Part shown: piece after piece, positions 1-64,000 of the stretch
Position numbering within the stretch: the stretch's first letter is position 1
Layout: each line of letters opens with the position of its first letter
Source: Brevibacillus laterosporus
GTDB taxonomy: Bacteria; Bacillota; Bacilli; Brevibacillales; Brevibacillaceae
NCBI GenBank assembly: GCA_007833815.1
Contig: CP033464.1
Coordinates: forward strand, 1,869,501 to 1,933,500
Length of the DNA: 64,000 bases
Direction of reading: 5' to 3'
Position numbers and translations under genes: made by a program
Notes under the pieces: generated by a model
What the model was told of the DNA's origin: nothing
Seen by the model: only the letters and a program-made list of their open reading frames with translations
Database searches by the model: none

Positions 1-951
1 CAAAATAGTCTCAATCAGGCAGAGGCGGAATACCAAACGTCTAGCATGCAATACAGTCAGACAAAGGATCAGAGCCACAATAGTGTAGTTCAGGCACAAG
101 CTGCCTACGATTCTGCGCTAGCACAGTTGAATCAAGCGAAAGCTCCGGCACAAGATTCTTCTCTACAAACAGCGAAAGCATCAGTTACTCAAGCTGAGGT
201 TAAACTACAAGAACTACAGCTTCAATTAGAAAAATTAACGTTAAAAGCGTCAATGGATGGTGTCGTTTTACAGGTGAATGGGGATGTAGGTAAAGCAGCA
301 GCCTCCCCCTTTTTGGTTATGGATAACTCGAATGCCGAAGAATTGGAAGTGCTGGCCCAGATCAGTCAGAGCGAAATTGGTAAAATCAAGCAAGGCATGG
401 AAGCCACTTTTACCATCGGAACCTTTAGTGGTAAAAAATTCCAAGGAAAAGTGAAAACGATATATCCACAAGGAACTACAGACTCAGGAGTGACAACCTA
501 CAAAGTACTCCTTACTGTCGGAAATAAAGAAGGATTGTTAAAACCAGGCATGACGCTCCAGACAACAATTCATGTAGGAACACAAAAGAATGTGCTCTAT
601 GTCCCAACGGCTGCTTTGCGAGAACAAGGTGGGAAAACAGGTGTTTTGGTGAAAGGAGAAGATGGTGCTACTACGAATAAAGAAGGGAAGGCAATAACAG
701 ATTCAAAAAGCAAATCACGTGACAGAGGACAAAATGTGTCAGGTTATCAATTCAAGGAAGTAACGACCGGACTGGTCAGCTCAAATAGCGTCGAAATTAC
801 TTCTGGTCTCGAAGAAGGGGATCAGATTCTATTAATCATGCAGGTACCTAGCTCCTCCGATAACCGTCAAATGCGTCAAGGCGCAGGTATGAGTAGTATG
901 CCCGGAATGGGAGGAGGTATGCCAAGTGGAGGTAGTATCAGAATTAGATAA
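1..951 (+). CDS. HlyD/MacA-type efflux adaptor subunit (5' partial)
   Basis: Membrane-fusion (adaptor) protein of a MacAB/YknXYZ-type ABC exporter, with its start beyond the left edge; the frame is open from base 1. The visible part opens with a Gln/Ala-rich coiled-coil hairpin, followed by the lipoyl/barrel-sandwich half ([20 protein letters not shown]) and a beta-barrel domain ([17 protein letters not shown]). The C-terminus is rich in Met and Gly. It lies immediately upstream of and overlaps the ATPase gene, in the same order as B. subtilis yknX-yknY-yknZ. In Gram-positives this family exports peptides or gives protection from peptide toxins; the substrate here is unknown. Family assignment is firm, function inferred. 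Confidence 0.88.
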
Positions 952-1675
952 AGCTAGAGCGGTTATTCGCATTACTGATCTTAAAAAGACATATACCATT
1001 GGAGATCAAGAGATACATGCCCTACGTGGAGTAAATCTTATGATTGAAGAAGGGGATTTTGTAGCCATAATGGGTCCATCTGGTTCAGGTAAATCTACCA
1101 TGATGAACGTTATTGGTTGCTTGGATCAACCCTCAAGCGGAGCCTTTTATTTAGATGACGATCCTGTTTCGGAGGCAGAAGATGAGGATTTAGCCAAAAT
1201 TAGGAATCAAAAAATAGGTTTTGTTTTCCAAAATTTTAACCTACTTCCGCGTACACCAGCGGTAGAAAATGTGGAACTACCACTTTTATATGCAGGTGTA
1301 GATGCCAAACAAAGACGAAAGAGAGCTATTGATTCCCTAAATAGTGTGGGACTTGGCAATCGGTTATACAACAAACCCAATGAGTTATCAGGAGGGCAAC
1401 AGCAACGTGTTTCCATTGCCCGTGCTTTGGTTAATCATCCCGTGATTATTTTGGCAGATGAACCTACAGGCGCTCTTGATACCAAGACTAGTCAAGAGAT
1501 TATGGGGATATTTCAGCGATTAAATGATGAAGGAAAAACCGTTATTTTGGTGACGCATGAATCAGATATCGCTGAATATGCTAAGCGAGTCATCCATTTC
1601 CGTGACGGACAGATAATCGCAAATGATGTGATCCAAGAGCGAAGAATAGCGAAATTCGAGGAAGTGGTAGGATGA
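926..1675 (+). CDS. MacB/YknY-type ABC transporter ATP-binding protein
   Basis: ATPase of a LolD/MacB-type exporter. Walker A is GPSGSGKST (about residue 51), the signature is LSGGQQQR, Walker B is [13 protein letters not shown] and the switch His is in VTHE. The length (249 aa) is normal. The start is GTG at 926, which overlaps the adaptor gene by 26 bases; the strong GGAGGAGGT at 909-918 sits at ideal spacing for it and lies inside the adaptor's Gly/Met-rich tail, so the two genes are translationally coupled. It feeds the permease that overlaps its own end by 4 bases. Confidence 0.93.
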
Positions 1676-2859
1676 ATTTTTTGGAAGCCATGCGAGTATC
1701 ACTACGAAGTGTAACAGCTAATAAATTGAGGTCTTTTTTAACCATGTTAGGCATCATAATTGGTGTATCTGCTGTGATTACGATGGTAGCAATAGGGGAA
1801 GGGGCAAAATCTAGTGTAGCCAAACAAATTAATGGCTTGGGAAGTAATCTGCTGATTGTCACAGCAGAACTAACAAAGGGTGGCGCTCAACTAACTTTAG
1901 AGGATGCTAAAGCCCTACAACAAAAGGATTCGATAGCAGGTGTTGCCCCTTCCGTTAACATGCGAGCGCAGTTGGTTTATCAGAATGACAACTATTCATC
2001 CAGCTTGGAAGGCACGATGGAATCTTTTCCAGAAGTACGTAACGCTAGCTTACAAGAGGGAAGATTTTTTACTAGCTTTGAGGTCAGCGAGCAGGCAAAT
2101 GTGGTGGTGATCGGTTCAGAGGTTGTCACTAACCTTTTTGCCAGTTCCAATGAAAGTCCAATTGGCAAAACGATTGAAATTAACCAGATTCCATTTACAG
2201 TAATAGGTGTTTTGAAAAGTCAGGGTAGCTCAGGCATGACCAATAATGATGAAAGGGTAATCATTCCGATTACAACGGCGATGGAGCGTCTAGGACAAAG
2301 TAGCCTACACACGATCTATGTGTCAGCTATTTCATCAGATGAGATGCTTCAGGCTCAGTTTGATATCCAACAAACCTTGCGAGCGCAGCATAAGCTAATG
2401 CCTAGCAAAGAGGATGATTTTACCATAAGATCTCAATCAGATATTTTGGAAACGGCACAAAACGTGACCAGTGTCATGACTTCACTGTTATCAGGAATTG
2501 CTGCTATTTCTCTAGTGGTGGGCGGTATCGGTATTATGAACATCATGCTGGTCTCGGTAACGGAGCGTACTCGTGAGATCGGGATTCGTAAAGCAATTGG
2601 AGCTACCAAGGGAGCGATTTTGCAGCAATTTTTGATTGAGTCAATTACCCTGAGTCTGTTAGGTGGGGTGATCGGAATTCTACTGGGAGTGGGAGCGGCT
2701 TGGATCGTGAACAAGCTTGGTGGAGTGGATATTGCGATTACAGTAACTCCTATGCTGTATGCCTTCTTGTCATCTTTATTTGTGGGTGTGATATTTGGAG
2801 TATATCCGGCTAAAAAGGCAGCGGATATGAAGCCAATTGATGCATTGAGATATGAATAG
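1672..2859 (+). CDS. MacB/YknZ-type ABC transporter permease (FtsX fold)
   Basis: Integral membrane subunit of the exporter. An N-terminal MacB_PCD-type segment has one membrane helix ([23 protein letters not shown]), followed by an extracytoplasmic domain of about 200 residues. Three C-terminal helices form the FtsX domain and contain the typical [14 protein letters not shown] coupling motif. The ATG start overlaps the ATPase stop (ATGA). 395 aa is the usual size. Third and last gene of the operon; a strong terminator follows at 2947-2990. Substrate unknown. Confidence 0.93.
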
Positions 2860-2946
2860 GGAGCACTTGTGTCTACTAAATCGTTGTTTGAGGTAATAGT
2901 AAAGAAGAATAGGTTGTACCAATACGAATGTGGTGAAGAACTAGTT

Positions 2947-2990
2947 AAGCCCCGTTTTCCTTGTTTTAATAAACAAGAAAAACGGGGCTT
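2947..2990 (+). terminator. Rho-independent terminator of the efflux operon
   Basis: Near-perfect inverted repeat of about 19 bases (AAGCCCCGTTTTCCTTGTTT against its complement) with a 4-base loop, about 90 bases after the permease stop. The T-rich tail (TTATTTATCATT) is weak, but the stem is long and symmetrical. Confidence 0.8.
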
Positions 2991-3153
2991 ATTTATCATT
3001 TTTAGTTATTAGTTTTGAAAAATATGTAACCTTTTTTCACATATTCTGTATTATGTTAATAGGAGAGTAATGGCTATTAACAAATTACAGAGTATTTGAG
3101 TGATTTGGTAGAAGCTATTTTAACAGACAAGAAAGGAGATTTTATAGTAATAA

Positions 3154-4608
3154 ATGGATATGAGAAAAGAAAAACATCGCCAAATCCAAATAATGAAGCT
3201 CCTCGGTGGAGAAAATAGATGGTTTACGGTTAAGGAATTGTCTGAAAGAGTAGGTTGTTCGTATAAAACCGTTGCGAAGGAGATTTCAATTATTAAAGAT
3301 TTTTTGCCACCCGGGTGGGAGATTTGCTCTGTAAAAGGTAGGGGAGTTCAATTGTTTTTACCTGAAAGCTCCTCTATAAATGAAGTGATCTCATTATTTG
3401 TCAGAGACTCTTTCACTTTTCAAGTATTTCAACAGTTACTTGAAGGCAATGTTAAAACAGTCTCCCAATTAGCAGATCGTTTATTTATACAAGGCCCTTC
3501 TCTTCAAAACGTATTGGGAAGAGTGGAGAAGCATTTAAAGACGTATAAATTACATCTTCAGAAAAACCCGCTTCAAGTTGTAGGAAATGAACTTCAGATC
3601 ATCATGATGTTTTATGAACTATATATAAGGGCCTATAGCAATAAAGAATGGCCGTTTTTAGAATATGAGGCTTTATGTCTCCAATATTTTGATGACGTGG
3701 AAGAAGCATTAGGTATTACTTTTGATGTATATGATAAACATAAGCTATTCTATTTTTTAGCTATTTTATTAATAAGAAAACAACAAGGATATCAGATCAA
3801 ATTAGATAATCAATTTTCAAATAATAATATTGAAGCTCCTTATTACCAAAAAATATCAACAATAATCGAAAATTTAACGTCGAAATATAGCACCTCTTTA
3901 ACGACTGAAGATAAAATTATCCTAACGATTGTTATTAAATCCTCAAAGCATGTATATAAGGACTTTAACAAAGTAAAAAGGGAAGGACTTCAATATTTCC
4001 AAGAAGGCAAAATACAAGTATTCAAATATCTCAGGGATTTTATTTACATGTTGGAAAAACGAATGGGAAAAACATTTATCCATGATGAGGAATTTATTTT
4101 TGCGATAATTGATTATTTTAAACGAACCATATATACCCTAAAGTATTTCTCTAAGATAAAAGTAAGAGAAAAAACCATTACCAAATATATTAGAGAAAAA
4201 CATCGGGAAACTTTTCTACATGTTCAAGAAGTGTACAACGAATGGGCAAAGAAATATGGGATAGCTGATCATATCATTGATGATGAAATTGCCAATGTCA
4301 CAATGCAAATAGAAGCTACGATATCGTTCAAACCTGAATCTAAAAAAGCCCTCATTATATCGGGAGAAGGCACAAGCTGGAAAAGATATATGGAAGCTAT
4401 CCTAAGAGAAAGATTTGGAGAAAAATTACAAGTATTAGACCAGTATTTGTATAATGTAACAGAGGAGCAAATCGAAACCTTAGATATAGATGTCATCATT
4501 ACTACCATTCCTATTGATATACAATCCATCCCCGTCATTCGGGTTCAACCGATTTTATCCCAACGTAACTTTTATACCCTCCAGCAATTTATTCACAACA
4601 AACAATGA
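3154..4608 (+). CDS. AtxA/Mga-like PRD-containing transcriptional regulator
   Basis: 484-aa DNA-binding regulator of the PCVR class (PRD-containing virulence regulators: AtxA, AcpA/B, Mga). The N-terminal winged HTH (residues 10-70) has NRWFTVKELSERVGCSYKTV and LPPGWEICSVKGRGV, resembling the NRWFTIKELS and LPPSW motifs I recall for AtxA. Two PRD-like helical domains follow. KHKL at His196 lines up with the regulatory His of AtxA PRD1, while the expected PRD2 His position reads TMQIE (Gln385). The C-terminal EIIB-like domain ends IDVIITTIPIDIQSIPVIRV. Three in-frame stops (TAG TAA TAA) abut the ATG, fixing the start, although AAAGGAG lies about 16 bases upstream. No target gene is evident. 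Family likely; function inferred. Confidence 0.75.
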   Translation: MDMRKEKHRQIQIMKLLGGENRWFTVKELSERVGCSYKTVAKEISIIKDFLPPGWEICSVKGRGVQLFLPESSSINEVISLFVRDSFTFQVFQQLLEGNVKTVSQLADRLFIQGPSLQNVLGRVEKHLKTYKLHLQKNPLQVVGNELQIIMMFYELYIRAYSNKEWPFLEYEALCLQYFDDVEEALGITFDVYDKHKLFYFLAILLIRKQQGYQIKLDNQFSNNNIEAPYYQKISTIIENLTSKYSTSLTTEDKIILTIVIKSSKHVYKDFNKVKREGLQYFQEGKIQVFKYLRDFIYMLEKRMGKTFIHDEEFIFAIIDYFKRTIYTLKYFSKIKVREKTITKYIREKHRETFLHVQEVYNEWAKKYGIADHIIDDEIANVTMQIEATISFKPESKKALIISGEGTSWKRYMEAILRERFGEKLQVLDQYLYNVTEEQIETLDIDVIITTIPIDIQSIPVIRVQPILSQRNFYTLQQFIHNKQ

Positions 4609-4924
4609 GTTAATACTTCTTGATCTATTCAGACATGGAAAAGATGATTTCTCCTTTAGTAATGAAAGAAGTCATCTTTTTTATTTCCATTAGGTATCAA
4701 TATCAGATTAATAAAAAACGCGGAAAAACGTGATTTTACATAAAGAAAGTCATCATAAAAATGGCTAAATGGTTATGTTTTTATCGAGTAAGTAAAAAAA
4801 TTACCTTTAGTAACGGCAATTATTACTCTTGATAGGAAAATCAGTTCATATGTAATATGTTTATTACAAGATAGGTATAAAGTCTTATGTGATTTTATTT
4901 TATAGGAAGGATTTGTGAGAAGCA
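4609..4924 (+). promoter_or_regulatory. Intergenic region with terminator and A/T-rich promoter region
   Basis: 316 bases without a gene. An imperfect hairpin at 4638-4683 (AAAAGATGATTTC paired with GAAGTCATCTTTTTT) ends the regulator transcript. The rest is A/T-rich and should carry the promoter of the HD-GYP gene, whose ribosome site TAGGAAGGA lies at about 4902-4910. No small ORF or RNA motif was recognised. Confidence 0.5.
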
Positions 4925-6016
4925 ATGCAGTTAGTATCTATTAATCACTGTGAATCTGGTATGAAGCTTTCGCGTGATATTTATAATAGCAACGGTTCAA
5001 TTTTAGTGGGAAATGGAACAATTTTATCCCTACGTTTGATTGAACGACTTAATGAATTAAATATCAATTCTATATATGTTGAACATAAAAATTCAAAGGA
5101 TATCTTTGTTAAGGACATCGTATCTGAACAAACGAAGAAGGAAGCCATAGATTTTGTTTTGTCTATATTTGTTGATTCCCGAAAAAATCCTCAAAAATTT
5201 TGTCAAGTTATTGCTGGGAAACAAATATGCTCTATTGTTCAAGAAAAGCTATCTAGCCTGATTTATAAATGTAAGAATAACCCAACGGTCATGAAGTTAC
5301 TTGCAACAGTGTGTACCGTTGATAAAAATATTTTTGTCCATTCCTTCAATGTAATGATCTATACTGTATTAATTGGTTCAAAAATGGGCTTGAATGAGGA
5401 GCAAATATTAGAATTAGGACTGGGAGCACTCTTACATGATGTAGGAAAAATACTGATTCCTACGGAGATTCTCAATAAACCAGACAAATTAACTAATGAG
5501 GAATATGACATGATCAAAACGCACACTAGCAAGGGATTTGAACTGTTGCAACAAGAGACAGATATCCCAGAATTGGTTGCTCAATGTGCTTATCAGCATC
5601 ATGAACGAATAGATGGACAAGGATACCCCCGTAAATTACATGAGGCCAATATTCATTTATATGCAAAAATAATTGGGGTGTGTGATGTATTCGAAGCTTT
5701 AACTAGCCATCGCGTATATCGAAAACCAATGTTGCCAAATGATGCCATGGAATTTCTCTTTGCAGGTTCAGGCACTCAGTTTTGTCAGAAGGTATTGCAA
5801 GCTTTCCGTAACTCCATTTCACTATACCCTGTAGGCTTTTATGTCACATTAAGTTCAGGCTACTCAGGAGTTATTGTCAAGAATAACCCAGGTATGCCAT
5901 CACGACCTATTGTTCACATTTTGAAAAATGAAGACCATGTTAAAATAACCCCCTATGAAGTGGATTTGTCCAGTGAATTAAACTTGGTTATTTCTGATTA
6001 CAAAGCGCTTGCGTAA
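4925..6016 (+). CDS. HD-GYP domain protein, probable cyclic-di-GMP phosphodiesterase
   Basis: 363-aa cytoplasmic enzyme. The N-terminal part (1-130) resembles the DUF3391-like lead segment of many HD-GYP proteins. The HD-GYP domain (about 135-300) keeps its metal and signature residues: FVHSFNV, LLHDVGK (HD pair), HHERIDGQGYP (HH and GYP signature) and DVFEALTSHRVYR. An intact GYP signature predicts hydrolysis of cyclic-di-GMP to GMP, affecting motility, biofilm or sporulation. There is no sensor or membrane domain. It stands alone between an AtxA-like regulator and a dehydrogenase; no link is implied. Confidence 0.88.
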   Translation: MQLVSINHCESGMKLSRDIYNSNGSILVGNGTILSLRLIERLNELNINSIYVEHKNSKDIFVKDIVSEQTKKEAIDFVLSIFVDSRKNPQKFCQVIAGKQICSIVQEKLSSLIYKCKNNPTVMKLLATVCTVDKNIFVHSFNVMIYTVLIGSKMGLNEEQILELGLGALLHDVGKILIPTEILNKPDKLTNEEYDMIKTHTSKGFELLQQETDIPELVAQCAYQHHERIDGQGYPRKLHEANIHLYAKIIGVCDVFEALTSHRVYRKPMLPNDAMEFLFAGSGTQFCQKVLQAFRNSISLYPVGFYVTLSSGYSGVIVKNNPGMPSRPIVHILKNEDHVKITPYEVDLSSELNLVISDYKALA

Positions 6017-6225
6017 TGCTTGAAACGCAAAGAAATGATGAATCAAACTAATCGTCTGTTTATTTGAAAGGATATTTCGTTATTTATACCTGTAATTCTA
6101 CTTGATCCTTTATAATAGAACTAACATCTAGGAGTCTACACCAGTAATTGGATAGAAAATGAATGTTCACCATCACCGTTTAACGTCTAACAATTACTTG
6201 TCAAAAGCAATTAGGAGGAATTCAA

Positions 6226-7587
6226 ATGAATTACCTAAATGATTTGCGGCAACTACTTCGAGATGACCAAGTATCTGTAAGTGAAAGTGTCCGAGAATTA
6301 CATAGTAAAAATGAATCCTATCACACACCTGCTTTACCTGATGTCGTGGTGTTTCCAGAGTCTACGGAGGATGTATCACGCTTGGTTGCTTTTGCGAATG
6401 ATCGTGAGATACCTGTGGTTCCATTTGGCATCGGAAGTAGCCTAGAGGGACATGCGATCCCCGTGCATGGTGGGGTCTCTTTGGATTTTCAACGAATGAA
6501 TCAGATACTTGAGGTGCGACCAGATGATTTGTTGATACGTGTTCAGCCCGGGATAACCAGAACGGAAGTAAATAAAGAACTGAAAAAATACGGACTGTTT
6601 TTCTCAGTAGATCCAGGGGCAGATGCTACGCTTGGGGGAATGGCAGCTACAAATGCCAGTGGAACTACTGCGGTTCGATATGGTGTTATGCGCGATCAGG
6701 TGCGAGACTTAGAAGTAGTATTAGCGGATGGGAGTATCATCCATACCGGTGGTTTAGCAGCAAAATCGTCGTCTGGTTACCATCTAAATGGTTTATTTGT
6801 TGGTTCAGAAGGGACGTTGGGTGTATTTACCGAGTTGACCCTGCGTGTATACGGAATTCCTGAAGAAATGATGGCTGTTCGAGCTACTTTTCCTGATGTG
6901 GAAAGTGCTGTTCAGACTGCGGTTACCATTCTCTCAGTAGGAATTCCAGTAGCCAAGATTGAGTTGGTAGATGAATTATCCATTCAAAAAATTAATGCGC
7001 ACAATGGTACATCATACGAAGTAACACCTACGTTATTCATTGAGTTTCATGGAAATACAGCAGGACTAGTTCAGGATGCACAGTTTGCTAGAGAGCTGGC
7101 TCTGGATAAAGGATGTCTTATTTTTCAACAGGAAATAGACTCAAAAGCTCGTGCACAATTATGGGAAGCAAGGCATCATCTGTACTATGCGTTTGCCCAC
7201 TCGGTACCAGGCAAGCGTGTCATGACGACCGATGTATGTGTACCTCTGTCAGAATTGGCAGGGGCTGTACGCAATGCCCAACAAATCGTACAAGAATTGC
7301 AATTGGAGGGCGGAGTGCTAGGACATATCGGCGATGGTAATTACCATACCTTGCTCTTACTAAATCCGAATGATTCTGAAGAACTGGCGCGTGCGGAAGA
7401 GGCAAATGCCCGTATTGTTGAATTCGCGCTGGCGCGAGGTGGCACATGTACGGGTGAGCACGGAGTAGGGCTGGGTAAACGAAAATACCAGCAAAAAGAG
7501 CATGGTGAAGCATATCATTTGATGGCTACAATCAAGAAAGCTTTTGATCCAAAAGGAATTTTAAATCCAGGAAAAATTTTTAGTTAA
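6226..7587 (+). CDS. GlcD/D-lactate dehydrogenase-type FAD-binding oxidoreductase
   Basis: 453-aa flavoprotein of the FAD-linked oxidase family (D-lactate dehydrogenase DLD1 or glycolate oxidase GlcD type). The PCMH FAD domain covers about residues 37-215, with PFGIGSSLEGH and GMAATNASGT as FAD-contacting loops. The C-terminal domain holds the metal/substrate signature HIGDGNYH and the family-ending CTGEHGVGLGKRKY motif. The ribosome site TAGGAGGA precedes the ATG. No GlcE/GlcF partners are adjacent, which favours a single-subunit D-lactate or D-2-hydroxyacid dehydrogenase feeding electrons to quinone or cytochrome. Exact substrate not readable. Confidence 0.9.
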   Translation: MNYLNDLRQLLRDDQVSVSESVRELHSKNESYHTPALPDVVVFPESTEDVSRLVAFANDREIPVVPFGIGSSLEGHAIPVHGGVSLDFQRMNQILEVRPDDLLIRVQPGITRTEVNKELKKYGLFFSVDPGADATLGGMAATNASGTTAVRYGVMRDQVRDLEVVLADGSIIHTGGLAAKSSSGYHLNGLFVGSEGTLGVFTELTLRVYGIPEEMMAVRATFPDVESAVQTAVTILSVGIPVAKIELVDELSIQKINAHNGTSYEVTPTLFIEFHGNTAGLVQDAQFARELALDKGCLIFQQEIDSKARAQLWEARHHLYYAFAHSVPGKRVMTTDVCVPLSELAGAVRNAQQIVQELQLEGGVLGHIGDGNYHTLLLLNPNDSEELARAEEANARIVEFALARGGTCTGEHGVGLGKRKYQQKEHGEAYHLMATIKKAFDPKGILNPGKIFS

Positions 7588-7615
7588 TGAAGTTCTGTTC
7601 ATACGATTAACACAT

Positions 7616-7656
7616 GGGACTCTTCTTGATTTTCTTCGAGAAGAGTCCGATTTTTT
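7616..7656 (+). terminator. Terminator after the GlcD-type gene
   Basis: Inverted repeat GGACTCTTCT / AGAAGAGTCC followed by GATTTTTT, about 30 bases after the dehydrogenase stop: a classic rho-independent terminator. Confidence 0.85.
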
Positions 7657-7716
7657 ACTGTTACTAATAACCAATTTAGTTTGTAGATAAAAAAGAAGTA
7701 TCAAACCTGAATAACA

Positions 7717-7755
7717 AGACAAACGTCAGAATACAAGAGGCTCTGACGTTTGTCT
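7717..7755. repeat. Perfect 14-bp inverted repeat
   Basis: AGACAAACGTCAGA and its exact complement TCTGACGTTTGTCT surround an 11-base loop. There is no T-tract on either side, so it is not a clear terminator. It lies between the GlcD terminator and the minus-strand 50-aa gene and could be an operator or a small-RNA hairpin. Confidence 0.6.
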
Positions 7756-7804
7756 ATATAGAAGTTATTATCGGGACACGATCTGTAAATCGTATTTTAA
7801 TTTC

Positions 7805-7957
7805 CTACGATCTTTTTTTAAATTCTCTAAACCCACGATACACGTTTACTGAAGCTGATACCCCTAATAAAATTAGTACCATTGGGCTTACTTCAGAATT
7901 AAAATATAGCCAACCTAATAAACTAAACAGGACGACAGCTGTCAAAAAAGACGCCAT
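7805..7957 (-). CDS. Small membrane protein of 50 aa, function unknown
   Basis: Short ORF supported by a very good ribosome site (GGAGGGAG ending 8 bases before the ATG on the minus strand). The product starts MASFLTAVVLFSLLGWLYF and has two hydrophobic stretches (about 3-20 and 26-37), ending in a basic tail (REFKKRS). That shape fits a two-helix membrane peptide, such as a small immunity or toxin-like protein, but no family was recognised. It is last in a minus-strand set of small membrane and secreted proteins (7805-9259), suggesting an accessory bacteriocin-like locus. Confidence 0.6.
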   Translation of the reverse strand: MASFLTAVVLFSLLGWLYFNSEVSPMVLILLGVSASVNVYRGFREFKKRS

Positions 7958-8070
7958 AGTATACTCTCCCTCCAGCTATCTTTAAAAGTAAATACTATCT
8001 ACCATAGATCGAGATAACTACTGGTAGCCAAGCTATATCGACATTTACACCTTTACCTTCATTTTTGCTA

Positions 8071-8199
8071 TTAAGTTTTTTTTGCAAATTTTGCGTTTTC
8101 CCATGATATAATTGCTCCAGCAATAGCCGCACTTTGCCCACCTGGAACCAGCCCAGCGATTGCTGCCCCTAATGCCCAATCGGTAGAATACTCCTCATT
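8071..8199 (-). pseudogene. Gly/Ala-rich bacteriocin-like peptide fragment without a start codon
   Basis: An open stretch of 42 codons between stops. It encodes a small amphiphilic sequence with ALGAAIAGLVPGG followed by QSAAIAGAIIS and a charged end (WENAKFAKKT). Gly/Ala-rich hydrophobic peptides of this kind are typical of class II or circular bacteriocins. No ATG, GTG or TTG begins the frame; the only ATG nearby (with GAGGAG overlapping it) is in another frame and runs into a stop after 9 codons. It is either a decayed structural gene or an accidental ORF, about 20 bases downstream of the 82-aa membrane gene. Confidence 0.35.
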
Positions 8200-8221
8200 T
8201 TAGGATTCGGACGTTTGATAG

Positions 8222-8470
8222 CTAAAAAAGCATGAATGTATAAATAATCAATAAAATGAAAATAAATAAGGTAAGAAAAGCTAGAATTTTTTCCTTTCTT
8301 TTATAAAAATTGTACAGTAAATATAAAGACAAGATTATATATAAAGCATGCATTAAGAAAGTCCGAAAAAGAGAGCTAGAATCAATAAGAGGCTGGTTGG
8401 ATGCAATACCATATGAAAGACCAAATGCAGTAAAAATCAATACAATTGTCTTTACTATTTTTGAAATCAT
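8222..8470 (-). CDS. Small integral membrane protein (82 aa), function unknown
   Basis: Predicted start is the ATG at 8470, preceded by AAGGAG at good spacing; an ATG further upstream at 8512 lies inside a hairpin and is unlikely. The protein is almost entirely hydrophobic, with three likely helices: TIVLIFTAFGLSYGIA, FLMHALYIILSLYLLYNF, and ILAFLTLFIFILLIIYTF. A short basic loop (YKRKEKI) separates the last two. It lies downstream of the secreted 239-aa protein on the same strand, so an immunity or accessory role is possible but unproven. Confidence 0.65.
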   Translation of the reverse strand: MISKIVKTIVLIFTAFGLSYGIASNQPLIDSSSLFRTFLMHALYIILSLYLLYNFYKRKEKILAFLTLFIFILLIIYTFMLF

Positions 8471-8491
8471 ACGCAATACTCCTTCCCCCGT

Positions 8492-8541
8492 TGAGAATAA
8501 ATACCATGCCAAATTGACATGGTATTTATTCTCAGTTTTTT
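8492..8541 (+). terminator. Long hairpin between two minus-strand genes
   Basis: GAGAATAAATACCATG pairs with CATGGTATTTATTCTC around a short loop. The T-tract (AGTTTTTT) follows on the plus strand only, so it would terminate plus-strand transcription. On the minus strand it lies between the 239-aa gene and the 82-aa gene and could act as a processing or attenuation hairpin. Confidence 0.65.
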
Positions 8542-9259
8542 ACTCATCTTTTGTTGCAACATTAAAATATGGTTTTTCAGCAAAAAACCAATCGCCTACA
8601 TCATTAAACTGATGATTGAACGCTTTAAAATTTAAAAGTTTAAAATAAACTGAGGTATCTTGGAAGCGATATTGATAGAGTTCTTTCCCTCCCATTCCTG
8701 TTTGAACTTTCCCATTTGTTTTATATTGATTAAATTGAATATGTCCATCCATTGATTTGCCCACAGCTAAAGTAACAAATCCAACAAAAGTAGCCCAATT
8801 TGAAACTACATTAAGTATTTCTTTATGAGAAATGAAAATTCCTCTCTTTCCCCCGATATAACCTCCGACAAGGATAGCTCCCCCAATAGCTGTAGCAATT
8901 TCCCCTATAGAGGTTACTTGTTCATCAAGGTCTATTTTGAATGACATATAATAAACCGGATCATAAATACCCTTTGCCGAAACTCCTTGGGTTTTATCGT
9001 CATTTCTCAATGCTTCATCAAAAAATGGTGTTATTTTAACTTTCTTACCATCCAGAGTTGCAATGTTGGTAGCTGTATCAAAAACCAACGTATGATCCTC
9101 ATTGCCAATTGTAACGGTTTCAACATGTACAGTATTGTTATCCATTTGTTCCGTACTACTATTATTCTTTTCTGCATGGGCATAGCTAGACGGTGCTGAC
9201 AGCATTAATACTGGTACTGTTAAGGCTAACACGCCATTTAAAAATTTTTTAGAGAACAT
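8540..9259 (-). CDS. Secreted protein, possibly geobacillin-26-like antimicrobial protein
   Basis: 239 aa (about 26 kDa) with a clear Sec signal peptide (FLNGVLALTVPVLMLSAPSS, then AHA cleavage). The mature N-terminal part is polar (VHVETVTIGNEDHTLVFD, IATLDGKKVKI). A central Gly-rich hydrophobic segment follows (EIATAIGGAILVGGYIGG, WATFVGFVTLAVG), then a Tyr/Phe-rich C-terminus. The design (secreted, about 26 kDa, hydrophobic core, small membrane protein next door) resembles the geobacillin-26 bacteriocin family as I remember it; this is a weak inference. Ribosome site GAGG lies 7 bases before the ATG. Confidence 0.55.
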   Translation of the reverse strand: MFSKKFLNGVLALTVPVLMLSAPSSYAHAEKNNSSTEQMDNNTVHVETVTIGNEDHTLVFDTATNIATLDGKKVKITPFFDEALRNDDKTQGVSAKGIYDPVYYMSFKIDLDEQVTSIGEIATAIGGAILVGGYIGGKRGIFISHKEILNVVSNWATFVGFVTLAVGKSMDGHIQFNQYKTNGKVQTGMGGKELYQYRFQDTSVYFKLLNFKAFNHQFNDVGDWFFAEKPYFNVATKDE

Positions 9260-9301
9260 ACAAAAACCTCATTTCACTATATATTTTTAAATCCACGAAT
9301 A

Positions 9302-9764
9302 TTAATTTGTCGTGACTTTTTGATAGGTTACTCTTTTATCAAGCAAAATGTCCTTAGCCTCACGTTTCAACTCATGACGACGTTCGGACCATTCTTGTTT
9401 TAATTCTTGTCTTCGTAATATCCTAGCTGGCTCTTTCAATTTCAACTTCTTGATAAGAGTCACCCCATACCAACATATTCATGAAACCAATCCTCCTGAC
9501 GTCTTAATGGAAAAGCTGAAACACGGCTGTCTTTTTCTAAAAGGTTTTTCCGTACAGCTTTATTCTCATATCCGACAACTACTGTTCTAATAAAAAATAT
9601 TTTTTCCCCTTTGAACGCAAGGGCATGATAAACTTGAATGGAGCATTTTCTAGATGCTTGGTATATCGGGGTGTTCCTAAGCTTTCTGAGGGCATATGGG
9701 AACATCCCGTTTTTATTGCCTTCTTAAATTCCTTCTCTGGACATTTATTGTCCCATACTAGCAT
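9302..9764 (-). pseudogene. Frame-broken gene of about 155 codons, function unknown
   Basis: A good ribosome site (AAAGGAG, 7 bases) precedes ATG 9764. The product (MLVWDNKCPEKEFKKAIKTG...) stays in frame to about 9600. The reading then continues one frame back (IFFIRTVVVGYENKAVRKNL...RRQEDWFHEYVGMG, stop at 9460) and again in a third frame from GTG 9463 (VTLIKKLKLKEPARILRRQ..., stop at 9302). The breaks fall at GGGGAAAAAATATTTTTT and GGGG. Together the pieces form one charged protein with no gap or overlap in sense. Options are sequencing error, a true pseudogene, or programmed slippage. No family recognised. Confidence 0.5.
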
Positions 9765-9911
9765 GTGCCAACTCCTTTCTATGAATATTCCTTTTTTGCT
9801 ACCCTCCTTTCTCTGGCAACCACAAAAATGATAAAAACAATGTATTATTCTATATTTTTCATAGATTACCATTTGTTGGCTTAATTATATATCAAGATAG
9901 ACAAAATTCCC

Positions 9912-9942
9912 TAAAAAAAAAGAGAGGATGCCCTCCCTCTCT
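9912..9942 (-). terminator. Terminator of the receptor-peptide operon
   Basis: On the minus strand, AGAGAGG and CCTCTCT flank an 8-base loop and are followed by nine T residues, starting at the stop codon of the peptide gene. A textbook rho-independent terminator that marks the peptide gene as the last gene of the unit. Confidence 0.9.
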
Positions 9943-10075
9943 ACCAACCTTCACCGAAACTATTTGTTGAAGCGGATTGGTTCGTAATTAGACCAGACGT
10001 TGGTACTTCAAAACTCATTCCGATAAAGCCTAAGAAGGACAGAATCATTAGTGAGGATATTAATATCTTTTTCAT
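9941..10075 (-). CDS. Secreted pheromone precursor peptide (Phr/AimP-like), 44 aa
   Basis: A short gene missed by length cut-offs. GGGGG lies 10 bases before the ATG. The product begins MKKILISSLMILSFLGFIG, a Sec-type signal peptide, followed by a short polar tail ending STNSFGEGW. It overlaps the 3' end of the receptor gene by 68 bases in another frame and ends exactly at a strong terminator. Overlap of a tiny exported peptide with the end of a helical-repeat receptor is the hallmark of Rap-Phr, NprR-NprX and AimR-AimP cassettes. The mature signal would be cut from the C-terminal tail. Sequence family not recognised; role inferred from architecture. Confidence 0.72.
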   Translation of the reverse strand: MKKILISSLMILSFLGFIGMSFEVPTSGLITNQSASTNSFGEGW

Positions 10076-11159
10076 TTTGGTTATTCCCCCTTGTCATAAC
10101 GTTAATAAACATTTCTTTGTGTTCTTCCGAAGGATTATACTTATAATGCATAAGAATGATGCTTCTAATTCGCTCTACATTTTTAAACATTAGTGCTAAT
10201 TGCAGGGCCTCTAAATTATAATGGAACCCCTTATCTTTTTCCCCCCTCATTAAATAATACGAGGATAATGCTTGAAATAGCCTTAATCTAAATTTTTGAT
10301 TGAGTTTGTCTGTTTTACAGGATAATTGCTCGATTTCTCTTTCGTATATTTGTAAAAATTCAAGAATGTTTTGGAACATTTCCTTTTGAAGATATGATTC
10401 AAATGCAACAGGTAAAAATGAAAATAATTTTGTCTGATCGGGTGAGATTAATTTAAGGATTTCATCAATAACCTCTAACTTACCCATTTCCACCAAAATC
10501 AGAAGTTCATTCAAGTGAGAGATTTCCTTATAGTAGTCACCATAAACAGCGTATTCTTTAGTAATATGTAAAGCGGTATCAAAATCTTTCGACTCTTTAT
10601 AACTGAAAGATTCATGAAGTAAAGCTTCTGCAATATATTTTTCGTTACGTTCCACTATTGCAAATGTTTTTAACTCTTTTGAGTAATGGAGCAATTTATC
10701 CCATTTTTCTACTACATTATAGAAAGTCAATATTTTATAGTAAGCCTCAAATTTATGTTCCTGTGGAAGTAAAGGGAGATATTCTTGGAGTTGATGTAAC
10801 GTTTCATATCCAGAGACACTAAGGTCTACATCTCTTGCTATGATAAATCGTCTTAAATAGGCAATCGCTAATCGTTCATTCCGTGTTGTACCATTGGCTA
10901 TTACAATGTCATACAAAGGGAGGCTGTAATTTCTTTGATCGGAGGAAAAAATATATTCTGCCATCTTAAAGGTATTATCAAGAAGTCTCTTTCTGTCAGT
11001 ATCCTCGTTGATTAATGCCATAATCTTTTTTGTAATGTCATATCGTTCTACTCTGATACAACTTGTAAAAAATTCCGCTGTTTTAATAGGGGACATTTTT
11101 CCTGATTCATTAAAACAATCTCCCAAATATAATAGATGTAAAGCAAAAAGACCACCCAC
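10008..11159 (-). CDS. RRNPP/AimR-like helical-repeat peptide receptor, apparently lacking its N-terminal HTH
   Basis: 383 aa, all-helical, TPR-like throughout (YLRRFIIARD, FEAYYKILTFYNVVEKWDKL, AEALLHESFSYKESKDFDTAL, ALSSYYLMRGEKDKGFHY). Spacing and composition resemble AimR/Rap/NprR peptide receptors. The frame opens with GTG 11159 directly after an in-frame TGA (11163) and no ribosome site. An in-frame ATG at 11189 lies just upstream of that TGA and only about 20 bases after the chitinase stop. An AimR-type protein would carry about 50 more N-terminal residues with an HTH, so it is probably 5'-truncated, or a Rap-like protein that works without DNA binding. The cognate peptide gene overlaps its 3' end. 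Confidence 0.65.
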   Translation of the reverse strand: MGGLFALHLLYLGDCFNESGKMSPIKTAEFFTSCIRVERYDITKKIMALINEDTDRKRLLDNTFKMAEYIFSSDQRNYSLPLYDIVIANGTTRNERLAIAYLRRFIIARDVDLSVSGYETLHQLQEYLPLLPQEHKFEAYYKILTFYNVVEKWDKLLHYSKELKTFAIVERNEKYIAEALLHESFSYKESKDFDTALHITKEYAVYGDYYKEISHLNELLILVEMGKLEVIDEILKLISPDQTKLFSFLPVAFESYLQKEMFQNILEFLQIYEREIEQLSCKTDKLNQKFRLRLFQALSSYYLMRGEKDKGFHYNLEALQLALMFKNVERIRSIILMHYKYNPSEEHKEMFINVMTRGNNQNEKDINILTNDSVLLRLYRNEF

Positions 11160-11210
11160 TGATCAGTGATCTCTTTGCGCCTGATTCATCCTATTATTTT
11201 TTCGTTATTC

Positions 11211-13781
11211 TTACTTATCATTAATGGCATATTTTTTGCCATCAATCGTAATGGTATAGTTTGTAGGTCCGCTTATTGGCACGTAATAGACGATGCTCAC
11301 ATCTATGCTTTGCCCAGGAGCTACTGATTTCCAAGTAGGAATGGTAATTGCCACACGGTGAAAATCACCCTTTAATCCACCGATGTTTGGACCTGTATGC
11401 CCAGCAGAAATCAGTTTTACGGAATCTCCACTATAGCTACTAAATTGGGCTGAGGTAGAGGTAGGAACGTCAAACTCTATGACAGAGCCACCTTTAATTG
11501 TCAGAGTGCTGTTATTGGTTACTTTTAGTGTAGGATTGATTGGGTAATTCTGATCACCCAGTTGAAATCCATTTACATCTACCTTGATGGCTAGTTTATC
11601 GGCTGGTTGTGGAGTCTTGCTATTAGAAGTGGCATATGGCGTTGCTGCTACAAATTTGCTATGCATCAATTTGGTTAAAGTAGAACCCATATAGTATTCT
11701 CCCTTACCGCCGTTGCGTTCGGTGTACCAGTCGTAGTCACCTGCCATCTCCCAGATCATGATTCCACCAATCCCGTTTTTCATTACATAATCTGCCTTGG
11801 CACTGATAGACTGTTCATCTTCTGTAGAGAGGAAGACTTTCTTTTGAGCATTCCAGAGCCATGGGGCAACAAGTGTAGAATCATAGTTACGCTTATAGGT
11901 ACCGGTCAAAACTGGATTTGGAATTCCATGATCCTTCAGATAGGAACCAGCAATTCCTTTTTCTAGATTTTTGGCATGCCACATCGGATTGGAGCCGGCC
12001 CCCTGCTCTTTTCCGTTCTCATCTTTATCATGCCAAATATTATCAATACCTGTAGCTCCATCGCCGCAAGTGGTTAGTCCAGTTGGACAATCTTTACCAA
12101 CCGCTTTTCCCCATAATCCATCGGTTCCTCCCACAACATTCTGGAAACCTCTAGTATAGTAAGGAACACCGATGTTAATTCGTCCTGCCTGCATCATTCC
12201 ACGCATGTAATGATAGGCCCAATCTGTATTGAGATAGCCAATACCTCCATACTGAGGTGTGTTATAGATGTTATACTTGATTAGTTCCCCATCTTTTCCA
12301 TCGTCAAACAAAGCTGCGTTGGGTCCAACAAATTCATTCCAAGCACCATGAAGATCATAGGACATTACATTTATATAATCGAGATACTGCAAAGCTTGGA
12401 AAGATTCCATACCACGTAATAGGTAGGCAGAAGAGGGAGATGCCACGGTTAACATATAATATTTTCCGTCTTCAGCGGATGCCTGATCCAACTTAATTCT
12501 CAAGGTTTTTAATAAGGCATCATATCCTGCCATGAGCCCTTTTAGGCGTGGAGTAGAGAATTGCCAATCTAATGGATTGCCTGCCTGATTCATCGTGGTC
12601 GGATATTCGTAGTCGATGTCTACTCCTTCAAAATTGTAGTTGCGCAAAAATTCCACAGCAGAAGTAGCAAATGTGTCAATAGCAGCTTGATTGACCGAAC
12701 CATCTGCTTTGGTTGTCATCGTGTAAAAGCCCCCAGAGGCTATTCGCTTCCCATTTTCATCCAAGTATCCTCCCGATTCAGCCCAACCTCCAACAGAAAC
12801 AAGAGTTTTTACACCGGGATTCTTTTTCTTAAATTGAGTCAGCATGTTGAAGTGACCTTTGTAAGGCAAGGTGGGGTCCATAGCTGCATCTGGATATTCC
12901 GGCCAAGTCATTCCAAGTGCAGGATTAGTCGTATCAGTAGCAGAACCAACAGACACACGGTTGCTTCTGTCAACATGTGCGAAGGCATAGTTAATATGTG
13001 TAATATTTTTCCAGGGAATATCGGAGGCTAGATATTTGGCTTGTCCATTTTTCCCTGTTCTCCAGCTAGTAAAATATCCGATGATACGTCGCTTGGAATC
13101 ATTAGCTAGCTTTTCACGTCCATCTTGGTCATATGCTTGGCAATAAGGGATGTTTTTCACACCAGAATCGTAAAGACCTGCTGGACGGCAAGGTACTGCG
13201 GGTTTAGGTGGTAATGTGTCTTTATTTGTAGTGGCTTCTATAGCTTGACTAGCAGCAGATTCTAGTCCCTGATTATCTTTTGCTTTTACTGTGAATGTGT
13301 ACGTAGTATTGGGGGTCAGATTGATCGTAGCATTGGTTTCTGTAACCGTTTGCAAACCACCGTTATAAAAAACGGAATAGCTTATCACTTGTTTGTCATC
13401 GGTAGAAGCGTCCCATTTGAGAGAAACACTTGTGGAGGTTTTGGCTGTTACAGTTCCATTAGCAGGTACGGTAGGGGGTGTATTAGAAGGGTCAGTTGGA
13501 TTAGTAGGATCAGTAGAGCAGATACCAAGGTCTTGCCATACATCGCTAGTACCAGGTGTTTCACCTTGTGTCCACCATTTCGCCTTCCATTCATGTCCGT
13601 CGTGAGATGCTTGTTCCCCTCCAGTATAAATCGTTTTACTGGCCCATGCGGCAGAACAAATCGTAGTTGCGGAGGCATTGGATGGAAGAATCGTTGGAAA
13701 AATACTTGCAAAAAGAACTAGGACTAACACCAAAAAACTGAATTTTCTGACTGACTGAAAAACAGTAATCAAGTGATACAT
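11211..13781 (-). CDS. Secreted GH18 chitinase with CBM5/12, FN3 and C-terminal module
   Basis: Extracellular chitinase. The signal peptide ends near NASA-TT (about residue 42). A CBM5/12 chitin-binding module follows (about 44-91, with conserved Trp pairs, e.g. WKAKWWTQGETPG), then a Thr/Pro/Asn linker, an FN3 domain (about 104-188), a GH18 catalytic domain (about 234-700) and a C-terminal beta-sandwich module (about 730-859). The catalytic DxDxE motif reads FEGVDIDYEYP, the proton donor being Glu395 (numbered from the upstream ATG). The likely start is the ATG at 13781, 9 bases after GGAG; the ATG at 13790 abuts that GGAG. Similar in plan to ChiA1-like enzymes of Bacillus and Brevibacillus. 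Confidence 0.93.
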   Translation of the reverse strand: MYHLITVFQSVRKFSFLVLVLVLFASIFPTILPSNASATTICSAAWASKTIYTGGEQASHDGHEWKAKWWTQGETPGTSDVWQDLGICSTDPTNPTDPSNTPPTVPANGTVTAKTSTSVSLKWDASTDDKQVISYSVFYNGGLQTVTETNATINLTPNTTYTFTVKAKDNQGLESAASQAIEATTNKDTLPPKPAVPCRPAGLYDSGVKNIPYCQAYDQDGREKLANDSKRRIIGYFTSWRTGKNGQAKYLASDIPWKNITHINYAFAHVDRSNRVSVGSATDTTNPALGMTWPEYPDAAMDPTLPYKGHFNMLTQFKKKNPGVKTLVSVGGWAESGGYLDENGKRIASGGFYTMTTKADGSVNQAAIDTFATSAVEFLRNYNFEGVDIDYEYPTTMNQAGNPLDWQFSTPRLKGLMAGYDALLKTLRIKLDQASAEDGKYYMLTVASPSSAYLLRGMESFQALQYLDYINVMSYDLHGAWNEFVGPNAALFDDGKDGELIKYNIYNTPQYGGIGYLNTDWAYHYMRGMMQAGRINIGVPYYTRGFQNVVGGTDGLWGKAVGKDCPTGLTTCGDGATGIDNIWHDKDENGKEQGAGSNPMWHAKNLEKGIAGSYLKDHGIPNPVLTGTYKRNYDSTLVAPWLWNAQKKVFLSTEDEQSISAKADYVMKNGIGGIMIWEMAGDYDWYTERNGGKGEYYMGSTLTKLMHSKFVAATPYATSNSKTPQPADKLAIKVDVNGFQLGDQNYPINPTLKVTNNSTLTIKGGSVIEFDVPTSTSAQFSSYSGDSVKLISAGHTGPNIGGLKGDFHRVAITIPTWKSVAPGQSIDVSIVYYVPISGPTNYTITIDGKKYAINDK

Positions 13782-14181
13782 CTTTCTCATCTCCTTGCTT
13801 TCGTTTTTTACTTAATTCAGCGCGTGTAATTGTTGTTAGATTAGATTAGTTCGTTTAAATATACAATAGTCCGAATAGAATGAAAAGTTAAATTTTGTGA
13901 AATATAAAAGTTTATGAGAAGAAGCTAGTAGTCAACTGAATATATTTTTGTGCAATCATTCTCAAACTTTCAGTCTAATTCTTGCACAAATGCATAACGA
14001 ACATTTGGACTAAAACTTTCATCAGTTAGGCGATATAATAAAGCCATAAAGAGATTACAATAATTATAAAAAACATATAGAAAGCGCTAACATTAATTTT
14101 GTTATTTAAACACATATGCAATAAAACAATGATGTAGCGTGACGAAACACTGGAACATGGAGAAGGAGGTTAAAGATCACC
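13782..14181. promoter_or_regulatory. Divergent promoter region, chitinase / ula-like PTS
   Basis: About 400 bases between divergent transcripts. It contains an inverted repeat CAAATG-9-CATTTG at 13987-14007 and a catabolite-responsive element near the PTS side, listed separately. A/T-rich throughout; no small ORF with a ribosome site was seen. Ribosome site GAAGGAGG serves the PTS EIIA gene. Confidence 0.55.
14079..14092 (+). promoter_or_regulatory. Probable cre (CcpA) site upstream of ascorbate-type PTS
   Basis: AGAAAGCGCTAACA matches the Bacillus cre consensus TGWAANCGNTNWCA at all but the first base. Position about 90 bases before the EIIA start fits carbon catabolite control by CcpA together with HPr-Ser-P; the ptsH copy in this window has the required Ser46. 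Confidence 0.65.
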
Positions 14182-14634
14182 ATGCTATGTGAACTATTAA
14201 CCAGAGACAGCATTCAATTTATTGATGAAATTTCTACTTGGGAGGAAGCTATACGTTTGGCTGCCCAACCATTACTAAAGGATGGAAGTATCCAAGATTC
14301 CTACATTCAGGCCATGATTCAAAATGTGAAGGATATAGGTCCGTATATTGTGATTGCGCCAGACATTGCTATTCCTCATTCGCGTCCTGAGAATGGAGTG
14401 AACAGAGTAGGCATGAGCTTTCTGAAGTGTCATAAGCCTGTTGCCTTTTCAGAAAAGGTAGAGCATCAGGTCAGACTGTTCTTTGTTCTGGCAGCTACGG
14501 ATAATGAATCCCATTTAGGCGCATTATCTCAATTAACAGAAGTACTATCTGATCCAGAGTCTTTACAGACCCTGTTAACTACAGATTCTATTGAGGCGGT
14601 TCTTCACCTTATTCAGGCAAAAAACAATCAGTAA
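14182..14634 (+). CDS. PTS EIIA component, ascorbate (UlaC/SgaA) type
   Basis: 150-aa EIIA of the mannitol/fructose-fold, ascorbate subclass. The phosphorylatable His is in APDIAIPHSRPENGV, the motif shared with UlaC. It accepts phosphate from HPr and passes it to the EIIB encoded next. The order A-B-C as separate genes matches ula/sga-type systems. Ribosome site GAAGGAGG lies ahead of the ATG. The sugar could be L-ascorbate or another acidic sugar; no catabolic genes (ulaG/D/E/F) follow, so the substrate is not fixed. Confidence 0.85.
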   Translation: MLCELLTRDSIQFIDEISTWEEAIRLAAQPLLKDGSIQDSYIQAMIQNVKDIGPYIVIAPDIAIPHSRPENGVNRVGMSFLKCHKPVAFSEKVEHQVRLFFVLAATDNESHLGALSQLTEVLSDPESLQTLLTTDSIEAVLHLIQAKNNQ

Positions 14635-14666
14635 AAATAACAACTACATTTGAGGAGGAATTATTT

Positions 14667-14933
14667 ATGAAAAAGATTTTGGTAGTATGCGGAAACGGAT
14701 TGGGAAGTAGCTTTATCGTAGAAATGAACGTGAAAAAAATCCTAGGTGAGTTAGGAATCGAGGCAGAGGTATCCCATACTGATTTGGCTTCCAGCAAAAC
14801 CGAGAGAGCAGATCTATATCTAGGCTCTAAAGATATTGTTGGGAATCTAGAGGACGGTACTCGTGTTGTTGAAGGATTAACAAACATTTTGGATCAGAAT
14901 GAAATCCGCGAAGTCCTGAAAAAACACTTCTAA
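14667..14933 (+). CDS. PTS EIIB component, ascorbate (UlaB) type
   Basis: 88-aa small EIIB. It starts MKKILVVCGNGLGSS with the phospho-cysteine loop (Cys8, CGNGLGSS) that marks lactose/ascorbate-type IIB proteins. It lies 32 bases after EIIA with ribosome site GAGGAGG. It relays phosphate from EIIA to the incoming sugar at EIIC. Confidence 0.88.
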   Translation: MKKILVVCGNGLGSSFIVEMNVKKILGELGIEAEVSHTDLASSKTERADLYLGSKDIVGNLEDGTRVVEGLTNILDQNEIREVLKKHF

Positions 14934-15003
14934 AGCTAGAAGTGTTTGGCTTCCTCTTAGCGTTAGCGCACCATGAAAAATTGAAACAGTGGAGGGATTG
15001 CCC

Positions 15004-16266
15004 ATGCTAGACTTTCTCATGAACGATATTTTAGGAACGCCCGCAATCTTGGTCGGACTCTTCGCTTTATTTGGCTTGTTGCTCCAAAAGAAAAATATCG
15101 CTGACATCATTGCCGGTACGCTGAAAACCACTATGGGCTTTATTATTCTCGGTGGTGGCGCTAGTATTCTAATTGGTTCCTTAGATGCATTCAGCAAAAT
15201 ATTTACAGAAGCTTTTAACATTAATGGGGTTATCCCGAACAACGAAGCGATCGTAGCAATTGCCCAGCAAACGTTTGGGAAAGAAACAGCGATGATCATG
15301 TTCTTTGGTATGGTAGCTAATATTTTGTTTGCTCGCTTTACTCCTTTCAAATACATTTTCTTAACTGGTCATCATACGCTGTTCATGGCATGCCTGTTAT
15401 CTGCGGTTTTATCCACAGGTGGTTTTACCGGTGTACCGTTAGTTATCATTGGATCGGTTCTATTAGGGGCTTTGATGGTTCTATCTCCAGCGATTATGCA
15501 ACCATATACACGTAAAGTAACAGGTTCTGACGATTTTGCGATGGGACACTTTGGGTCATTCGGTTATCTAACAGCAGGCTTTATCGGCTCAAAATTTGGC
15601 AATAAAACCAAGTCTACGGAAGATATTAAAGTTCCAAAATCTCTTGGCTTCCTACGTGATACATCTATTTCTATCTCTTTAACGATGGCGCTCTTGTATT
15701 TGATCATTGCCCCTTTTGCTGGTCAAAGCTTTATCGAGACACAGCTTTCTAACGGGCAAAACTTCATTGTCTACTCCTTTATTCAAGCAATCACTTTTGC
15801 AGCTGGTGTGTATATCGTGCTTGCTGGGGTACGTATGTTGATTGCTGAAATCATCCCTGCTTTCAAAGGGATTGCAGATAAACTAGTCCCAAATGCTAAA
15901 CCGGCGCTCGATTGCCCAACCATTTTCCCATTTGCACCAAACGCAGTTATTATTGGTTTCTTAGCTAGTTTTGTGGCAGGTTTAATCTCCATGTTTATCT
16001 TGCCAATCATTGGTCTTAAGGTTATCGTACCTGGTGTTGTGGGTCACTTCTTCACAGGTGCTGCTTCTGGAGTGTACGGGAATGCTACAGGTGGACGACG
16101 CGGTGCGATCATCGGTGCTTTTGTGAATGGTTTGTTGATCTCCTTCTTGCCGGCTTTATTACTACCGGTACTAGGTGGATTAGGCTTTGAAGGTTCTACA
16201 TTCGGTGATGCTGACTTTGGAATTGTCGGGATTATTCTTGGAAAAATCATTACTTTGTTTCAATAA
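15004..16266 (+). CDS. PTS EIIC permease, ascorbate (UlaA) type
   Basis: Polytopic membrane permease of 420 aa with about ten helices. Features seen in UlaA-type proteins include TTMGFIILGGGASILIGSL, ARFTPFKYIFLTGHH and the Gly-rich NATGGRRGAIIGAFVNG. The start is ATG 15004, 8 bases after GGAGGG; an earlier in-frame GTG at 14989 overlaps that ribosome site and was rejected. Closes the operon; terminator at 16283-16317. Confidence 0.88.
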   Translation: MLDFLMNDILGTPAILVGLFALFGLLLQKKNIADIIAGTLKTTMGFIILGGGASILIGSLDAFSKIFTEAFNINGVIPNNEAIVAIAQQTFGKETAMIMFFGMVANILFARFTPFKYIFLTGHHTLFMACLLSAVLSTGGFTGVPLVIIGSVLLGALMVLSPAIMQPYTRKVTGSDDFAMGHFGSFGYLTAGFIGSKFGNKTKSTEDIKVPKSLGFLRDTSISISLTMALLYLIIAPFAGQSFIETQLSNGQNFIVYSFIQAITFAAGVYIVLAGVRMLIAEIIPAFKGIADKLVPNAKPALDCPTIFPFAPNAVIIGFLASFVAGLISMFILPIIGLKVIVPGVVGHFFTGAASGVYGNATGGRRGAIIGAFVNGLLISFLPALLLPVLGGLGFEGSTFGDADFGIVGIILGKIITLFQ

Positions 16267-16282
16267 TAAAGAAATAGAAGTA

Positions 16283-16317
16283 AAGCTAGTTTTGCGTTAA
16301 GTGAAACTAGCTTTTTT
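16283..16317 (+). terminator. Terminator of the ula-like operon
   Basis: AAGCTAGTTT and GAAACTAGCTT form a stem followed by TTTTTT, about 20 bases after the EIIC stop. Confidence 0.88.
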
Positions 16318-16774
16318 GTAATATAAAGACCAAATGTGGGAATGGAAAAACTTCGTATAATGTTTAAATAGGCATTTTTTGGGTAAAGGATGCAAAGTAT
16401 GAGCGAAGTAAATGTAATAAAATATGTATATATACAGGAAGAGCAACTTCAATCGTAGATGATTAAGGTTGCCTTTTTTTATGAAAAAAAACGAGTTTCT
16501 TCCTATTATAATAGCAAACTGTGCGAGGACGAGAAAATAACCGTGCAAAGTGTGCAAAATTATATTCTCTTTGCAAATAGAAAAAGGAAGACATCACAAG
16601 TTTTGCAAGCAAGTCGTGGGACTGTCAAGAAATGGACGAGATTTGTAAGAGCTTACCGTTGATTTGTAGAAGAATTATGTATATAATCAAAAACAATCAC
16701 AAACAATTACAAACGATCGTTTATATAATCACAAACAGTCAATCATGTGATTTTACCTAAAGGAGAGACAATGA
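16318..16774 (+). promoter_or_regulatory. fru operon upstream region with hairpin and FruR-like repeats
   Basis: A second hairpin with a T-tract lies at about 16443-16480 (GCAACTT ... AAGGTTGC, then TTTTTTT), possibly an attenuator. Just before fruR, 16685-16735 holds four near-direct repeats of AATCAAAAACA / AATCACAAACA / AATTACAAACG / AATCACAAACA, which look like the operator of the DeoR-family FruR. A 67-codon ORF at 16459-16662 has no ribosome site and was not called. Confidence 0.55.
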
Positions 16775-17530
16775 ATGTTAACTCCAGAACGTCATCAACT
16801 CATTTTGGCTTTGTTAAAAGAAAAAGAAGTGGTCACGGTTCATGAATTGGTTGATACCACTAACGCATCTGAATCAACTATTCGTCGTGATCTAAGCGAA
16901 TTAGAAGAAAAGCGCTATTTAAAGCGTGTTCATGGTGGGGCCTCTATCTTACACCGCAAACTCGAAGAACCAACCGTGCTAGAGAAGGTGAAAAAAAGTG
17001 AACAGGAAAAAGTAGCGATTGCGGCTTATGCTGCTTCTCTGATCAAAGATAAGGATTCCGTTTATTTAGATGCAGGTACGACGACAGAGCAGATGATTCC
17101 ACACATTACAGCTAAGCAAATCGTAATTGTTACGAACGGTCTTAATATTGCCCTAACCGCTCGTCAATATGATTGCAAGACCATTTTAATCGGTGGTGAG
17201 TTAAAAGCAGGGACGATGGCCGTGATTGGTAGAGGTGCTGCAACTGGGATGGGACAATATCGCTTTGATAAATGTTTCCTTGGTATGAATGCCTTTGATC
17301 TTACACATGGCTTTACCACTCCCGATCCAGAGGAGGCCTATATCAAGCAGTTGGCCCTTTCTTATTCAGATGAGAAGTATGTGCTGTGCGATGCTCAAAA
17401 GTATGGAGACGTAACTTTTGCCAGAGTAGCCGACATAAGCGAAGCAATGGTTATTACTGATGACCGCATAAATCTGGCAGAAGCAGAGAAATTAAGAAAA
17501 CTAACAAGATGCAAAGTGGTGAAAATATGA
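16775..17530 (+). CDS. fruR: DeoR-family regulator of the fructose operon
   Basis: 251-aa repressor. The N-terminal DeoR HTH (about 6-57: HQLILALLKEKEVVTVHELV, ASESTIRRDLSELEEK) is followed by a sugar-phosphate-sensing DeoRC domain (DAGTTTEQMI, VTNGLNIALTA, GGELKAGTMAVIG). The family binds fructose-1-phosphate or related effectors to release operator DNA. Its stop overlaps the fruK start (ATGA). Repeats just upstream suggest autoregulation of the whole fruRKA-ptsHI unit. Confidence 0.92.
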   Translation: MLTPERHQLILALLKEKEVVTVHELVDTTNASESTIRRDLSELEEKRYLKRVHGGASILHRKLEEPTVLEKVKKSEQEKVAIAAYAASLIKDKDSVYLDAGTTTEQMIPHITAKQIVIVTNGLNIALTARQYDCKTILIGGELKAGTMAVIGRGAATGMGQYRFDKCFLGMNAFDLTHGFTTPDPEEAYIKQLALSYSDEKYVLCDAQKYGDVTFARVADISEAMVITDDRINLAEAEKLRKLTRCKVVKI

Positions 17531-18438
17531 TTTATACGGTAAGTCTTAATCCTTCGATAGACTATCATATCTGGTTGCCGAGCTTGCAAGTAGGAAGAAT
17601 TACTGGAGCAACAAAAGAGATGAAAATGGCTGGAGGCAAAGGAATTAATGTCTCCAAAGTATTAAAAAACTTAGGCAAAGAGTCGGTTGCCCTCGGATTC
17701 ATAGGTGGATTTACAGGTGAATTTATTGCTCAGGAAATGGAAGCGCTTGAAATATCCACTTCTTTCATCAAGGTAGAGGGAGATTCGCGAATTAACGTCA
17801 AGATGAAAGCGGAGACAGAAACAGATATAAGTGGTGTTTCTCCAGAGATTTCAGCAGAAGCGTTTGCGCAATTAATGGATCAAATCCAGAACTTGCACAA
17901 AGATGATTATTTGGTGTTAGCAGGTAGTGTGCCTAAGAGCCTCAGGAGTGACACATACGAAACAATGATGGATATTCTTGCAAAAAAAGGTTTGCAAATT
18001 GCACTAGATGCCAGCGGAGATGCCTTAAAAAGAGGTATTACCAAGAAACCGTTTTTCATCAAACCTAATCATCATGAACTGGGTGAATTGTTTGGTGTAA
18101 CCATAGCTACACCGATGGAAGCGTATCAGTATGCCAAGCGAGTAGTTGATCAGGGAGTGGAGAATGTCATTGTTTCTTTGGCAGGCAAAGGAGCGGTCTT
18201 TGTGAATCAAAGAGGTGCTTATGTTGCTCAATTTTCTGAGAGCAAGCCTGTTAATTCGATTGGAGCAGGAGATTCTGTGGTTGCAGGCTTTTTATACGCC
18301 AAAAGCGAGCAGATGGAAGAGGCAGATGCCTTTCATTTTGCAATTGCTTGTGGTACAGCGACAGCTTTGTCCGAAGGTTTTTGTACACCAGCGACTATTT
18401 CCAACTACTTGCCAACCATTCAAGTGGCAAAAATATAG
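17527..18438 (+). CDS. fruK: 1-phosphofructokinase
   Basis: PfkB/ribokinase-fold enzyme that phosphorylates fructose-1-phosphate to fructose-1,6-bisphosphate. N-terminal MIYTVSLNPSIDYH and the GGKGINVSKVLKNLG loop bind substrate; the C-terminal NSIGAGDSVVAGF motif carries the catalytic Asp and anion hole. ATG 17527 overlaps the fruR stop; an in-frame ATG at 17509 would overlap further and has no better ribosome site. About 303 aa, normal length. Confidence 0.94.
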   Translation: MIYTVSLNPSIDYHIWLPSLQVGRITGATKEMKMAGGKGINVSKVLKNLGKESVALGFIGGFTGEFIAQEMEALEISTSFIKVEGDSRINVKMKAETETDISGVSPEISAEAFAQLMDQIQNLHKDDYLVLAGSVPKSLRSDTYETMMDILAKKGLQIALDASGDALKRGITKKPFFIKPNHHELGELFGVTIATPMEAYQYAKRVVDQGVENVIVSLAGKGAVFVNQRGAYVAQFSESKPVNSIGAGDSVVAGFLYAKSEQMEEADAFHFAIACGTATALSEGFCTPATISNYLPTIQVAKI

Positions 18439-18456
18439 AATTAGGGGGACAAGGAA

Positions 18457-20337
18457 ATGCGTATCTTAGACATGCTGCGAGCAGATACTATCGTTATGCA
18501 CCTATCTGCTACATCCAAGGCAGAAGTCATTCAAGAATTGATTGACCAATTGGATCAAGCAGATTGCTTGAACGACAAAGAAGGAATGAAGGAAGCAATA
18601 TTGGCCCGTGAGGCTCATGCTTCCACAGGAATTGGTGAAGGAATTGCCATTCCGCATGCCAAAACAGAGGCAGTAAAAAAACCAAGTATTGCGTTTGGTT
18701 ACTCCCGAGAAGGTATTGATTATGACGCATTGGACGGACAAAAATCGCATTTATTTTTCATGATTGCAGCTACTGCCGATGCTAATCAAGCACACTTAGA
18801 GACCTTGGCACATCTGTCTGAAATGTTGATGGATGAGACTTTCCGACAAGAATTGACTCAGGCTAAGACCAAGGAAGAATTATTAAAAATGATTGCGAGA
18901 AAAGAAAAGGAAAGTCATAATGTAGAAGAGCCCTCGGTTTTACCAGGTGAAACAGGACGCGTAAAAGTTGTCGCTGTGACAGCTTGTCCAACAGGAATCG
19001 CTCACACTTATATGGCTGCCGATGCTTTGAAAAAAAAGGCGGAAGAAATGGGCATTGTCATCCGAGTGGAGACAAATGGTTCCGGTGGTGCAAAGAATAA
19101 ATTGACATCTGAAGAGATTGAACAAGCAGATGCCGTAATCGTCGCTGCTGACAAACAGGTCGATATGGACAGGTTTAAGGGCAAGATAGTGATTGAAGTG
19201 CCGGTAGCTGATGGAATTCGTAAGGCAGAGGACTTGATTACACGGGCAGTGAATCAAGATGGCCCCGTGTATCAAGGTAGCACGTCACCGTCTTCCTCAG
19301 ATTCCTTTGAAGATAAGTCAGGCAGATCAGGTTTTTACAAGCATTTGATGAGCGGTGTATCCAACATGCTACCACTTGTAGTTGGTGGGGGTATCATCAT
19401 CGCTATTAGCTTTATGTTTGGGATTAATGCAGCCAAGCCAGATGATCCCACTTTTAATCCGATCGCCAAGATGTTAAGCGATATCGGTGGTGGTTCCGCT
19501 TTCAAACTGATGATTCCTGTACTAGCGGGTTATATTGCTATGAGTATTGCTGACCGCCCGGGTTTAGCATCTGGTTTAGTTGGTGGATGGCTTGCCGCAG
19601 AAACAGGCTCAGGATTCTTGGGTGGATTAATTGCTGGTTTTCTTGCAGGCTATTTGGTGTTAGGATTGAAAAAAGTGTTTTCTGGTTTACCGCAGTCTCT
19701 TGAAGGTATTAAACCAACTCTGTTGTACCCGTTGTTTGGTATTTTGCTAACAGGTCTAGTAATGCTTGGCATTATTTCACAACCAGTCGCAGCGCTTAAT
19801 AACTGGTTAACTGATTGGTTAAGTAATATGGGACAAGGAAATGCTGTCATTCTTGGTATTGTAATTGGTGCTATGATGGCTGTGGATATGGGTGGTCCTG
19901 TGAATAAAGCGGCATTTACGTTCGGTATTGCTATGATTGCAGCAGGTAACTTTGGTCCACACGCGGCGATTATGGCTGCTGGTATGACACCTCCGCTAGG
20001 AATTGCACTCGCAACGACTTTGTTCAAAAAGAAATTTACTGCACAGGAAAGACAAGCAGGTAAAACCGCATATATTTTAGGAGCTTCCTTCATCACTGAG
20101 GGTGCAATCCCGTTTGCAGCAGCAGATCCGACACGTGTAATTCCGGCAACAGTTCTGGGCTCCGCTGTAGCAGGTGGCTTGTCAATGTTCTTTGGATGTA
20201 CACTACCAGCTCCTCATGGAGGAATGTTTGTTCTTCCGGTTGTAGGTAATCTTGGAATGTATATTGTGTCAATTTTGGTAGGGACATTGATTACTGCCTT
20301 GATGATCAATATACTAAAAAAAGAAGTTCATGAATAA
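18457..20337 (+). CDS. fruA: PTS fructose EIIABC
   Basis: 626-aa fusion with domains in order A-B-C. EIIA has its phospho-His at residue 67 (GIAIPHAKTE). EIIB has its phospho-Cys at 177 (VTACPTGIAHTYMAADAL). EIIC (about 290-620) is polytopic, with conserved ITEGAIPFAAADP and CTLPAPHGG. It imports fructose as fructose-1-phosphate for FruK. Ribosome site GGGGGAC lies ahead of the ATG. Its end overlaps the ORF upstream of ptsH; HPr itself begins 31 bases later. Confidence 0.95.
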   Translation: MRILDMLRADTIVMHLSATSKAEVIQELIDQLDQADCLNDKEGMKEAILAREAHASTGIGEGIAIPHAKTEAVKKPSIAFGYSREGIDYDALDGQKSHLFFMIAATADANQAHLETLAHLSEMLMDETFRQELTQAKTKEELLKMIARKEKESHNVEEPSVLPGETGRVKVVAVTACPTGIAHTYMAADALKKKAEEMGIVIRVETNGSGGAKNKLTSEEIEQADAVIVAADKQVDMDRFKGKIVIEVPVADGIRKAEDLITRAVNQDGPVYQGSTSPSSSDSFEDKSGRSGFYKHLMSGVSNMLPLVVGGGIIIAISFMFGINAAKPDDPTFNPIAKMLSDIGGGSAFKLMIPVLAGYIAMSIADRPGLASGLVGGWLAAETGSGFLGGLIAGFLAGYLVLGLKKVFSGLPQSLEGIKPTLLYPLFGILLTGLVMLGIISQPVAALNNWLTDWLSNMGQGNAVILGIVIGAMMAVDMGGPVNKAAFTFGIAMIAAGNFGPHAAIMAAGMTPPLGIALATTLFKKKFTAQERQAGKTAYILGASFITEGAIPFAAADPTRVIPATVLGSAVAGGLSMFFGCTLPAPHGGMFVLPVVGNLGMYIVSILVGTLITALMINILKKEVHE

Positions 20338-20368
20338 CTATATTAACAAGAAAAAGGGGAAATATTCC

Positions 20369-20629
20369 ATGTTAACAAAAACTTGCGTAATCCAAAATCC
20401 AGCTGGCTTGCATGCTCGACCAGCTACAATGTTCGTACAAAAGGCAACTTCTTTCTCTTGCGATGTAAATTTGATCAAAGGTACCAAAAAAATTAACGGC
20501 AAAAGCATCATGGGTGTTATGACACTTGCAGCCAAAAAAGGCGATGAAATCGTACTTGAAGTAAGTGGCGAAAATGAAGCTCAAGCTCTTGAAGAATTGG
20601 GCGCAATCCTAGAAAGTGCAAAAGAATAG
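20369..20629 (+). CDS. ptsH: Phosphocarrier protein HPr
   Basis: 86-aa HPr with the EI-phosphorylated His15 (NPAGLHARPA) and the HprK-target Ser46 (KINGKSIMGVM), so it can serve both PTS transport and CcpA-dependent repression. ATG 20369 follows AAAAAGGGGA; an in-frame ATG at 20330 would add 13 basic residues not present in HPr and was rejected. Its place directly after fruA is notable because general PTS genes more often sit beside ptsG or alone. Confidence 0.95.
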   Translation: MLTKTCVIQNPAGLHARPATMFVQKATSFSCDVNLIKGTKKINGKSIMGVMTLAAKKGDEIVLEVSGENEAQALEELGAILESAKE

Positions 20630-20646
20630 TTAGGAGATGATCCGTC

Positions 20647-22374
20647 TTGCTTTGTAAAGGTATTGCAGCAGCCCAAGGGTTCGCTCTTGGCCGAGCTTTG
20701 GTAAAGGTAGAAGAAACCCTCTCTTATGCACGCAAAACACTTGCAGCAGATCAAGTAGCTGCGGAAGTGGCGCGTTTGAAAGAGGCTTTGAGCAAAACCA
20801 ACTCCCAATTGGAAGCGATTAAACAAAAAGCACTTCGTGATATTGGGGAAGCAGAAGCAAAAATCTTCGAAGCTCACCAACTATTTTTGGAGGATCCAGA
20901 ATTCGTTGGAGCAATGGAAGGTAACATCGAGAATGATAAAGTGAACGCTGAGGCAGCTTTAGAAGATATTCGTGACATGTTTGTCGGTATGTTTGAGAGC
21001 ATGGACAACGAGTACATGCGTGAACGTGCAGCAGACTTGCGTGACGTAAGCCAACGAATTCTAAAGAACTTGCTTGGTATGGAAGACACTTTGGTTGGTG
21101 ATTCCAAAGAACCAGTGATTCTGGTTGTTCATGACCTGACACCATCCGATACCGCACAACTTGATAAGAGCAAAGTGAAAGCGTTTGTAACCAACATTGG
21201 TGGTCGCACGTCTCACTCTGCGATTATGGCACGCACGATGGAAATTCCTGCGATTACCGGTCTTAGCGATATCACAGAGAAAGTTCAAACTGGCGATATG
21301 TTGATTGTTGACGGTGAGACAGGTGATGTATACGTAAACCCTGAGCAAGAGCTCATCACTACGTACCAGAAAAAATTAGAAGAGTACGAGGCGCAAAAAG
21401 CAGCTTGGGTACAACTAATCAATGAGCCATCCGTATCAAAAGATGGGCATCATGTTGAACTAGTTGCGAACATCGGTACCCCGCATGACGCTGAAGTGGC
21501 TGATAAAGCTGGCGCTGAAGGTATCGGTCTGTTCCGTACAGAATTCTTGTACATGGGCCGTGATAACTTCCCGACTGAGGAAGAACAATTTGAATCATAT
21601 AAAGCCGTAGCACTTACGATGGACAACAATCGTCCTGTAGTTATACGTACATTGGATATCGGTGGAGATAAAGAGCTTCCATACTTGCAATTGCCGCATG
21701 AAATGAACCCGTTCCTAGGCTACCGTGCGATCCGCATCTGCCTGGATCAAGTGGACTTGTTCAAAACGCAATTGCGTGCTCTTTTACGAGCAAGCGCATT
21801 TGGTAACATTAAAATTATGTACCCGATGATCGCTACCTTGAAAGAGCTGCGTCAAGCAAACGCAATTTTAGAAGAAGTAAAAGTAGAGCTTCGCGATAAA
21901 GGAATTGCCTTTAACGAGGAGATTGAAGTAGGAATGATGATTGAAATTCCTGCAGCAGCTGTCATTGCTGATCAGTTGGCAAAAGAGGCTGACTTCTTCA
22001 GTATTGGTACAAATGATTTAATTCAATACACCATGGCATGCGACCGCATGAACCAACAAATTTCGTACCTGTACGATCCTTATAACCCAGCAGTATTGCG
22101 TTTGATTAAAAACGTGATTGATGCTGCTCACAAAGAAGGAAAATGGGCTGGTATGTGCGGAGAAATGGCAGGCGAAGAATATGCCTTGCCGATCCTACTT
22201 GGCTTTGGACTTGATGAATTTAGCATGAGTGCACCATCTGTATTGCGTGCTCGTCATATGCTAAAACAACTAAGCTATGCGGAGCTTAAAGCAATCTCTG
22301 AGCATGTACTTAGTTTGGAAAGCGGCGAAGAAATTCGTGATTACATCAAGACTAATGTATTGGACAAGCTATAA
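20647..22374 (+). CDS. ptsI: PTS enzyme I (PEP-protein phosphotransferase)
   Basis: 575-aa EI, first enzyme of the PTS, moving phosphate from PEP to HPr. Start codon is TTG 20647 with AGGAG 10 bases upstream; the only nearby ATG (20637) is out of frame and stops at once. Domains: HPr-binding helical insert (about 35-145), swivel domain with active His190 (GGRTSHSAIMART), and PEP-binding TIM barrel (GLFRTEFLYMGR, IGTNDLIQYTMACDR, GMCGEMAG). It closes the fruRKA-ptsHI operon. Confidence 0.95.
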   Translation: MLCKGIAAAQGFALGRALVKVEETLSYARKTLAADQVAAEVARLKEALSKTNSQLEAIKQKALRDIGEAEAKIFEAHQLFLEDPEFVGAMEGNIENDKVNAEAALEDIRDMFVGMFESMDNEYMRERAADLRDVSQRILKNLLGMEDTLVGDSKEPVILVVHDLTPSDTAQLDKSKVKAFVTNIGGRTSHSAIMARTMEIPAITGLSDITEKVQTGDMLIVDGETGDVYVNPEQELITTYQKKLEEYEAQKAAWVQLINEPSVSKDGHHVELVANIGTPHDAEVADKAGAEGIGLFRTEFLYMGRDNFPTEEEQFESYKAVALTMDNNRPVVIRTLDIGGDKELPYLQLPHEMNPFLGYRAIRICLDQVDLFKTQLRALLRASAFGNIKIMYPMIATLKELRQANAILEEVKVELRDKGIAFNEEIEVGMMIEIPAAAVIADQLAKEADFFSIGTNDLIQYTMACDRMNQQISYLYDPYNPAVLRLIKNVIDAAHKEGKWAGMCGEMAGEEYALPILLGFGLDEFSMSAPSVLRARHMLKQLSYAELKAISEHVLSLESGEEIRDYIKTNVLDKL

Positions 22375-22383
22375 ATAAAACAT

Positions 22384-22424
22384 AGACAGGCTGTTGAGAT
22401 AACTCTCAACGGCCTGTTTTTTTA
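22384..22424 (+). terminator. Terminator of the fru-pts operon
   Basis: AGACAGGC-GTTGAG and CTCAAC-GCCTGT form a stem followed by TTTTTTT, immediately after ptsI. Confidence 0.9.
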
Positions 22425-22459
22425 TAAAAAATGAAAAATATCCCTTTTTTCTCTTGTAT

Positions 22460-22478
22460 TGATAATGATAATCGTTTA
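22460..22478 (+). promoter_or_regulatory. Fur box upstream of the asb operon
   Basis: TGATAATGATAATCGTTTA matches the Fur 19-mer (GATAATGATAATCATTATC) closely over its left two thirds. It lies about 90 bases before asbA, as expected for iron-repressed siderophore synthesis. Confidence 0.8.
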
Positions 22479-22570
22479 CATTTATATTTGAGAACTTTCA
22501 TTTTTTCTTAAATAACCTAAATATCTACTTTTATGGCAAAAAAAGCGTAGCAAGCAAAAGGAGATGCAAT

Positions 22571-24370
22571 ATGAAGCATGTTAAAGATATTGCCGAACAC
22601 GCAGCTATGCAAAGCTTTCTGAACTGCTATCTCCGGGAAACAGGAAATGGTAGGTGGACGACGACAAATGGAGAAATGCATCTTCATGTGCCGTTGGTGT
22701 CTCAGAGAATGGATTTGTACGTCAAGGCCAGCTATCAATCGCCAACAGGAAGGCATCTGTTTGACTACCCTGCCTTTTATCAGAGTGGAGCAGAGGCGCC
22801 ATTGGTTGTAGCAGACTATGTCACAATGACCGTATTACTGGTTAAGGAACTGTCGTTACAGCATGGTACCAAGGCAGTGCCAGACGAATTGGTGTTGCGA
22901 GTCATTCAGAGTTGCCAAAATATGGAGAGGTATTTAGCGGCTCGTTACGACGACGGGGAAGAGCTGTATGGCTTTGAAATGGATTTCATTACTGCTGAGC
23001 AAGCGTTGCTCTTTGGACATCTTTTCCATCCTACGCCAAAAAGCCGTCAAGGTATTCCTGATGCCAAGCAGGCTGTCTATTCGCCAGAGCAAAAAGGGGC
23101 ATTCGCTCTACACTATTTTGCAGCCCATCACTCTTTGGTTTTAGAAGGATCAGGAATGGATCAATCCGCTACTGAGATAATCAAGACAGAGCTGGGGCAG
23201 GGAGTGCTAGATCTGGAAGGCGTAAAACAGTTCGTAAGCAATGATAGTTACTCGCTTATCCCCCTTCATCCCTTACAAGCAGAATGGTTGTTAGAACAAC
23301 AACCTGTTCAGAAGTACATCAAGCGTGGTTTGTTGCACAATGTAGGTCCTCTAGGTGAATCCTATCAAGCTACTTCTTCTTTGCGAACGGTCTACCATCC
23401 AGATAAAGGCTTTATGATAAAGCTTTCTATGCCTGTTAAGGTGACCAATTCTTTACGTGTTAACAAACTATCAGAGTTAGAAAGTGGAGTAGAAGCAAAA
23501 AAGGTTTTGGATACATTTACAAAAGATATGAGCAAAAAATTTCCGGGGTTTGCTTTTATACACGATCCTGCTTACATCACACTCAAGCTGGACGAGCAGG
23601 ATGAATCAGGATTTGAGGTTATCTTACGCACGAATCCCTTTCAGGGAAGTGAGGCAGAGAATACCACTGTGCTGGCTGCTCTAATCCAAGACCCATTACC
23701 AGGACAACAAAGTAGACTGGCTGTTATTATTCTACAGCTTGCTAGGCAGGAGGGGCGGACGCCTGCGGAGGTAAGTATAGATTGGTTCCGGCGTTATCTA
23801 GAAATTTCACTCAAGCCAATGGTATGGCTTTATCTAAAGTGGGGAATTGGCTTAGAGGCTCATCAGCAGAATAGTATCGTCAAGCTTCAAGACGGATATC
23901 CAAGCCAATTTTATTACAGGGATAATCAAGGATATTATTATTGCCAATCAATGAAGGAATTGCTGTCGCGGAGTATTCCGAATCTTGGTGAAAAGAGTAG
24001 AAACGTAACGGAAGACAGCTTGGTGGACGAGCGGTTACGTTATTATCTGATTTTTAATCATATGTTTGGTCTCATTAACGGCTTTGGTTCAGCAGGATTA
24101 ATAGATGAACAGCAATTACTAGATGAGATGCGTACCGTTTTACAAGAGTTTTTGCCATTAAACCGAGAGCCATCTCAATTTCTACAAAGCCTGCTGACAT
24201 CTGAAAAGCTTGCTTGCAAGGCAAATTTACTTACCCGTTTTTATGATGTGGACGAATTGGAAAGTGAGGAGATCACCTCTGCTATTTTTGTTCAGATTGA
24301 TAATCCGCTAGCAAAAGCAAGCCAGCGTGAGAAAGAACTGGAAACGTTAAATCAACTGGCGCTACGATAA
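22571..24370 (+). CDS. asbA: Petrobactin synthetase AsbA (NIS, IucA/IucC family)
   Basis: 599-aa NRPS-independent siderophore synthetase. IucA/IucC signature pieces include the ATP/Mg loop HPLQAEWLLEQQPVQKYI, TSSLRTVYHP, the lysine-containing KLSMPVKVTNSLRV, and the C-terminal GIGLEAHQQNSIVKLQDG. In B. anthracis AsbA joins citrate to spermidine. Identity as AsbA comes mainly from being first of a colinear asbABCDEF set. Ribosome site AAAGGAGA; Fur box upstream. Confidence 0.92.
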   Translation: MKHVKDIAEHAAMQSFLNCYLRETGNGRWTTTNGEMHLHVPLVSQRMDLYVKASYQSPTGRHLFDYPAFYQSGAEAPLVVADYVTMTVLLVKELSLQHGTKAVPDELVLRVIQSCQNMERYLAARYDDGEELYGFEMDFITAEQALLFGHLFHPTPKSRQGIPDAKQAVYSPEQKGAFALHYFAAHHSLVLEGSGMDQSATEIIKTELGQGVLDLEGVKQFVSNDSYSLIPLHPLQAEWLLEQQPVQKYIKRGLLHNVGPLGESYQATSSLRTVYHPDKGFMIKLSMPVKVTNSLRVNKLSELESGVEAKKVLDTFTKDMSKKFPGFAFIHDPAYITLKLDEQDESGFEVILRTNPFQGSEAENTTVLAALIQDPLPGQQSRLAVIILQLARQEGRTPAEVSIDWFRRYLEISLKPMVWLYLKWGIGLEAHQQNSIVKLQDGYPSQFYYRDNQGYYYCQSMKELLSRSIPNLGEKSRNVTEDSLVDERLRYYLIFNHMFGLINGFGSAGLIDEQQLLDEMRTVLQEFLPLNREPSQFLQSLLTSEKLACKANLLTRFYDVDELESEEITSAIFVQIDNPLAKASQREKELETLNQLALR

Positions 24371-24408
24371 CGAAACGGAAATGACCGTTAATAATGGAGG
24401 CTTTGGTA

Positions 24409-26262
24409 ATGCAAGTAACTGACTGCGACGTAAACATTGGTGAAGCCATTCGCTCCGAACAATACTTGCAGGTGCGAAGAAGAGTGTTTCGCCAGTGTAT
24501 TGAATCCATGATCTATGAAGGAATTCTGACCCCTGAAACACAGCTAGAAGAAAAATCCACACGTATCACCATAACGGGGTGGGATGAACACGATCAACCA
24601 GTAGCTTATCAATGCTGGGCGCGACGAACTATCACATTCGGAATGATTCGGCTATTGCCATCTAAACCGCTGATGCGTGTCGATAGCAAGAATGAGCGGG
24701 AGGCAGAGTCTCTTACGCGCTTTTTAATGGATGTGTTCCGCAAAAGAGACGTGAACGAGCAAATGCTAGCCTCATTTGCTCAGGAGCTGGAACAAACCCT
24801 GTTAAAAGATACATTGGCGCAGTATAGTCGGGCAGAACGGAATGTTTGGCTAAAGGAAAAGGCTTACGATGAGCTGGAAGGTGACTTGATGGACGGTCAT
24901 CCTTATCATCCTAGTTACAAATCTCGTCTAGGCTTTGATTACCTTGATCATTACGCATATGGACCAGAGTTCAAACAGGAAATGCAGCTATTATGGATAG
25001 CGATACATAAGCAGTATGCTCATGTAAAAACAGATCAGGATATGGATTCTCAACAATTATTTATGGATGAATTGGGAGTAGAACAGAGAGAAGCTTTTCG
25101 TTCGGTGTTAAAACAGCAAGGATGCGACCCAGAGAAGTATGACATGTTACCGGTGCATCCGTGGCAGTGGCGCAAGCATATCATCCCCGCTTTTCAGGCT
25201 GATTTACATGCCAAAAGAATTGTGGAACTAGGGCTTTCAGACGATCGTTATCGGCCACAACAATCAATTCGTACGTTTGCCAACCGTACCAATCCTAACA
25301 AGCCTTATGTGAAGCTAGCGATAAATGTGGTCAATACTTCTGCGGCTCGTCACTTAACTCCACATTCGCTTGCTAGTGCACCACTTATTTCGCGTTGGCT
25401 GAAGGGGATGCGGGATACAGACCCCTATCTCAAAGACGAGATCAAGTTGGTTATGCTTGGTGAATTTGCGACAGTTTGCTATGATCCACCACCTCCAGCA
25501 GATTTGGTAGAGATGGTGACTTTTGGTGTGATCGGATGCATGTGGAGAGAAAGCTTACATCAATACTTAGAGCCTGAAGAAGAAGCTGTCCCATTTAATG
25601 CTTTATCTGCCAAAGAATTGGATGGAGTTCCGTTTATTGATCCGTGGATTCGCGAGCATGGTATAGAGAATTGGCTAAGACAATTGGTGGAGAAAAGCAT
25701 CCTACCAGTCGTCCACCTACTGGTTAAGCACGGAATTGCGCTGGAGTCACATGCACAAAATATGGTACTGATTCATCGCAATGGTATTCCTGTCCGGGTC
25801 GCATTAAAGGATTTCCATGAAGACCTAATTTACTGCAAACCATATTTGAATGAACCAGAGGCATGCCCTGATTTTGCGAATGTACATGAATTTTATGCAA
25901 CTGTGGAGCCTAATGTCATGTTTCACATGGATGATCCTTCCCTTGTACGAGATTTGACGTTGGAAACGCTATTTTTAATAAATGTAGGCCAATTGGCGCT
26001 TATGATGGCAGAACATTATGATTTTGCTGAAAGTAAGTTTTGGATGATGATTGTTCAAATGATAGAGCAACACCAAAGACGTTTCCCTGAGTTAAAAGAG
26101 CGATTTGAGCTGTTTCAATTATTCGTTCCAAGCATCATGGCGGAACAATTGACCAAGCGACGCCTTTATTCGGATACCGTGATGCACTTGCACCAAGTGC
26201 CCAATGCCCTATACCAAGCTAGAGAAAGCCTGCGAGCTATGTCTGTCGGAGGGGATAAATAA
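24409..26262 (+). CDS. asbB: Petrobactin synthetase AsbB (NIS, IucA/IucC family)
   Basis: Second NIS synthetase, which in B. anthracis adds the second spermidine arm to the citrate core. Motifs: LPVHPWQWRKHIIPAF, SIRTFANRTNPNKPYVKLAI, and GIALESHAQNMVLIHRNG. ATG 24409 sits 8 bases after GGAGG; the in-frame ATG at 24394 would place that GGAGG inside the gene and has no ribosome site of its own. Overlaps asbC by one base. Confidence 0.92.
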   Translation: MQVTDCDVNIGEAIRSEQYLQVRRRVFRQCIESMIYEGILTPETQLEEKSTRITITGWDEHDQPVAYQCWARRTITFGMIRLLPSKPLMRVDSKNEREAESLTRFLMDVFRKRDVNEQMLASFAQELEQTLLKDTLAQYSRAERNVWLKEKAYDELEGDLMDGHPYHPSYKSRLGFDYLDHYAYGPEFKQEMQLLWIAIHKQYAHVKTDQDMDSQQLFMDELGVEQREAFRSVLKQQGCDPEKYDMLPVHPWQWRKHIIPAFQADLHAKRIVELGLSDDRYRPQQSIRTFANRTNPNKPYVKLAINVVNTSAARHLTPHSLASAPLISRWLKGMRDTDPYLKDEIKLVMLGEFATVCYDPPPPADLVEMVTFGVIGCMWRESLHQYLEPEEEAVPFNALSAKELDGVPFIDPWIREHGIENWLRQLVEKSILPVVHLLVKHGIALESHAQNMVLIHRNGIPVRVALKDFHEDLIYCKPYLNEPEACPDFANVHEFYATVEPNVMFHMDDPSLVRDLTLETLFLINVGQLALMMAEHYDFAESKFWMMIVQMIEQHQRRFPELKERFELFQLFVPSIMAEQLTKRRLYSDTVMHLHQVPNALYQARESLRAMSVGGDK

Positions 26263-27515
26263 TGTTGATCATCAATGAAAATGAAGTCGGTTCAGATCAA
26301 TTTGATGCCCGATTGCTAGCATATCTAGGAATGCCTCATTTCCAACAACCAGAGGGAAGGAGGTATGCCTTATGCTTGTCGGATGCTTTAGACATCATAA
26401 GTCTCGTGCTCTATTTGCGTGACAATGGTGGTTCTGTTTTGCTCATTCATGGTGAAACGCCAGAAGAGACAGCTTTTCGAATGGCTGTGGATGGTCAATG
26501 CTATGGGCTTATCTATCACGTCCCTGAGAACTTTGTACTTGTCCCACATGAGGGTGCGACGGAGGATGAACCTTCTATTTATCAATACAGCTCGGGAACG
26601 ACTGGCCAGCCAAAGTTGGTAAGGCGTAGTTGGAAGGAAATTAAGATAGAAATGACTGCTTATAACCAGATATTTAGTGCATATGAGGGACTAATTCCGA
26701 TTGTAATGGCTCCCGTTACCCATTCATACGGTTTGATCTGCGGGGTATTAGCTAGCTTGGAACGGGGTAGCAAACCAATGGTGGTCACTCATAAGAACCC
26801 AAAATTTGCTTGGGGAGTCATTAAAAAGACGCCACAACACATTGTTTATGGAGTCCCACTGCTGTTTCATGTTTTATCCAGTTTTACGAGCGAAGCTGTT
26901 CGTTTTCATCGAATCATGACTTCAGGTGCGCCCATGCCGGAGCAATTATTTACTAAGCTACAAGGTATGACTGATACGATGATGCAACAGTATGGTTGTT
27001 CGGAGACGGGATGTATTAGTATCAGTGAACAGATGACCTCTCATGTAGACTTGGGTAAGCCCTTGTCACATGTGACTCTGACGGCAGGTATGGACACAGA
27101 GAGTCCGGCAGAAATTACTGCGACGATTAATAATAAGACAATCTATACGCAGGATTTAGGGTATTGGTCGCAAATAGGTCATATTCAATTTGTTGCACGG
27201 ATAGATGACGTGATTAATGTATCAGGCCTAAAGGTGTTCCCCATGGAAGTAGAGGAAATGATCCTGAAAATGGATGGAGTCAGAGAGGCTGTTGTCTATC
27301 GAGGGCAGCATCCTGTGATGGGTGAGGTCGTTAAAGCGATGGTTGTAGCTGATGCGAGTATTACCTCGACTGTTATTCGGGACTGGTGTTTACCAAGGTT
27401 ACCAGCCTACAAGGTTCCTTTTGAAATTCAATGTGTAGGGAGTATCCCGAAAACGGCAAACGGTAAAGTAAGTCGTCGCTTGTTAGAAATGGAGGAAGTT
27501 GTTCATGAAGCGTGA
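26262..27515 (+). CDS. asbC: 3,4-dihydroxybenzoyl-AMP ligase AsbC
   Basis: 417-aa ANL-superfamily adenylating enzyme. Visible motifs are the P-loop YSSGTTGQPKLVRR, core MTSGAPMP, QQYGCSETG, and hinge ARIDDVINVSGLKVFPMEVE, plus the catalytic Lys in KTANGKVSRR. It activates 3,4-dihydroxybenzoate and loads it onto the AsbD carrier. It is shorter than standalone ANL enzymes, as is AsbC. Start overlaps the asbB stop; end overlaps asbD by 11 bases. Confidence 0.92.
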   Translation: MLIINENEVGSDQFDARLLAYLGMPHFQQPEGRRYALCLSDALDIISLVLYLRDNGGSVLLIHGETPEETAFRMAVDGQCYGLIYHVPENFVLVPHEGATEDEPSIYQYSSGTTGQPKLVRRSWKEIKIEMTAYNQIFSAYEGLIPIVMAPVTHSYGLICGVLASLERGSKPMVVTHKNPKFAWGVIKKTPQHIVYGVPLLFHVLSSFTSEAVRFHRIMTSGAPMPEQLFTKLQGMTDTMMQQYGCSETGCISISEQMTSHVDLGKPLSHVTLTAGMDTESPAEITATINNKTIYTQDLGYWSQIGHIQFVARIDDVINVSGLKVFPMEVEEMILKMDGVREAVVYRGQHPVMGEVVKAMVVADASITSTVIRDWCLPRLPAYKVPFEIQCVGSIPKTANGKVSRRLLEMEEVVHEA

Positions 27516-27792
27516 GGAAAGAATAGAACAGATAAAAGAGATAGTTACGAAAAAGCTAAAATTGACTCACGTTGTCAACTTAGATGAATCCATGCGTTTA
27601 CAGGAAGATTTATTGATTGATTCGATCATGCTCCTTCAGTTGATTGTTTATATTGAGGAAGATTTGCAATTGATGGTTCCGGCAAAAGAACTGGACCCAC
27701 GAACTTTTCTTACTGTTGGGTCATTGCTTGACTTTATCGAGCAGTTGCAGCCAGTTAGCTCTAATGCTCTATCGCCTGCTACTAATAAATAG
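27505..27792 (+). CDS. asbD: Aryl carrier protein AsbD
   Basis: 95-aa phosphopantetheine carrier. The attachment Ser is Ser40 in LLIDSIMLLQ. ATG 27505 lies downstream of GGAGG in the end of asbC, and the two genes overlap by 11 bases, so they are coupled. It carries the 3,4-dihydroxybenzoyl group for transfer by AsbE. Confidence 0.88.
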   Translation: MKREERIEQIKEIVTKKLKLTHVVNLDESMRLQEDLLIDSIMLLQLIVYIEEDLQLMVPAKELDPRTFLTVGSLLDFIEQLQPVSSNALSPATNK

Positions 27793-27836
27793 ATTCTATC
27801 GATTTTGTACCAATACGGACAGCTCAGGGGGATTTC

Positions 27837-28820
27837 ATGATTAAGGTTCATTGCTTAATTAGTTGCTTTTGTGAAGTAATCAAACGATACACTCATGTGG
27901 ACTACCGGCCCTATTATTTTGGTGTCTGGGATGCTGATTTTGTTAAGAAGGAAGATGGGGTTCTTACCTACTATACGGACAATCATGAACCAATTATAAA
28001 TGGATTTGAACACCTTTTTAGTGCCAAAGTACAGGAATGGTACGATTCTGATAAAGAAAAAGAAAGTAATTTGCAAACCTTTTTAGAGTTACTTGATTCT
28101 CACAATGAGCATCAGTTTGTGCTTGTACAGATTGACATGTCACTTATACCCGAACGTGATAATAAGTTCGCCCTAAAACCGTTTCCTCATTTTTTGATGA
28201 TTTCTAAAACAGAGAACGAGGACGAGTGGTTTATGTTCGACCCAGATTTTCGTTGGGAGGGAAATGTAAAAAAGTCAACGGTCATAGAAGCTTTTTTGCA
28301 AAATCCATTCGGAGGCGGCTATTTGTTTGATGCTAGGGATATCGTAGCACCTTCCTATGAAAAGAGTGAGCAGTACTTCCATGCCACATTTCAGCGGAAT
28401 CACAATGAATTTACCAGCAGTCTGAAAGCACTAATCACAGATATGGCAGAGGAGAAGAATGGATATTCTCTCGATATGCTACTACCGGCTGTAAAACAGG
28501 TGAAAGTGATTGCGATTCGTAAATATAGTTATGAGTATGCGTTTCTATTTTTTAAAGATTATTTACAATATTCCCGTGATGAATTTTTACGGTTGGCCTA
28601 TCAAATTGAAGATGTTGTACAGGCTTTTACAACGGCACAATATCTGGCAGTTAAAATGTCTATGACTAAAAATCTAGCACTGCTACCGCCTATCATCGAG
28701 GCTCTGGATGAAGCAGACGCGATTGAGCTACAAATTAAGGAAGAACTAGAGAGACAGTTCGTACAGTGGACGCTGATAGATAGAGAAGCTGTGACCCTAA
28801 ATGAAGAGGAATGGAGGTAA
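27837..28820 (+). CDS. asbE: Petrobactin biosynthesis transferase AsbE
   Basis: 327-aa protein placed between the carrier and the dehydratase as in B. anthracis asb, where AsbE transfers the catecholate from AsbD to spermidine-citrate intermediates. Features: an N-terminal DUF6005-like segment with CLISCFCEVIKRYTHVDYRPYYFG (split: CLISCFCEV and HVDYRPYYFG) and FEHLFSAKVQEWY. No classical condensation motif is visible, in line with AsbE being a distinct family. Ribosome site AGGGGGA. Assignment rests on context and length. Confidence 0.85.
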   Translation: MIKVHCLISCFCEVIKRYTHVDYRPYYFGVWDADFVKKEDGVLTYYTDNHEPIINGFEHLFSAKVQEWYDSDKEKESNLQTFLELLDSHNEHQFVLVQIDMSLIPERDNKFALKPFPHFLMISKTENEDEWFMFDPDFRWEGNVKKSTVIEAFLQNPFGGGYLFDARDIVAPSYEKSEQYFHATFQRNHNEFTSSLKALITDMAEEKNGYSLDMLLPAVKQVKVIAIRKYSYEYAFLFFKDYLQYSRDEFLRLAYQIEDVVQAFTTAQYLAVKMSMTKNLALLPPIIEALDEADAIELQIKEELERQFVQWTLIDREAVTLNEEEWR

Positions 28821-28825
28821 GATAG

Positions 28826-29674
28826 ATGAAATTCTCGCTATGCACAATTTCTTTTCGCCATCAGCTAATCTCTTTTGCCGATATGGTTGAATATGCTAGG
28901 TATCATGATTTTGACGGTATCGAATTATGGGGTATTCACGCTCAGCACTTGTATGATGGGGATCGAGAAAAAGCAGAAGAACAGCTTCGGACCTTAGCAA
29001 AACACGACATGCAGGTATCGATGCTCAGCGACTATTTAGATATATCTTCACACCAACCATTCTCAAAAACATTGGATAAAGGCAAACGGTTGATCTCCTT
29101 AGCTAAATGGTTAGGGGTCAATCGAATACGGACGTTTGCTGGGCAGAAGGCAAGTGTTGAGGTATCTGCCAATGAGCGTGCGCTATATGTAAAGCATTTG
29201 AGCGAACTATGCGATCTTTGCGGTGATAATGGGATGGAATTGCTTTTAGAGACCCACCCCAACACACTGACTGATGACTTGCCCTCGACGCTGACTTTAC
29301 TAGAAGAAATTAATCATAAATCAATGGCAATCAATCTCGATTTTCTGCATGTCTGGGAATCTGGCGCTGATCCAATTGAAAGCTTTGAAAAGCTACAACC
29401 ATGGGTGCGCCACTATCATTTGAAAAATATCGTTTCTTCTGAGCATCTCGGTGTTTTTCAGCCTAATAACGTGTATTCACCAAGTGGAAGTCGAGAAGGA
29501 ATTGTACCTTTAGCATATGGGGCAGTAGACTATAGTTCTATTCTAGATGTTATTGCCAAGACAGAGCATTTTGCTTCTATTGAATGGTTTGGCCCAAACC
29601 CAGCCAAAGTATTGAGCGAAGAGGTGAAGTGGTTACGCCAACAGGTGCCTGTTCAGTCATTAAGTCTTTTATAA
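28826..29674 (+). CDS. asbF: 3-dehydroshikimate dehydratase AsbF
   Basis: 282-aa xylose-isomerase-like TIM barrel making 3,4-dihydroxybenzoate from 3-dehydroshikimate. Metal-binding residues expected for AsbF are visible: Glu in LLLETHPNTL, Asp and His in INLDFLHVW, His in RHYHLKN, and Glu in SIEWFGPN. Length matches (about 280). Last gene of the operon, five bases after asbE. Confidence 0.92.
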   Translation: MKFSLCTISFRHQLISFADMVEYARYHDFDGIELWGIHAQHLYDGDREKAEEQLRTLAKHDMQVSMLSDYLDISSHQPFSKTLDKGKRLISLAKWLGVNRIRTFAGQKASVEVSANERALYVKHLSELCDLCGDNGMELLLETHPNTLTDDLPSTLTLLEEINHKSMAINLDFLHVWESGADPIESFEKLQPWVRHYHLKNIVSSEHLGVFQPNNVYSPSGSREGIVPLAYGAVDYSSILDVIAKTEHFASIEWFGPNPAKVLSEEVKWLRQQVPVQSLSLL

Positions 29675-29751
29675 CACGCTCATGCAAAAATAAAGGTTTA
29701 GTATCATGAGTTAAGTGCGATCTAAACTTAAGAAAGTGGTGATGACTCCCA

Positions 29752-29819
29752 GTGTCTATTATAAAACAAGGAAGCCTATTTGATATACAAGAATTATTCG
29801 ACTTAAAACCTCCCAAACG
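29752..29819 (+). pseudogene. 5' remnant of an IS1182-type transposase
   Basis: About 22 codons (SIIKQGSLFDIQELFDLKPP) typical of the start of IS1182-family transposases, after which the frame is interrupted by unrelated IS3 sequence. Bases 29784-29819 repeat at 42551-42586 with one difference in 36, in the same orientation. Left marker of the putative island. Confidence 0.6.
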
Positions 29820-29985
29820 AACAGGCGAATTCTTCCGACTTTAGCGAGGAGTAGAAGGATTCAATAACAGCATTATCATGGCAATTTCCCTTACGGGACA
29901 TGCTTGTGGTAATGCTTTTTTCTTTTGCTTTATTGTGAAAAACGTATAACGTATAAACGGAACTGTTCTGTGAAAATAAAGTCAT
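29815..29985 (-). pseudogene. IS3-family transposase (OrfB) fragment
   Basis: The reading frame contains SMSRKGNCHDNAVIESFYSS, the highly conserved DDE-proximal motif of IS3/IS150-group OrfB proteins. Both ends are missing: no DDE glutamate region and no terminal repeats remain. It abuts the IS1182 remnant on the other strand, so at least two insertion or deletion events occurred here. Confidence 0.75.
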
Positions 29986-30093
29986 TACCTTCGGATTGAA
30001 GAGGATGCGGTGTCCAGAAAGGATTAATTATGTCCATAAAAAAACTGTCAATTTGTCCTAACGCTCCCAGCTAAACCATTCAACACAGAGGGG

Positions 30094-30527
30094 GTGCACG
30101 GCTGGAAGGAAATTGAAGAGATCATTGGGACAAAATTTCCATCTGATTATAAACAGTTTATAAGTTTGTATGGAACGGGTGGTATAGATGATTTTTTGTG
30201 GATTCTAACCCCTTTTGTGAACGATGAAAATGTTAATCTTATTGCTAACCTATGATTCGAGATCCAAAAACTACGAGTATCCGTTATCAATGACGGAGTT
30301 TTTATATGAAATTTTGAGTAAAAATCTGATATGTAAAGTATTCCCTGATGATTTTCTGGATGATTTTCCAGAGTTTATTTCTTATAATGTAGAGAATCTA
30401 CTTTGATGCCAGTTGTTCAGTTCCTGACGCAGAATTTTCTAGAATTTCAGCGATGAGTGATGGTACTGATTTGACGCTTGGTGATGTGGTGCGCCGGATC
30501 CGAGAAGAATTAATGCAATTATTTTAA
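30094..30527 (+). pseudogene. Decayed SMI1/KNR4 (SUKH) immunity-type gene
   Basis: Pieces of one SUKH-fold protein in shifted frames. Frame 1 from GTG 30094 has HGWKEIEEIIGTKFPSDYKQ and FISLYGTGGIDDFLW, stopping at about 30255. A second frame has YDSRSKNYEYPLSMTEFLYE and CKVFPDDFLDDFPEFI, stopping at 30406. The first frame register then resumes with YFDASCSVPD and LGDVVRRIREELMQLF to TAA 30527. SUKH proteins often give immunity to contact-dependent or polymorphic toxins. No toxin gene is nearby. Clearly non-functional as read. Confidence 0.65.
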
Positions 30528-30572
30528 CCATAGCTGAAAAATAATACTTTCAACTTTTAGGAGTATGAAAAA

Positions 30573-32180
30573 ATGAAGCGGTTTTCTAATATAAAATTTA
30601 ATTTAAAGCTGAAGATGATCTTGCTCATCAGTTTTTTGATTATTGGAATATGTATTATTTTTGCTGTATTTCTAGAACGTTTTATATTGAATATGGCTGA
30701 AGAGCAAATAGGAAAAAGAGCCTTAAGTCTTGCACATAGTGTAGCGAATATACCGGAAATTAGAGAAGCTTTTAAATTGGAAGAGCCCTCTTTAGTGATT
30801 CAAGATATCGTTCAGCCGATACAGCAGGAGTCAGGAGCAGAATTTATTGTTGTTGGGGATACGGAAGAAATTAGATATTCACATCCTAATCCGAGCTATA
30901 TTGGGGAGAAAATGGTAGGAGGCGATAATGATAGGGCCTTGCTTCATGGCGAGTCCTATGAATCAAAGAAGGAAGGAACGCTAGGGGTATCGATTCGGGG
31001 AAAAGTGCCAATTTTCTTTGAAGGGAAGATTGTGGGGGTAGTGTCTGTTGGTTTTCTCAATAATGATATACAAAGAATTGTTGCGGACCAAAGTAAATCA
31101 TTATGGTTAACATTAAGTATTATAATTCTATTGGGAATTTCTGGAGCTATCTTTATTGCTTATTATATAAAAGGATTATTGCATGATATGGAGCCTGAGG
31201 AGATTTCTCATTTGTATCTTCAGAAGGAAACTATTTTACAGTCAACACATGAAGGAATTATTGCAGTGGATAATAATGGGGCAATTACGGCTATTAATAA
31301 AGCGGCCAAAGACATTCTGTTCACACAATTGGCGCAGAAACAAATGAATTATGTGGGCTCATTAATTAAAGTGATTGTTCCTTCACTAGATATTGATGCG
31401 TATGTGAAACATAGAAGCCGATTTTTTAACCGGGAAATGGTGCTTGGTGAAGATGTCGTTCTTGTCAATCAGACACCCATTTTTAGTGAAGATGCATTCA
31501 CGGGGATTGTCTATACTTTCCGTAAAAAAACGGAGTTAGAAAAAGTGACAGAGGAACTTTCTAGAATTAAACAATATGCTAATGCGCAGCGGGCACAAAC
31601 ACATGAGTACTCCAATAAACTGCATATCATACTTGGGTTAGTGCAAAACAATCGAAAAAATGAGGTGATAGATTTTATAAAAAAAGAAAGTAATATCCAG
31701 CAAGATAGGTTGAAGTTTTTATCGGAAAAAGTAGCTGACCCTCTTATTCAGGCATTATTTCAAGGGAAGTTTAACCAAGCAAATCAGCTTGGCATTTCTA
31801 TGGTCATTCATCCAGACAGCAGGTTAGATTATCCATTTTCAGAGGTGAAGCAGGATGTGCTTTTAACTGCGTTGGGTAACGTGATTGAAAATGCATTGGA
31901 GTCGGTAAAACAAAAGGAAGGCGGTCAGCGTAAGGTTTCAATCTTTTTTACTGATATTGGGGACGATTGTATTTTTGAAATTGAAGATTCGGGTTCGGGG
32001 GTGGCTGAAAAGAATATCACTCGCATCTTTGAACAAGGATTTTCAACTAAGAAGGGCAACCATAGAGGAACAGGCCTAGCTCTTACGAAGCTGATGCTAA
32101 ATAGTGCTCGCGGTGAGATTTTTTTAGAAGAAGGAGAACTCGGAGGAGCTTGTTTTATTATCATCATACCAAAGGATTGA
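30573..32180 (+). CDS. citS: CitS/DcuS-family sensor histidine kinase
   Basis: 535-aa membrane kinase. N-terminal helix (MILLISFLIIGICIIFAVF), an extracytoplasmic PASc3/sCache-like domain (about 40-170, with GDTEEIRYSHPNPSYIGEKM), a second helix (SLWLTLSIIILLGISGAIFI), a cytosolic PAS domain, then a SpoOB-type dimerisation helix with the phospho-His in THEYSNKLHII and an HATPase (ENALESV, GTGLALTK). This layout marks citrate/C4-dicarboxylate sensors. The citrate transporter downstream supports CitS over DctS. Overlaps or abuts the regulator gene. Confidence 0.88.
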   Translation: MKRFSNIKFNLKLKMILLISFLIIGICIIFAVFLERFILNMAEEQIGKRALSLAHSVANIPEIREAFKLEEPSLVIQDIVQPIQQESGAEFIVVGDTEEIRYSHPNPSYIGEKMVGGDNDRALLHGESYESKKEGTLGVSIRGKVPIFFEGKIVGVVSVGFLNNDIQRIVADQSKSLWLTLSIIILLGISGAIFIAYYIKGLLHDMEPEEISHLYLQKETILQSTHEGIIAVDNNGAITAINKAAKDILFTQLAQKQMNYVGSLIKVIVPSLDIDAYVKHRSRFFNREMVLGEDVVLVNQTPIFSEDAFTGIVYTFRKKTELEKVTEELSRIKQYANAQRAQTHEYSNKLHIILGLVQNNRKNEVIDFIKKESNIQQDRLKFLSEKVADPLIQALFQGKFNQANQLGISMVIHPDSRLDYPFSEVKQDVLLTALGNVIENALESVKQKEGGQRKVSIFFTDIGDDCIFEIEDSGSGVAEKNITRIFEQGFSTKKGNHRGTGLALTKLMLNSARGEIFLEEGELGGACFIIIIPKD

Positions 32181-32191
32181 AGGGGATAGCT

Positions 32192-32914
32192 GTGAAGGAA
32201 ATATTTTATGTACTTATTATCGAGGATGATTTTAGAGTGGCTGATATTAATCGTCAATATGTTGAAAAAACAGCTGGCTTTGCCGTTCAAAAAATAGTAA
32301 AGAGCAGAAAAGAAATGTTAGATTATCTTGAAAGTAGTGAAACTATTCCGGATATCTTTTTATTGGATTTATATATACCCAATGTAGAAGGAATGGAATT
32401 ATTCTGGCAGATTCGTCATTCTTACCATGAAGCTGATATCATCATCGTCACTGCTGAAAAGGAAGTAAAGTCTATTCAGGAATCTCTTCGCGGCGGCGTG
32501 TTTGATTATATCGTAAAGCCTGTAGATGAGGAGCGCTTTAGTCAAACATTATTAAAATATAAAGAATACCGGGGCATCCTGTTATCCAAGAAGGAAATGG
32601 AACAAGGTGATATAGATGCTTTATTTGGCTTTCGTCGTATTCCTGATTCTTCCGCAAGGGTTGATGCAGATCTCCCTAAAGGAATTGACTCTCTTACTTT
32701 GAATAAGATTCATCGCTTATTCACAAAAACGGAAATTGGTGGAATTACGGCTGTTGAATTAAGTTCCGAGCTAGGCATTAGCCGTTCTACTGCGCGGCGT
32801 TATTTAGAATATTTAGTTTCTCTAAAAGTGGTAAAAACGAAGCTCATCTATGGTACTGTAGGAAGGCCGGAACGAAGATATATAATCTGTGAAACTTATG
32901 AACAAAATCATTAA
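32192..32914 (+). CDS. citT: CitT/DpiA-family response regulator
   Basis: Receiver domain with acidic pair EDD, phospho-Asp59 (FLLDLYIP) and Lys in YIVKPVDE, followed by a C-terminal HTH (ELSSELGISRSTARRYLEYL) as in CitB/DpiA regulators. The start is GTG 32192 with AAGGGGA upstream; an earlier in-frame ATG (32150) lies inside the kinase gene and lacks a ribosome site. It probably activates the citrate transporter gene that follows. Confidence 0.87.
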   Translation: MKEIFYVLIIEDDFRVADINRQYVEKTAGFAVQKIVKSRKEMLDYLESSETIPDIFLLDLYIPNVEGMELFWQIRHSYHEADIIIVTAEKEVKSIQESLRGGVFDYIVKPVDEERFSQTLLKYKEYRGILLSKKEMEQGDIDALFGFRRIPDSSARVDADLPKGIDSLTLNKIHRLFTKTEIGGITAVELSSELGISRSTARRYLEYLVSLKVVKTKLIYGTVGRPERRYIICETYEQNH

Positions 32915-33010
32915 AATGAAAAAATATTGTTTTTATGTTCAGAATATTTATACTCCGCTGCATCCGTGATAATTTCATACTAATCTAAAACGATAATTTT
33001 TACACTGAAT

Positions 33011-33024
33011 TGTAAACGCATTCA
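33011..33024 (+). promoter_or_regulatory. Probable cre (CcpA) site before the citrate transporter
   Basis: TGTAAACGCATTCA fits the cre consensus with one mismatch, about 60 bases ahead of the transporter start. B. subtilis citM is known to be repressed by CcpA and activated by CitT, so the arrangement is consistent. Confidence 0.55.
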
Positions 33025-33082
33025 TTCTATATGGAATGAGGTTAAGTGTGAAAAGTTGCTATCACGGAAAGGGGATATCATT

Positions 33083-34408
33083 TTGAGTCTTAGTTTGATT
33101 GGTCTTATTACTATTTTAATTATTGTCACATTGCTTATCAGCGGAAAAGTGATTCCGATTGTTGCAATGGTTATACCACCGTTACTAGGCGCATTAATGG
33201 CGGGTTATAGTTTCGTAGAAATTGGAAGTTTTTTTGGAAGCGGCGTAAGCTCTGTCATAAATGTTGCGATTATGTTTATTTTTGCTATTATCTTTTTTGG
33301 AATTATGCAAGATGTTGGACTCTTTGATCCATTAATTAATAAAATGGTTGTTTTTTCACAGGGAAATGTGATCACAGTTAGTGTCGGAACAGTTTTAGTG
33401 GCAGCGATTGCCCATTTAGATGGATCTGGTGCTTCGACATTTTTAATTACCATTCCTGCGCTTTTACCAGTTTATAAGCGTTTAAAAATGAATCCATATT
33501 TGTTACTCCTATTAGTAGGGGGAAGTGCAAGTATCATGAATATGATTCCGTGGGCTGGTCCTTTAGGACGAACAGCTTCAGTCTTAGAAATGGATGTCAC
33601 GGAATTATGGAAACCGCTTATTCCTATCCAAATCATCGGTATGATTCTAATGATTGCTTTAGCAGTTCTTCTAGGCATGAGGGAGAAGAGAAAAATCATC
33701 AGGAATTATGGTTCGTTAGAGTCTGCAGCATCTCTTGAAGAAGCAGTAGAAGAACAGGATGCTTCAATCAAGTCTGAGCAGGAAAACGATTTGGCTCGTC
33801 CTAAATTACTTTGGATAAATGCTTTTTTAGCATTAACGGTAGTTGGTGTGCTTGTGGCAGGAATCATCCCAGCAGGCTTGGCTTTCATGATAGGGGTAAG
33901 TATTGCATTGCCGCTTAACTTCTTAAAGGTAAATGATCAGATGGATAGATTGCGTGCACATGCACCAAATGCTCTTACAATGGCATCTATCATTCTTGCA
34001 GCTGGCTTATTCTTAGGAATACTAAATGGGACAGGAATGCTCAATGCAATTGCCAATGACGTCGTTAAGGTACTTCCAGGAACCATTGCTCCTTACCTGC
34101 ATATTATCGTCGGTTTGTTAGCTGTGCCGTTTGATTTAATATTAAGTACAGATGCGTATTACTTTGCGCTGCTTCCAGTGGTAGATCAAATTGCTGCCAG
34201 CTTTGGAGTCGCTTCTTTATCCACTGCGTACGCCATGGTTATCGGAAATATCGTCGGTACGTTTGTGAGCCCGCTTTCACCAGCTCTTTGGCTTGCGTTA
34301 GGTTTAGCCGGTCTGGAAATGGGACGTCATATCCGCTACTCTCTTTTCTGGATGTGGGGAATTAGCATGCTCCTCGTAGTACTAGGTATATCAATAGGAA
34401 TTATTTAA
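33083..34408 (+). CDS. CitMHS-family citrate (metal-citrate:proton) transporter
   Basis: 441-aa secondary transporter with about 11-12 helices in two repeats. Conserved features include AHLDGSGASTFLITIPALLP and the mirrored GGSASIMNMIPWAGPLGRT of the CitM/CitH family. The likely start is TTG 33083, 8 bases after AAAGGGG; the longer TTG at 33056 has no ribosome site. Located right after citST, so probably citrate-inducible. Citrate is also the backbone of petrobactin made by the operon 3 kb upstream, though a functional link is only a guess. Confidence 0.87.
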   Translation: MSLSLIGLITILIIVTLLISGKVIPIVAMVIPPLLGALMAGYSFVEIGSFFGSGVSSVINVAIMFIFAIIFFGIMQDVGLFDPLINKMVVFSQGNVITVSVGTVLVAAIAHLDGSGASTFLITIPALLPVYKRLKMNPYLLLLLVGGSASIMNMIPWAGPLGRTASVLEMDVTELWKPLIPIQIIGMILMIALAVLLGMREKRKIIRNYGSLESAASLEEAVEEQDASIKSEQENDLARPKLLWINAFLALTVVGVLVAGIIPAGLAFMIGVSIALPLNFLKVNDQMDRLRAHAPNALTMASIILAAGLFLGILNGTGMLNAIANDVVKVLPGTIAPYLHIIVGLLAVPFDLILSTDAYYFALLPVVDQIAASFGVASLSTAYAMVIGNIVGTFVSPLSPALWLALGLAGLEMGRHIRYSLFWMWGISMLLVVLGISIGII

Positions 34409-34524
34409 CTATTATTAATAGAGCCTTATTTTTCGCAGTTAAAAGGAGATAGGACTAAAACTATTATCATTCCGTATTGACAGATCCAATCATATTATTG
34501 TAGCCTTATATTAATAACTGAATA

Positions 34525-34756
34525 TAACCTCACTTTTTCTGGTGAGGTAGAGGCGCGGTATTTAACAGTCTTTAGCGGAGCGTAAGGAGCTTAGATGCTA
34601 GAGAGAAGGAAATGTCGCCGAAATATGCAGTATCCTTAAATATTGCATATTGGGTCTGCAGTTAAGAGTTGCAGGACTGTCTCAATAAACGACCCGGTTT
34701 ATTGAGGTGAACTATCTCAAATGGGAAAGGCAGAGGATTTAGGTTAGCGGTATATG
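34525..34756 (+). ncRNA. Lysine riboswitch (L box)
   Basis: Conserved L-box elements in order: GGTGAGGTAGAGGCGCGG (34541), an AACAGT / GGAG internal-loop region, AAGGAAATGTCGCCGAA (about 34607), TGGGTCTGCAGT, ACTGTC, and GGTGAACTATCTC (34706). These match the B. subtilis lysC leader as I remember it. TAACCT at 34525 can pair with AGGTTA at 34751 to close P1. A terminator hairpin follows, so lysine binding should switch off the ABC transporter genes downstream, identifying lysine as the likely substrate. Confidence 0.9.
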
Positions 34757-34770
34757 TTAAAGACCTGAGT

Positions 34771-34798
34771 TCATCTCGGGTCTTTTTTGTATACTTTT
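34771..34798 (+). terminator. Riboswitch-controlled terminator
   Basis: AGACCTGAG / CTCGGGTCT stem with TTTTTT, 50 bases before the substrate-binding protein gene: the expression platform of the lysine riboswitch. Confidence 0.88.
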
Positions 34799-34847
34799 TT
34801 ATATTTTGAATATCTAACTAATATAATAAATAAAGGGGGAAAATAAT

Positions 34848-35687
34848 ATGAGAAAAAAGTTATCTTTATTTGCGGCTATCACATTGATAGCTAGTATTTT
34901 ATTAGCAGCATGCGGGACAAGTGATTCTGGTAGTTCAGGAGACTCTTCAGAGGGCGGCACATTTAAAGTAGGTCTTGAAGCAGGCTATGCACCATTTAAT
35001 TGGACACAAATGGATGATGCAAACGGCGGTGTAAAAATTGATGGCAATGTAGAATACGCAGGCGGGTATGATGTGGAAATCGCCAAGAAGATTGCTGAAG
35101 GATTAGGGAAAGAGCTAGTCATTGTTAAAACTGAATGGGATGGACTTGTTCCTGCCTTAACCTCTGGCAAAATTGATGTAATTTTAGCAGGGATGTCACC
35201 AACTGATGAGCGCAAGAAAACGATTGATTTTTCTGATAACTATTACAAATCAGATTTAGTGATGGTCGTTAAAAAAGGCGGAGAATATGAAAATGCTTCT
35301 TCTATACAGGATTTCAAAGGGGCAAAGGTTACAGCTCAATTGAACACATTCCACTATTCAGTCATCAACCAGATTGATGGCGTTTCACAGCGACCGGCAA
35401 TGGATAGCTTCCCGGCGATGCGTGTGGCCTTAGAATCAGGCGTAATTGATGGTTATGTATCTGAACGTCCTGAAGGAGTAAGTGCTTCAGCAGCAAATGA
35501 TAACTTTGCGATGGTAGAATTTACAGAAGGCTTTAAGACATCAGAAGATGATACAGCCATTGCAGTAGGCTTAGCAAAAAATAGTAAACTTACAGAAAAA
35601 ATAAATGAAATACTAGCAGGTATCTCAGAGGAAGATCGAATCAATATTATGGATGCTGCCATTAAGAATCAGCCAGCAGCAAAATAA
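34848..35687 (+). CDS. Amino-acid ABC transporter substrate-binding lipoprotein (probably lysine)
   Basis: 279 aa. Lipoprotein signal peptide with lipobox ILLAAC (Cys23) and a Ser/Gly-rich spacer. SBP type 3 fold: VGLEAGYAPFNW, GYDVEIAKKIAEGLGKEL, GMSPTDERKKTIDFSDNYY. The family binds polar amino acids; the upstream lysine riboswitch points to lysine. Ribosome site AAAGGGGG. First gene of a three-gene operon. Confidence 0.92.
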   Translation: MRKKLSLFAAITLIASILLAACGTSDSGSSGDSSEGGTFKVGLEAGYAPFNWTQMDDANGGVKIDGNVEYAGGYDVEIAKKIAEGLGKELVIVKTEWDGLVPALTSGKIDVILAGMSPTDERKKTIDFSDNYYKSDLVMVVKKGGEYENASSIQDFKGAKVTAQLNTFHYSVINQIDGVSQRPAMDSFPAMRVALESGVIDGYVSERPEGVSASAANDNFAMVEFTEGFKTSEDDTAIAVGLAKNSKLTEKINEILAGISEEDRINIMDAAIKNQPAAK

Positions 35688-35751
35688 TAATGATGAAGCT
35701 GGCTGCATGTTGATGTAGTCGGCTTCAGTGTTTAAGGAGGTTACAAGAAGT

Positions 35752-36522
35752 ATGAGCTTAGATTGGATGATAAGAATCGCTGAGCAAAACTGGCCGATGT
35801 TTCTGCGCGGTGCAGGAATTACCCTTCTAATTGCTTTAATAGGGACAATCGTTGGTGCGATTATTGGGCTGCTGGCAGGTATCATTCGCACGATACCAAT
35901 GCCTGGACGGGGAGTAAAACGGTTTTTCCTAAAAACCTTGAACGTAATCTTATCAATGTATATTGAATTTTTCCGAGGAACACCGATGATCGTGCAAGCG
36001 ATGGCCATATTCTACGGAGCTGCATTAGCATTTGGCTGGCATATAAATCCGATTATCGCAGGTGTAGTCATTGTTTCGATTAATACTGGTGCCTATATGG
36101 CTGAAATCGTCCGCGGGGGAATTATATCCGTTGATAAAGGTCAATTTGAAGCGGCGCAGGCTATTGGGATGAACCATATTCAAACGATGATGAATGTCGT
36201 CTTGCCTCAGGTGATCCGCAATATACTTCCTGCTACCGGGAATCAATTTATCATAAATATTAAAGATACCGCTGTTCTAAGTGTAATCTCTGTTACAGAG
36301 TTATTCTTCCAGACAAAAACGGTATCAGGCAATAACTTTAGATATTTCGAATCGTTCTTTATCGCATGCATTATCTATTTTGTGATGACTTATTCAATTA
36401 CGCTTATCTTGCGTTATTTTGAAAGAAAATTGGATGGCTCGGATAATTATATGATTACTGCCAGTCAAATTGACACGGCGGAAGATATTAAGCGTAAAGC
36501 CAATCATACACCAGGAATGTAG
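35752..36522 (+). CDS. Amino-acid ABC transporter permease
   Basis: HisMQ-type permease with about five helices and the EAA loop ([36 protein letters not shown]). The start is ATG 35752 with AAGGAGGT 10 bases upstream; the in-frame GTG at 35728 overlaps the spacer before that site and was rejected. Acts with the binding protein and ATPase on either side. Confidence 0.92.
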
Positions 36523-36542
36523 CTGAGAGAGGAGGGTATAAA

Positions 36543-37283
36543 ATGGAGACAGTCATTGATATTCAAGGCTTAAGCAAATCCTTTGGAAGCCATGAAATAT
36601 TAAAGGATATAAACTTTTCAGTAAACAAGGGAGAAGTCGTTTCAATCATCGGTTCATCAGGGGCGGGCAAGTCCACACTGCTCCGATGTGTGAATCTATT
36701 AGAAAAACCGAACGGCGGTAAAATAATCTGTAAAGGTGAGAACATTCTTGATGATAAGCACGATGTTCATCTTTACCGGAGAAGGCTGGGCATGGTATTC
36801 CAGCAATTTAATTTATTCAATAATCACAATGTCCTTGGAAATTGTGTAGTAGGACAAGTAAAAGTATTGAAAAGATCAAAAGAAGAGGCGGAAAAAATCG
36901 CCCTCAAATATTTGAAAGAGGTAGGCATGGATTCTTATGTAAATGCAAAGCCTAGACAGCTTTCCGGTGGACAAAAACAGCGGGTTGCTATCGCAAGAGC
37001 CCTTTCTATGGAGCCTGATGTGATGCTGTTTGACGAGCCAACATCAGCACTTGATCCAGAGATGGTCGGAGAAGTACTTAAGGTAATGAAAGAGCTTGCT
37101 GAAACAGGACTCACAATGCTGATTGTCACACACGAAATGGAATTTGCAAAGGAAGTATCCAGTCGTGTCGTATTCATGGATAAAGGCGTCATTGCCGAAG
37201 AAGGCACACCACAGCGCATCTTCAATCAGCCGACACAAGAACGGACGAAAGAATTCCTGAAGCGAACTTTGAAACAAGGATAA
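36543..37283 (+). CDS. Amino-acid ABC transporter ATP-binding protein
   Basis: 246-aa GlnQ/ArtM-type ATPase. Walker [11 protein letters not shown]-loop [10 protein letters not shown], signature LSGGQKQR, Walker [13 protein letters not shown], switch VTHEM. Ribosome site GAGGAGGG. It completes the riboswitch-regulated uptake operon; the hairpin at 37291-37324 follows. Confidence 0.94.
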
Positions 37284-37290
37284 TAGAATA

Positions 37291-37324
37291 AAGAAGCTAA
37301 CTTATTTTATAAGTTAGCTTCTTC
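37291..37324 (+). terminator. Hairpin after the lysine transporter operon
   Basis: AAGAAGCTAACTTA and TAAGTTAGCTTCTT form a 14-bp perfect stem with a 5-base loop, 8 bases after the ATPase stop. The tail is not T-rich, so termination efficiency is uncertain. Confidence 0.7.
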
Positions 37325-37391
37325 GAAAACTGAATGTATGGGGTTGCCATAAGGAATGCTTTGTGGCGTAAAACATTCAAGCACCTTCGTC

Positions 37392-37556
37392 CTCTCTGAC
37401 CGAAAAGCGAAAACCAAGCAGTAGGTCAGAGAGAAGAGTCCAACGTACACTTTTTTTCAATAACCGTAGGGACTACGGGGATAGCCTGCTAATTCTCACT
37501 TCGTTGGATGTGATAGCGCAGGAATCTCGTGGCTTTAGCCATGAGAGGTTCAATTC
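37392..37556 (+). mobile_element. IS200/IS605-like right-end remnant (possible omega-RNA/PATE-type element)
   Basis: A hairpin with a 10-bp stem (CTCTCTGACC at 37392, GGTCAGAGAG at 37424) is followed by a structured run. The run contains CCGTAGGGACTACGG (about 37466) and GATAGCGCAGGAATC, then a hairpin CTCGTGGCTTTAGCCATGAG (37527-37546) and AGGTTCAA. The last segment is the hallmark 3' end of IS605/IS1341-type elements, overlapping the TnpB guide (omega) RNA scaffold. No tnpA or tnpB is present. It ends inside the stop codon of the neighbouring minus-strand gene. A transposable remnant is likely; RNA function is unproven. Confidence 0.55.
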
Positions 37557-38647
37557 TTTAGTTCAATAACAATGTCATTCAGGACAAACTCTTCTTTCCC
37601 TGTTCCGAGTTTAGTTGGTAATGGAAGTAGCTTTGGTCCATTCCCCATCAGCTCAACGGAAGTATAGTTTTCAGAATTATAACTTCTTAAGGTGACGTGA
37701 GGAGTTACAATAAGCTTCGACGCATTCGGATCCAGTTTTCCGAAAGTTTTGCTCCAGCTGATATTATAAGAATCACTGCCTGTTCCACCATTACCTTGGC
37801 CTGAGTAGGCATTCCCCAAATCATCCTTGACTTCCAATTCAACATCGACCCCGTGCCATTTGTTTCTTACAATCTCGGATACCTCTTGGTCGTAACAAAC
37901 GATAAAGGACATTGGGGTGATGGATATTTTGTCTAGGTTCACCTTTACTCTGCTTTGCTCTACGCTTTGGCCGATTAGTTGGGTATCGCTATTCGTAGCG
38001 TTTAAAGTAAATTCAAATTTCCAGTCGCCTTTAATTTCTTCCTGTTTGTCTGGGACGATAATACTGTCCAGATCCCACGTTATTCCCAACGTATCGTCTA
38101 CGCTATTGGTTAGGTCTGTGGCTTGATACAGACCCACATATTGGTTTTCACCGACTTTTGAAATTTTAGAAAGTCCTGCGATCCCTCGGGACCCTTCGAG
38201 GTCGGGGTTGCCTCGCGTAGTGGGATTTTCGCCTAAGTCTTGTTCACTTTCTATGGAAAACGTTAACGACACGGTTTCCCCGTCAAAGATCGCATCGTTT
38301 ATCGTTACTTTGATGCCATTGCTTTCTTTTGCCATGTTCATCTCGGTGGAATATTCCTTGTAATTGTCGTGAAGTCCTGTTATTCCGGTGTCCAAATATC
38401 TGAAGATGTCTCCGATGACAGGAATGCCGTTTGCGAAAGCGGGGAAAGCCAATCCCAGTGTTGTAGCCGACAAGGCGACCATTAAGGAAGCCACCGCGAC
38501 ATTGTTTTTCCAACCCATCTTCTTCTTGCTTATCGATTTCTTTAAGGCGCTTTTAACTTTGACCTTTTCGAGCTCAGTAACTTCCATCTCCTCGAATTCG
38601 TTTGCGTCAATGCTAGCGTCGTTCAACAATTCGTAGATATCTTTCAT
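37550..38647 (-). CDS. DUF4179 membrane anti-sigma factor
   Basis: 365 aa. N-terminal cytosolic sigma-binding segment (MKDIYELLNDASIDANEFEE), one membrane helix (VAVASLMVALSATTLGLAF), then an extracytoplasmic DUF4179 domain (about 90-215) and a DUF5643-like C-terminus. Genes of this type follow an ECF sigma gene and hold that factor inactive. The start overlaps the end of the sigma gene by 4 bases. The stop codon lies in the boundary sequence of the IS605-like element, so the C-terminus may have been altered. Confidence 0.83.
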   Translation of the reverse strand: MKDIYELLNDASIDANEFEEMEVTELEKVKVKSALKKSISKKKMGWKNNVAVASLMVALSATTLGLAFPAFANGIPVIGDIFRYLDTGITGLHDNYKEYSTEMNMAKESNGIKVTINDAIFDGETVSLTFSIESEQDLGENPTTRGNPDLEGSRGIAGLSKISKVGENQYVGLYQATDLTNSVDDTLGITWDLDSIIVPDKQEEIKGDWKFEFTLNATNSDTQLIGQSVEQSRVKVNLDKISITPMSFIVCYDQEVSEIVRNKWHGVDVELEVKDDLGNAYSGQGNGGTGSDSYNISWSKTFGKLDPNASKLIVTPHVTLRSYNSENYTSVELMGNGPKLLPLPTKLGTGKEEFVLNDIVIELKN

Positions 38648-39069
38648 ATTCCGTTCTCTCCTAACATGAGGTTTCTGGCTCTTTTGCTCAGTTTCTTCTT
38701 CCCTCGATAAATTCGATTGTCTACCGAGGCCTTGGTCAAGCCGAGCTTTGTCGAAATGTCCTCGGTCTTGAAACCAAGAAAGAACTTCATGATGAAAATA
38801 TCCCGCTCAACAGGCTCAAGATGGTTAATTAGGTTAATAAGCTCGGTTCTGTTTTCCAACATGATTAGCTCATCTTCAGCAGAAATCCCTGCATTTAATT
38901 CCATGTAATTGGAGGTGGGTTCCATTTTCTTACTGGCCTTTCTGTAATAATCAATAGACTTGAATTTTGCAACGGCGCAAATCCATTTCTTAAAATCGTT
39001 CGAATCCCCATTGAACTTGTCCGAATTGTTCCAAATCGAAAGAAAAACAACGTTAATACATTCTTCCAT
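38644..39069 (-). CDS. ECF RNA polymerase sigma factor, N-terminally truncated
   Basis: 141 aa. Part of region 2 (EECINVVFLSIWNNSDKFNG, FKKWICAVAKFKSIDYYRK) and region 4 (LEPVERDIFIMKFFLGFKT, KASVDNRIYRGKKKLSKRA) are present. About 40-45 residues of region 2.1 normally found upstream are absent: in frame, a TAA lies six codons before the ATG, and the ATG has no ribosome site. The gene is probably a 5'-deleted remnant, leaving its anti-sigma partner orphaned, unless a frameshift hides the start. Confidence 0.7.
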   Translation of the reverse strand: MEECINVVFLSIWNNSDKFNGDSNDFKKWICAVAKFKSIDYYRKASKKMEPTSNYMELNAGISAEDELIMLENRTELINLINHLEPVERDIFIMKFFLGFKTEDISTKLGLTKASVDNRIYRGKKKLSKRARNLMLGENGI

Positions 39070-39536
39070 AACACCGGAGCGCTTTTACACCTTATATAAC
39101 GTATTAGAAAAAATTTTTTCTCACACAAGTATAAAATAATTTTGTTCTTAAAGAACATTGATGGCTACGGGGCATGATTGGTAAATTTAAAGAGAGGGCT
39201 GTAAAAACCTGGATCTGGCAATAGATACTTCAAGGTAAAAGAGGAGAATATATAAGAAGGAATAGAAACGTGAATCCCTTCACTAACGGATTAGATAGTT
39301 CAAAAAACAGCTGTAGTCTAGGACTTTGTTTTCTCGTCCGAGGCTGTCGCTGTTTTTTTATATAGCATTAATATAAGAAAGGTAGAAGGTTTTTAATTCA
39401 GAAGTTTTAAAATTCACTAAAAGTAAGCGTTTCCTAAAAAACGAGCTATAATGAGAGGCGTATTACAATTCATCATAATTTAAAGTGCATTTTAGTCATT
39501 TTTCATAACAAAATTGATTAAAAGGAAGATGAAATC
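39070..39536 (+). promoter_or_regulatory. Intergenic region with terminator and serine-operon promoter region
   Basis: 467 bases without a gene. A hairpin AAAACAGCTGTAGTC...GGCTGTCGCTGTTTTTTT occupies about 39303-39359. A TATAAT at 39446 is a plausible -10 for the operon starting at 39537; the -35 is not clear. No ORF with a ribosome site was found. Confidence 0.5.
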
Positions 39537-40580
39537 ATGGAGATTCTTAAGGGAACGATATTACTATTATTTGTACTAAGTCTTTTTTCACTCTTTAGTT
39601 TTAAAGCACCAAACGGTATGAAGGCAATGGGAGCTTTAGCAAGTGCAGCAGTTGCTAGTTTCTTAGTTGAAGCTTTTCAGCTATACGTTGGTGGTGATTT
39701 AATCGGTATACCATTTTTAAAAGAGGTTGGGGAATCTGCCGGTAGTCTAGGCGGCGTAGCTGGTGCAACTTTAGTTGCATTAGCGATGGGCGTATCACCT
39801 GTTTATGCCATGCTTGTAGGGGCTTCTGTGTTAAAATTTGGATTGCTTCCAGGGTTTATTGCTGGTTATCTTATATCATTTTTAGTAAAACAAATTGAAA
39901 AACGCATACCAGAAGGATTAGATTTAATTGCTTGTATTGTAATTGCAGCACCATTAACAAGATTAATTGCAAAAGGAATGGATCCGATTGTAACAGCAAC
40001 ATTGCAGCAAATCGGTGGAGTTATTACATCATCAACTGATGCAAATCCAATTATTATGGGAATTATACTAGGTGGTATTATTACAGTCGTTGCAACTGCA
40101 CCGTTAAGCTCAATGGCATTAACAGCATTGCTTGGATTAACAGGGTTACCGATGGCAATTGGTGCATTAGCGGTAACAAGTTCATCCTTTATGAACTACG
40201 TATTCTTTAAACGAATGAAGTTTGGAGATAAGCGTACGACAATTGCAGTTGCGATTGAACCATTAACGCAAGCGGATCTAATTTCAGCAAATCCAATTCC
40301 GGTTTATGTAACAAACTTTATTGGTGGAGCAACAGCGGGAGTTATTATTTCAATGTTTGATCTTATTAATAATGCAACAGGAACAGCAACGCCAATTGCA
40401 GGACTTATGGTTATGTACGGGTTCAATGATCCAGTGAAAGTAACATTATGTTTCTTATGTATTATGGTATCTGGTATTATTTCAGGATATATTGGCTCAC
40501 TGTTATTCAAAAACTATCCAATTCGTACAGCGGAGCAAATTCGTGGTACGGCTGGAAAAGCAATAGATCCGGCAGTTTAA
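39537..40580 (+). CDS. PTS EIIC-like membrane protein (PTS_EIIC_2 type), candidate serine-linked transporter
   Basis: 347-aa polytopic membrane protein with about nine helices and repeated Gly/Ala motifs (GSLGGVAGATLVALAMGVSP, NPIIMGIILGGIITVVATAP). It resembles the stand-alone PTS_EIIC_2 family, which lacks EIIA/EIIB partners. The two genes after it encode serine dehydratase, so it may bring in L-serine or a related compound; this is inference from position only. Base usage here is more A-rich than in the pts genes upstream. Confidence 0.75.
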   Translation: MEILKGTILLLFVLSLFSLFSFKAPNGMKAMGALASAAVASFLVEAFQLYVGGDLIGIPFLKEVGESAGSLGGVAGATLVALAMGVSPVYAMLVGASVLKFGLLPGFIAGYLISFLVKQIEKRIPEGLDLIACIVIAAPLTRLIAKGMDPIVTATLQQIGGVITSSTDANPIIMGIILGGIITVVATAPLSSMALTALLGLTGLPMAIGALAVTSSSFMNYVFFKRMKFGDKRTTIAVAIEPLTQADLISANPIPVYVTNFIGGATAGVIISMFDLINNATGTATPIAGLMVMYGFNDPVKVTLCFLCIMVSGIISGYIGSLLFKNYPIRTAEQIRGTAGKAIDPAV

Positions 40581-40630
40581 TAGAATAGTAGTAAGTAATT
40601 TTAATCATAAAAGTTTAGGTGGGAATTATG

Positions 40631-41290
40631 ATGAAATATCGCACAGTATTTGATATTATTGGTCCGGTTATGATTGGCCCGTCAAGTTCACATACAGCAG
40701 GTGCGGCAAGAATGGGGCAAGTTGCTCGTCAACTGTTTCGTCACGAACCGGAGAGAGTTAAGATTTCGTTATATGGATCGTTTGCAAAAACATATCGTGG
40801 TCACGGGACTGATGTAGCGTTAATTGGTGGAATATTAGGATTTGAAACGGATGATACACGAATTCCAAATGCGTTAGAAATTGCAAAAGAGCACGAAATT
40901 GAAGTGGAATTTATTGAAGAAGAAGCAAATGCTCCACATCCAAATACAGCGAGAATTCGTCTGTATAAAGGAGAAGAAGAAATCGAAGTCGTTGCTTGTT
41001 CAATAGGTGGCGGCAAGATTGAAGTTGTGGAGTTAAATGGATTTGATCTTCAGCTATCAGGAACAAGTCCGGCACTTCTTATTGTAAATAACGATCGCTT
41101 TGGAGCAATTGCATCTGTATCTTCTATACTTGCGAAACATGAAGTTAATATCAGTACGATGAGTGTTTCACGTAAGGAAAAAGGAAGAAGAGCGCTTATG
41201 GTCATTGAAACAGATGAATTATTAGCAGACGAAATGATTGAGGAAATAAAAGAGCAATCAAATATTTGTCAAGTAACCATTATGGATTAA
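40631..41290 (+). CDS. sdaAB: L-serine ammonia-lyase, beta subunit
   Basis: About 219 aa. N-terminal SDH-beta domain (FDIIGPVMIGPSSSHTAGAARMG) and a C-terminal ACT domain (PALLIVNNDRFGAIASVSSI). With the alpha subunit it deaminates serine to pyruvate using a 4Fe-4S cluster. AGGTGGG precedes ATG ATG (40628/40631); the upstream GTG at 40619 overlaps the ribosome site. Confidence 0.93.
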   Translation: MKYRTVFDIIGPVMIGPSSSHTAGAARMGQVARQLFRHEPERVKISLYGSFAKTYRGHGTDVALIGGILGFETDDTRIPNALEIAKEHEIEVEFIEEEANAPHPNTARIRLYKGEEEIEVVACSIGGGKIEVVELNGFDLQLSGTSPALLIVNNDRFGAIASVSSILAKHEVNISTMSVSRKEKGRRALMVIETDELLADEMIEEIKEQSNICQVTIMD

Positions 41291-41307
41291 TTACAGGGGG
41301 AACACGC

Positions 41308-42186
41308 ATGTTTCGGAACGCAGCGGAACTAGTGGCGCAAGCTAAAGAACAAAATGTAAAAATTGCAGAAATTATGATTAAATGTGAAATAGAGACAAGA
41401 AGTATCACGCGTGAAGAAGTGCTTGCCGGAATGGAAAAGAATTTAATCGTGATGGAGCAAGCCGTAGAACGTGGTATTCGAGGAGTGAAGTCACCGACAG
41501 GTTTAACAGGCGGTGATGCTGTGAAAGTTAAAGAGTACATGAAGAGCGGAAAAGGCTTATCTGGACATACGATTTTGGATGCGGTGAGTAAAGCAGTTGC
41601 AACAAATGAAGTAAATACAGCGATGGGAATCATTTGTGCAACACCAACAGCAGGATCAGCTGGAACAGTACCAGGTGTACTGTTTGCACTGAAAGAAAAA
41701 TTGCAGCCAACACGTGACGAAATGATTGAATTTTTATTTACAGCAGGAGCTTTTGGTATGGTTGTTGCAAACAATGCTTGTATTTCTGGCGCGGCTGGAG
41801 GATGTCAAGCTGAAGTTGGTTCAGCAAGTGGAATGGCAGCTGCTGCTGCTGTTGAAATGGCTGGTGGAACGCCAGATCAAGCAGCTACAGCTATGGCAAT
41901 TGCCTTAAAGAATATGCTTGGTTTAGTATGTGACCCAGTTGCTGGGCTTGTAGAAGTACCTTGTGTAAAACGTAATGCAGCGGGGGCATCAAATGCTATG
42001 ATTGCAGCTGATTTATCGCTAGCTGGTGTAACTAGTACAATTCCATGTGATGAAGTTATTGAAGCGATGTTTAGAATCGGACAAACAATGCCAGTAGCAC
42101 TTCGTGAAACAGCTGAAGGTGGACTTGCAGCAACACCGACAGGTCGTCGTCTGCAAGAAGAGATTTTTGGGAAGAGCAGCAAATAA
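41308..42186 (+). CDS. sdaAA: L-serine ammonia-lyase, alpha subunit (Fe-S)
   Basis: 292 aa. The cluster cysteines are visible in NNACISGAAGGCQAEVG and LVCDPVAGLVEVPCVKRN. Substrate loop: SPTGLTGGDAVKVKEYM. ATG 41308 has AGGGGG upstream; the longer frame into sdaAB has no ribosome site. Third gene of the serine unit; a 10-bp inverted repeat follows at 42211-42236. Confidence 0.93.
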   Translation: MFRNAAELVAQAKEQNVKIAEIMIKCEIETRSITREEVLAGMEKNLIVMEQAVERGIRGVKSPTGLTGGDAVKVKEYMKSGKGLSGHTILDAVSKAVATNEVNTAMGIICATPTAGSAGTVPGVLFALKEKLQPTRDEMIEFLFTAGAFGMVVANNACISGAAGGCQAEVGSASGMAAAAAVEMAGGTPDQAATAMAIALKNMLGLVCDPVAGLVEVPCVKRNAAGASNAMIAADLSLAGVTSTIPCDEVIEAMFRIGQTMPVALRETAEGGLAATPTGRRLQEEIFGKSSK

Positions 42187-42210
42187 GAAAATATGATTGT
42201 GATAACAAAA

Positions 42211-42236
42211 AGGAGCTCAAATAAACTTGAGCTCCT
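42211..42236. terminator. Inverted repeat after sdaAA
   Basis: AGGAGCTCAA and TTGAGCTCCT with a 6-base loop. A T-tract follows only on the minus strand (TTTTT), so it could stop minus-strand reading out of the IS debris as well as fold at the end of the sda transcript. Confidence 0.6.
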
Positions 42237-42329
42237 CAGACTGTGGAGAAACCCATTTATTTTTTAACCTCAAGCAGTATTTGATTGTTCTCGTTGCACG
42301 AAGTGCATTAAAAAAGATCGTTCTCTACC

Positions 42330-42557
42330 TTAGCTACTCTTAGTGAGGTGAAGAGCGATCTTTTTTATATTCTGTACAGTTGCCGTCAGTAGCGCCTGCT
42401 CCTGTACATTTGCTTTTCCCCGTAAGCGGCAGTAGCGAAGTCCATGCAGTTCTTTCGAATCTGCAAAACTTCGCTCTATCGTTTGATATCGCAGTCTATA
42501 TAGATATCTTCCAGAGTTACTAAGTCGGTTCTGACAAACCCATTCTTTGCTATACAA
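42330..42557 (-). pseudogene. 3' remnant of an IS1182-type transposase
   Basis: 75 codons on the minus strand with [20 protein letters not shown] and [16 protein letters not shown], the conserved C-terminal end (YxxRxxxE-like region) of IS1182/DDE transposases. The N-terminal two thirds are missing. It meets a plus-strand 5' remnant of the same family head to head. Confidence 0.78.
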
Positions 42558-42710
42558 GAATTATTCGACTTAGAACCTCCCAAACGTTTTGAGGCTATTT
42601 TCTCCACTCTTGACGACATTGAACCGCTTCTTTTCTCTATTTCGAAGGGTTCATAGGCGATGAAACTGTCACCGATATTGAAGAAAACAAGTATACGGAT
42701 CGGGAGCTAA
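42546..42710 (+). pseudogene. 5' remnant of an IS1182-type transposase (right copy)
   Basis: Frame reads [35 protein letters not shown], a TAG at 42654, then AMKLSPILKKTSIRIGS to a stop. This is the N-terminal region of IS1182 transposases with a nonsense codon. 36 bases at 42551-42586 match the left copy at 29784-29819, same orientation. Confidence 0.6.
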
Positions 42711-42737
42711 GAAATACCCCGATTCGTATGTTTTTTT
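42692..42737. terminator. Bidirectional terminator between IS debris and arsR
   Basis: ATACGGATCGGG and CCGATTCGTAT pair around about 14 bases and are followed by TTTTTTT on the plus strand; the minus strand also has a T-rich exit, so it may end the arsR-like transcript. Confidence 0.7.
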
Positions 42738-42829
42738 CAGTACAGATTGATTTAGACGTCGTCTCTGGATAGCAAGGTGCTGAATAGTTCCATAAGTATT
42801 GAAGTAATGAACAAAAAATTCCTCTCTCC

Positions 42830-43117
42830 CTATAAGGTATCGAGGAATGAAGGTAAATATTGTTCAAAAGTTTCTTGTTTAATACGTAAAAATTTAGACT
42901 GACCTTCGCTACGCATATGGATGAGTCCCGCTTCTCGCAAGGTTCGAAAATGATAAGAGGCATTAGATTTAGACATATGACAAAGTTCACCGACCTCTCC
43001 ACACTTTGCCTCTTGTTCTTTTTGAAAAAGAACCCGAATGATCTGCAGGCGTGTCTCATCTGCCAGCGCTTTTAAAATTTTTATTCGCTGGTTATCATTG
43101 ATTGATTTAATGGACAT
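42830..43117 (-). CDS. ArsR/SmtB-like winged-helix regulator
   Basis: About 95 aa. HTH_20/ArsR fold: RIKILKALADETRLQIIRVL, ELCHMSKSNASYHFRTLREAG, and a basic wing (RSEGQSKFLRI). No cysteine metal-site pair of the ArsR/CadC type (a single Cys in KCGE and one in ELCHM), so the signal is unknown. Start taken at ATG 43117; no clear ribosome site is visible, and a longer TTG start (43132) is possible. Downstream of the DUF423 gene on the same strand. Confidence 0.75.
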   Translation of the reverse strand: MSIKSINDNQRIKILKALADETRLQIIRVLFQKEQEAKCGEVGELCHMSKSNASYHFRTLREAGLIHMRSEGQSKFLRIKQETFEQYLPSFLDTL

Positions 43118-43175
43118 GGAAAAATAATACAAAAATTAGGTATTATCTGCAAGTTTTTTATTTATCGAAAAACAG

Positions 43176-43553
43176 TTATGCGGACCAAGTAACTCCACAA
43201 AGTAGTAGGCAAGTCCATCCTGCTAGAAAAGCAAGTCCACCGAGTGGGGTAATGGCACCAAGCTTACGAATACCTGACAAGCTGAGCGCATATAAGCTTC
43301 CAGAAAAGAGTACGATGCCCACCACAAACAACCATCCAGCAGCAGTAAGTAGTGTACTTGTCCCAAGAACTTTTACCAATATCGCTATGATCACTAAAGC
43401 AAGGGAATGGTACATCTGATATTGTGCACCGGTTTGAAAATTGGCAAGCATGTTATTGCTGAGTTTCCCTTTCAAACCATGAGCTGCGAATGCTCCTAGA
43501 GCTACGGATAGAAGACCACCTATGCCGCCTAGTATCATGAAGGTTTGAGCCAT
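43176..43553 (-). CDS. DUF423 family small membrane protein (YwdK-like)
   Basis: 125 aa, four membrane helices. The opening MILGGIGGLLSVALGAFAAHGL is the diagnostic DUF423 signature; the rest (LVIIAILVKVLG, LFSGSLYALSLSG, ITPLGGLAFLAGW) completes the family pattern. Function unknown in all members. Ribosome site AAAGGAAG before the ATG. Confidence 0.9.
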   Translation of the reverse strand: MAQTFMILGGIGGLLSVALGAFAAHGLKGKLSNNMLANFQTGAQYQMYHSLALVIIAILVKVLGTSTLLTAAGWLFVVGIVLFSGSLYALSLSGIRKLGAITPLGGLAFLAGWTCLLLCGVTWSA

Positions 43554-43770
43554 ATTTCTGTCTTCCTTTCTCTAAACCGTTGATTTACAGATATTGTACC
43601 GCAATAGCAAGTAAAACCACAGTAACCCAAGCACATCGCAAGAAGTATCTTATTGGTGAAGATGAATGTTTTGTTAAAAATGAAAGTATTTCTATTCGGC
43701 GTGCTTATGGAGTGATACAATAGGGCTTATTATTATGCAAGTCCGATACGAAGGAAGGGAGATAGGAAAG

Positions 43771-44421
43771 ATGAAACGCTTTTGGAAAATGAAAGAACCT
43801 GTTAATACATGGACGCATTTTATTACGTTCCTGGCTGGTATTGTTGGTCTCGTATTTTTGATCGTTTTGTCCCGTCACAGCGTTTCCAAGCTGATCACTT
43901 TAACAGTCTTTGGGGTTAGTGTCATCTTGTTATTTGGCGCAAGCTCCTTATACCATTGGGTGAAGACAACGCCAGCAAAAGAAATGATGTTAAAAAAAAT
44001 TGACCACATGGCTATTTATTTCCTCATTGCAGGCTCGTATACGCCAGTTTTTTACTATGGCTTAACGGGTGGCTGGAAATGGAGTATGCTCGGTGCAGTT
44101 TGGGCGTTGGCGTTGATTGGAATGTTCCTGAAAATTTTTTATATTAATGCACCGCGCTATGTTTCTACAGCATTTTATGTGACATTGGGCTGGATTGCAG
44201 TCGTTCCATTTGTCCAACTAATCAATCACTTACCGGTCGGAGCCATTGCCCTAATTATTATTGGTGGCGTAATGTACACCATAGGTGCCATCATCTATGC
44301 GACTAAAATTTTTGATTTTTTCCCCAACCGTTTTGGGTTTCATGAGATATTCCATCTGTTCGTTATGGCAGGAACTACACTTCATTTTATTATGGTGTTA
44401 AAGTACATAGTTCCCATTTGA
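43771..44421 (+). CDS. Hemolysin III / TrhA (YqfA) family membrane protein
   Basis: 216 aa with seven helices. The PAQR/HlyIII signature residues are visible: EPVNTWTHFITFLAG, SLYHW (metal-binding His), HMAIYFLIAGSYTP, and FGFHEIFHLFVMAG with its HxxxH pair. The ATG at 43771 has GGGAG 9 bases upstream; an earlier ATG at 43735 gives a longer N-terminus without a ribosome site. Linked to membrane fluidity in Bacillus; haemolytic activity is not implied. Confidence 0.87.
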   Translation: MKRFWKMKEPVNTWTHFITFLAGIVGLVFLIVLSRHSVSKLITLTVFGVSVILLFGASSLYHWVKTTPAKEMMLKKIDHMAIYFLIAGSYTPVFYYGLTGGWKWSMLGAVWALALIGMFLKIFYINAPRYVSTAFYVTLGWIAVVPFVQLINHLPVGAIALIIIGGVMYTIGAIIYATKIFDFFPNRFGFHEIFHLFVMAGTTLHFIMVLKYIVPI

Positions 44422-44815
44422 TCAAGCAATGTAAAAGGGTTCCTTCGGTTGTAATTAGTTGCTTTTCATCAAAAGACATGATATTGTTAATACGTTGCGA
44501 TGAAACGCCTATATCCGTGGGAAATTCGCGAGTAACCAATGGCGATGGACTTGTTGTTCCATCTTTTTAATGCCATTTTTTTATAAAACACGAGAATGTG
44601 CAGGCATTAAGTGTGAATTCTGCTTAATGCTTTTTTTTGTGAAAAACGAGTGCTTACAGACGATCATTCCACTGATAGGTTTATCAGAAGCAAATAAAAT
44701 ATAAGAGGCTTATATACACAATAAAGTGGCAAACTATAGATGTTACGTCTTCTGGCACTTATTATGTATAAAAGCATTTAGGATTTCATCCGTAAACAAA
44801 GGAGATTGAAAAAAT
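44422..44815 (+). promoter_or_regulatory. Leader/intergenic region with two tandem terminators before the helicase gene
   Basis: 394 bases without a gene. Terminator 1 is at 44538-44582 (AATGGC-GATGGA ... TCCATC ... GCCATT, T7). Terminator 2 is at 44604-44638 (GCATTAAG / CTTAATGC, T8). About 180 bases then precede the helicase, enough for a long 5' leader such as those of cold-regulated DEAD-box genes. No known riboswitch was recognised. Confidence 0.6.
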
Positions 44816-46345
44816 TTGGCTACATTTAATGAACTAGGATTGAGTCCATCCGTACTTCGATCCATTAGTAACATGGGTTTTGAGGAAGCGACTCCAATCC
44901 AGGCTTTAACCATTCCAGTTGCACTACAAGGAAAAGACTTGATCGGTCAAGCACAAACAGGAACAGGGAAAACCGTAGCATTCGGTATCCCAATGATTGA
45001 AAAGATCGATACCGCTTCTAACCACATTCAAGGGATTGTACTTGCTCCAACTCGTGAGTTGGCTGTACAGGTATCTGAGGAATTGATCAAGCTGGGTCAA
45101 TACACAGGTATTAAAACCTTGCCAATCTATGGTGGACAGGATATCATGCGTCAAATGCGCGCATTGAAAAAGAACCCCCACGTTATCGTTGCAACTCCAG
45201 GTCGTCTAATTGACCACATCAACCGTCGCACAATCCGTCTACAAAATATCCAAACCTTGGTATTGGATGAAGCTGATGAAATGCTAAACATGGGTTTCAT
45301 TGAAGAAATCGAAAGCATTTTAGAGCAAATCCCAGACGAGCGTCAAACTTTGTTGTTCTCAGCAACAATGCCACGCCAGATCGAATCTTTGGCACAACGC
45401 TATCTTAAAAACCCAGAAAAAATTACCGTGAAAGCAAAAGAAGTAACGGTTCCAAACATCGAGCAAGTATACATGGAAGTTCAAGAAAAATCGAAGTTTG
45501 ATGTAATGACTCGCATGTTGGATATTGAATCTCCAGAATTAGCAATTGTGTTTGGTCGTACAAAGCGTCGTGTAGATGAATTGAGCGAAGCATTGAACAA
45601 ACGCGGTTACTCTGCAGAAGGTATCCATGGTGACTTAACACAAGCGAAACGCGATAGTGTTCTTCGTCAGTTCAAAGAAGGTACCATCGACATTCTAGTT
45701 GCAACAGATGTAGCAGCTCGCGGATTGGATATCAGTGGTGTAACGCACGTGTTCAACTTTGATATTCCTCAAGATCCTGAGAGCTATGTTCACCGTATTG
45801 GCCGTACAGGTCGTGCAGGTAAAACAGGTGTTGCGACCACTTTTGTAACATCTCGTGAGATCGATCACTTGCGTATGATTGAACAAGTTACAAAGCGCAA
45901 AATGAATCGTCGTCCTGTACCAACAATGACGGAAGCAATTGAAGGCGCACAGCGCATTACAGTTGACAAATTGTTGTCTGTAATCGGTGAAGAAAACTAC
46001 CGTGATTACCATGGTTTGGCTGAATCCTTGCTTCAACAAAATGATTCTGTTACGTTGGTGGCAGCAGCTTTGAAAATGCTGACAAAAGAGCCTGATGTAA
46101 CTCCAATTCGTTTGACCGAAGAGGCACCTCTTCGCTCTAAAAAACGCCGTCCTTTCGGTGATGATAAGCGCGGTGGTGGTCCACGCCGTGGTAGTGGTGA
46201 TCGTCGTAGCGGTGGTAGCAACTATCGTGGTGGCGGCCGTTCAGAAGGTGGTCGTCGTAGCAGTGATGACCGTCGTCGTAGTAGCGGTGGTAAAGCACCT
46301 AGCAGCAGCAGACCATCATCTGAAAGTAGAAAGCCTCGCGTATAG
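44816..46345 (+). CDS. DEAD-box RNA helicase (CshA-like)
   Basis: 509 aa. Q motif ([13 protein letters not shown]), Walker [19 protein letters not shown] box [21 protein letters not shown] and [11 protein letters not shown]. After a dimerisation/RNA-binding segment it ends in a long Arg/Gly/Ser-rich tail ([21 protein letters not shown]), which binds RNA. Start codon TTG 44816 with GGAGA 9 bases upstream. The family takes part in ribosome assembly, cold growth and mRNA decay. Confidence 0.93.
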
Positions 46346-46383
46346 TAGCTAATTCTACTTTGAACAGGTAAAAATATATGTAC

Positions 46384-46440
46384 AAGACGTGTATGAAAGC
46401 CCGACTCCGACAGGAGAAAGGCTATCTACACGTCTTTTTT
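46384..46440. terminator. Shared terminator between convergent helicase and MFS genes
   Basis: AAGACGTGTA pairs with TACACGTCTT (plus an inner GAAAGCC / GGCT arm) and is followed by TTTTTT. The stop of the minus-strand MFS gene lies in it. Confidence 0.82.
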
Positions 46441-47744
46441 ATATGATCGGAAGTATCAAGTCGCTTCTCTTTCGTTAGATACCAAGTGATGCTTAATAGA
46501 AAAATGACTAGACAAGCTCCCCAATAGAGTGGTAAAGGACTCCAAAGCTGAATAACTGACAATCCGATTAGTGGACCGAGTGCAGCTCCTAGATCAACTG
46601 CCATCGTGTAGGCAGTCAAAATAGTCCCTTTATGCTGACTGTGGATTGCTGCTATATCCGAAGCATGCGTATCTGACAAGGTAGTGAGAGCGGTAGCTAA
46701 AAGCTGAACGAGTAACAGAACCACAATCATCCAACATAAGGATTTTTCAATAGGAATGAAAAATAGACAAATAGCTGTACAGAACAGAGAACTCCACAGT
46801 AGTTGTCTTCTTCCCCATTTTCCATCTGAGACCCTACCAATCCAAGGAGCTAGCCAGGGTTCCCATATCCAACGCATGGCTTGCAAAAAACCAGCTAATG
46901 TAGCAGCCCCCAGCGTTAAACCGGCAAGTAGTAGCGGTTCGGAGTAGTAATAGGCGAGTAATTGACTCACACCACCTGAAAAAATGCCTTGGAATAGCAT
47001 GGCGATCAAGGCACCTGTTAGTAGAGAAAACGACATTTGACGATTTTTCCAGATGCTTTTGACGTCAGGCATACCATCCGCTGACTGTTGTGTATAGGTA
47101 ACAGGAGCTTCAGGGGATTTGGTTGTGTTACTAGATTCGCTGGAAGGTGAAGCGTTAGAAGACCTATCAGAAGCAACCAGCTTCGGTTTTGTGGAAATAA
47201 CACGCAAGATATAAGGAATACCACATAAGGTTCCCACAGCAAACAAAAGCGCTGTAAATTGCATACCAAATTGATCGGCAAGCCACCCACCAAGCAACAT
47301 GCCAAACAGACTACCTAAACGATAAAGGCCGTTATATGTACCTGTTAGCTGACCACGATTTTTGTCTGTAGCAATATCCACGATGGTTAAATAAGCCCCT
47401 AAACGCAAGATTCCCCAGACTAATCCCCACAAGGAACGAATGATTATCCACATCCAGAACGAATGCAAAAAGCCATAACTAGCGGTGGTGAGAACAGCCA
47501 GAGAAACGGCTCCAAGTAAGCAGATTTTACGGTCAACTTTTTGATAGAGCCAATTGATAAAAGGAGAGAGTGGTAATCGTACCAAACGGTTTACGGACAG
47601 CAAGAGACCAACCTGAGCAAGCGACGTTAACCCTACTTCAGAAAAATGAACAGGCAATACGATGTATAGCATCGAGTCTCCGAGTAGGCATAGGGCTGTA
47701 ATAAGCGATAAGATAACGATTGGTTGTTTCCCCTCAGAGGTCAC
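46422..47744 (-). CDS. MFS transporter
   Basis: 440 aa, about 12 helices with a Ser/Thr/Pro-rich cytosolic loop in the middle (about 195-230). The first half has the MFS motif near RLVRLPLSPFINWLYQKVDRK (PLSPFINWLYQKVDRK). The start is GTG 47744 with GAAGGATG upstream. Drug/metabolite efflux is the commonest role, but substrate and subfamily are not readable. Single-gene transcript. Confidence 0.85.
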   Translation of the reverse strand: MTSEGKQPIVILSLITALCLLGDSMLYIVLPVHFSEVGLTSLAQVGLLLSVNRLVRLPLSPFINWLYQKVDRKICLLGAVSLAVLTTASYGFLHSFWMWIIIRSLWGLVWGILRLGAYLTIVDIATDKNRGQLTGTYNGLYRLGSLFGMLLGGWLADQFGMQFTALLFAVGTLCGIPYILRVISTKPKLVASDRSSNASPSSESSNTTKSPEAPVTYTQQSADGMPDVKSIWKNRQMSFSLLTGALIAMLFQGIFSGGVSQLLAYYYSEPLLLAGLTLGAATLAGFLQAMRWIWEPWLAPWIGRVSDGKWGRRQLLWSSLFCTAICLFFIPIEKSLCWMIVVLLLVQLLATALTTLSDTHASDIAAIHSQHKGTILTAYTMAVDLGAALGPLIGLSVIQLWSPLPLYWGACLVIFLLSITWYLTKEKRLDTSDHIKKTCR

Positions 47745-48076
47745 TTACATCCTTCTTTCTATGTTCTTTCTGAAAAGTAGATTTTTCAGAATATGATTTT
47801 AACTTATCAGAAGACCAAAGAAAAAGGAAGAAAGGTTAACAAGTAAGCTATTTTTTGATGGGAAATCGCAAGGAAATAAATATTTTGGAGCCTATTCATA
47901 CTATAAGCTGGGAATGTTGGATTTGTATTGGAAGGAAATGAAACATTTACTGATTGAAAGGTAACATAATACAGGTGGATAATAGGCAAAGAATGTTGGT
48001 ATGTGCTTACGATTTGTGAGTGAAGTAATTTACTGAATAAAGCATCAAGAGATATAAAAGGAGGAACCAACGAATA
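47745..48076 (+). promoter_or_regulatory. Divergent intergenic region, MFS / TolC-family gene
   Basis: 332 A/T-rich bases that must carry both promoters; a ribosome site AAAGGAGGA precedes the TolC-family start. A minus-strand reading frame here (47807-48070) has no ribosome site or recognisable product. Nothing else was seen. Confidence 0.4.
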
Positions 48077-49219
48077 ATGAATGTTCCCTATTCAAAACAA
48101 GCCTGGTTATCAATAGTGGTGATAGCTGCGCTGATGCACTCCAGTTATCCTGCAATGGTCAACGCAACTAATGAGGGGGCTTTGAACTCCCAAACGATTG
48201 AAAATAAACGCGAGCTAACTCCAGAAAAAGCAGGTGAGTTGGCTTTAAAACAAAATATTGATCTGAAAAAATACCAACTTGATGTGGATACGGCTGATAT
48301 TAATGCTAATAGAGCCATATATACTTCGGTAAAGATGAAAGAATCTAATATTTCATCGCTTGGCGAAGCACAGCAGAAATATGTGCAAACAGCCAAAGCA
48401 GAAGCGGCACGAAACAGTCACAAATATATGTTACAAGCTATGGAGGATAAGATCAAGCTAGGTGGAGAGAAAGCTTTTTATGATCTGTGGCATGCTAAAC
48501 AAGAATTACAGTTGAAGGAACAAAGCTTAGCGCGTGCACAAAAGCAGGTAGATATGGCAAATGCCTTTCTAAAAGTGGGAATAAGATCCAAAAATGATGT
48601 TATGCAAGCTGAAACGGGATTAGCCCAAGCGCAAGCCAGTTATGAAGAAGCTCGTAATCAGGTCAGCATTTCTACTTTATCACTGAATCAATTTTTGGCA
48701 GAGGACTTGGTCAAAGAATGGGACCTTTCTGTACCTAAGGATATGCAGGATGCAGAGATTACACCGTTGGAGGAAGCCAAGCGTTTAGCTGTCGTACAAC
48801 GAGCTGAAATTCTGAAAAGTGACGAAGAACTAAAAGCGGCGAAAAAGAATGTTGATACGATTGAGAAATATTCGATCTTGTCCTCCTTCCAAGGACAGTT
48901 AGCAAAAAATGATTTAGAAACAGCAGAGATGAACAAAGAACAACTCAAAAACGATATTTTGTTAGAAGTTACTCGTAACTATGAACATCTGACCTCGGCT
49001 AGGAAAAGTATCGAGGCACTTGATAAAGCCCGAGAAGCTTCCAAAGAGAATTATCGTTTAACACAGTTACGTTATGAAAGTGGTCTTGCTACTACATTGG
49101 ATACTATGGCGGCCGAAGAAGAGCTAGAGAAGCGAGAAAACGAATATGAATCAGCTATACACAACTATCATTTAGCTTTTCTCAACTACGATAACTCAAT
49201 TGGACGTCCTCTTTCTTAA
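48077..49219 (+). CDS. TolC/outer-membrane-factor family protein
   Basis: 380 aa. N-terminal signal segment (WLSIVVIAALMHSSYPAMVNA), then long alpha-helical coiled coil typical of the TolC hairpins: AGELALKQNIDLKKYQLDVD, LKVGIRSKNDVMQAETGLAQAQA, TQLRYESGLATTLDTMAAEEEL. A TolC-type protein in a single-membrane organism is unexpected but known in Brevibacillus/Paenibacillus relatives. It may act as a wall-spanning or adaptor-like partner of exporters such as the one at 1-2859; that pairing is a guess. Confidence 0.8.
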   Translation: MNVPYSKQAWLSIVVIAALMHSSYPAMVNATNEGALNSQTIENKRELTPEKAGELALKQNIDLKKYQLDVDTADINANRAIYTSVKMKESNISSLGEAQQKYVQTAKAEAARNSHKYMLQAMEDKIKLGGEKAFYDLWHAKQELQLKEQSLARAQKQVDMANAFLKVGIRSKNDVMQAETGLAQAQASYEEARNQVSISTLSLNQFLAEDLVKEWDLSVPKDMQDAEITPLEEAKRLAVVQRAEILKSDEELKAAKKNVDTIEKYSILSSFQGQLAKNDLETAEMNKEQLKNDILLEVTRNYEHLTSARKSIEALDKAREASKENYRLTQLRYESGLATTLDTMAAEEELEKRENEYESAIHNYHLAFLNYDNSIGRPLS

Positions 49220-49327
49220 CAAAAGGACCTTTAAATCTTAAGTTTTTTTTAAGAACTTGTACCCTTTCTTTTTAAGATCCGTCTTATAAAATAAGACAAA
49301 GGATCAGACAAGAAAGGAAGAGCATAG

Positions 49328-49933
49328 ATGAAAGTTAATAAAAGTGCTGTAGAAACGACCACTTGTCTAGCTATGCAACGTTATGTTAGAGATAAAGTTC
49401 GGTTTTTTACTACATTTGTAAAATCACCTCGTGAGGTAGGAAGTGTGACACCGAGCTCAGCACGTTTATCCAAAAGAATGTTAGAAGGGATTAACTGGTC
49501 GGAAGTTACGTCAGTGGCTGAATTAGGAGCAGGTACCGGTGTGTTTACTCAGAAACTGAAACATAAAATCTTACCTGACACAAAAGTGTTTGTGTATGAA
49601 CAAGATCATAAATTGCGAGCTGATTTACAAAATCGGTTTCCTTCTTTTCATCATCACTCCGATGCTCAATGCTTGTCAGCGGATTTGGAACAAGCAGGTG
49701 TTGAACAAGTAGATGTCATTATTAGTGGATTACCGTTTATGAACTTTCCACCGGAGCTTCGGGAACAGATCGTAGCTGAAGTCATCCAATCTTTAAAACC
49801 AGGTGGAGCTTTTGTCGCTTTTCAATATTCCTTACAAATGAGAAAACAATTGAAAGAGACCTTTCGCGAGGTAACTATCTCTTTTGAGCCGTTAAACATC
49901 CCTCCTGCTTTTGTCTATCGGTGTCGTAAATAA
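49328..49933 (+). CDS. SAM-dependent methyltransferase (phospholipid or rRNA type)
   Basis: 201 aa. The N-terminal FFTTFVKSPREVGSVTPSSA is typical of PmtA-like phosphatidylethanolamine/phospholipid N-methyltransferases. Motif I is VAELGAGTGVFT and motif IV is IISGLPFMNFPPE. It sits ahead of a VanRS-like two-component system, so control of envelope lipids is plausible but unproven. Ribosome site AAAGGAAGAG. Confidence 0.82.
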   Translation: MKVNKSAVETTTCLAMQRYVRDKVRFFTTFVKSPREVGSVTPSSARLSKRMLEGINWSEVTSVAELGAGTGVFTQKLKHKILPDTKVFVYEQDHKLRADLQNRFPSFHHHSDAQCLSADLEQAGVEQVDVIISGLPFMNFPPELREQIVAEVIQSLKPGGAFVAFQYSLQMRKQLKETFREVTISFEPLNIPPAFVYRCRK

Positions 49934-49999
49934 CAGACAAATTCGATGAGAAGCAAGTAGAATGAACAAGGATGCTACGTAGTTCACAGGAGGAATTCG

Positions 50000-50704
50000 A
50001 TGATGAAGGAAACCATTTTAATCATTGATGATGAAAAAGAAATACGTGATTTGATTGAGATTTATTTAAGTAACGAGGGTTTCCACGTCTTAAAAGCGGT
50101 TGATGGACTGGAAGGGTTGAAAATACTGGAACAAAATCAAGTACACGTAATTATTCTCGACATTATGATGCCTAGACTGGATGGATTGGCTGCCTGCATG
50201 AGGATCAGGGAAAAACAAAATGTCCCGATCATCATGCTGTCCGCCAAAGCGGAGGATATGGATAAAATTATTGGATTAGCCACCGGGGCCGATGATTATG
50301 TAACAAAGCCGTTTAACCCGATGGAACTGTTGGCACGGGTAAAGTCGCAATTAAGACGTTACATGCGGTTAAGCGGTTTTTCAGAAGTGAAGACCGATGA
50401 ACTGGTAGTAGATGACTTAACGATCAATGTTGCCACACATGAAGTGAAGATAGATGGGCGAGAAGTGAAACTAACTCCTCGAGAATTTGCTATTTTAGAA
50501 CTATTGACTCGCCATAAAGGGATCGTGTTTAGCGCCGAAAAAATCTACGAACGAGTCTGGAATGAGCCATTTTATCAATCTGATAATACCGTCATGGTAC
50601 ATATACGCAAAATCAGAGAGAAAATTGAGCAGAATCCGCGTAAACCTCGCTACATCAAAACCGTATGGGGAGTAGGTTATAAAGTTGAAATGGAACCCGT
50701 TTAG
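50000..50704 (+). CDS. OmpR-family response regulator (VanR/PhoP-like)
   Basis: 234 aa. Receiver domain with DDEKE, phospho-Asp54 (IILDIMMPRLDG) and YVTKPFNP; C-terminal winged helix (LTPREFAILELLTRHKGIVF, VMVHIRKIREKI, KTVWGVGYK). Ribosome site AGGAGGAA. Coupled to the kinase that overlaps its 3' end by 20 bases. Confidence 0.93.
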   Translation: MMKETILIIDDEKEIRDLIEIYLSNEGFHVLKAVDGLEGLKILEQNQVHVIILDIMMPRLDGLAACMRIREKQNVPIIMLSAKAEDMDKIIGLATGADDYVTKPFNPMELLARVKSQLRRYMRLSGFSEVKTDELVVDDLTINVATHEVKIDGREVKLTPREFAILELLTRHKGIVFSAEKIYERVWNEPFYQSDNTVMVHIRKIREKIEQNPRKPRYIKTVWGVGYKVEMEPV

Positions 50705-52184
50705 GCTGATACCATATACATTTTATACTTGTTATAAGCTTACTAAAAAAGTCATTGCACAGGGTAAAACAAGTTTACGTATACAATTAATTGCTGGATT
50801 TGGGCTATGTGTACTGGCTGGATTTTTTGTAGCGAGTGTCCTTAACCCCTATATGCTAACACAAACAGCGTATATTGATTATACGTCGGGAATGGAGAGT
50901 ATTGATAATCGAGCGCGTGATTTGATAAGAATTTTCCAGTTAGAAAATGAACAGAGACAACAGGATTCAACTTATCAGTCGGATACTACGCTACAAGAGA
51001 TGATAGATGACCATTCGAATGGCGGGAAGTACCACATTTTATTGGTAGATGAACAAGGAAAAGTGTTGCATAAGAGTAAACAAGCCTCTGAAGCTATGAT
51101 TGATATTCATTCTGTTATACAAAATGCCATGGATATGCGTATTTATCAGCAAGGCTATGGGAATGAGGAGAAAGAGTTCGTTTCCTTCTATCCTGTGGAT
51201 TTAGAAGGAAAAAAATTGTATTTAATTGTCCGAGGTATGCCGGAACCGTCTATTATCTATCGAACAGGCTATAGTCAGTTGCCTGGTCTAATCGGTTTTG
51301 GTGTATTTATTTTCGCCTTTTATTACCTAACAAAGCGCAAAATGTACCAAATACAAAGTATTTCACGGGGTATCCAAGAAATGGCATTGGGGAACTTGGA
51401 CATTCGTGTACCGGTCAACAGTAACGATGAATTAGGACAGTTGGCTAACAATATTAATGTGATGGCGATGCAATTGCATCATACTAGAGAGGAGGAGCGC
51501 AAGGCAGAGCAAACGAAGCATGAGCTGATCACGAATGTCTCACATGATCTACGTACTCCACTTACCTCCATTATGGGCTATTTACGACTGATTAAAGATA
51601 AGAGCTATCATAGCGATGAGCAATTAGAAGAGTACGCAGGAATCGCTGTTAATAAGTCGGAACAATTAAAACGTTTAATTGAAGACTTGTTTGATTATAC
51701 CAAGCTGTCCAATAATGGTGTCAGAATGCAAAAACAGCGAGTTGATATGTTAGAAATGCTAGAGCAGTTAATGGAGGAGCTAGTTCCACAAGCGGAGGAA
51801 GAGGACTTGTTCTTTCAGAAAAATTTCCCTTTGGAGCACCTATTAGTACATGTAGATGCAGACAAAATGGTGCGTGTGTTTGATAATTTGTTGATTAATG
51901 CCATTAAGTATAGCGATAAACCAGGAGAGATTCTAGTAAGTGCAGAACAGTCGGGAGGTTCTATTCGTATCTCGATTGGAAATAAGGGAGCCAATCTGAC
52001 TTCTTTGGAACTAGATCGTTTGTTTGAGCGTTTTTATAAGGTTGATGAATCTCGTAGCATGGCAAAGGAGGGTTCTGGATTAGGGCTAGCCATTGCTAAA
52101 AGCATCGTTGAATTACATGCCGGAAAAATCTGGGCTGAATCTCGTGATAATATGATCTTTTTTTATGTGGAGTTGCCACAGTAA
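50685..52184 (+). CDS. HAMP sensor histidine kinase (VanS-like)
   Basis: 499 aa. Two membrane helices (LIAGFGLCVLAGFFVASVL; LIGFGVFIFAFYYLT) bracket an extracytoplasmic sensor of about 145 residues. HAMP, then HisKA with His287 (NVSHDLRTPLTSIMGYL), and HATPase (NLLINAIKYS, GSGLGLAIAKSIV). The start appears to be TTG 50685 with GGGGAGTAGG 8 bases ahead, overlapping the regulator gene. Signal unknown; VanS-like kinases often sense envelope stress or peptides. Confidence 0.9.
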   Translation: MKWNPFRLIPYTFYTCYKLTKKVIAQGKTSLRIQLIAGFGLCVLAGFFVASVLNPYMLTQTAYIDYTSGMESIDNRARDLIRIFQLENEQRQQDSTYQSDTTLQEMIDDHSNGGKYHILLVDEQGKVLHKSKQASEAMIDIHSVIQNAMDMRIYQQGYGNEEKEFVSFYPVDLEGKKLYLIVRGMPEPSIIYRTGYSQLPGLIGFGVFIFAFYYLTKRKMYQIQSISRGIQEMALGNLDIRVPVNSNDELGQLANNINVMAMQLHHTREEERKAEQTKHELITNVSHDLRTPLTSIMGYLRLIKDKSYHSDEQLEEYAGIAVNKSEQLKRLIEDLFDYTKLSNNGVRMQKQRVDMLEMLEQLMEELVPQAEEEDLFFQKNFPLEHLLVHVDADKMVRVFDNLLINAIKYSDKPGEILVSAEQSGGSIRISIGNKGANLTSLELDRLFERFYKVDESRSMAKEGSGLGLAIAKSIVELHAGKIWAESRDNMIFFYVELPQ

Positions 52185-52308
52185 AACAGTCCTAGGAGGA
52201 AGATTCTAAAAAAATTACCTTACTATCTTTACCAGGCGTGTTACTGGCGATCATTGGACGTTAGAGCCTGATACAAATAAAAATGTGGATTAACGTTACG
52301 TACTATAC

Positions 52309-52350
52309 AAACGCATGTAACTCCTTTTAGGGAGGAAAGCATGCGTTTTT
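52309..52350 (+). terminator. Terminator before the YeiH-family gene
   Basis: AAACGCATG and CATGCGTTTTT form the outer stem with an inner CTCC/GGAG arm. The region 52185-52497 (313 bases) otherwise holds only the promoter side of the next gene. Confidence 0.75.
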
Positions 52351-52497
52351 ATTTATTTGTACACCTTCCTTTTTCTTATGATAAGTTTTTCTAATGATAA
52401 GCATTGTAGATCTGTATTTCACATGTTAATCAAAAGAACTTATAGTGGAAGCATGAACGGCAAGCATGTTTGTTGACAGATAGAATGGAGAGATACA

Positions 52498-53550
52498 ATG
52501 GAAGTCAAAACGGAGGCCAAAACGCTCGTCAAACAAGAGAAGCGGACAGTTGGTTTCATCATAGGGTTAGCGATCACCTTGGTCATTGCCTTAGTAGCTA
52601 GGTATTTGGCTCAATTTCCCATTTTGAGTATTATGGGACAATTGGTTATTGCTATTTTGATCGGTATTACATGGCGTGCTGTGGCTGGTGTTCCGCAACA
52701 AGTGATTGCAGGTACAAATTTTTCAAGCAAAAAGTTGCTTCGATTCGGTATTATTCTACTCGGTATGAGATTAAATCTGATGGATATTTTACATGCAGGT
52801 CCAAAAGTATTTGCGATGGCAGTATTAGCTATTATTTTTGGATTGATTGTGGTTTATCTATTTACACGCTGGTTTAAAGTAGAGAAGAAGCTAGGAATTT
52901 TAACGGCATGTGGAACAGCTATTTGTGGTGCGGCCGCTGTCGTGGCTATTGCTCCTCAAATCAAGGCTAACGATGAGGAAACAGCGATTGGTGCTGCGAC
53001 TGTAGCTATTTTAGGCACTATCTTTACGCTTCTGTATACGCTTCTCTATCCTATTCTTGGTTTTACACCCAATGGATATGGAATTTTTTCAGGTGCTACC
53101 CTGCATGAGATTGCTCACGTGATTGCAGCAGCAGCACCTGGCGGAAATGGTGCTGTAGATATTGCTGTGATCGTCAAATTGACTCGAGTGGCTCTGCTCG
53201 TACCTATCGCGATTGGTATAGGAATCTGGAGCAGTCGTTTGGAACAAAAGATGAATGGGGAACCGAAGAAAAAGTTTTCTTGGAAATCACTTCCGATTCC
53301 GTGGTTTATCTTTGGATTTTTAGCAATGAGCGCTGTTAACTCGTTTGGTATTATTCCTCAGGAAATCGCTACTCAAATCGTCAACATTGCCTATTTATTA
53401 ATTGCGATGGCCATGGCGGGATTAGGGTTAAATGTAGATTTGGTTGCCTTTAAACGTATGGGCTTAAAATCGTTTTCAGCGGGCCTAGTAGGGTCGATTT
53501 TACTTTCACTGTTTGGTTTTGTGATGACCTTTGCTTTTCATTTAGCATAA
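52498..53550 (+). CDS. YeiH/UPF0324 family membrane protein (putative sulfate/sulfonate exporter)
   Basis: 350 aa with about ten helices. The family signatures ILRFGIILLGMRL-like (LLRFGIILLGMRLNLMDIL) and CGTAICGAAAVVAIAPQIKA, plus GATLHEIAHVIAAA, are clear. Members are annotated as putative sulfate exporters by homology; the transport role here is not shown by sequence. Single-gene unit. Confidence 0.9.
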   Translation: MEVKTEAKTLVKQEKRTVGFIIGLAITLVIALVARYLAQFPILSIMGQLVIAILIGITWRAVAGVPQQVIAGTNFSSKKLLRFGIILLGMRLNLMDILHAGPKVFAMAVLAIIFGLIVVYLFTRWFKVEKKLGILTACGTAICGAAAVVAIAPQIKANDEETAIGAATVAILGTIFTLLYTLLYPILGFTPNGYGIFSGATLHEIAHVIAAAAPGGNGAVDIAVIVKLTRVALLVPIAIGIGIWSSRLEQKMNGEPKKKFSWKSLPIPWFIFGFLAMSAVNSFGIIPQEIATQIVNIAYLLIAMAMAGLGLNVDLVAFKRMGLKSFSAGLVGSILLSLFGFVMTFAFHLA

Positions 53551-54102
53551 TAATGCCTTTAGTATAAAGAGAGTCTAGGTAAAGTAGCAGATATTCCTCT
53601 GCTGATTTGTGAAGGTCTCTTAGATAAGTAGTAGTTTACATTGAAGAATGGCTCCATTCCTGTGATATTATCCCCTCCAGGTTAACAGTAACTGTCGTTC
53701 TTTTTACTGTCTACTTGACGGGGGCAAGTCCACTTATCGTTTCTAAAACTAAAATTTTATTTCCAAATAGAGGAATAAGACACCTAGTGGTAGAATTATT
53801 CTATAAACTTTCAGTCATGTAGGAATGTCAGCCCATTCCTACCCTTTCTTAAACCCCCGCCTTTACCAGCAGGGGCTTTTTCATACCCCTTAAAGGCTAA
53901 ACTCTATTCCATGCAACACAAAATAGCGATGGTTACTAGGTTTGACCCATAAAAAAGAAAAATCCCTCAAATTAGGGATTCTCCTCCTTAGCTTTTCTAC
54001 AACTTTTCCTTTAGATGAACATTCATCTGACATTCTACCCTAGTAAATTGGTACTTGTAAGAAGTACTCTTGCAAAACTAACTATGAAGGAGTTTGATTC
54101 TA
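53551..54102 (+). promoter_or_regulatory. Intergenic region with hairpins and terminator
   Basis: 552 bases without a gene. It contains the palindrome GTAGGAATG-6-CATTCCTAC (53819-53842), a terminator-like hairpin CCCCCGC...GCAGGGG-CTTTTT (53852-53882), and AATCCCTCAAATTAGGGATT (about 53963), which has a T-tract on the minus strand. The sequence at 53852-53877 recurs inverted at 54903-54928 beyond the next gene. Confidence 0.6.
53852..53882 (+). terminator. Terminator-like hairpin, left member of a mirrored pair
   Basis: AACCCCCGCCTTTACCAGCA followed by GGGGCTTTTT. The first 26 bases are the reverse complement of 54903-54928 apart from one or two bases. Confidence 0.65.
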
Positions 54103-54879
54103 ATGAATAAAAAAGTATCAAAATGGATGATTGGGGCGTTAGCACTAGCAGTCTTTGCACCAACTGCGGCTTTTGCGGCAACGAATACAAATGTAGATGA
54201 AACAAAAGTAGAGCAAACCTTTCATCAAAAACACGTATACTATTCACTTGAGGATAGACAAGCCAATCAACAGGAATTAATGAAGATTATCAACAAATAC
54301 AACCCCGATCTAGCTGACGATTTCCAGAAGCTATTTGACCAGCAGGAAAAAGGGAAAGTAGAAATAGATGAAGCAAAGAAGAAAGAGTTAGATGAAATTC
54401 GTGAACAAGTGAAGAATGGTACGTTAACTCAAGAACAAGCCGATGAGAAGCTTGGTGTGAAAGGCTTTGACTTTGGTAAGGAAAAAGTGAAAGTAGAATT
54501 GGATGAAGCAAAGAAGAAAGAGTTAGATGAAATTCGTGAACAAGTGAAGAATGGTACGTTAACTCAAGAACAAGCCAATGAGAAGCTTGGTGTGAAAGGC
54601 TTTTACCTAGGCAATGCGGTAAAAGTGAAAGTAGAAATGGATGAAGCAAAGAAGAAAGAGTTAGATGAAATTCGTGAACAAGTGAAGAATGGTACGTTAA
54701 CTCAAGAACAAGCTAATGAGAAGCTTGGTGTGAAAGGCTTTTACCTAGGCAAAGAAAATATCATGGAACAGATTAAAGTAGCCGCTGATGCGGATGATGC
54801 AGATACAGTGAACAAACTGCTACAAGAGTGGTTAGAGAAAATGCAAAACAAGAAACAACCTGAAGCAAAGGCTGAGTAA
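54103..54879 (+). CDS. Secreted protein with three near-identical 45-46 aa repeats (DUF2680/YckD-like)
   Basis: About 258 aa. Signal peptide (WMIGALALAVFAPTAAFA-A). After a short unique region come three repeats built on DEAKKKELDEIREQV / KNGTLTQEQANEKLGVKGF, then an acidic C-terminus with LLQEWLEKMQNK. Repeat starts in DNA are 54367, 54502 and 54640 (periods 135 and 138), nearly identical in sequence. The motif resembles YckD/DUF2680 and SHOCT-like helix pairs. ATG 54103 has AAGGAG upstream. Exported, possibly cell-wall or spore related; function unknown. Confidence 0.75.
   Translation: MNKKVSKWMIGALALAVFAPTAAFAATNTNVDETKVEQTFHQKHVYYSLEDRQANQQELMKIINKYNPDLADDFQKLFDQQEKGKVEIDEAKKKELDEIREQVKNGTLTQEQADEKLGVKGFDFGKEKVKVELDEAKKKELDEIREQVKNGTLTQEQANEKLGVKGFYLGNAVKVKVEMDEAKKKELDEIREQVKNGTLTQEQANEKLGVKGFYLGKENIMEQIKVAADADDADTVNKLLQEWLEKMQNKKQPEAKAE
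54367..54760 (+). repeat. Three tandem DNA repeats inside the secreted protein gene
   Basis: Units start at 54367, 54502 and 54640. Within each, about 100 bases are almost unchanged even at third codon positions, showing recent duplication or gene conversion. Confidence 0.9.
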
Positions 54880-54902
54880 TTGAAACGTGTAAGTAGTTTT
54901 TT

Positions 54903-54932
54903 AACCCCTGCTGGTGAAGGCGGGGGTTTTTT
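54903..54932 (+). terminator. Terminator of the repeat-protein gene, right member of a mirrored pair
   Basis: AACCCCTGCTGGTGAAGGCG then GGGGTTTTTT, 24 bases after the stop codon. Complementary to the element at 53852-53877. Confidence 0.8.
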
Positions 54933-54940
54933 GTTACTTC

Positions 54941-55085
54941 CTACACTTTCCAGAATTGATACCATTTTCTTTTTGGCTCCTGCTGGGCAACAGCTATTAG
55001 CCTTTTGGTTTCCATTATTTCATTGAGAGACTGCATTAATCGTTCATCACGCAATTTTAATGCTTCTCTATATATTCGTCCCTAA
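54941..55085 (-). pseudogene. C-terminal remnant of a DUF3967-type phage/plasmid protein
   Basis: A minus-strand fragment reads REALKLRDERLMQSLNEIME, TKRLIAVAQQEPKRK and ends WYQFWKV. The pattern of a coiled coil followed by KKxWxxFWK is the C-terminus of DUF3967 proteins (MerR-like HTH proteins of Bacillus phages and plasmids). An in-frame TAG precedes it and no HTH part is present, so it is a decayed mobile-element gene. Confidence 0.5.
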
Positions 55086-55399
55086 TCCTTCATATCTTTA
55101 TTTCACCAGCGACCTGTCATGACAGGGATTAGTTGGTCATAACAAATTCGCCGGTGAATGCCTGCACATGGGACAGTAAGGAAGAAGAAAAGCTTTATAT
55201 ATCTATATGTCATGGATGTTTTATTCGATTTTTACATTGAAAACATGTTGAGCAGCTCGCGAATACCCATGAAAACATAATTTTATTGGGTTTACTTAGA
55301 AACCATTTTCAAGTAAATTCTTATATGTTACAAGCTTGTGAACAAGATTAGTTTGCTGTATGCTTCAAATATCGGAAGCATTAAAGGAGAGTATAAAGT
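55086..55399 (+). other. Intergenic stretch, little recognisable content
   Basis: Contains a 14-base palindrome CCTGTCATGACAGG (about 55113-55126) and A/T-rich sequence ahead of the next gene, whose ribosome site is AAAGGAGAG. No RNA gene or ORF was recognised. Confidence 0.4.
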
Positions 55400-55726
55400 A
55401 TGCATTACTACGGAAATGAAACGATTATGTCGATAACGCAAGCCATTCATTTAAAACCAAATGAAATTAGGGTTCTTGAATGGGTTCGTACCTATGAATA
55501 TGTAGAAAATACGTATGGTGCGGACGAAAATGTACCTATCTTTTTGGAGATTCAACTTACACAAGATGGAGTTCGCGTTCAAAAGAATCAAATTACCGAT
55601 TTCCCGAATTTTATTTGTTTGCAAAAGGAGTTACATGCTGATATTGAATCAGCTCTTCATGTTTTTAAAGAATGGGCAGATGAGATTATTGATCGCTTAA
55701 AAGAACAAGGAACAGCCATCGAGTAA
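55400..55726 (+). CDS. Hypothetical protein, 108 aa
   Basis: Not recognised. Soluble, acidic, mixed alpha/beta (VRTYEYVENTYGADENVPIF; LHADIESALHVFKEWADEII). No signal peptide or membrane segment. Good ribosome site (AAAGGAGA). First of three closely spaced genes (next starts 12 bases after its stop), so likely cotranscribed with the 184-aa and 123-aa genes. Confidence 0.7.
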   Translation: MHYYGNETIMSITQAIHLKPNEIRVLEWVRTYEYVENTYGADENVPIFLEIQLTQDGVRVQKNQITDFPNFICLQKELHADIESALHVFKEWADEIIDRLKEQGTAIE

Positions 55727-55738
55727 GGGGATGATCGT

Positions 55739-56293
55739 ATGCGTGATACATATAGCCGTTACGGAAACTTACCTCCGCGGCCCCCTGCTTTGTTATTTCA
55801 GATTGTTCAAAAATTTTATCGTGGGGCTGTTAGTCATTATCCTGTCATTGAGCTAGCAAAAGAGCAAGTACGCCTAGCTGTTTTTGAATGGGAGGCTTGT
55901 ATAGAGACGAGAAGTAACGACGAACTAGAAGCGGAGGAGTTTGTTCGGAAAGAGCTGACTACCTTGTTACTAGAGTTTCATTTTTATGTGACTTGCTGGT
56001 TGCAAATTGATTTGGCACTACATCGTTTGTGTAATCATCAGAATGGTGCTGAATTTTGTCGGATAAAACAACGATTTTCCGATGATCTAGAACGACATCT
56101 TGCTGTACGCCATTGTGTAGAAGATACTGAGGCGTGTGTTTTGACCCAAATGGAGTACACTCAGGGTGATTTGAGTCAACTGGCAAGCGACAGCTACTGG
56201 TTTGATGGACAACGATTTACTGTTGATGCGACCAGTCTGAATACACTTAATGAACTATATCATGCCATCATGGAGAAAAGAGGAAGCTTATGA
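55739..56293 (+). CDS. Hypothetical protein, 184 aa
   Basis: Not recognised. Soluble, mostly helical, with a Pro-rich N-terminus (YGNLPPRPPALLFQIVQKF), three Cys residues and several His residues (LALHRLCNHQNGAEFC, RHLAVRHCVEDTEAC). These could bind metal, but no known motif is met. Its end overlaps the next gene by 4 bases (ATGA), supporting translation coupling. Confidence 0.7.
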   Translation: MRDTYSRYGNLPPRPPALLFQIVQKFYRGAVSHYPVIELAKEQVRLAVFEWEACIETRSNDELEAEEFVRKELTTLLLEFHFYVTCWLQIDLALHRLCNHQNGAEFCRIKQRFSDDLERHLAVRHCVEDTEACVLTQMEYTQGDLSQLASDSYWFDGQRFTVDATSLNTLNELYHAIMEKRGSL

Positions 56294-56661
56294 AAACGAG
56301 TTGGAAAGTGATTTGGGTCTTATTGGGTGTTTTTGTTGTTTATCTATGGATTGATAATTTACCATATCCCCCGTTACCACTTGCATCAATGCCGGTCGAA
56401 CGAGCGATGGCAATGGTAAAAGAACAGCCTGATCATCTGGTCAACATCGGAAAAGAAGGTGGTTATGAGTATTACATGATGGAAGGCAGTCAAAAAGAGG
56501 CGGCGGAACTACTAAAACATAAAATGGATAAAAATGGATATCGATTCGTGGAACAACAAGGTGCAGGATATTTCTTTGATCGTAATGGACAAAAACAGGT
56601 GGTTACAAGCAATATGTGGACTGGTAACTATGTTATTTTGAAGACGGCGAACCCTCTCTAA
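56290..56661 (+). CDS. Membrane-anchored hypothetical protein, 123 aa
   Basis: One N-terminal helix (VIWVLLGVFVVYLWI) anchors an outside domain of about 95 residues (MAMVKEQPDHLVNIGKEGGY; KMDKNGYRFVEQQGAGYFF). No lipobox. Third gene of the small unit beginning at 55400. Function not recognised. Confidence 0.72.
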   Translation: MKTSWKVIWVLLGVFVVYLWIDNLPYPPLPLASMPVERAMAMVKEQPDHLVNIGKEGGYEYYMMEGSQKEAAELLKHKMDKNGYRFVEQQGAGYFFDRNGQKQVVTSNMWTGNYVILKTANPL

Positions 56662-56688
56662 AAGGGAGAGGGAAGCATAGGCGTATCC

Positions 56689-57156
56689 CTATAATAGCGG
56701 AGAAGCCGCAATCGGACAGCTTTGTTCGTCTTCATGACTCGGTTCTTCAGATTTGACTTGCAATAAACTCTCCACAATGTATAAGTGCAGGGCATTGTAT
56801 GATTTGTTGCGAAAATGACGGAAAATCAAAACGACTATTAACGTAACAAATCCAACAATTAGCAAGGAGAGCAAAGGGATGCTATTGGCGATGTAATGGG
56901 TCAGTTTGCTGGAAAAAATGATGAAGACGATGGGGACGGTGGAAAAACAAAACGGTATGTACCCCAGTTGGGCTTCTGTTTTTTTGATAGCAGCACAGAG
57001 AATGCGCAGTTCATGAACGGTGAGCGTCTCATAAAAGTGCCAAATTTCTTCGATTTCTAACAGATCCTCACTGCATTGAACAGCAATCTGTTGCGAATCG
57101 TATCGCCTAAGAGATTGATACAGTTTACGAAAGTCTCCATACGGCTTCATGCTCAT
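56689..57156 (-). CDS. Hypothetical membrane protein, 155 aa
   Basis: N-terminal soluble helical part (1-75), then two membrane helices (IPFCFSTVPIVFIIFSSKL; IPLLSLLIVGFVTLIVVLIF) and a cytosolic tail with LHLYIVESLLQVKSEE. Start codon with GGAGAATGAGC upstream on the minus strand. Family not recognised. Confidence 0.7.
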   Translation of the reverse strand: MSMKPYGDFRKLYQSLRRYDSQQIAVQCSEDLLEIEEIWHFYETLTVHELRILCAAIKKTEAQLGYIPFCFSTVPIVFIIFSSKLTHYIANSIPLLSLLIVGFVTLIVVLIFRHFRNKSYNALHLYIVESLLQVKSEEPSHEDEQSCPIAASPLL

Positions 57157-57173
57157 TCTCCTTTCCTAAGTAT

Positions 57174-57205
57174 AAAAAAGACCGCCCGTCGAGAGCGGTC
57201 TTTTT
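57174..57205. terminator. Bidirectional terminator
   Basis: AAAAAGACCGC and GCGGTCTTTTT around a 9-base loop, between two minus-strand genes. With A- and T-tracts on both sides it can act in both directions; it ends the SspE-like repeat gene. Confidence 0.88.
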
Positions 57206-57232
57206 GTGTACGACTAGGTAATAGGATAGGGC

Positions 57233-58282
57233 TTACAAGCCGCTATAAGAGTTTAGTGTACCGTATCCACCAGCATTTTGTGCTTTTACTTCTTGGACAT
57301 TTGTACCTGCGAATCCATTTTGATAAATGGTTTGAGCAGGAGAGCTATAGTTTTGATAGCTTTGTTGCGATTGCTGAGAAAAAGCTGGGGTCGCATATCC
57401 AGAAGCAAATCCGCTGTTAATGCCGCTACCTAATCCTTGAGAAACAGCATGAGCAGGATGACTTGCGTTCAAGTGACGTACTTCTTGGACGTTCGTGCCG
57501 GCGAAACCAGGATGGAATACACTGTTCGCTCCACCATAGCTCAATTGATTGCTATAAGAAGGAGTTTGAATTTGATATGATTGTGTTTGTGCTTGTGGTG
57601 TGTATGATTGGTGAGCATGGTGAGATACTGCAGGCATGGAATAACCAGAGTTAAGTGCTTGTACCTCATGTACATTTGTACCAGCAAAACCTTGACCAAA
57701 CACATTGTTACTATTACTGTTCAATCCTTGAGATAAAGTAGTGCCTGCTTGACCTGCGTTTAATTGACGTACTTCTTGAATGTTTGTACCAGCGAATCCA
57801 GGGTGGAATACGGTGTTCGCACCAGTATACCCACCTTGTGTGCCATAATTTTGGTTTCCATAAGAAGCATATTGTCCATATGCTTGGTTTGCTACAGCAG
57901 GAGCAGATTGACCTGTGTTTAGCGCCTGTACTTCATGAGCATTTGTACCAGCAAAACCTTGTGTGTATACACTATTGATGCCAGCATTAAAACCTTGTGT
58001 GGCAGCAGGAGTATAATGAGATGCATTCAGAGCCCTAACCTCTTGTACATCTGTTCCAGCAAAACCGTGTCTGTAAATACCGTTAGCAGATCCGAAACCA
58101 CCTTGTGTTCCATAGGAGGGATTGGACATTTGGCTGTATGATTGGTTTGTTGGATAATAACCATTGTTTAAAGCTTTCACTTCTTGCACGTTTGTACCAG
58201 CGAAATTTGAGTTGAAGATCGAGCTTGCAGGCCCAGAAATTTGGTTGTAAGCAGATGAATTGTAATTTTGATTGTAGGTCAT
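57233..58282 (-). CDS. Multi-repeat gamma-type SASP (SspE)-like, Tyr/Gln/Asn-rich protein
   Basis: About 349 aa with no Cys or Trp and low complexity (Tyr, Gln, Asn, Ser, Gly). Seven repeats of the form GFAGTNVQEVRALN occur, preceded by a short aromatic lead such as SVFHP or SVYTQ. From the upstream GTG they begin near residues 29, 76, 112, 165, 201, 262 and 326. The repeat strongly resembles the FASETNAQQVRKQN repeat of gamma-type small acid-soluble spore proteins, which normally have two copies in under 100 aa. Probably a spore-core amino-acid store or coat protein. ATG 58282 has AGGAGGTG 6 bases upstream. Confidence 0.7.
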   Translation of the reverse strand: MTYNQNYNSSAYNQISGPASSIFNSNFAGTNVQEVKALNNGYYPTNQSYSQMSNPSYGTQGGFGSANGIYRHGFAGTDVQEVRALNASHYTPAATQGFNAGINSVYTQGFAGTNAHEVQALNTGQSAPAVANQAYGQYASYGNQNYGTQGGYTGANTVFHPGFAGTNIQEVRQLNAGQAGTTLSQGLNSNSNNVFGQGFAGTNVHEVQALNSGYSMPAVSHHAHQSYTPQAQTQSYQIQTPSYSNQLSYGGANSVFHPGFAGTNVQEVRHLNASHPAHAVSQGLGSGINSGFASGYATPAFSQQSQQSYQNYSSPAQTIYQNGFAGTNVQEVKAQNAGGYGTLNSYSGL

Positions 58283-58364
58283 GTTGACCACCTCCTACCT
58301 TCAGTTTTTACCAATTAAGGAAACTCAATGCATACAAAGGAAAAAAATTTCGTTTTTCTTCAAT

Positions 58365-58410
58365 GAAAAAACAGGGAACCGGCATCATTACAATGTTTAG
58401 CATCCCTGTT
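58365..58410 (-). terminator. Minus-strand hairpin with T-tract
   Basis: AACAGGGA and TCCCTGTT with a large loop and six T residues at the minus-strand 3' side; a back-up terminator between the YheC/D operon and the SspE-like gene. Confidence 0.6.
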
Positions 58411-58549
58411 AATATGTACAAGTACAAGACATGGTGTTTAGAAAACAATGTTATTTAAAACCAACTTAGCCTTAGTATTAAAAACGAGAAACGTAAGTCA
58501 TATGTAAAGAAGACTCAGTCATTAGTAAGTCCGTGGAGTAGGCAGTAAA

Positions 58550-58580
58550 AATAGGAAAATACCCTTCCGAGTTGGAAGGG
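58550..58580 (-). terminator. Terminator of the YheC/YheD operon
   Basis: CCCTTCC-5-GGAAGGG followed on the minus strand by TATTTTCCTATTTTT, 30 bases after the last ATP-grasp gene. Confidence 0.8.
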
Positions 58581-58609
58581 CTAAATAAACAGAAGGATGT
58601 AAGGGGCAT

Positions 58610-59893
58610 CTACTTACATATGTGTTGGGAATAATAAATAATGTTGCGTAGCGAAGCACGGCGAATACCTGGTTCATCGAATTTTTCTGGCTTGGAATTC
58701 GCTTCAAAAAACCAGATGTGACCCTCTGCTGTTACTCCTAAATCCATGGACATCTCTGCAAGATCTATCATATTCTGTTGTAAGGCTTTAGCTATAGTGA
58801 GTACGATTTTGGAAATGTTTTGTCTAATGAAAAGGGCTTGCTCTTCTCCGAAAATCTCGGGAAAGATTTTAGCTGGAGAAAGAATAGTACCGCCACGTGG
58901 GACATGAGTGGTAATACTATGAATCCCTGCTTGTCGAATTCCGACCCCAGTTATATCCCAATGTCCAGTACCGTTTTTTTGTGTTAGGACACGAACATCA
59001 AAAGGACGATTATTATAGGTGGCAAGCTTGATGCCTTGCTGAATGATGTAAGGCTTTTGCTGGATAATTGGATTGAGATATGCCCATAGCTGATCGAGAT
59101 TGGAGAATAATGTGCATAGTGATTTTTGTTGATGAACACGGCGTAAAATCCAGATGCCATCTCGTTTTTCAAGACGCATGATTCCTTGACCAGCTTTTCC
59201 ACGTACAGGCTTAAGGTAGAGTACATCATGTTTTTCAGCAAAAGCCTTCAATCGCTCACTTTTATCCAATTTGTAAGTATCAGGCAAAAAAGGGGCGGCT
59301 TCCTCCATAGCTTTTAGTGTGGTAAACAAGCTCTCCTTATCAAAAAACTGACGGTTGTACAGAGTTACGTTCTTTAGTTGTGAAATGCGTTCGAGAGTTT
59401 TCTGCATGTATTCTTTTTGCTCCACTGTTCGTGTTGGAATGCGATTATATATGACATGGGGAAAGGGAGTAGCAAATTCCTGCCAGAATTCTTTGTGTTC
59501 ATCATATAAATAGCCTCGTATCTTATGAGTATCCCAGTCAATGCCGTCTGGAGTGAATACAAATACGAGTGCCCCCAATTTTTTTCCTGTTTTACTTATC
59601 TCTTGAAAGTTCTCCCGATTTCCTTTAAATGACTCCCCTCGACCAGAAGTAAGGATGCCGATAAGAGGAGCGATTTGTAACTTATTGTTATTCATGCTCC
59701 ATCGGATTCGGGTACGATAGCGACCTGCTAAAGTGGGAGCCAACCCTAGCGTTATTTTTTGCTCAACATGGAGCGGACCCAATGGAACGGTGATATGTCG
59801 TTTGGAACCGCGCGGGATGGGAAAGCGGATGCCCTTTACATACCATTTTCCTGAGGGGAGTATGGTCAGCCAACCGGATTTCCAGTGGGACAT
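58610..59893 (-). CDS. YheC/YheD family ATP-grasp spore-coat-associated protein (copy 4)
   Basis: 427 aa. Conserved pieces: GILTSGRGESFKGN near the start, VFTPDGIDWDTHKIRGYLYD, IYNRIPTRTVEQ, the nucleotide-binding YLKPVRGKAGQGIM, IQQGIKLATYNNRPFDVRVL, and the metal-site ending DLGVTAEGHIWFFEANSKPEK. B. subtilis YheC and YheD are endospore coat-associated; this family has an ATP-grasp fold but its ligase substrate is unknown. Last of four tandem paralogues. Confidence 0.9.
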   Translation of the reverse strand: MSHWKSGWLTILPSGKWYVKGIRFPIPRGSKRHITVPLGPLHVEQKITLGLAPTLAGRYRTRIRWSMNNNKLQIAPLIGILTSGRGESFKGNRENFQEISKTGKKLGALVFVFTPDGIDWDTHKIRGYLYDEHKEFWQEFATPFPHVIYNRIPTRTVEQKEYMQKTLERISQLKNVTLYNRQFFDKESLFTTLKAMEEAAPFLPDTYKLDKSERLKAFAEKHDVLYLKPVRGKAGQGIMRLEKRDGIWILRRVHQQKSLCTLFSNLDQLWAYLNPIIQQKPYIIQQGIKLATYNNRPFDVRVLTQKNGTGHWDITGVGIRQAGIHSITTHVPRGGTILSPAKIFPEIFGEEQALFIRQNISKIVLTIAKALQQNMIDLAEMSMDLGVTAEGHIWFFEANSKPEKFDEPGIRRASLRNIIYYSQHICK

Positions 59894-59921
59894 TAGAAAC
59901 TCCTCCTTCCTTCAGCCCATG

Positions 59922-61295
59922 TTAAAAATTCGCTAAATAGCGACTGTAATCAACGAGTAAGCTACGTGACATTTCATCTGCTCGCTTTAGACGTGAATGT
60001 TTAAAAATGGAGCGACCTGGCTTAGAATTAGCTTCGAACATCCATACATTTCCCTTTTTATCAATACCTATATCTAAACCGAGTTCACCTAGATTGGTAC
60101 CATACGCGAACTCGATCGCATTAGCTAAGCGGATAGAGGCATCACTTACGCGTTCTTCTAAAGCATCATGCTGTCCCGGGAAAAGAGTCTCTAGCAATTC
60201 GCTACCTGGAATAACCATTCCCCCAGTTCGAACATGGGTAGTGACACTTCCAGAACCTGCTACCTTAGCTGCAATACAGGAAACCACCCAAGAATTTTCG
60301 AGATTTTTATGCAAATGAACACGGAAGTCAAGTGGACGATTGGAATAGGTGCATAAATCGATGCCTTGCTGAATTAAGTAGTTACTTGATCGACGTGTTT
60401 GAAACACATGCTGATACAGTTTGGATAGTTTTTGAAAGCGTCGGGTGATATTACCTGCACTGCTATGGTAAGAGAGTCGGTACCCCTTTGAAAGCTGTTT
60501 TATCTTTAGAATTCCATAACCAAGACTACCGTCTTTTGGTTTTAGATATACCATGGTATGTTTCTCTAGCATGCTTGTTAATAGGGGGAGTGTAGGAGAT
60601 ACGTGAGTTTCTGGAATGAACTCATTTATTTCCGGCATAGGGTACAAGCGTTGATGAACGCCCCATTTATCGAAAAATCCAAGATTAAACATAGGAACGT
60701 GTCTCTCATTGGCTACGCGAAATTTAAAGTCTTTGACGGACTCTAGGCGCTCCGCTGCACGAGAGGGAACGCGATCATACAATACATCTGGCATAGCAGT
60801 CCAAAATCTTTTCCATACGTACTGCCCCTTGTTAGTAGAGCGAAGGAACCAGCCGTACACCCGATTAGTTGACCAATCTACATCGTTGGGTGAAAAGATA
60901 AAATAATAGACCCCTTTACCTTTTTGTGCTTTCAATAATTTTTGAAAAAAGCCCGATCTCGGTCCAATAGGTGCTCTACCTCCATCGCGTATGCCTGTAG
61001 TGACGATACCAATGGATGGACCAACGCGAATGGTTCCATCTTCGTTTTTTAAATTAATCGTACCGGTATGAGGGATAGATAGGGCCTCTTTTAGTGGTGA
61101 TGTTACTTTGACTAGATTACCGGATTTTTGTTTTTTATCTTCAATAATGATTCCATGTACCGTTATTTGCCCGTGTGAGAAAGCAATTCGTTGTTTATTT
61201 TTAAATCCCCAGTCCCGGCATAGATGGGAAGGGAGCACGATGCCTTTGATACGGGAGTAGGTAAGAAATCGTAACCGTACTTCGATGGTTTCCAT
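59922..61295 (-). CDS. YheC/YheD family ATP-grasp spore-coat-associated protein (copy 3)
   Basis: 457 aa. An N-terminal beta-rich extension (RLRFLTYSRIKGIVLPSHLC) precedes the ATP-grasp core: GIVTTGIRDGGRAPIG, FSPNDVDWSTNRVYGWF, YLKPKDGSLGYGILKIK, LIQQGIDLCTYSNRPLDFRV, and ELGLDIGIDKKGNVWMFEAN. Length resembles B. subtilis YheD (about 450). Seven bases separate it from the copy upstream, indicating one operon. Confidence 0.9.
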   Translation of the reverse strand: METIEVRLRFLTYSRIKGIVLPSHLCRDWGFKNKQRIAFSHGQITVHGIIIEDKKQKSGNLVKVTSPLKEALSIPHTGTINLKNEDGTIRVGPSIGIVTTGIRDGGRAPIGPRSGFFQKLLKAQKGKGVYYFIFSPNDVDWSTNRVYGWFLRSTNKGQYVWKRFWTAMPDVLYDRVPSRAAERLESVKDFKFRVANERHVPMFNLGFFDKWGVHQRLYPMPEINEFIPETHVSPTLPLLTSMLEKHTMVYLKPKDGSLGYGILKIKQLSKGYRLSYHSSAGNITRRFQKLSKLYQHVFQTRRSSNYLIQQGIDLCTYSNRPLDFRVHLHKNLENSWVVSCIAAKVAGSGSVTTHVRTGGMVIPGSELLETLFPGQHDALEERVSDASIRLANAIEFAYGTNLGELGLDIGIDKKGNVWMFEANSKPGRSIFKHSRLKRADEMSRSLLVDYSRYLANF

Positions 61296-61301
61296 GTACT
61301 C

Positions 61302-62402
61302 CTAACCTCCTATACGCTCTTTCAAGAGATATTCGGCGTATTTTACTGGCAGTGCGACCGAACGTAATCTGGCATTCCCATCTTCAATTTGGCGGAATAC
61401 CGTGCGGCCTGGTCGTGAATTTACCTCAATAATCCATACATGCCCTTGCGTATCGACCCCTACATCTATTCCTAGCTCTACCAATCGGCCATGATTTTCT
61501 TCCAAAAAAGGGGGAAGGAGTTGAGCCAGCAAGTTCACTTCCTTTGCGATTTCTTTACACAAGTTGTGTGGATAATGTTGACTAAGGAAGTCTTCTAATC
61601 GTACGGCGATTCCCCCTCCGTGCAGATTGGATGTAATGCTTTCTTTCTTCCCTACTCGTACAGCTTTGCCTGTTGTTGTCCAATTGCCTTGCCCGTTTTT
61701 CTGAACTAAAATACGTATGTCAAAGGGTAATCCATCTGTGGTGTGCAAACTCAGATAGGGTTGTAGGATGTACTTGCGTCCTGCTGTTAATTTTTGAATA
61801 CGGGTGAGTAGGCCTTCTTTGGTAGGTATCATTCGTGTAAAGGGTTTATTATCCTGAGTTCTACCCATCAGTTCATAGCCTTTATTTACAGAAGAGACAC
61901 GGATTACTCCGCTTCCATGGGTTCCAGCCATAGGCTTTATAATGACAGCTCCTTGTTCAGCTAGATTTTTTTCAAGAAGAGTAGGGCTAAAGAGTTGCGT
62001 GTGTGGCAACCATTTTTGTAAAATGTCTGATTTAATAAGGATATTATACACTTGCCATTTTCCCGATAATCCATGACCTAAGAATGTTATCTGTGGATCG
62101 TTTTGCAGTCGTTCAATAATCGGTTTATATTTAGCGATATGGGGTCCCATAAAATAACGATCATAGATCAATTGTGGAAAGGGAATTTTTATACGTTTCC
62201 AAACACGCTCGATAAGTTCAAAGCCAATTACCATACGCGAGGTGAAATCAACCTGACGAGGAGAAAAGACGACGACGCGTATACCTAGCTTGCTTCCGAT
62301 ACGTGTTAAAGTGGTATAATAAGATTTTTCCCGGAAGGTTGGCTGGTTAGGCGATCCTTTGAAAATGGCCATAATTCCTAATGTTTTTGCTTGATTACGC
62401 AT
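61302..62402 (-). CDS. YheC/YheD family ATP-grasp spore-coat-associated protein (copy 2, short)
   Basis: About 366 aa, lacking the N-terminal extension of the others and so closer to YheC in size. Core motifs: GIMAIFKGSPNQPTFREKSY, FSPRQVDFTSRMVIGFEL, IIKPMAGTHGSGVIRV, LQPYLSLHTTDGLPFDIRIL, ELGIDVGVDTQGHVWIIEVN. ATG 62402 follows AGGTGA; an in-frame GTG at 62411 is an alternative. Same operon. Confidence 0.9.
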   Translation of the reverse strand: MRNQAKTLGIMAIFKGSPNQPTFREKSYYTTLTRIGSKLGIRVVVFSPRQVDFTSRMVIGFELIERVWKRIKIPFPQLIYDRYFMGPHIAKYKPIIERLQNDPQITFLGHGLSGKWQVYNILIKSDILQKWLPHTQLFSPTLLEKNLAEQGAVIIKPMAGTHGSGVIRVSSVNKGYELMGRTQDNKPFTRMIPTKEGLLTRIQKLTAGRKYILQPYLSLHTTDGLPFDIRILVQKNGQGNWTTTGKAVRVGKKESITSNLHGGGIAVRLEDFLSQHYPHNLCKEIAKEVNLLAQLLPPFLEENHGRLVELGIDVGVDTQGHVWIIEVNSRPGRTVFRQIEDGNARLRSVALPVKYAEYLLKERIGG

Positions 62403-62421
62403 AACGATCACCTACGCTGTC

Positions 62422-63846
62422 TTATCTTTTCTTCTTTTTATGAGAAGTGTCTGTTTGACGGATTGGCTCGTCAAAACCATTTAAAAAAGCGGAGTAGTCT
62501 ACTAAACGTCGAACGGAAGGTCTTGGTCGTCGAGGAGCAGTTTCGTTTTCTTTTACCTGTAAGCTGGTAATGCCTTTGGATGGTTTGCTGTTTACCTCCA
62601 AAAGCCAAATTTGCCCATCTACATCAATGCCTAGATCAATCCCAAACTCTGCGTATTCTCCTTGTAAAGAGTATTCTAAGCGTTTAGCGATGAGCAGAGC
62701 CACTTTCCTCAGTGTGCTAATAGTAGGCTTATTATTACTTTTCCATGGGCCGCATGTCTGAAGTGCCTGTTTAGCCGACATCATGCTACCACCGCGTGCG
62801 ACGTTGGAGACAATAGAATTTTGACCTGTGCGAGCAACGATGGAGGTGGCCGCCCAGATGCCGCGCCTGTTCTTTTGTACCAATACGCGAAAATCGGTTG
62901 GATTGGAGCCGATACCAATGAGAGTTAAGCCTTGTTGTAAAACATAAGATTTTCCTTTGCAACGTTTCTTCAAGAACTTTTGCAAAGAGTCTAGATTTTT
63001 TTGCTTTAAAGCTGCTACCTTTTGCCTTGATACATATCGAACACCATAATGATTGCTCTCTTTCATCACACGAAAAATACCTTTTCCCATACTGCCATTG
63101 GCGGGTTTTGCGTACAGTATACGATGGGTTTCTAGCATGGTTGATAACTCACCGTTTTGGCTAAACAACATGGTTTCCGGTAAATAAGAGGAGACAGTTT
63201 CATCATTCCGAAGAGCTTTATGAACGTGCCATTTGTTTAAGAAACGCTCATTAAAAAAAGGGATTTCCAATAATTTGCAGCGCCCCACAAAATCTACTAC
63301 TTTTTCACTTTGCTCTCGTTGGCGTGAAGATAGTCGATTATAGATTGAATGGGGAAGCGGAAGGGGAGAGTTCTGCCATAGCCCCTTCTGTCTGATCAAC
63401 GCGCGAACCGTTTTATTCTCCCAATCAACGTCATCTATGGAAAAGACGCAAGCGAAGCCGCCTTTCTGATTGAACGTATCAACCATTTCGTTCAAAAAAG
63501 AAGAGAGATGACCAAAAGGCTCTTGCGGATGACCCTGTTGATAACTAGTGAGCAAAATACCCAAAAAGGGGCCGAAATAAAGCGTTTGCTGTTGAGAATC
63601 ATATCGCATGAGAAATTTGGTACTGATAGGAATATGGAGGGTACGAACAAGAGACGGGCACATAGTGACGCATGAAGCATGATCTACTCCACTAACGCTT
63701 GCCTGTGCCTGTGCGGCACCAAAGCAAACGGTGATGGAGACACCTGAGGGAATGGCTAGGCTCTTCATGACACGAAGGGGGATCTGTAGATCAGACCGTT
63801 CTTTTATGGTTCTAGATGCTTGAATAGTAGTGTGAACATATGACAT
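62422..63846 (-). CDS. YheC/YheD family ATP-grasp spore-coat-associated protein (copy 1)
   Basis: 474 aa, first gene of the operon. The N-terminal domain (1-105) is beta-rich; core motifs are FSIDDVDWENKTVRALIRQ, IYNRLSSRQREQSEKVVDF, YAKPANGSMGKGIFRVM, LQQGLTLIGIGSNPTDFRVL, EFGIDLGIDVDGQIWLLEVN. It ends in a Lys-rich tail (SHKKKKR). GAAAGGGGA precedes the ATG. Divergent from the yheB-like gene, as expected for this locus in Bacillales. Confidence 0.9.
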   Translation of the reverse strand: MSYVHTTIQASRTIKERSDLQIPLRVMKSLAIPSGVSITVCFGAAQAQASVSGVDHASCVTMCPSLVRTLHIPISTKFLMRYDSQQQTLYFGPFLGILLTSYQQGHPQEPFGHLSSFLNEMVDTFNQKGGFACVFSIDDVDWENKTVRALIRQKGLWQNSPLPLPHSIYNRLSSRQREQSEKVVDFVGRCKLLEIPFFNERFLNKWHVHKALRNDETVSSYLPETMLFSQNGELSTMLETHRILYAKPANGSMGKGIFRVMKESNHYGVRYVSRQKVAALKQKNLDSLQKFLKKRCKGKSYVLQQGLTLIGIGSNPTDFRVLVQKNRRGIWAATSIVARTGQNSIVSNVARGGSMMSAKQALQTCGPWKSNNKPTISTLRKVALLIAKRLEYSLQGEYAEFGIDLGIDVDGQIWLLEVNSKPSKGITSLQVKENETAPRRPRPSVRRLVDYSAFLNGFDEPIRQTDTSHKKKKR

Positions 63847-63926
63847 GATGATCCCCTTTCCATAGGCGTTAGGTTAGTCTATCTTATGAGTTTCAAAAAT
63901 AATTGGTTCCAGATAGGAGTGTTAAC

Positions 63927-64000
63927 ATGAATGCTTGGATAACATTACTCCTCAATGTGGGGATTGGCTCAGCTATTGGCGGGATTACGAATGATCTGGC
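63927..64000 (+). CDS. DUF445 family membrane protein (YheB-like), 3' partial
   Basis: Only 24 codons are in the window: MNAWITLLLNVGIGSAIGGI then TNDL. The GxxIGGxTN pattern in a first membrane helix is characteristic of DUF445/YheB proteins, which neighbour yheC/yheD in Bacillales. Ribosome site TAGGAG. The gene runs off the right edge. Confidence 0.72.
   Translation, partial: MNAWITLLLNVGIGSAIGGITNDL

What the first reader, a model, noticed from the sequence alone, without database searches (positions are those of the whole stretch)
9941..11159. Unannotated receptor-peptide quorum-sensing pair (RRNPP / arbitrium-like) with a truncated receptor
A 44-aa exported peptide gene (signal peptide plus tail ending STNSFGEGW) overlaps by 68 bases the 3' end of a 383-aa helical-repeat receptor and ends at a perfect terminator. 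This is the genetic signature of Rap-Phr, NprR-NprX and AimR-AimP systems. The receptor resembles AimR in helix order but seems to lack the N-terminal DNA-binding part: its GTG follows an in-frame TGA only 50 bases after the chitinase stop. It may therefore be a Rap-like protein-protein regulator, a decoy that soaks up peptide made for a full-length paralogue, or a decaying cassette. The peptide would be missed by gene callers.
Basis: partly seen in the sequence, partly recalled or inferred. Interest (0 to 1): 0.85.

Follow-up and report, generated by a model that had tools for sequence, protein, structure and literature searches.

The report
Bacterial chatter genes ahead of secreted proteins
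The predicted signal-peptide and receptor pair is real, but the receptor has lost its DNA-binding half, and the pair heads one of many look-alike units in a group of Brevibacillus bacteria, most of them joining a cell-to-cell signalling pair to a shared RNA-like leader and an exchangeable secreted protein.

Summary
Observation confirmed. A 44-aa exported peptide gene (9941-10075, -) overlaps by 68 bases the end of a 383-codon receptor ORF (10008-11159, -) and stops at a terminator. The receptor derives from the Paenibacillaceae AloR family; its nearest relatives (60-81% identical) are about 65-70 residues longer at the N terminus, an HTH. That part is gone here: homology ends near window 11,119-11,134 and the GTG lies in a strong terminator-like hairpin behind a chitinase gene. 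I read the receptor as a recently truncated remnant; peptide and downstream genes look intact.

The larger result lies downstream. Between the pair and a secreted-protein gene (8540-9259) sits an ~89-nt element with 52 copies in 4 of 6 genus genomes, none found in 34 other family genomes. An RRNPP receptor or fragment lies upstream on the same strand in 42 of 52 (opposite strand 0), and a signal-peptide ORF follows in 41 of 52 (opposite strand 1). Its outer helix covaries. Two receptor classes share cargo families; a few cargos are cell-wall hydrolases; copies ride on phages and plasmids. Regulation is inferred, not shown. Structure prediction could not be run.

The parts
10008..11159 (-). HTH-less AloR-derived receptor ORF; receptor-homologous part about 10008-11130
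   Evidence: 60-81% identical to 8 full-length relatives and 38% to a ninth over the aligned part; no Pfam, PHROG or PDB match for the window protein; homology break
9941..10075 (-). AloP-like exported propeptide, 44 aa
9944..9961 (-). codons of the predicted C-terminal signal SFGEGW
   Evidence: GEGW tail in close relatives; 4-6 tandem IGSGW-like copies in propeptides of 3 of 5 Paenibacillus loci; cleavage inferred
9921..9942 (-). intrinsic terminator after the peptide
9884..9913 (-). conserved promoter-like stretch: TATAAT (9884-9889) and an upstream motif (9896-9913) that is a perfect 6-6-6 inverted repeat in some relatives (my reading)
   Evidence: present in all 12 loci (13 units) examined; not flagged by the promoter scan; function inferred
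9579..9764 (-). small ORF 1 (61 aa, MLVWDNK...) with a Shine-Dalgarno-like site
   Evidence: frame or start broken in 3 of 11 aligned units (L058, L063, L070; my reading)
9496..9585 (-). structured leader element
   Evidence: models R1 and R2; pair counts
9423..9482 (-). small ORF 2 (MNMLVWGDS..., 19 aa); its AGGAGG overlaps the 3' edge of the element
   Evidence: start motif after 19 of 55 elements, an SD-like site before it in 11
8540..9259 (-). secreted cargo protein, 239 aa, signal peptide, no significant Pfam family
   Evidence: no match in the other 5 genus genomes searched
8222..8512 (-). small membrane ORF (96 aa, 3 hydrophobic segments), possible immunity partner
   Evidence: function inferred from position and hydrophobicity
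11143..11178 (-). strong hairpin with U-rich 3' arm behind the chitinase, terminator-like; its loop contains the receptor's GTG
   Evidence: not listed by the terminator scan; a similar hairpin at G000 5.41 Mb

Best explanation
The pair is a truncated member of a modular unit. In an intact unit an AloR receptor (HTH plus helical repeats) and its exported peptide form a private signalling circuit that switches a conserved promoter just after the peptide's terminator. The transcript starts with a leader holding a small ORF and a structured RNA element, followed by a secreted protein and often a small membrane protein. The element probably adds a shared second control (ribosome access or read-through), since it also follows a different receptor class. 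In the window unit a recombination removed the HTH half and the upstream region and joined the repeat half to a hairpin behind the chitinase, leaving a receptor remnant, an intact peptide gene, leader and cargo. The cargo may now run unregulated, or under the paralogue at 1.60 Mb, whose leader is 91% identical and whose peptide ends SVGEGW against SFGEGW. Shown: sequences, truncation, repetition, strand association, covariation. Inferred: peptide binding, promoter control, RNA function, cargo role (perhaps competition with other bacteria), cross-control.
For: Family: 10 paralogues in the genome with longer frames; relatives with an N-terminal extension that scores as HTH by Pfam in 2 of 3 AloR-type proteins tested (L002, L003; not L009) and in a PDB profile search; profile match to a P. 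polymyxa SC2 plasmid receptor with an overlapping peptide gene, E 5.8e-37. Truncation. Unit: chitinase in G003, G004, G005 is not followed by the receptor; leader block in 9 receptor loci including the window, the others 76-91% identical; element 52 copies in 4 of 6 genus genomes, 4 of 40 family genomes that include those 6; receptor or fragment 42 of 52 same strand, 0 of 52 opposite; signal-peptide ORF 41 of 52 against 1 of 52 opposite, 68 of 556 window anchors, 88 of 844 other anchors, 10 of 45 gene ends. RNA: 12 of 20 pairs with double changes, 47 such cells against 17.6 shuffled, 0 of 500. Cargo: 22 clusters of 41, five holding both receptor classes; M23 2, Amidase_2 1, SLT 1 of 40. Mobility.
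Against: The receptor ORF is still open over ~372 codons, and its lineage changes (13 nonsynonymous, 15 synonymous; 18 and 29 with another outgroup) fit constraint rather than neutral decay (P 1.1e-3 under an assumed 75% nonsynonymous; Fisher against L046 0.83), so it may still work or the truncation is recent. In-frame TTG and ATG follow at codons 12 and 22, the ATG with a close AGGA (my reading), and the scan lists one weak 9/12 promoter-like site at 11221-11193. 10 of 52 elements lack a receptor match, 11 of 52 a recognised secreted ORF. RNAalifold on 20 sequences gave no double changes, folding z-scores are alike on both strands, and A5 was fitted to the tested structure. The three C92-like cargos match NCBIfam LnsA (lipoprotein acylation; L122 below its cut-off) with better E-values than C92, so they may not be wall hydrolases. 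No expression or binding data.
Confidence: 0.68

Rival explanations
1. The truncated receptor is a working HTH-less protein (Rap-like partner regulator or peptide decoy) kept by selection.
For: Open ORF; dN/dS 0.12 and 0.16 against its two closest relatives; branch changes not neutral; break at the HTH-repeat boundary; HTH loss founded the Rap subfamily according to PMC12700828 (passages).
Against: GTG in a hairpin loop, no convincing ribosome site or promoter; no relative with this truncation among those found, though a P. apiarius copy (L068) has another deletion that hits the HTH; no other receptor with the same peptide tail seen in this genome. Several receptors of the second class are also broken here, which looks like common decay.
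Confidence: 0.22
2. The 52-copy element is a repeated palindrome or mobile-element end with no regulatory role, spread passively with the units.
For: Dispersed, clade-restricted; units on phages and plasmids; a 2016 paper called the SecTim467/Sundance segment a putative transposable region (PMC4909266, section 23 read); low G+C, 33.8% for 7590-11134 against 40.1% for the window.
Against: Fixed strand and place between pair and cargo; outer helix keeps pairing through double changes; that paper found no transposase domain in the segment.
Confidence: 0.2
3. The element is a DNA operator bound by a regulator shared by all units.
For: Inner helices show little covariation; both strands fold about equally well.
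Against: Spacer between the arms varies in length from copy to copy, which disturbs helical phasing; outer-helix covariation; in the window's class it lies downstream of the promoter-like stretch.
Confidence: 0.15

Closest known systems
AloR-AloP of Paenibacillus polymyxa (Voichek et al. 2020, PMC7425212; passages read)
   Same: Receptor followed by a small exported peptide gene; many paralogues per genome; Brevibacillus named among carriers; Spo0E-like genes downstream of some systems; paralogue peptides in this genome end HGVGG or HGIGG against the published mature SHGRGG
   Different: Window receptor lacks the HTH that the paper reports for all Alo receptors; the shared leader and exchangeable secreted cargo were not in the passages I read
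RRNPP subfamily/cluster 08 of Paenibacillaceae (PMC10075063, PMC12700828; passages read)
   Same: The second receptor class found here fits it: DPG peptides, HTH plus repeats, on B. laterosporus LMG 15441 plasmid pBRLA33 next to an AloR-type gene
   Different: The window receptor is not of this class: L134 against profile A1 gives E 0.039, probability 1.3%
AimR-AimP arbitrium
   Same: Same structural clan as AloR according to PMC12700828 (passages); some Brevibacillus units ride on phages
   Different: The window locus did not match the seven phage proteins tested; no AimR chain among 17 PDB profile matches; peptide GEGW rather than DPG
Putative transposable region of phages SecTim467, Jenst and Sundance (PMC4909266, section 23 read)
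   Same: In SecTim467 and Sundance the same unit: receptor, Spo0E-like gene and, by my searches, the element and a secreted protein
   Different: In that section it was seen as a transposon; the peptide, the RNA element and the modular layout are not mentioned there

Membership tests
AloR-AloP | Receptor homologous to Paenibacillaceae AloR | tested here: met
   the P. polymyxa SC2 protein is a homologue, not one of the paper's numbered AloRs
[quoted passage not shown]
   extension present in close relatives, HTH by Pfam in L002 and L003 but not L009; absent in the window
AloR-AloP | Adjacent small exported propeptide | tested here: met
   export judged from the hydrophobic leader only
AloR-AloP | TPR-like helical repeats | tested here: inconclusive
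   no Pfam repeat match for the window protein; structure prediction unavailable (last try)
AloR-AloP | Peptide binds receptor and changes transcription | not testable with these tools
   needs bench work
AimR-AimP (arbitrium) | Sequence relation to AimR receptors | tested here: not met
   phmmer of the window receptor finds 0 PDB chains, profile A1 finds 17, none named AimR; fold not tested
AimR-AimP (arbitrium) | Phage lysogeny context | tested here: not met
   flanks are a chitinase and an FAD-linked oxidase-like gene (names from my reading); no match to seven phage proteins
Rap-Phr | HTH-less receptor within the Rap lineage | tested here: not met
   closest relatives are the longer AloR-type proteins
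RRNPP subfamily 08 | DPG motif in the peptide | tested here: not met
   window tail is SFGEGW; DPG occurs in the other class
Known Rfam RNA families (leader element) | Match to a curated family | tested here: not met
   no match at E up to 1 in window 9200-10000; none at the element in 6 loci at E up to 0.5

The most novel reading that the evidence does not exclude
The Brevibacillus laterosporus group carries a previously undescribed cis-acting structured RNA that serves as a common output stage for dozens of private peptide-signalling circuits. Circuits of two receptor classes plug into the same leader, and interchangeable secreted proteins with membrane partners plug in behind it. The units spread on phages and plasmids and sometimes lose their receptor while keeping signal and cargo, as in the window.
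Probability: 0.5. Interest if true: 0.85.

Novelty: new variant of a known kind. Interest (0 to 1): 0.72.

Why it matters
RRNPP systems are known to control neighbouring genes, but here one genome appears to hold about thirty receptor loci, some broken (my grouping of matches), and seventeen copies of one leader element, 15 of them with a receptor or fragment upstream (counted). If the leader is a control RNA, it would be a common adaptor between many private signals and many effectors, spread by phages and plasmids. That makes testable how signalling codes and secreted weapons or public goods are recombined, and what happens when a unit loses its receptor.

Tried and rejected
AimR, Rap and NprR membership: no sequence support. 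Small ORF 1 as the conserved function of the leader: frame or start broken in 3 of 11 aligned units. The unit as a clean insertion beside the chitinase: flanks match, but the other genomes carry different DNA there. The chitinase-side hairpin as part of a known RNA: no Rfam match in L062. Folding energy as proof of RNA: both strands alike. Covariation of the inner helices alone was weak (7 double-change cells against 1.8, 1 of 500). Structure prediction and the fold searches that depend on it were not possible. Strain-level conservation of the truncation could not be tested: I had one genome per species plus plasmid, phage and viral collections.

Weak points. The signal-peptide rule is home-made (L171, and L139 where a membrane ORF was scored, are doubtful positives; L124, L126 and L134 likely misses); one peptide call (L164) is doubtful. 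Receptor matches use BLASTP 1e-4 with 11 queries (six AloR-type, five of the other class), several of which lie in these same loci; some matches are fragments (L139, L157, L173) or far away (L133 1.9 kb, L163 2.3 kb). The opposite-strand signal-peptide control used approximate element positions. Genome searches with the RNA model scored only 150 or 109 first-look candidates per genome, so copies may be missed. Leaving out the 18 of 52 loci used to build the model, 25 of 34 have a receptor match and 27 of 34 a secreted ORF (counted by hand). A6 holds 40 of the 41 cargos (L171 dropped). The 55 rows are 51 of the 52 copies (no hit in L173; the copies of L163 and L165 enter through L145 and L142) plus two in L046 and one each in L174 and L175. 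In one search only 2 of 7 loci matched the script's anchor.

Full report
OBSERVATION. The peptide has a hydrophobic leader and a Shine-Dalgarno-like AGGGGG before its ATG.

FAMILY. The window receptor has no Pfam, PHROG or PDB match and one sub-threshold NCBIfam hit. Its own genome gives 11 matches including itself; the ten paralogues have open frames of 440-504 aa. Of 6 genus genomes including the own one, 5 have matches. The closest chromosomal relative (G004, L012) is 82% identical, has the N-terminal extension, and its peptide shares the last 15 residues. A B. halotolerans plasmid copy is 85.8% identical and annotated as an HTH regulator. By Pfam, HTH is found in L002 and L003 but not in L009, the three AloR-type proteins tested; the family profile also meets HTH regulators in the PDB. 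The profile of ten proteins matches a Paenibacillus polymyxa SC2 plasmid receptor over 372 columns (E 5.8e-37), itself followed by an overlapping peptide gene ending FGEGG. Voichek et al. (PMC7425212, passages) describe AloR-AloP in P. polymyxa, name Brevibacillus among carriers and state that all Alo receptors have an N-terminal HTH. So the window receptor is AloR-derived but fails the HTH criterion.

SIGNAL. Related peptides end in GEGW (window SFGEGW, paralogue SVGEGW), GGGW, HGVGG or HGIGG, though some paralogues have other tails or no recognised peptide. In 3 of 5 Paenibacillus loci the propeptide has four to six tandem IGSGW-like copies, which points to the C-terminal hexapeptide or so as the mature signal. 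Processing is inferred.

TRUNCATION. DNA similarity to full-length genes ends around 11,119-11,134, at the HTH-repeat boundary in the protein alignment. Upstream lies a 14-bp hairpin (11143-11178, -20 kcal/mol) whose loop holds the GTG; its U-rich 3' arm makes me call it terminator-like, but the scan did not list it. A similar hairpin occurs at 5.41 Mb. The promoter scan found 18 sites against 18.9 expected, one weak site at 11221-11193. In G003, G004 and G005 the same chitinase (87-90% identical) is followed by other DNA. The remaining ORF is intact and its substitutions resemble those of full-length genes (dN/dS 0.12 and 0.16 to its two closest relatives; branch 13 N and 15 S). I conclude a recent truncation, most likely a remnant, with about a one in five chance that it still functions. 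Another relative with a damaged HTH is L068 of Paenibacillus apiarius, and several second-class receptors in this genome are broken.

LEADER. Window 9335-9920, whole or in part, aligns with the stretch behind 7 of 7 related receptor loci compared (L050, L053-L058). Window 9500-9905 has 9 long matches, itself included, the other 8 at 76-91%, plus shorter ones. The stretch holds a TATAAT with a conserved upstream motif in all 12 loci examined (the scan does not list it), a small ORF, and an element of about 89 nt. A covariance model of 20 copies finds 52 copies at E up to 0.05 in 4 of 6 genus genomes: G000 17, G003 15, G004 11, G005 9. Of 40 family genomes, which include those 6, only those 4 have it at E up to 0.01. 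Only part of the candidates were scored per genome (150 and 109).

ASSOCIATION. I fetched about 7 kb around each copy where contig ends allowed. A receptor or fragment of one of two classes lies upstream on the same strand in 42 of 52, an exported peptide ORF was recognised in 36, a signal-peptide ORF starts within 900 bases downstream in 41, and a membrane ORF behind that in 21. On the opposite strand receptors occur in 0 of 52 and signal-peptide ORFs in 1 of 52. Background anchors give 68 of 556, 88 of 844 and, at gene ends, 10 of 45. A Spo0E-like ORF lies somewhere in 30 of the 52 stretches. In four loci (L149, L167, L169, L170) the next gene is an AloR-type receptor rather than a secreted protein.

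RNA EVIDENCE. With the outer helix included, 55 copies give 88.8% paired cells, 12 of 20 pairs with double changes (all 7 outer pairs), and 47 double-change cells against 17.6 in shuffles (0 of 500) and 12-26 in slid controls. The inner helices alone are weaker, RNAalifold on the 20 seeds saw no double change, and energy z-scores do not separate the strands (mean -1.5 and -1.6). The alignment was fitted to the structure, so this is good but not final support. No Rfam family matches at the element.

CARGO. The 41 secreted ORFs fall into 22 clusters; five clusters hold members behind both receptor classes. Of 40 scanned against Pfam: C92-like 3, M23 2, Amidase_2 1, SLT 1, M10 1, astacin 1, DUF5050 1; most have none. 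The C92-like ones match NCBIfam LnsA, a lipoprotein-acylation family, with better E-values though below its cut-off for L122, so only the M23, amidase and transglycosylase matches are clear wall-hydrolase candidates. Several cargos match phage families, some of unknown function (PHROGs). The window cargo has no match in the other five genus genomes. A role in competition with other bacteria is inference.

SECOND CLASS AND MOBILITY. The other class has XRE-type HTH domains in 3 of 3 tested and mostly DPG or NPG peptides. LMG 15441 plasmid pBRLA33, whose 32,617-base length equals contig G003:C2, carries it beside an AloR-type gene; PMC10075063 (passage) reports AloR plus cluster 8 for plasmids of that strain, and PMC12700828 (passages) gives DPG as widespread in subfamily 08. 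I therefore take the class as subfamily 08. Profile comparison with the AloR class is not significant. Units with the element occur on viral contigs and in phages Sundance and SecTim467, where PMC4909266 (section 23 read) called the segment a putative transposable region. The element was not found in the Paenibacillus, B. dissolubilis and phage Emery loci searched, nor at a second-class locus of the B. halotolerans plasmid.

NOVELTY. AloR-AloP and RRNPP control of neighbours are known. I found no description of the shared leader element or the modular cargo in the papers searched (open-licence PMC only; listings, passages and one section read, not whole texts).

Noticed in passing
L064, L066, L067 (Paenibacillus profundus, P. 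apiarius): AloR-like receptors followed by propeptides with four to six tandem IGSGW-like copies.
   Followed up: partly
L048 4119-4250 (phage Emery gp61): Peptide behind an AloR-like phage gene carries two copies of HGGIGW.
   Followed up: no
L149, L167, L169, L170: A second-class pair, then the element, then an AloR-type gene: possible signalling cascade.
   Followed up: no
L046 6001-9960 (CP139434.1): Leader, cargo and membrane ORF duplicated in tandem; the second peptide copy looks broken and ends GEGC.
   Followed up: partly
G000 1.97, 5.24, 2.60, 0.29 and 0.44 Mb: Several receptors of the second class are broken or partial in this genome.
   Followed up: no
L005 and L006 (G000 4.12 and 4.46 Mb): Two near-identical AloR-type loci whose peptide holds DAGERP twice.
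   Followed up: no
window 34540-34722 (+): Lysine riboswitch, 106.9 bits.
   Followed up: no
13 of the 52 loci L122-L173: Phage lysin, holin, repressor or integrase-like genes beside the unit.
   Followed up: partly
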